The notes below the pieces were generated by a model. It was not told the DNA's origin. It did no database searches and saw only the letters and a program-made list of their open reading frames with translations. From Acidobacteriota bacterium (lineage in GTDB: Bacteria > Acidobacteriota > Vicinamibacteria > Vicinamibacterales > UBA8438), in assembly GCA_011523485.1 (NCBI GenBank), contig WTGR01000240.1, positions 1 through 13,495 of the forward strand: a stretch of 13,495 nt of DNA. Reading direction: 5' to 3'. Below, piece by piece: positions 1 to 13,495 of this stretch; positions within the stretch are counted from its first letter, which is position 1; each line of letters begins with the position of its first letter. A program made the position numbers and the translations under genes.

Positions 1-1
1 C

Positions 2-1489
2 GAGCATCATCATGCGCGCGACCCAGAAGAAGATGATGTCGTGGGCGGTGATGAGCAGGCTCGTGGGATAGTAGCGTGCCAGGTCCGCGGTCTCGTCCGG
101 CCAGCCCAGCGTGCTGAACGGCCACAGCCCGGAGCTGAACCAGGTGTCCAGAACGTCCGTATCCTGCCGCAGCGCCCCCCCGCAGACGCAGGCGTCCGGC
201 GCCTCCTCGGCGACGTGCAGCTTTCCGCACGCATCGCAGTACCAGGCGGGAATGCGGTGTCCCCACCAGAGCTGGCGCGAGATGCACCAGTCGTGGATGT
301 TCGTCATCCACTCGTTGTAGGTGCGGGTCCAGTTCTCGGGCGCGAAGCGCGTATGGTCGTCGGCCACCGCCTGCAGCGCCCGCTTCGCCAACGGGTCGAT
401 GCGCACGAACCACTGCGTCGACAACAGCGGCTCGACGACCGTCGAGCAGCGCTCGCACTGCCCCACGGCGTGCTCGTGATCCTCTACCCCGACGAGCAGG
501 CCCTCGGCCTCCAACCGCGCGACGAGCGCCTTGCGGGCGCCGAAGCGGTCCTGCCCCGCGTACGGCCCGGCCTCCCGCGTCATCCGGCCGTCCTCGTCGA
601 TGACGGACACCCGCTCGAGCCGGTGGCGCTCGCCCATTGCGAAGTCGTTGGGATCGTGGGCCGGCGTGACCTTCACGGCGCCGGTGCCGAAGGCGGGGTC
701 GACGAAATCGTCGGCTATCACCGGGAGGGCGCGGCCGATGACCGGCAGGGTCAGCGTCCGGCCGACGACTGCCGCATAGCGCTCGTCGCCCGGGTGCACG
801 GCGACGGCGGTATCGCCCAGCATCGTCTCCGGCCGTGTCGTCGCCACGGTGATCGCGCCGCCGCCGTCGGTGTAGGGATAGCGGATGTGGTAGAGCTTGC
901 CGCGGGCCGGCGCATGCACCACCTCCAGGTCGGACAGCGCGGTCCGGCAACGCGGGCACCAGCTCACCAGGTACTTCGCCCGGTAGATCAGATCGTCGTC
1001 GTAGAGCGTCACGAAGACGCGCCGCACGGCGCGCGAGAGGTTCTCGTCGAGCGTGAACCGTTCGCGCGACCAGTCGACCGACGAGCCGAGCTTGCGCATC
1101 TGGCTCGTGATGGTCCCGCGGCTCTTCGCGACCCACTCCCACACCCGCGCCTCGAACGCCTCGCGGCCGAGGTCGTGGCGCGACTTCCCTTCCGCCGCCA
1201 ACTGCTTCTCGACGACGTTCTGCGTCGCGATGCCCGCGTGATCGGTGCCGGGCAGCCAGAGCACATCGTGCCCGGTCATGCGTTTCCAGCGGGCGACGAC
1301 GTCGGGCAGCGCCTGGTTCAGGGCGTGGCCGATGTGCAGCCAGCCGGTCACGTTGGGGGGCGGCAGCACCATGCTGAACGGCGGCCGGCCCGACTCTGGA
1401 TCGGCCCGAAACGCCCCGATTTTCTCCCAGTAGGCATACCACCTCGGGTCGACCGCAGCGTGCTCGAATACCTTCGTCAACTCTCGCAT
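2..1489 (-). CDS. valS: Valyl-tRNA synthetase, N-terminal half (partial at left edge)
   Basis: Class I aminoacyl-tRNA synthetase that charges tRNA-Val with valine in the cytoplasm. The 496 visible codons are roughly the first half of a protein of about 900 residues; the gene runs off the left edge. The class I signature appears as [13 protein letters not shown], with HIGH at residues 52-55. It is followed by the [16 protein letters not shown] stretch of the CP1 editing domain, which hydrolyses mischarged Thr-tRNA, and by the [20 protein letters not shown] block. Cysteine pairs (CPRC, CERC, CDAC/CVCG) look like zinc-ribbon elements inserted in CP1. The KMSKS loop and anticodon-binding domain lie outside the window. 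The ATG at 1489 is the natural start because an in-frame TAG lies five codons upstream; AGGATC sits just before it as a weak ribosome site. The gene follows the response regulator by 70 bp on the same strand and may share its transcript. Confidence 0.97.
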
Positions 1490-1559
1490 CGGACCGGGAT
1501 CCTATCAGGAGCGGTGGCTGTTCCGGGCGGGCGGGATCGGCGTGCGGAGCGGGTGCGAC

Positions 1560-2528
1560 TCACTCGGCGTCGGGGGCGGCGGATGGTATCTCGGCTTGCG
1601 CGAGCCGCTCCCCGAGGCGCGAGACGACCTCGGCGACCGTGTCCCGCAGCACGGTCTCGCGGAGCCGCCGGACGACGCGATCGACGATCTCGTCCATCAT
1701 CTCGTCGGTAACCTGCGGCCCCGGCGCCTCTCCCTCCGCACCGGGAGCGGGAATGAGCGCGGGCGGCTCGGCGCCCTGCTCCACGGCGAGAAACGTCACG
1801 AAAGACTGCGCCAGTACCGAACCGCCGGCGCCGGCCGGCGGAGCGCCCACCCCCTCGCCGGCAACCGCCTCCGCCGCGGCGGCGGGTCCTTCGGAAGCCA
1901 CCTCCGCGGTCTCTTCGGCCGAACCCGCTTCGGATCCGTCGGGGACGGCCGCCCCGACCGCACCGGCGCTGTCCGACGCCGGCTCTTCCGGCACGGATGC
2001 ACCGACCGGCTCCGCCGCATCCGCCGCGGGCGCCTCCCGGACGGCCTCTTCGACCTTACCGGCGGTTGGGACCGCCACGACCGCTTCGGGCGGGTCCGCG
2101 ACGACCTCCCCGGCCGGTGAAACGGCGGCCGGCGGGACGGTGGACGGCGCGTCTTTCGGGGGAAGATCCAGCAGTTCCCGCACCTTGCCGACGACCTGGC
2201 GCGGCTCGAACGGCTTGACCAGCACCTCGTGGCGGCCGATGGCGTCGCACCGCGACTCGTCGAGGGGCTCGAACGCCCCCGTCAGCAGCACGACGGGAAT
2301 CCGGTCGCGCGCCGGATCGCGCCGCACGAACGACGCCACCTCGTAGCCGTCCCGGCCCGGCATGCTGACGTCGGCGAGCACGATGTCGGGCTCGCCGCGC
2401 TCGATGGCCTCGATGGCCTTCGTTCCGTCGCCGACCGTCACGACGTCGATGTCCTCGCTCGCGAACGTCAGCTCCACCACGCGTTGGATCGTGGCGCTGT
2501 CGTCGGCCAGCAACAGCGTATGGGGCAT
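1560..2528 (-). CDS. CheY-like response regulator with disordered linker and conserved C-terminal helix
   Basis: 322-residue receiver protein without a DNA-binding or enzymatic output domain. Residues 1-118 form a complete REC domain: acidic pair D9/D10, phosphoacceptor D53 in LADVSMPGRDGYE, T83 in VVLLTGAF, and the conserved K105-P106. Residues 121-236 are a low-complexity Ala/Pro/Glu/Val/Gly linker, probably disordered. Two ordered-looking elements follow. One is a hydrophobic segment, SFVTFLAVEQG (242-252). The other is an amphipathic helix from VTDEMMDEI to ERLAQAEI (273-314), rich in Val/Arg/Leu. I associate this pair with a family of stand-alone regulators in Acidobacteria and Deltaproteobacteria; the cognate kinase and output are unknown. 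The gene lies 34 bp after the B12-binding subunit and 70 bp before valS, so it is probably transcribed with both. No good ribosome site precedes the ATG. The REC assignment is certain; the role is not. Confidence 0.9.
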   Translation of the reverse strand: MPHTLLLADDSATIQRVVELTFASEDIDVVTVGDGTKAIEAIERGEPDIVLADVSMPGRDGYEVASFVRRDPARDRIPVVLLTGAFEPLDESRCDAIGRHEVLVKPFEPRQVVGKVRELLDLPPKDAPSTVPPAAVSPAGEVVADPPEAVVAVPTAGKVEEAVREAPAADAAEPVGASVPEEPASDSAGAVGAAVPDGSEAGSAEETAEVASEGPAAAAEAVAGEGVGAPPAGAGGSVLAQSFVTFLAVEQGAEPPALIPAPGAEGEAPGPQVTDEMMDEIVDRVVRRLRETVLRDTVAEVVSRLGERLAQAEIPSAAPDAE

Positions 2529-2562
2529 GCTCGTGGCAGCGTACCGGCGGGACCGGCGACCG

Positions 2563-2982
2563 TCAAGAAGCGTCGGCCGGCGGGTGGGCGTCGGCCCGCA
2601 CGTGCGTGGTGATGAAGTCGACGATGGTCTGCATCGACGTCCCCGGCTGAAACACCCCTTCGATCCCGATCTCGCGCAGCCGCGGGATGTCGGCGTCGGG
2701 AATGATGCCGCCGACGACGACCAGCACGTCCTGCGCGCCCTTCTCGGCGAGCAGCGCCATCACCCGCGGGCAGACGTGGTTGTGGGCGCCGGACAGGATC
2801 GACACCCCGATGGCGTCGGCGTCCTCCTGCAGCGCGGCTTCGACGATCTGTTCCGGGGTCTGCCGCAGGCCCGTGTAGATGACCTCCATGCCCGCGTCCC
2901 GCAGGGATCGCGCGATCACCTTGGCCCCCCGGTCGTGACCGTCGAGTCCCGGCTTGGCGATGACGACGCGAAGTTTGCGCAT
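2563..2982 (-). CDS. Cobalamin-binding small subunit of split methylmalonyl-CoA mutase
   Basis: 139-residue B12-binding domain, the separately encoded C-terminal part of a methylmalonyl-CoA mutase-type enzyme. It carries the full base-off/His-on signature: DGHDRG at residues 14-19 (DxHxxG, His16 the expected cobalt ligand), SIL at 61-63 (SxL) and GG at 91-92. It opens with the family's typical start [13 protein letters not shown]. It should pair with the large subunit encoded immediately upstream to bind adenosylcobalamin and carry out a carbon-skeleton rearrangement, classically (R)-methylmalonyl-CoA to succinyl-CoA. Its ATG shares one base with the stop of the large-subunit gene (TGATG), a typical translational coupling arrangement. 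A GAGGAGG lies about 14 bases upstream inside the large-subunit gene. The chaperone GTPase (MeaB/ArgK) is not in the window. Confidence 0.96.
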
Positions 2983-4616
2983 CAGACCGACGGCGCCTCC
3001 TCGTACTCGCCCCACACGTCGCGCAGCGCCGCGCACATCTCGCCGAGGGTCGCGTGCGCCCGCACCGCGTCGAGCAGCAGCGGCATGAGATTGCCCTCGC
3101 CGGCCGCGGTGCGCCGCAGTGCATCGAGCGTCCGCTCGACCCGCCGGGCGTCGCGCGTCTCCTTCGTCCGGGCCAGGCGCTCCGACTGTTGTTCGGCAGC
3201 GCTCTCGTCGATGTAGAGGGTCTCGAGCGTCGGCGGCGTCTCGTCGACGTGCTGGTTGACGCCGACGACGGACTGCTCGCCCGTCTCGATGGCCTGCTGC
3301 GTCCGGTACGCGCTGTTGGCGATCTCCCGCTGGGGATAGCCTGCCTCGATCGCCGGCACCATGCCGCCCAGCGCGTCGATCCTGTCGATGTACTCGCGCG
3401 CGCCGGCCTCGAGCTCGCGGGTCAGCGATTCGACGAAGAACGACCCGCCGAGCGGATCCACCGCCGCCGGCACCCCGCTTTCGTGGGCGATGACCTGCTG
3501 CGTCCGCAGAGCCAGCAGCGCCGCCTCGCGGGTGGGGAGCCCCAGCGCCTCGTCGAGCGCGTTGGTGTGCAGCGAGTTCGCCCCCCCCAGCACCGCCGCC
3601 AGCGCCTGCACCGCCGTGCGCACGACGTTGTTGTACGGCTGCTGCGCGGTCAGCGACACGCCGGCCGTCTGGGCGTGGAAGCGGAGCTTCCAGGCCCGCT
3701 CCTCCCGGGCGCCGAAGCGTTCCCGCATGACCTGCGCCCACAGCTTGCGCGCGGCCCGGTATTTGGCGATCTCCTCGAAGAACCGGTTGTGGGCGTTGAA
3801 GAAGAAGGAGATCCGCGGCACGAACCGGTCGACGTCGAGACCGGCGTCGACACCGTACTGCACGTACTCGATGCCGTCGCGGAGGGTGAACGCCAGCTCC
3901 TGGAGCGCGGTCGCGCCCGCCTCCCGGATGTGATAGCCGCTGACCGAGATGGTGTTCCAGCGCGGGGCCTGCGCCGCGCAGAAGGCGAACACGTCGGTGA
4001 CGAGCCGCATCGACGGCCGCGGCGGATAGATGTACTCCTTCTGCGCGATGTACTCCTTCAGGATGTCGTTCTGGAGCGTGCCGGAAAGCTGCGACCAGTC
4101 GGCGCCCTGCCGTTCGGCGACGACCAGGTACATGGCGAAGATCATCGCCGCCGGGGCGTTGATCGTCATCGACGTCGTGACGCGCTCGAGGTCGATCCCG
4201 TCGAACAGCCGCTCCATGTCGGGCAGCGACGCCACGTTGACGCCGCACTTGCCCACCTCGCCCTGCGACAGCGGATCGTCCGGGTCGCGGCCCATGAGCG
4301 TGGGCAGATCGAAGGCGACGCTCAGTCCCGTGCCGCCCGCCGCCAGCAGCTCCCGATAGCGGCGATTCGTCTCCTCCGGCGTGCCGAAGCCGGAGAACTG
4401 GCGCATGGTCCAGAGCTTGCCCCCGTAGCCGGATTCATGGATGCCGCGGGTGTAGGGAAACCCCCCGGGATCGTTGAGATCGAGGGCGTAGTCGAGGCCG
4501 GTGAGGTCCGCGGGTCCGTACAGCGGACGCACATCCGCCGGCGGGCCGCCCGACGCCCCCTCGGCACGGGTCCCGGCAGGCGCCGGCTTGTTCGCGACAG
4601 CCATGGAACGGGTCAC
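2982..4616 (-). CDS. Acyl-CoA mutase large subunit (methylmalonyl-CoA mutase family)
   Basis: Catalytic TIM-barrel subunit of a two-gene B12-dependent mutase, 544 residues from the GTG at 4616 or 540 from the ATG at 4604. The family's conserved blocks occur in order: GFPYTRGIH (52-60), [15 protein letters not shown] (70-84), [13 protein letters not shown] (97-109), TSMTINAPA (148-156), [26 protein letters not shown] (179-204), [11 protein letters not shown], and later a [10 protein letters not shown] / [14 protein letters not shown] / HESGV run. It lacks the C-terminal B12 domain, which the next gene supplies. The residue matching substrate-contacting Tyr89 of the Propionibacterium enzyme appears to be Phe74 (RQF instead of RQY), while the Arg207 equivalent is kept (R204 in PSMR). 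Substrate identity is therefore less certain than the family. The GTG start overlaps the stop of the VWA gene (GTGA), suggesting coupling; the ATG at 4604 is the alternative. Neither start has a clear ribosome site. Confidence 0.95.
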
Positions 4617-6751
4617 GCGCCGAGGCGGAACGCGATCATCTCGCTCGCTTCGCCGTCACCGAGCGACGCCCGGATCTCGAGGATGTACTCGCCGGGCGGC
4701 AGGAACGCCGGCGCCAGTTCCACCTGGCGGGAAACGCCCCCGTCCTCGGCCGTGCGAACGTCGAGCGGGAATACCGCGTCGCCGCCCCGGTTCAGCAGGT
4801 TCGCCTCCAGATCCGGCGCCGCGTCGCCCGGCGCGTAGACGTCGAACCGCAGGAGCAGGCGGTCGGTGCGGCGGAAGTTCCGCGATACGGTGGGAGGCGC
4901 GTTCCAGTCGGCGACGAGCGTGTTGAACTCCAGCGCATTCCGCGCGCGCACGAAGTAGGGCGTGCTCAGGACGACGTCCGGCCCGGTGAAGTCCGGAATG
5001 ACGATCTCGTCGCGATCCCGATCGAGCACCTCTCCCGCCTCGCCCTCGATGGCCAGGTTCATCTGCATGGTGCCGGGATCCGCCTCGAACTCCACGCGCG
5101 TGACCGGGGGCGCGACGGCCGCCGCCGCGCGACGGCTGCGCCTGCGGGTCGTGCCGCGGCCCGAGGAACGGGTCTGCTCGGGCACGCGACCCCGAAAATA
5201 GGCGCCGCCGGTGTCTCCCATGGCGGTCACGAGAACGCGCGACGCGTTGTCCCGCCGCCCTCGCGACTCGGTCGGCTCCCAGGCGAAGGTGACCCGCGTC
5301 CTGCCGTTCTCCGCCCGCGACGTGCCGACCCAGGTGCGGACCAGCCGGCCGCGGCGCGGCTCGGCCAGCGCGGCCAGCGCGACGTCGACCGCCTTGGGAG
5401 GCTCGTGGGCGCGGGTCGTGAGCGACCGCTCGACATCGCGCATCGTGACCGCCCAGTACCCCTCGCGGGCGCGCACGCGCAGGCCCGGACGCTTCAGGCG
5501 CACCTCGATCTCGTGAAACTCCCCGTCGGTCGGCGCGGCGATCGAGTTGTAGCCGAGCAGGTAGTAGCCGCTCGCGTCGTCCAGCATCTGCTGCAGGCCG
5601 GGCCGCAGGTCGTTCTGATTGACTATCGCCCGGCCGCCGGTCTCCTCGGCCAGCACCCGCAGCGTGTCCTGCGTGAAGCGCAGCGTCCGCTGATCGGTGC
5701 GATAGCTGATCTGCGGCTGATCCATGTCGAACTCGAAGGCGGCGAGGCCGCGCGGGTCCACCGAGTAGACCGACGCGTTGAAGCGGCTGGCGGTCTCGAT
5801 CACGCGCCGCAGATCCTGCATCATCGCGCTCCCCTCGAAGAACGACATCGTCTCCTCGAAGGGGTTGTCGCCGGCGAACGGATCGAGCACCTGCGGATTG
5901 ACGTTGGGATCCGCCCGCAGATCCGCGACCTGGCTGCGCAACTGCGGCGGCACGTAGTAGGAATAGCCCTCGCTGACGAGCAGCACGGACTTGCGACCCT
6001 CGCGAAGTCCGCCCAGCATCGTCATCAGCCCGCGCAGGGCCGACAGCGACACCTCGTTCCGGACCCGCTCGACGACCTCCGTCGGATACATGTTGTAGCG
6101 CGCCTCGTACAGGTTGCGCACCTCGTACTCGTACTTGACCCCCTCGAACCGCCGGATGGCGTCGATCACCGCGTCGTGATCGCGGGTCAGGCGCACGTCC
6201 GACACCGGCATCAGGGGGTACATCACACCGACCAGATCGGTCGGAATCAGGTCGTTCTGGATGAAGTCGACTAGCATGCGCCGGGCCCGGATGCTGTTGC
6301 CGTCCCGCACGTGGTAGTCGTCGAGGAAGATCACGAAGACGCGAATGTCCGGCCGCGACGCGGCCAGTTGCTGATCCGACCGCGTCACCCCCACGCTGGT
6401 CAGCGGCTCGCCCGAGAGCTGCGGCGTCGGATCGACCTGGACCACCTGGAACGAGTCCACCGTCTGCAGGACGCCGTCCTCGTACACCTCGAAGTCGTCC
6501 TGCGTGAGATCGAACACCGGGTTGCCGTCCTCGTCGGTCACGAAGGCATCGACGCGGACGTAGTTGATGCCGCTCCGAAAGACGGGGACGCTGCCCTGGA
6601 GGTCGGCGGTCTCTCCGGGCGCGGTGGCGTCCGTTCCCTGGGAGCGGGGCTCGGACTGCGGCTCGGCGGCAGGCTGGCGCTGCCCGGCGTAAGCGGACAC
6701 CATCAGCAGCAGCCCGACACACAGAAAGGCGGCGATCCAGCGTGTATTCAT
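4613..6751 (-). CDS. Secreted VWA-domain protein (VWFA-related Acidobacterial type)
   Basis: 712-residue exported protein of unknown function. It has a clear signal peptide: MNTRW, a hydrophobic core at residues 6-20, and a probable cleavage after AYA at 22. A Pro/Glu/Gln-rich linker follows. A beta-rich lead-in (about 56-105: [32 protein letters not shown]) is typical of the Acidobacterial VWFA family described as TIGR03436. The VWA fold covers about 135-425. Its metal site is degenerate: [10 protein letters not shown] stands where DxSxS would be. It includes [18 protein letters not shown] (252-269), [10 protein letters not shown] and [14 protein letters not shown] family-typical YYLLGYNS and REGYWAV follow. 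The C-terminal third is beta-rich with an Arg/Ser-rich stretch. The ATG at 6751 is preceded five bases away by GAGGT and begins the signal peptide; a longer frame upstream is antisense to the dehydrogenase and is not coding. It overlaps the mutase gene downstream (GTGA) and heads the minus-strand run. No direct functional link to the mutase is known. Confidence 0.93.
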
Positions 6752-6800
6752 AGGTGACCTCGCAGGCTGGCGCGTTGCTCCAATGATACCATCGCGCCGC
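6752..6800. promoter_or_regulatory. Short divergent intergenic region with overlapping -10-like elements
   Basis: Only 49 bp separate the start of the VWA gene (minus) from the ATG at 6801 of the dehydrogenase (plus). ATGATACCAT at 6783-6792 reads on the minus strand as a TATCAT -10-like box (6788-6783, five of six consensus bases). This would start transcription about 25 bases ahead of the VWA ATG, with GAGGT at 6761-6757 as ribosome site. On the plus strand the same patch offers a weaker TACCAT (6787-6792), which would start transcription at or next to the dehydrogenase ATG. I found no TTGACA-like -35 on either strand, so both calls are tentative. Confidence 0.35.
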
Positions 6801-7988
6801 ATGAGCACCGCCGCGACGCCCGTACCCGAAGCAACCGCCGCCGCCCCGCTCACGCGCCTCGCGGAGGACGAGCGCCTGCTGCGCGCGAGCGTGCGGGCAT
6901 TCGCCGAGGCCGAAATCGCCCCCCTCGCACGCCGCATGGACGCCGAGGGCAGCATGCCCCGCGAGCTCATCGACCGACTTTTCGGCCTTGGCGTCATGGG
7001 CATCGAGATCCCGGAGCGCTGGGGCGGCGCGGGCGGGCACTTCTTCCTGTCGGTCCTCGCGGTGGAGGAGCTCGCACGCGTCGACCCCGCCGTCGCGGTG
7101 GTCTGCGACGTGCAGAACACCCTCGTCATCAACGCGCTCCTGCGGTGGGGATCGGAAGAACAGCACAACCGGCTGCTGCCCGCGCTGGCCGCGCGGGCGG
7201 TGGGCGCCTACGCCCTGTCGGAGGCGGCTTCCGGCAGCGACGCGTTCTCCCTGACGACGCGCGCGACCCGCGACGGCGACCACTGGGTGCTGACCGGCCG
7301 CAAGCTCTGGATCACGAACGCGGCCGAGGCCGACTGGTTCATCGTGTTCGCCACCGTCGACCCGGCGGCGGGCTACCGGGGCATCACGGCGTTTCTCGTC
7401 GAGCGCGGCTTCGAAGGCTTCGCCGTCGGCAGGAAGGAGGACAAGCTGGGCATCCGCGCCAGCAGCACCTGCGAGCTGTCGCTCGACGCCTGCCGCGTCC
7501 CCGCCGCCAACGTCCTCGGCGAGGTCGGCCGCGGCTACAAGGTGGCCATCGAGACGCTCAACGAAGGACGCATCGGGATCGCGGCGCAGATGGTCGGCCT
7601 CGCGCAGGGCGCGCTCGACCACGCGCTGGCCTACGTGCAGGAACGCAAGCAGTTCGGGAGCGCCATCGCCGACTTCCAGGCCGTGCAGTTCCAGCTCGCG
7701 CAGGCCGCCACCGAGATCGAGGCCGCGCGCCTGCAGACGTACAACGCCGCCCGCCTGCGCGACGCCGGCGAGCCGTTCCTGACCGAGGGGGCCATGGCCA
7801 AGCTCTTCAGCTCGCAGGTGGCCGAGCGGGTCAGCTCCCTGGCCGTGCAGCTCTTCGGCGGCGTCGGATACACGAAGGACTACCCGGTCGAGAAGCTGTA
7901 CCGCGACGCCAAGATCGGGCAGATCTACGAGGGGACGTCGAACCTCCAGCTTCAGACCATCGCGAAGCAGTTGCTGCGCCGCCGCTGA
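6801..7988 (+). CDS. Acyl-CoA dehydrogenase, short/branched-chain type
   Basis: FAD-dependent dehydrogenase of 395 residues that oxidises acyl-CoA thioesters to 2-enoyl-CoA and passes electrons to electron-transfer flavoprotein. Residues 15-130 are the alpha-helical N-terminal domain. Signature 1 is YALSEAASGSD (137-147), followed by the beta-barrel middle domain (KLWITNA, 168-174). The C-terminal helical domain carries ERKQFGSAIADFQAVQFQLA (281-300) and FGGVGYTKDYPVEKLYRDAKI. The catalytic base is Glu377 in IYEGTSNLQLQTIAK, the position used by short-, medium- and short/branched-chain enzymes rather than the isovaleryl type. 2-methylbutyryl-CoA, isobutyryl-CoA or butyryl-CoA are plausible substrates, which fits the mutase across the divergent promoter. 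The ATG at 6801 starts just before the conserved domain. An in-frame ATG at 6783 would add six residues; neither has a ribosome site, which would suit leaderless expression. Confidence 0.94.
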   Translation: MSTAATPVPEATAAAPLTRLAEDERLLRASVRAFAEAEIAPLARRMDAEGSMPRELIDRLFGLGVMGIEIPERWGGAGGHFFLSVLAVEELARVDPAVAVVCDVQNTLVINALLRWGSEEQHNRLLPALAARAVGAYALSEAASGSDAFSLTTRATRDGDHWVLTGRKLWITNAAEADWFIVFATVDPAAGYRGITAFLVERGFEGFAVGRKEDKLGIRASSTCELSLDACRVPAANVLGEVGRGYKVAIETLNEGRIGIAAQMVGLAQGALDHALAYVQERKQFGSAIADFQAVQFQLAQAATEIEAARLQTYNAARLRDAGEPFLTEGAMAKLFSSQVAERVSSLAVQLFGGVGYTKDYPVEKLYRDAKIGQIYEGTSNLQLQTIAKQLLRRR

Positions 7989-8027
7989 CACGACTTCGCG
8001 GCCGCAGCGCGGTGGACGACGCGCCGC

Positions 8028-8043
8028 GGCAGGACAACCTGCC
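8028..8043 (+). terminator. Possible hairpin downstream of the acyl-CoA dehydrogenase
   Basis: GGCAGG-ACAA-CCTGCC forms a perfect six-base-pair stem with a four-base loop, 40 bp after the dehydrogenase stop. It is not followed by a T-run, so it is not a classical intrinsic terminator. It may be a transcript end stabiliser or chance in GC-rich DNA. Confidence 0.25.
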
Positions 8044-8121
8044 CGGAAACCGAACCACTCCCCCCGTCGCCGAACCGGGCGCAGGCGAGCGCCACCGGGA
8101 GAAGATAGGCCGGCGTGCAGC

Positions 8122-8138
8122 GATAATATGTCCGCGTG
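8122..8138 (+). promoter_or_regulatory. -10-like element directly ahead of a GTG start
   Basis: GATAAT at 8122-8127 matches the -10 consensus at five of six bases and stands out in otherwise GC-rich DNA. Transcription would begin about seven bases further on, at roughly 8134-8136, where the GTG start of the ATPase/nuclease gene lies (8136). No ribosome site is present between the box and the start, and no -35 match is visible at 16-18 bp spacing. If used, this would give a leaderless or nearly leaderless transcript. Confidence 0.4.
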
Positions 8139-9683
8139 CCCAGACGCAAGTTGCCCATCGGCATCCAGACGCTCCGCAGGATTCGCGAGGACCACTGCTA
8201 CTACGTCGACAAGACCGCCTACATCGCACGACTGGTCGATGAGGGCACGCACTACTTCCTCTCCCGCCCGCGGCGCTTCGGCAAGAGCCTGTTCCTGGAC
8301 ACGCTGAAGGAGCTGTTCGAAGGCAGCGAACCGTTGTTCCAGGGACTGGACGTCCACGGCGGCTGGGACTGGTCGAAACGTCATCCGGTGGTGCGGCTCG
8401 ACTTCAGCGGCGGCAACTTCCGCAAGCCGGGGTCCCTGGAGGAGCACGCAACCGCACAGATCGAGGACATCGGCAGGCGGGCCGGCATCGGTCGGGGCGG
8501 CGCCGGGAGCGCGCCGGTACGGTTCCGGCGGCTGATACAGGCACTGTGCGAGCATGCCGGCCGCCGCGTGGCGGTCCTCGTGGACGAATACGACAAACCC
8601 ATACTGGACACGCTGGACGCACCGGACGTCGCGAGGGCCAACCGTGACGACCTGCGCGGCCTCTACGGGACCATCAAGGCCTGCGACGCCCAGGTGCAGT
8701 TCACGTTCCTTACCGGTGTGAGCAAGTTCTCGAAGCTGAGCCTGTTCTCCGATCTCAACAACCTCACCGACATCACCCTCGATCCGGACTACTCGGCGCT
8801 CTGCGGCTATACGGAGGCGGACCTGGACGCCGTGTTCGCAGCGGAACTGCCGGGACTGGACCGCGACGAGATCCGCGACTGGTACAACGGCTACAACTGG
8901 CTGGGAGACGAGCGCGTATACAACCCCTACGACATCCTTCATCTGTTCCGCACCCGCCGGTTCGAGGCGCACTGGTACCGGAGCGGGACGCCGGCCTTCC
9001 TGGTCGAGACGCTGACCCGCCGGGGCGTGGAATCGACGGCGCTGGAGAACCTGCGCATCGGAGACGCCAGGCTCGACGCCTTCGACGTGGGCGCCGTCGG
9101 CACCGAGGCGCTGCTGTTCCAGAGCGGCTACCTGACGATTCGAGACGCCGAGCGCCAGGGCGGACGCACCCTGTACCGGCTCGGATTTCCGAACCGCGAA
9201 GTGCGGCAGAGCCTGAACGACAGCCTGTTGGACCACCTGCTGCCCGCGCCGAGGCGGGAAGAGAACGGCGTCCGGCTGCTGGAACTGCTGCGGGCGGACG
9301 ACATGGACGGCCTGGAGGCGTTGTTGAAGTCGCTGTTCGCCGGCATTCCCTACGAATGGCATACCCGGAACGACATCGCCCGCTTCGAGGGCTACTACGC
9401 GAGCGTGTTCTACTCGTACTTCGCCGCACTCGGCCTGGACATCGTGGTCGAAGACAGCGGCAGCCGCGGCCGGCTGGACATGGCCGTGCGGTTCGCCGGC
9501 CGGGTGTATCTGTTCGAGTTCAAGGTGATCGAACAGGCGCCGAAGGGCGCGGCGCTGGCGCAGTTGAAGGCGCGGGGCTACGCGGACAAGTATCGCGGCC
9601 CCGGACGACAGATACGCCTGACCGGGGTGGAGTTCAGCCGCGAAGCGCGCAACATCGCGGCGTTCGAGACGGAACGATGCTGA
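8136..9683 (+). CDS. AAA-ATPase-like / PD-(D/E)XK nuclease-like protein (PF09820 + DUF1703 type)
   Basis: 515-residue full-length member of a widespread, often multicopy family with an N-terminal AAA-ATPase-like domain and a C-terminal PD-(D/E)XK nuclease-like domain. The N-terminus KLPIGIQTLRRIRE...YYVDKT is the family's usual opening and supports the GTG start at 8136. The nucleotide-binding loop is the family's variant RPRRFGKS (44-51). Walker B is VAVLVDEYDK (145-154), followed by FLTGVSKFSK (191-200), where a sensor-like segment is expected. WYNGYNW (249-255) and YNPYDIL (262-268) are family hallmarks. The nuclease-like core shows D448 (GRLDMAV), E461-x-K463 (FEFKV) and QLKARGYADKY (477-486). 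The catalytic residues are therefore present. The biological role is unknown; the family is often found in variable genome regions and may act on DNA. It stands alone on its strand, beside the remains of a restriction-like island. Function beyond the domains is not claimed. Confidence 0.92.
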   Translation: MPRRKLPIGIQTLRRIREDHCYYVDKTAYIARLVDEGTHYFLSRPRRFGKSLFLDTLKELFEGSEPLFQGLDVHGGWDWSKRHPVVRLDFSGGNFRKPGSLEEHATAQIEDIGRRAGIGRGGAGSAPVRFRRLIQALCEHAGRRVAVLVDEYDKPILDTLDAPDVARANRDDLRGLYGTIKACDAQVQFTFLTGVSKFSKLSLFSDLNNLTDITLDPDYSALCGYTEADLDAVFAAELPGLDRDEIRDWYNGYNWLGDERVYNPYDILHLFRTRRFEAHWYRSGTPAFLVETLTRRGVESTALENLRIGDARLDAFDVGAVGTEALLFQSGYLTIRDAERQGGRTLYRLGFPNREVRQSLNDSLLDHLLPAPRREENGVRLLELLRADDMDGLEALLKSLFAGIPYEWHTRNDIARFEGYYASVFYSYFAALGLDIVVEDSGSRGRLDMAVRFAGRVYLFEFKVIEQAPKGAALAQLKARGYADKYRGPGRQIRLTGVEFSREARNIAAFETERC

Positions 9684-9795
9684 CTCGAGGCGCCGCCCGA
9701 TGCTCCCCCTCGGTGATCCCCCTGCGCGAGGGACGAACGCTCCATGCCAAGAACGCCGAAGCTCGCCAATCCGACCTCGCCGGCGAGGGCCCCGG

Positions 9796-10652
9796 TCATG
9801 CGCGCGCTCGGACCGTGCAGTGCACCCGGCTCGCGTCGACGCGGAACTCCGGCGCCGGATGGCCGGCGGCACGCAGGAGCCGGCGCGCCGCCGGGATGCC
9901 GAACCCGTACCTCTGCACCATGCCGAGCACGCGCATCGCCTCGGCGAGAATCGGATTCCGATAGTCAACGACCCCCGGCTGCCCGAAGTTGCCGGCGTTG
10001 ACCACGCCGTACGGACCGCCGGGACTGCCGATCTCGATGCGATCGTCGAACCAGTACACGTGCGTAGGCGCGTTCGTGTCTTCGTAGGTCCGGTGCATGA
10101 CCGCGTTCCGCACGAGTTGCTGCACGGCGTCCAAGGGGTACGTCGAATCACGGATCTCGACGGGCCCGGACAGGAAATCGACCGCCGTGCGGTTGTGGGC
10201 GATGAGCTTGTCGTCGAGCCGCCGCACGACGTCCGCGATAGCGCCCCGGCAGACCTCCGAATCCGCAACGCGGTCGCCGAACTCGGTTCCAGCAACCCGG
10301 AGAAACTGCGCGTACGCGCCGGGAAGAAAGTCCTGCGGTCGCTTCCCGAGAACCAGAATGCCGCCGACGGTCGGCACCGGGTCGTCGACCGAGACGATCA
10401 TCTTGGCCGCGGCCAGCCGCTCTTCCGTACTCCGGTCGTTGCCGGCCAGCGTCTCCGCATCCACGGCCGCCGGAAGATAGTCCTCCTCGAAGCGCCGCAG
10501 ACTCATGTCGGCGAGACGCGCCCGCGGCGCCCGGCACGCATCGAAGTGCGGGTCTCGATGCCGTCGCTTCTCGTTCAGAATCCGTTCGTCCTGCGCGCTG
10601 GCGTGGGCGCGTAGCCCGTCCGAATGCGGAGCGAAGCCAGTCGACTCGGTGG

Positions 10653-10656
<4 letters not shown>
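9796..10656 (-). pseudogene. AlbA_2/RecG-like ATP-binding protein, N-terminal domain missing
   Basis: C-terminal two thirds of a protein whose family normally begins with an AlbA_2 (Schlafen-like) domain of about 130 residues. Homology starts at about DERILNEKRRHRD (near 10590) and is continuous to the stop at 9796. It includes LRRFEEDYLPAAV, VGGILVLGKRPQDFLPGAY, then the GHKL-type ATP-binding region (HATPase_c_4): QLVRNAVMHRTYEDTNAP, FDDRIEIGSPGGPYG, NFGQPGVVDYRNPILAEAMRVLGMVQRYGFGI. Sequence upstream of about 10600 does not resemble AlbA_2. Numbered from the GTG at 10656 the remnant has 286 residues; an internal ATG at 10506 is the other possible start. The GTG overlaps the stop of the methyltransferase remnant (GTGA), probably by chance. 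Related proteins are found near restriction and defence genes and may act in transcription control. I read this as a truncated gene; a shorter functional protein cannot be excluded. Confidence 0.83.
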
Positions 10657-11397
<741 letters not shown>

Positions 11398-11416
11398 GGG
11401 TGCGGCTCTTCTTCGT
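11398..11416 (+). repeat. Left terminal inverted repeat of the IS
   Basis: GGGTGCGGCTCTTCTTCGT, an exact reverse complement of 12481-12499. After one mismatch the next three bases (GAC) also agree, so the repeat is 22 of 23. Confidence 0.95.
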
Positions 11417-11539
11417 CGACGCCGAACAGGGGCTTCTGGGGCCTCTGGGAGCTTCTGGAGGCGGCACTCGGGAGACGTTATCTGACCCGTCCGAAGGCGT
11501 GGTGGGAGGGATGGCGAGGAGGGGTGCTGTCCGGCAGTA

Positions 11540-12205
11540 CTACTCGATCAGCACATCGCTGGGCGTGGGAACGCGCCGCTGCTCCGCGCTTCGTGGGGAG
11601 TGCCGGCACGCATCAAGATCGTGACTGGCTTGTAGCGGAAGCTTCAGAACCGCCGCGGCTTCAACCAGACGCCAGCGTGCGCGCGTCAACTCCATCCGAT
11701 CACGGATCACGCCGATGCCACCGGCGGCGGTCGGACACAGGCGTCGCCTGTTCCGGCGTCGGCCCGTTGGACGATGATGTGCAGTACCACCCCGTGACGT
11801 CGACGTCGTACACGGCGGCGGTCGCGAGGTCGAGCGGCGTCTCGGCGCCACCGATGAGCGCGTCAGGCGAGCAACCTGCACTGTCCCACAGGTCGTCGTC
11901 TCCGGGTGGCCTTCAGGCACGCGCCGCTGCGAGCGCTCCATGACATCGACTTCGTCGGTTCCCTCCACCGGATCGGCGGCCTCCGCCGGGCTGTTGCGTT
12001 GCTCGCGGTGTCCCTGCAAGAGCTTGTCCATCAGCTCCTGGCCCAGTCGGTGCAGCTCCCGTTCCAGGTCGCTCTCACTCATCTGCTGGGCTTCGCGCGA
12101 TGCAAGGTAGGCTGTGGCCTCGGCGAAGGCGGCTTCAGCCGCCGCATACGGCGTCTGCTCGGGGGAAGAGGCACTGGGAACACTGGGAACCCTGGCTCGC
12201 ATCAT
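11540..12205 (-). pseudogene. ISKra4-family transposase, catalytic middle deleted
   Basis: 221-codon open frame made of the two ends of an ISKra4-type transposase of roughly 450-500 residues. Residues 16-114 match the family's N-terminus: EQTPYAAAEAAFAEATAYLAS, ESDLERELHRLGQELMDKLLQGH, a Glu/Ala-rich GPVEG-like stretch, then ETTTCGTVQVAR where relatives have ETTFGTVTVTR. Residues 166-199 match the extreme C-terminus: VIRDRMELTRARWRLVEAAAVLKL and ASHDLDA, the block after the family's GVIEGACRHL. The roughly 300 residues between, holding the DDE catalytic site, are missing. The join (about 115-165) is Arg/Thr/Ser-rich and reads like out-of-frame sequence. Near the end the family's HEAREQRRVH can be recognised only by switching frames (CACGAAGCGCGG then GAGCAGCGGCGC), so small frameshifts are also present. 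The ATG at 12205 has a good ribosome site (GGGAGGG, 12219-12213). The product should be inactive. Confidence 0.85.
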
Positions 12206-12480
12206 CGCTCAACCCTCCCGCAACCCCCGCTTCGCATGATCGCCACCACAGCCATCGCAGAGATGCCTTCCTTCCCAAGACACGCTACCAGAGCGCCTGG
12301 TGAATGTCCAGGCCGGCGCGCCGACGGGGCACGGACCCGAAGCGCCAAGCGGATTCAGCCGCGCTACCCGCGCGAAAGGGAGCCGATGGACGCTTCGCCC
12401 TACGCCTGACCCCCCGCAAACGACCCGAAAAGGCACCGTCTGCGAGCGCAAACCCCTATGAATAGGCGCAAAAACGGTCC
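12206..12480 (-). other. IS upstream region, non-coding
   Basis: About 275 bp between the right inverted repeat and the transposase start. A short frame here (12209-12562 on the minus strand) has no recognisable protein and crosses the inverted repeat, so I do not call it a gene. The only recognisable contents are a promoter candidate and the ribosome site of the transposase. Confidence 0.5.
12282..12310 (-). promoter_or_regulatory. Candidate transposase promoter
   Basis: On the minus strand TGGACA (12310-12305, five of six matches to the -35 consensus) is followed after exactly 17 bases by TAGCGT (12287-12282, a weak -10). This lies about 77 bp before the transposase ATG at 12205. Confidence 0.4.
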
Positions 12481-12499
12481 ACGAAGAAGAGCCGCACCC
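12481..12499 (-). repeat. Right terminal inverted repeat of the IS
   Basis: Plus strand ACGAAGAAGAGCCGCACCC, the exact reverse complement of 11398-11416. It marks the transposase-upstream end of the element. Confidence 0.95.
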
Positions 12500-12508
12500 G
12501 TAGCGGTT
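12500..12508. repeat. Target-site duplication GTAGCGGTT, right copy
   Basis: Identical to 11389-11397 and directly adjacent to the right inverted repeat. Together with the left copy it fixes the insertion point in the methyltransferase linker. Confidence 0.95.
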
Positions 12509-13495
12509 CCAGGGGATGAACCGTTCCCGATGGCAACTCCGTCGATGCTCTCGCCCGTCCAATCAACGGCCCCCAGAAAACTTCCAGTTCCATTGAGAAG
12601 CGTGTTCAGCTCGGCGTAGTCCCACGTCATCGGGATACTCTGTCGGGCGAAGGTGTTGCGCGTTGAATCTCGCTCCGTGAACCACGTACAGATTGTCGAA
12701 CCTCGGTCCGCGAGTTTCGACAGCGCGAACGACAGATACACCGCTACCGCCTCGGCATACGCCGTTGCGCCAGTGCCGCCGTCCCGCAGCGGTCGGTCGT
12801 CGTCGGGGAATCCGGCCGCGACTGCGTCGCGCCAGACGCGCTCCGTCGCCTCGCTCACCAAGTCGGAGAAGGTCGTCAGGGCGACGAGCTGGCGCCGTGT
12901 GAACAGATCGCCCCAGGTTGACAACCCGTATGGCACACAGGTCCCGCCGGTCAGGCGCGCCGGCACATCACCGTCAGGGCACCAGTCGGGAACTGCGGTT
13001 CGGGCGGTCTCTTCGTGCTCTCCAGTCGGCGCCAGATAGACGCGACCACGATCGCCCGCCGCCACGACGGCCATGAGCCGGGCGCCCATCCGCTTCGCCC
13101 GCCCCTCCGCCTTGATGTATTCGCCTGTGATCGGCGAGCCCGATACCAGGCACCGAAAGTTCGCGCCGCGGGACGGTTTGGTTCCGGCCTTGGCTGCATC
13201 GAGATTGGGCGGCGCACCGACCTTCACCGCGAATCGATACCTACTCCCCTCGATCGCCGGTTCGACGTACGCCTCCTTGCCCTTCTTCGTCGACAACATG
13301 AACGTCGACGCGAGCGGTACGTCCACATCTGCAAACGCCGGGTTCGGGCTCTTCACCGTCCGCGCCCAGAGCCACGCAATGACAGTCAGCTTCCGGCCAC
13401 GGTAGGGCTTCAGATCGGGCCGCTCGCGCACCATGTCCGGCGTGATCTCGACCGGCGGGTACAGACGGCCGATCCGTTTCTCCGCCTCGTCGCGC

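Follow-up and report, generated by a model that had tools for sequence, protein, structure and literature searches.

In some lineages, hmaB, the gene for the methylase of the Hma anti-phage system, is probably a cassette gene that is switched by site-specific inversion, and the insertion sequence (IS) element present in the DNA analysed here would then lie in the unjoined, silent copy of that gene. The evidence for inversion is comparative throughout, with much of it coming from draft assemblies and none from reads or from within one strain.

Insertion of an IS element into hmaB

The window, i.e., the whole stretch of 13,495 nucleotides that was analysed, shows only an unjoined copy of hmaB, interrupted by the IS element, and one copy of the putative crossover site. 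The features of this region are, from right to left:

12500..13494, minus strand: 5' part of the hmaB cassette, whose start codon lies outside the window (PADLOC HmaB on the spliced product; tblastn)
12500..12508: right copy of the target duplication, 9 bp, identical to 11389-11397
12481..12499, minus strand: right terminal inverted repeat, 19/19 against 11398-11416
11398..12499, minus strand: 1102-bp non-autonomous element of the ISKra4 family, a deletion derivative with transposase remnants on the minus strand
11398..11416, plus strand: left terminal inverted repeat GGGTGCGGCTCTTCTTCGT, 19/19 against 12481-12499
11389..11397: left copy of the target duplication GTAGCGGTT, identical to 12500-12508
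10728..11397, minus strand: 3' part of the hmaB cassette, from the IS to the breakpoint, including the DPPY motif (PADLOC HmaB on the spliced product; tblastn)
10716..10740, minus strand: inferred crossover site, ...TACACCCGCTAC followed by GGGCGG..., where homology to full-length HmaB stops
10653..10727, minus strand: foreign in-frame tail of 24 residues after the breakpoint, GRSWANLTGVSPASSGSSTQRAVA, then a stop
9814..10068, minus strand: HATPase_c_4 domain, within the gene for an ATP-binding protein that follows the tail (Pfam PF13749, E 1e-16)

A sequence-only reading of this DNA had described the insertion as base-exact, and this is borne out by the element termini, which match at 19/19 positions (22/23 when extended), and by the identical 9-bp flanks. 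In particular, a 19-mer end with at most three mismatches is found at only two sites in the window, with 0.01 expected by chance. Joining the flanks with one copy of the duplication yields a single open minus-strand frame of 576 residues, from 13494 to the stop at 10653, which reads ...SSPGTATQADAGSQLL...STDPPYYDN..., and excision thus restores the frame as had been proposed. The spliced product was then compared with its homologues by a search in which 8000 candidates were scored, all with E ≤ 0.001, the best 120 being listed and fetched. Among these 120, coverage of the spliced query is mostly 96-99%, with the lowest values at 88% (P0046) and 95% (P0066). The alignment is continuous across the splice junction, which is crossed without an insert in 7/7 aligned homologues, and the 1.1-kb segment was not seen as normal coding sequence among the homologues, an outcome set beforehand as speaking against an insertion. 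Perfect ends and a perfect duplication are consistent with a recent insertion, and they carry no date. By itself, such an IS is ordinary.

The interrupted gene is hmaB, as the spliced product is recognized by the PADLOC HmaB profile (PDLC00660, E 5e-262), with residues 1-553 on profile positions 230-782 of 967. The IS position corresponds to about residue 591 of the homologue P0005, between the second variable block of the protein and the STDPPY motif (607). HmaA and HmaC, both present in the genomes G320 and G188 discussed below, were not among the few window proteins scanned, the window ending inside hmaB, and no recombinase was seen within the window. By eye, the left part of the window carries housekeeping genes. 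The plus strand at 8136-9683 encodes an AAA-ATPase_like and PDDEXK_9 protein (PF09820, PF08011) whose gene converges on the hmaB flank; by eye, the homologue P0009 has a tail resembling the antisense of the 3' end of a relative.

Identity and kin of the element

Judged by its sequence, the element is an internally deleted, non-autonomous member of the ISKra4 family. Its transposase remnants correspond to parts of the transposase of a relative on the stretch L011 (JAPOVI, Acidobacteria):

11864..12190, minus strand: N-terminal part, residues 4-124 of the relative (tblastn, 58% identity, E 5e-23)
11793..11858, minus strand: residues 352-375 of the relative (tblastn, 67% identity, E 8e-4)
11492..11734, minus strand: residues 467-548 of the relative, with the frame interrupted (tblastn, 44% identity, E 1e-10)

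The window element has nothing that convincingly matches residues 125-351 and 376-466 of the relative and therefore lacks the complete transposase of an autonomous element; the transposase ORF of the window matched 0 NCBIfam families. The relative on L011 has the same 19-bp end together with an open transposase of 556 residues that passes the NCBIfam ISKra4 model NF033572 (335.7 bits vs a cut-off of 205). The terminal repeats are common to the intact kin, as the 19-mer is exact in L011, where one end was found, and has one mismatch at both ends of three copies in G001 (CATQHX). A whole-genome search of the latter showed that these three 2784-bp copies are identical, with 0 mismatches in each of the three comparisons, and that all three copies having both ends (3/3) carry their own 9-bp duplication, the size seen in the window; a fourth copy (L035), without a right end, is outside this count. 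Relative to the G001 copies, the window element misses three internal stretches, while the rest is 72-76% identical. Since its transposase is deleted, an intact relative must have acted in trans, a step that we infer. The intact G001 element (L032-L034) also has, ahead of the transposase, another open frame (about 360 aa) that we take to resemble DUF4338/DruA, and a large part of this region is missing from the window derivative.

An exact scan of genome_contigs with the 19-base end returned 19 stretches, ten of which are in the MAG JAJEFC (Vicinamibacteria), three in CATQHX (Vicinamibacterales) and one each in JAJEFD (a Dehalococcoidia bin), JAPOVI, a Deltaproteobacteria bin, Sphingomonas hominis, a Methanomassiliicoccaceae bin and a Planctomycetales bin. 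DNA similarity reaching further into the element is found only in L011 and in L007 (CATQHX); the remaining stretches share 21-31 nt at the end or nothing, although those of JAJEFC are on contigs cut off some 120 bp into the element. No close match that could be a second copy of the 1102-bp derivative was found among the 19 genome_contigs stretches, and the searches of viral_contigs (0) and plasmids gave none. The IS end lies about 120 bp from the contig edge in the ten JAJEFC contigs and in one Dehalococcoidia-bin contig with the same bin prefix (L002-L005, L009, L010, L012, L013, L016, L018, L019). In JAJEFC the IS is a high-copy element that breaks assemblies, and the Dehalococcoidia contig of JAJEFD is perhaps mis-binned or the result of a transfer.

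Among known groups the element is closest to the ISKra4 family of insertion sequences (PMC3942029), its terminal repeats and 9-bp duplication being like those of the intact G001 kin. The window element differs from these kin in size (1102 bp vs 2784 bp), three internal deletions having removed most of the transposase, and from some elements of the group, which insert upstream of promoters (PMC3942029, same text), in that it lies inside a gene.

A recurrent breakpoint at the end of the hmaB cassette

The IS aside, the hmaB copy of the window is incomplete at its 3' end, as the YTRY motif (residue 552) is followed by 24 foreign residues and 185 profile positions are absent. Its match ends at position 782/967 of the HmaB profile, as does that of cassette A in G320. 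The 120 best homologues were classed by whether BLAST found in them the 196-residue C-terminal domain of P0005. The domain is present in 94/120, and 25/120 stop right after GPGMAVYTRY or a close variant of it. The one unclassed homologue, P0066, lacks the motif and by eye breaks at the same codon. Among the 94, the domain match ends early in four (P0018, P0033, P0076, P0113); among the 25, the tails of P0002 and P0024 may belong to frame-shifted or clipped full-length genes, so that 23/25 broken copies are clear. The tails after the breakpoint are mostly unrelated to each other, with a few in common by eye (P0011/P0015/P0044; P0012/P0021). At the DNA level, the break follows ...TACACCCGCTAC in the window, in G025, in G026 and in one contig of G028.

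The apparent decay at the 3' end of the methylase gene is thus probably an exact, recurrent breakpoint (10727/10728 in the window), and random decay was rejected on account of the recurrence of the same codon in 25/120 homologues. The proposed knockout of a DUF1156 methyltransferase stands as far as the interruption of a DUF1156-type gene is concerned; that the gene worked beforehand does not follow, as this copy also stops at the recurrent breakpoint. The same evidence bears on the simplest alternative, namely that the IS recently knocked out a functional DUF1156 methylase and that the 3' end is missing through unrelated decay. Perfect ends, a perfect duplication and a frame open across the splice are what this explanation expects, but it leaves unexplained both a loss at one codon in so many homologues and the 185 further positions of the full HmaB model, and we consider it distinctly unlikely.

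Broken and intact copies can be closely related. When the 120 homologues and the window were compared over the last 300 residues before the codon, five broken/intact pairs scored at least 0.9, four of them 0.96-0.99, the score being identity less gap costs. The broken P0085 and the intact P0022 both lie on contigs of 16,260 nt, and this equality in size makes it very probable that they share one contig.

Two side observations concern the tails. G056 was tried as a further case of the breakpoint and rejected, because its contigs C54 and C21 terminate, by eye, in either end of an unrelated insertion that carries a CTAG duplication. The insertion (L071 start / L077 end) has ends resembling CAGCCCGTGGCTAAA and, again by eye, splits hmaB three codons beyond the crossover codon. 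The tails of P0012 and P0021 contain the peptide GRDSNTRPSGP or GRGSNTRPSGP, which we presume could be encoded by a reversed tRNA T-arm; the silent flank in these two cases may be a tRNA gene.

Paired cassettes around tandem recombinases

The whole locus is found on one 728-kb contig in G320, in the order cassette A (minus strand) without the C-terminal domain, the recombinases Int1 and Int2 (plus), cassette B (plus) fused to the domain, HmaC (minus) and HmaA (minus). Cassette B runs to HmaB profile position 959 and cassette A to 782. The two cassettes share a perfect 77-nt inverted repeat that ends at the crossover, while they align otherwise in two blocks of 75.5% and 81.2% identity, the stretch between which does not align. 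As a rough guide, real genes being more uneven, simulation of 2400 nt at 80% identity (5000 trials) gave a longest exact run of 30 on average and 66 at maximum. The least similar 20-residue blocks of the pair, in P0005 numbering, are 521-540 (11%), 421-440 (20%), 581-600 (29%) and 561-580 (35%), followed by 221-240 (40%) and 81-100 (46%). Elsewhere, pairs occur in which block 1 (361-450) is changed but block 2 is conserved.

Parts of the same arrangement recur in other genomes. When 193 genomes belonging to the class of G001 were searched with P0002, 45 had matches, mostly distant ones; the C-terminal domain was matched in 11/17 genomes. Two tyrosine recombinases (Pfam Phage_integrase, E 1e-16 and 4e-21) separate a pair of divergent hmaB cassettes on contig C174 of G188, where the end of the contig truncates one of the cassettes. 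A lone C-terminal domain opens contig C33 of this genome, which has 55 nt in common with the end of C174 and continues with HmaC and HmaA. An identical 55-nt cassette end in G028 leads to the C-terminal domain on C60 and to another tail beside HmaC on C30. G024 has one joined and one unjoined cassette, and in this genome an hmaB 5' end lies next to the same recombinase pair. No C-terminal domain was found in the genomes of G025 and G026, both with broken copies. Between the G188 cassettes, beside the recombinases, lie an RHH antitoxin-like and a PIN toxin-like gene (L069:4987-5781 and 2427-2783, respectively), the PIN match being under its curated cut-off.

These arrangements also weigh on the idea that the codon is an attachment site at which different integrative elements insert, separating hmaB from its C-terminal domain by insertion rather than inversion. 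Different tails after one fixed site, with tyrosine recombinases nearby, would suit it; however, in G320 and G188 the recombinases lie between divergent hmaB copies, on their 5' side and not beyond the break, and the repeat is inverted with both of its ends in hmaB, which makes this explanation quite improbable.

A third possibility is ordinary homologous gene conversion in which the broken copies serve as donors, the two recombinases being bystanders. The longest identical run between the G188 cassettes, 257 nt around the DPFAGGG motif (L069:1737-1993, 6210-6466), lies away from the crossover, so that homologous exchange also acts; likewise, the 3' halves of P0022 and P0085, on their contigs of equal size, are near identical. 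Gene conversion fails to account for a single exact breakpoint followed by different tails, or for the recurrence of HmaB contig sizes among Int1 contigs reported below, with its enrichment for broken copies, and it is unlikely.

Distribution of the recombinase pair

A recombinase search of 396 genomes of the phylum found ten with E ≤ 1e-45, including G320, and in an Int1 search of 17 genomes the close pair occurred only in G188 and G024, the other 15 giving distant or partial matches. Four of the five Int1 loci with at least 58% identity in the genomes searched adjoin hmaB, each with the close recombinase pair (G188, G024, G320, G543); the fifth, in G833, has no hmaB on its 4.8-kb contig. In other phyla, Int1 at E ≤ 1e-90 was found in one of the 301 genomes searched for G006 (G833) and in 0/297 of the G004 set, an empty answer that is no evidence either way. 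Among the best 120 of 4959 Int1 relatives at E ≤ 0.001, contig sizes equal those of 10/120 listed HmaB proteins, against about 0.14 expected from a density estimate, although a size match on long contigs is no proof of adjacency. The size-matched contigs are enriched for broken hmaB (6/25 vs 4/95, Fisher p 0.005).

A role in hmaB for every tandem integrase pair is ruled out, as pairs or single genes of 37-46% identity lie on the stretches read without hmaB. Such distant integrases are found on C182 and C211 of G188 and in G494, G281 and G523; on the two G188 contigs (L092, L093) they form additional tandem pairs of tyrosine recombinases, with 41-45% identity to the hmaB-linked Int1 and no hmaB on the contig. 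As 94/120 homologues are joined and the close pair occurs in only 2/17 genomes, the switch would be a property of some loci only.

The proposed inversion switch

Under the preferred reading of site-specific inversion, two divergent cassettes, each extending from the start codon to YTRY, would lie on either side of two tyrosine recombinases in tandem. The whole segment would be turned by recombination between the inverted sites at the cassette ends, and its orientation would decide which cassette is joined to the single C-terminal domain. Such an inversion would change the target specificity of the methylase rather than only turn it on or off. Indeed, the cassettes differ most in internal blocks, at about residues 361-450 and 510-600 of P0005, and it is this variability that suggests a change in specificity. 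The HmaB structure model has a mean pLDDT of 56 and is poor outside about 841-990 (the C-terminal domain) and N-terminal helices at about 51-90 and 111-160.

The window would be the left end of such a segment in its unjoined state; its cassette reads from right to left, as does cassette A in G320. By analogy, one would expect the recombinases and the joined second cassette to the right of position 13495. Because the G320 copy that ends at the same codon is the unjoined member of a cassette pair, the IS most likely sits in a silent, unexpressed hmaB cassette, which it would inactivate with consequences only after an inversion. For the window's own genome, a plain deletion at the site is possible.

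A tentative and less likely extension of this scheme is that hmaB may be a combinatorial shuffler with two sites, in which a site at YAEAVGVYL would split blocks 1 and 2, the YTRY site would join block 2 to the C-terminal domain, and two recombinases would serve the two sites, so that two cassettes could give four methylases. In G320, perfect inverted repeats of 77 nt and 70 nt lie at the YTRY and YAEAVGVYL places, respectively, and both cassette contigs of G024 start at the YAEAVGVYL site. P0022/P0085 and P0086/P0098 are near identical from about residue 510 on and different in block 1.

Relation to known systems

Inversion of methylase-specificity genes is already known for type I systems, and the Hma/DUF1156 case is apparently unreported in the literature searched. 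PMC4948785 describes invertible type I hsdS loci such as Spn556II of Streptococcus pneumoniae with PsrA and HvsR of Mycoplasma pulmonis, where the genes contain inverted repeats (15, 298 and 85 bp). Like the locus proposed here, these combine inversions among copies of a methylase-specificity gene, a tyrosine recombinase and changed recognition domains. They differ in that a separate type I specificity subunit is shuffled, whereas here it would be the methylase HmaB itself, from an Hma/BREX-related system in which there are two tandem recombinases and the joint precedes a C-terminal domain.

The Hma system, a relative of Type-1 BREX, comprises the HmaA helicase, the HmaB methylase and the DUF499 ATPase HmaC (PMC8565338 and PMC12839542), all three of which are present in G320. 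The locus is unlike the systems in the texts consulted, which mention no cassette pair. In its main text, PMC12839542 uses none of the words inversion, recombinase, inverted, integrase, truncated or phase variation, with phase-variable occurring once, in its reference list, and the available parts of PMC5608340 and PMC9674854 hold nothing bearing on an Hma/DUF1156 switch. No report of an Hma or DUF1156 inversion switch was found in the open-licence literature, outside which most subscription journals fall.

The BREX/Pgl methylases offer a further likeness, as the activity of a defence methylase varies between cells. In BREX, Goldfarb 2015 is said to have reported a recombinase together with inverted duplicates of pglX. 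The route of BREX phase variation given in PMC6326788 is a homopolymeric tract in brxX.

Significance for Hma defence

Hma has been described as a very widespread candidate defence system found in 26 phyla. If hmaB is switched by inversion, some lineages would change both their DNA mark and what counts as foreign, as type I systems do. Such a switch would also account for many "truncated" DUF1156 genes in assemblies, and for some contigs whose sequence ends at one codon. A shuffler with two sites, if true, would be unusual as a defence system whose restriction partner must follow a switched methylase. An IS in a silent cassette would be tolerated, its effect being to narrow the switch while leaving the defence in place.
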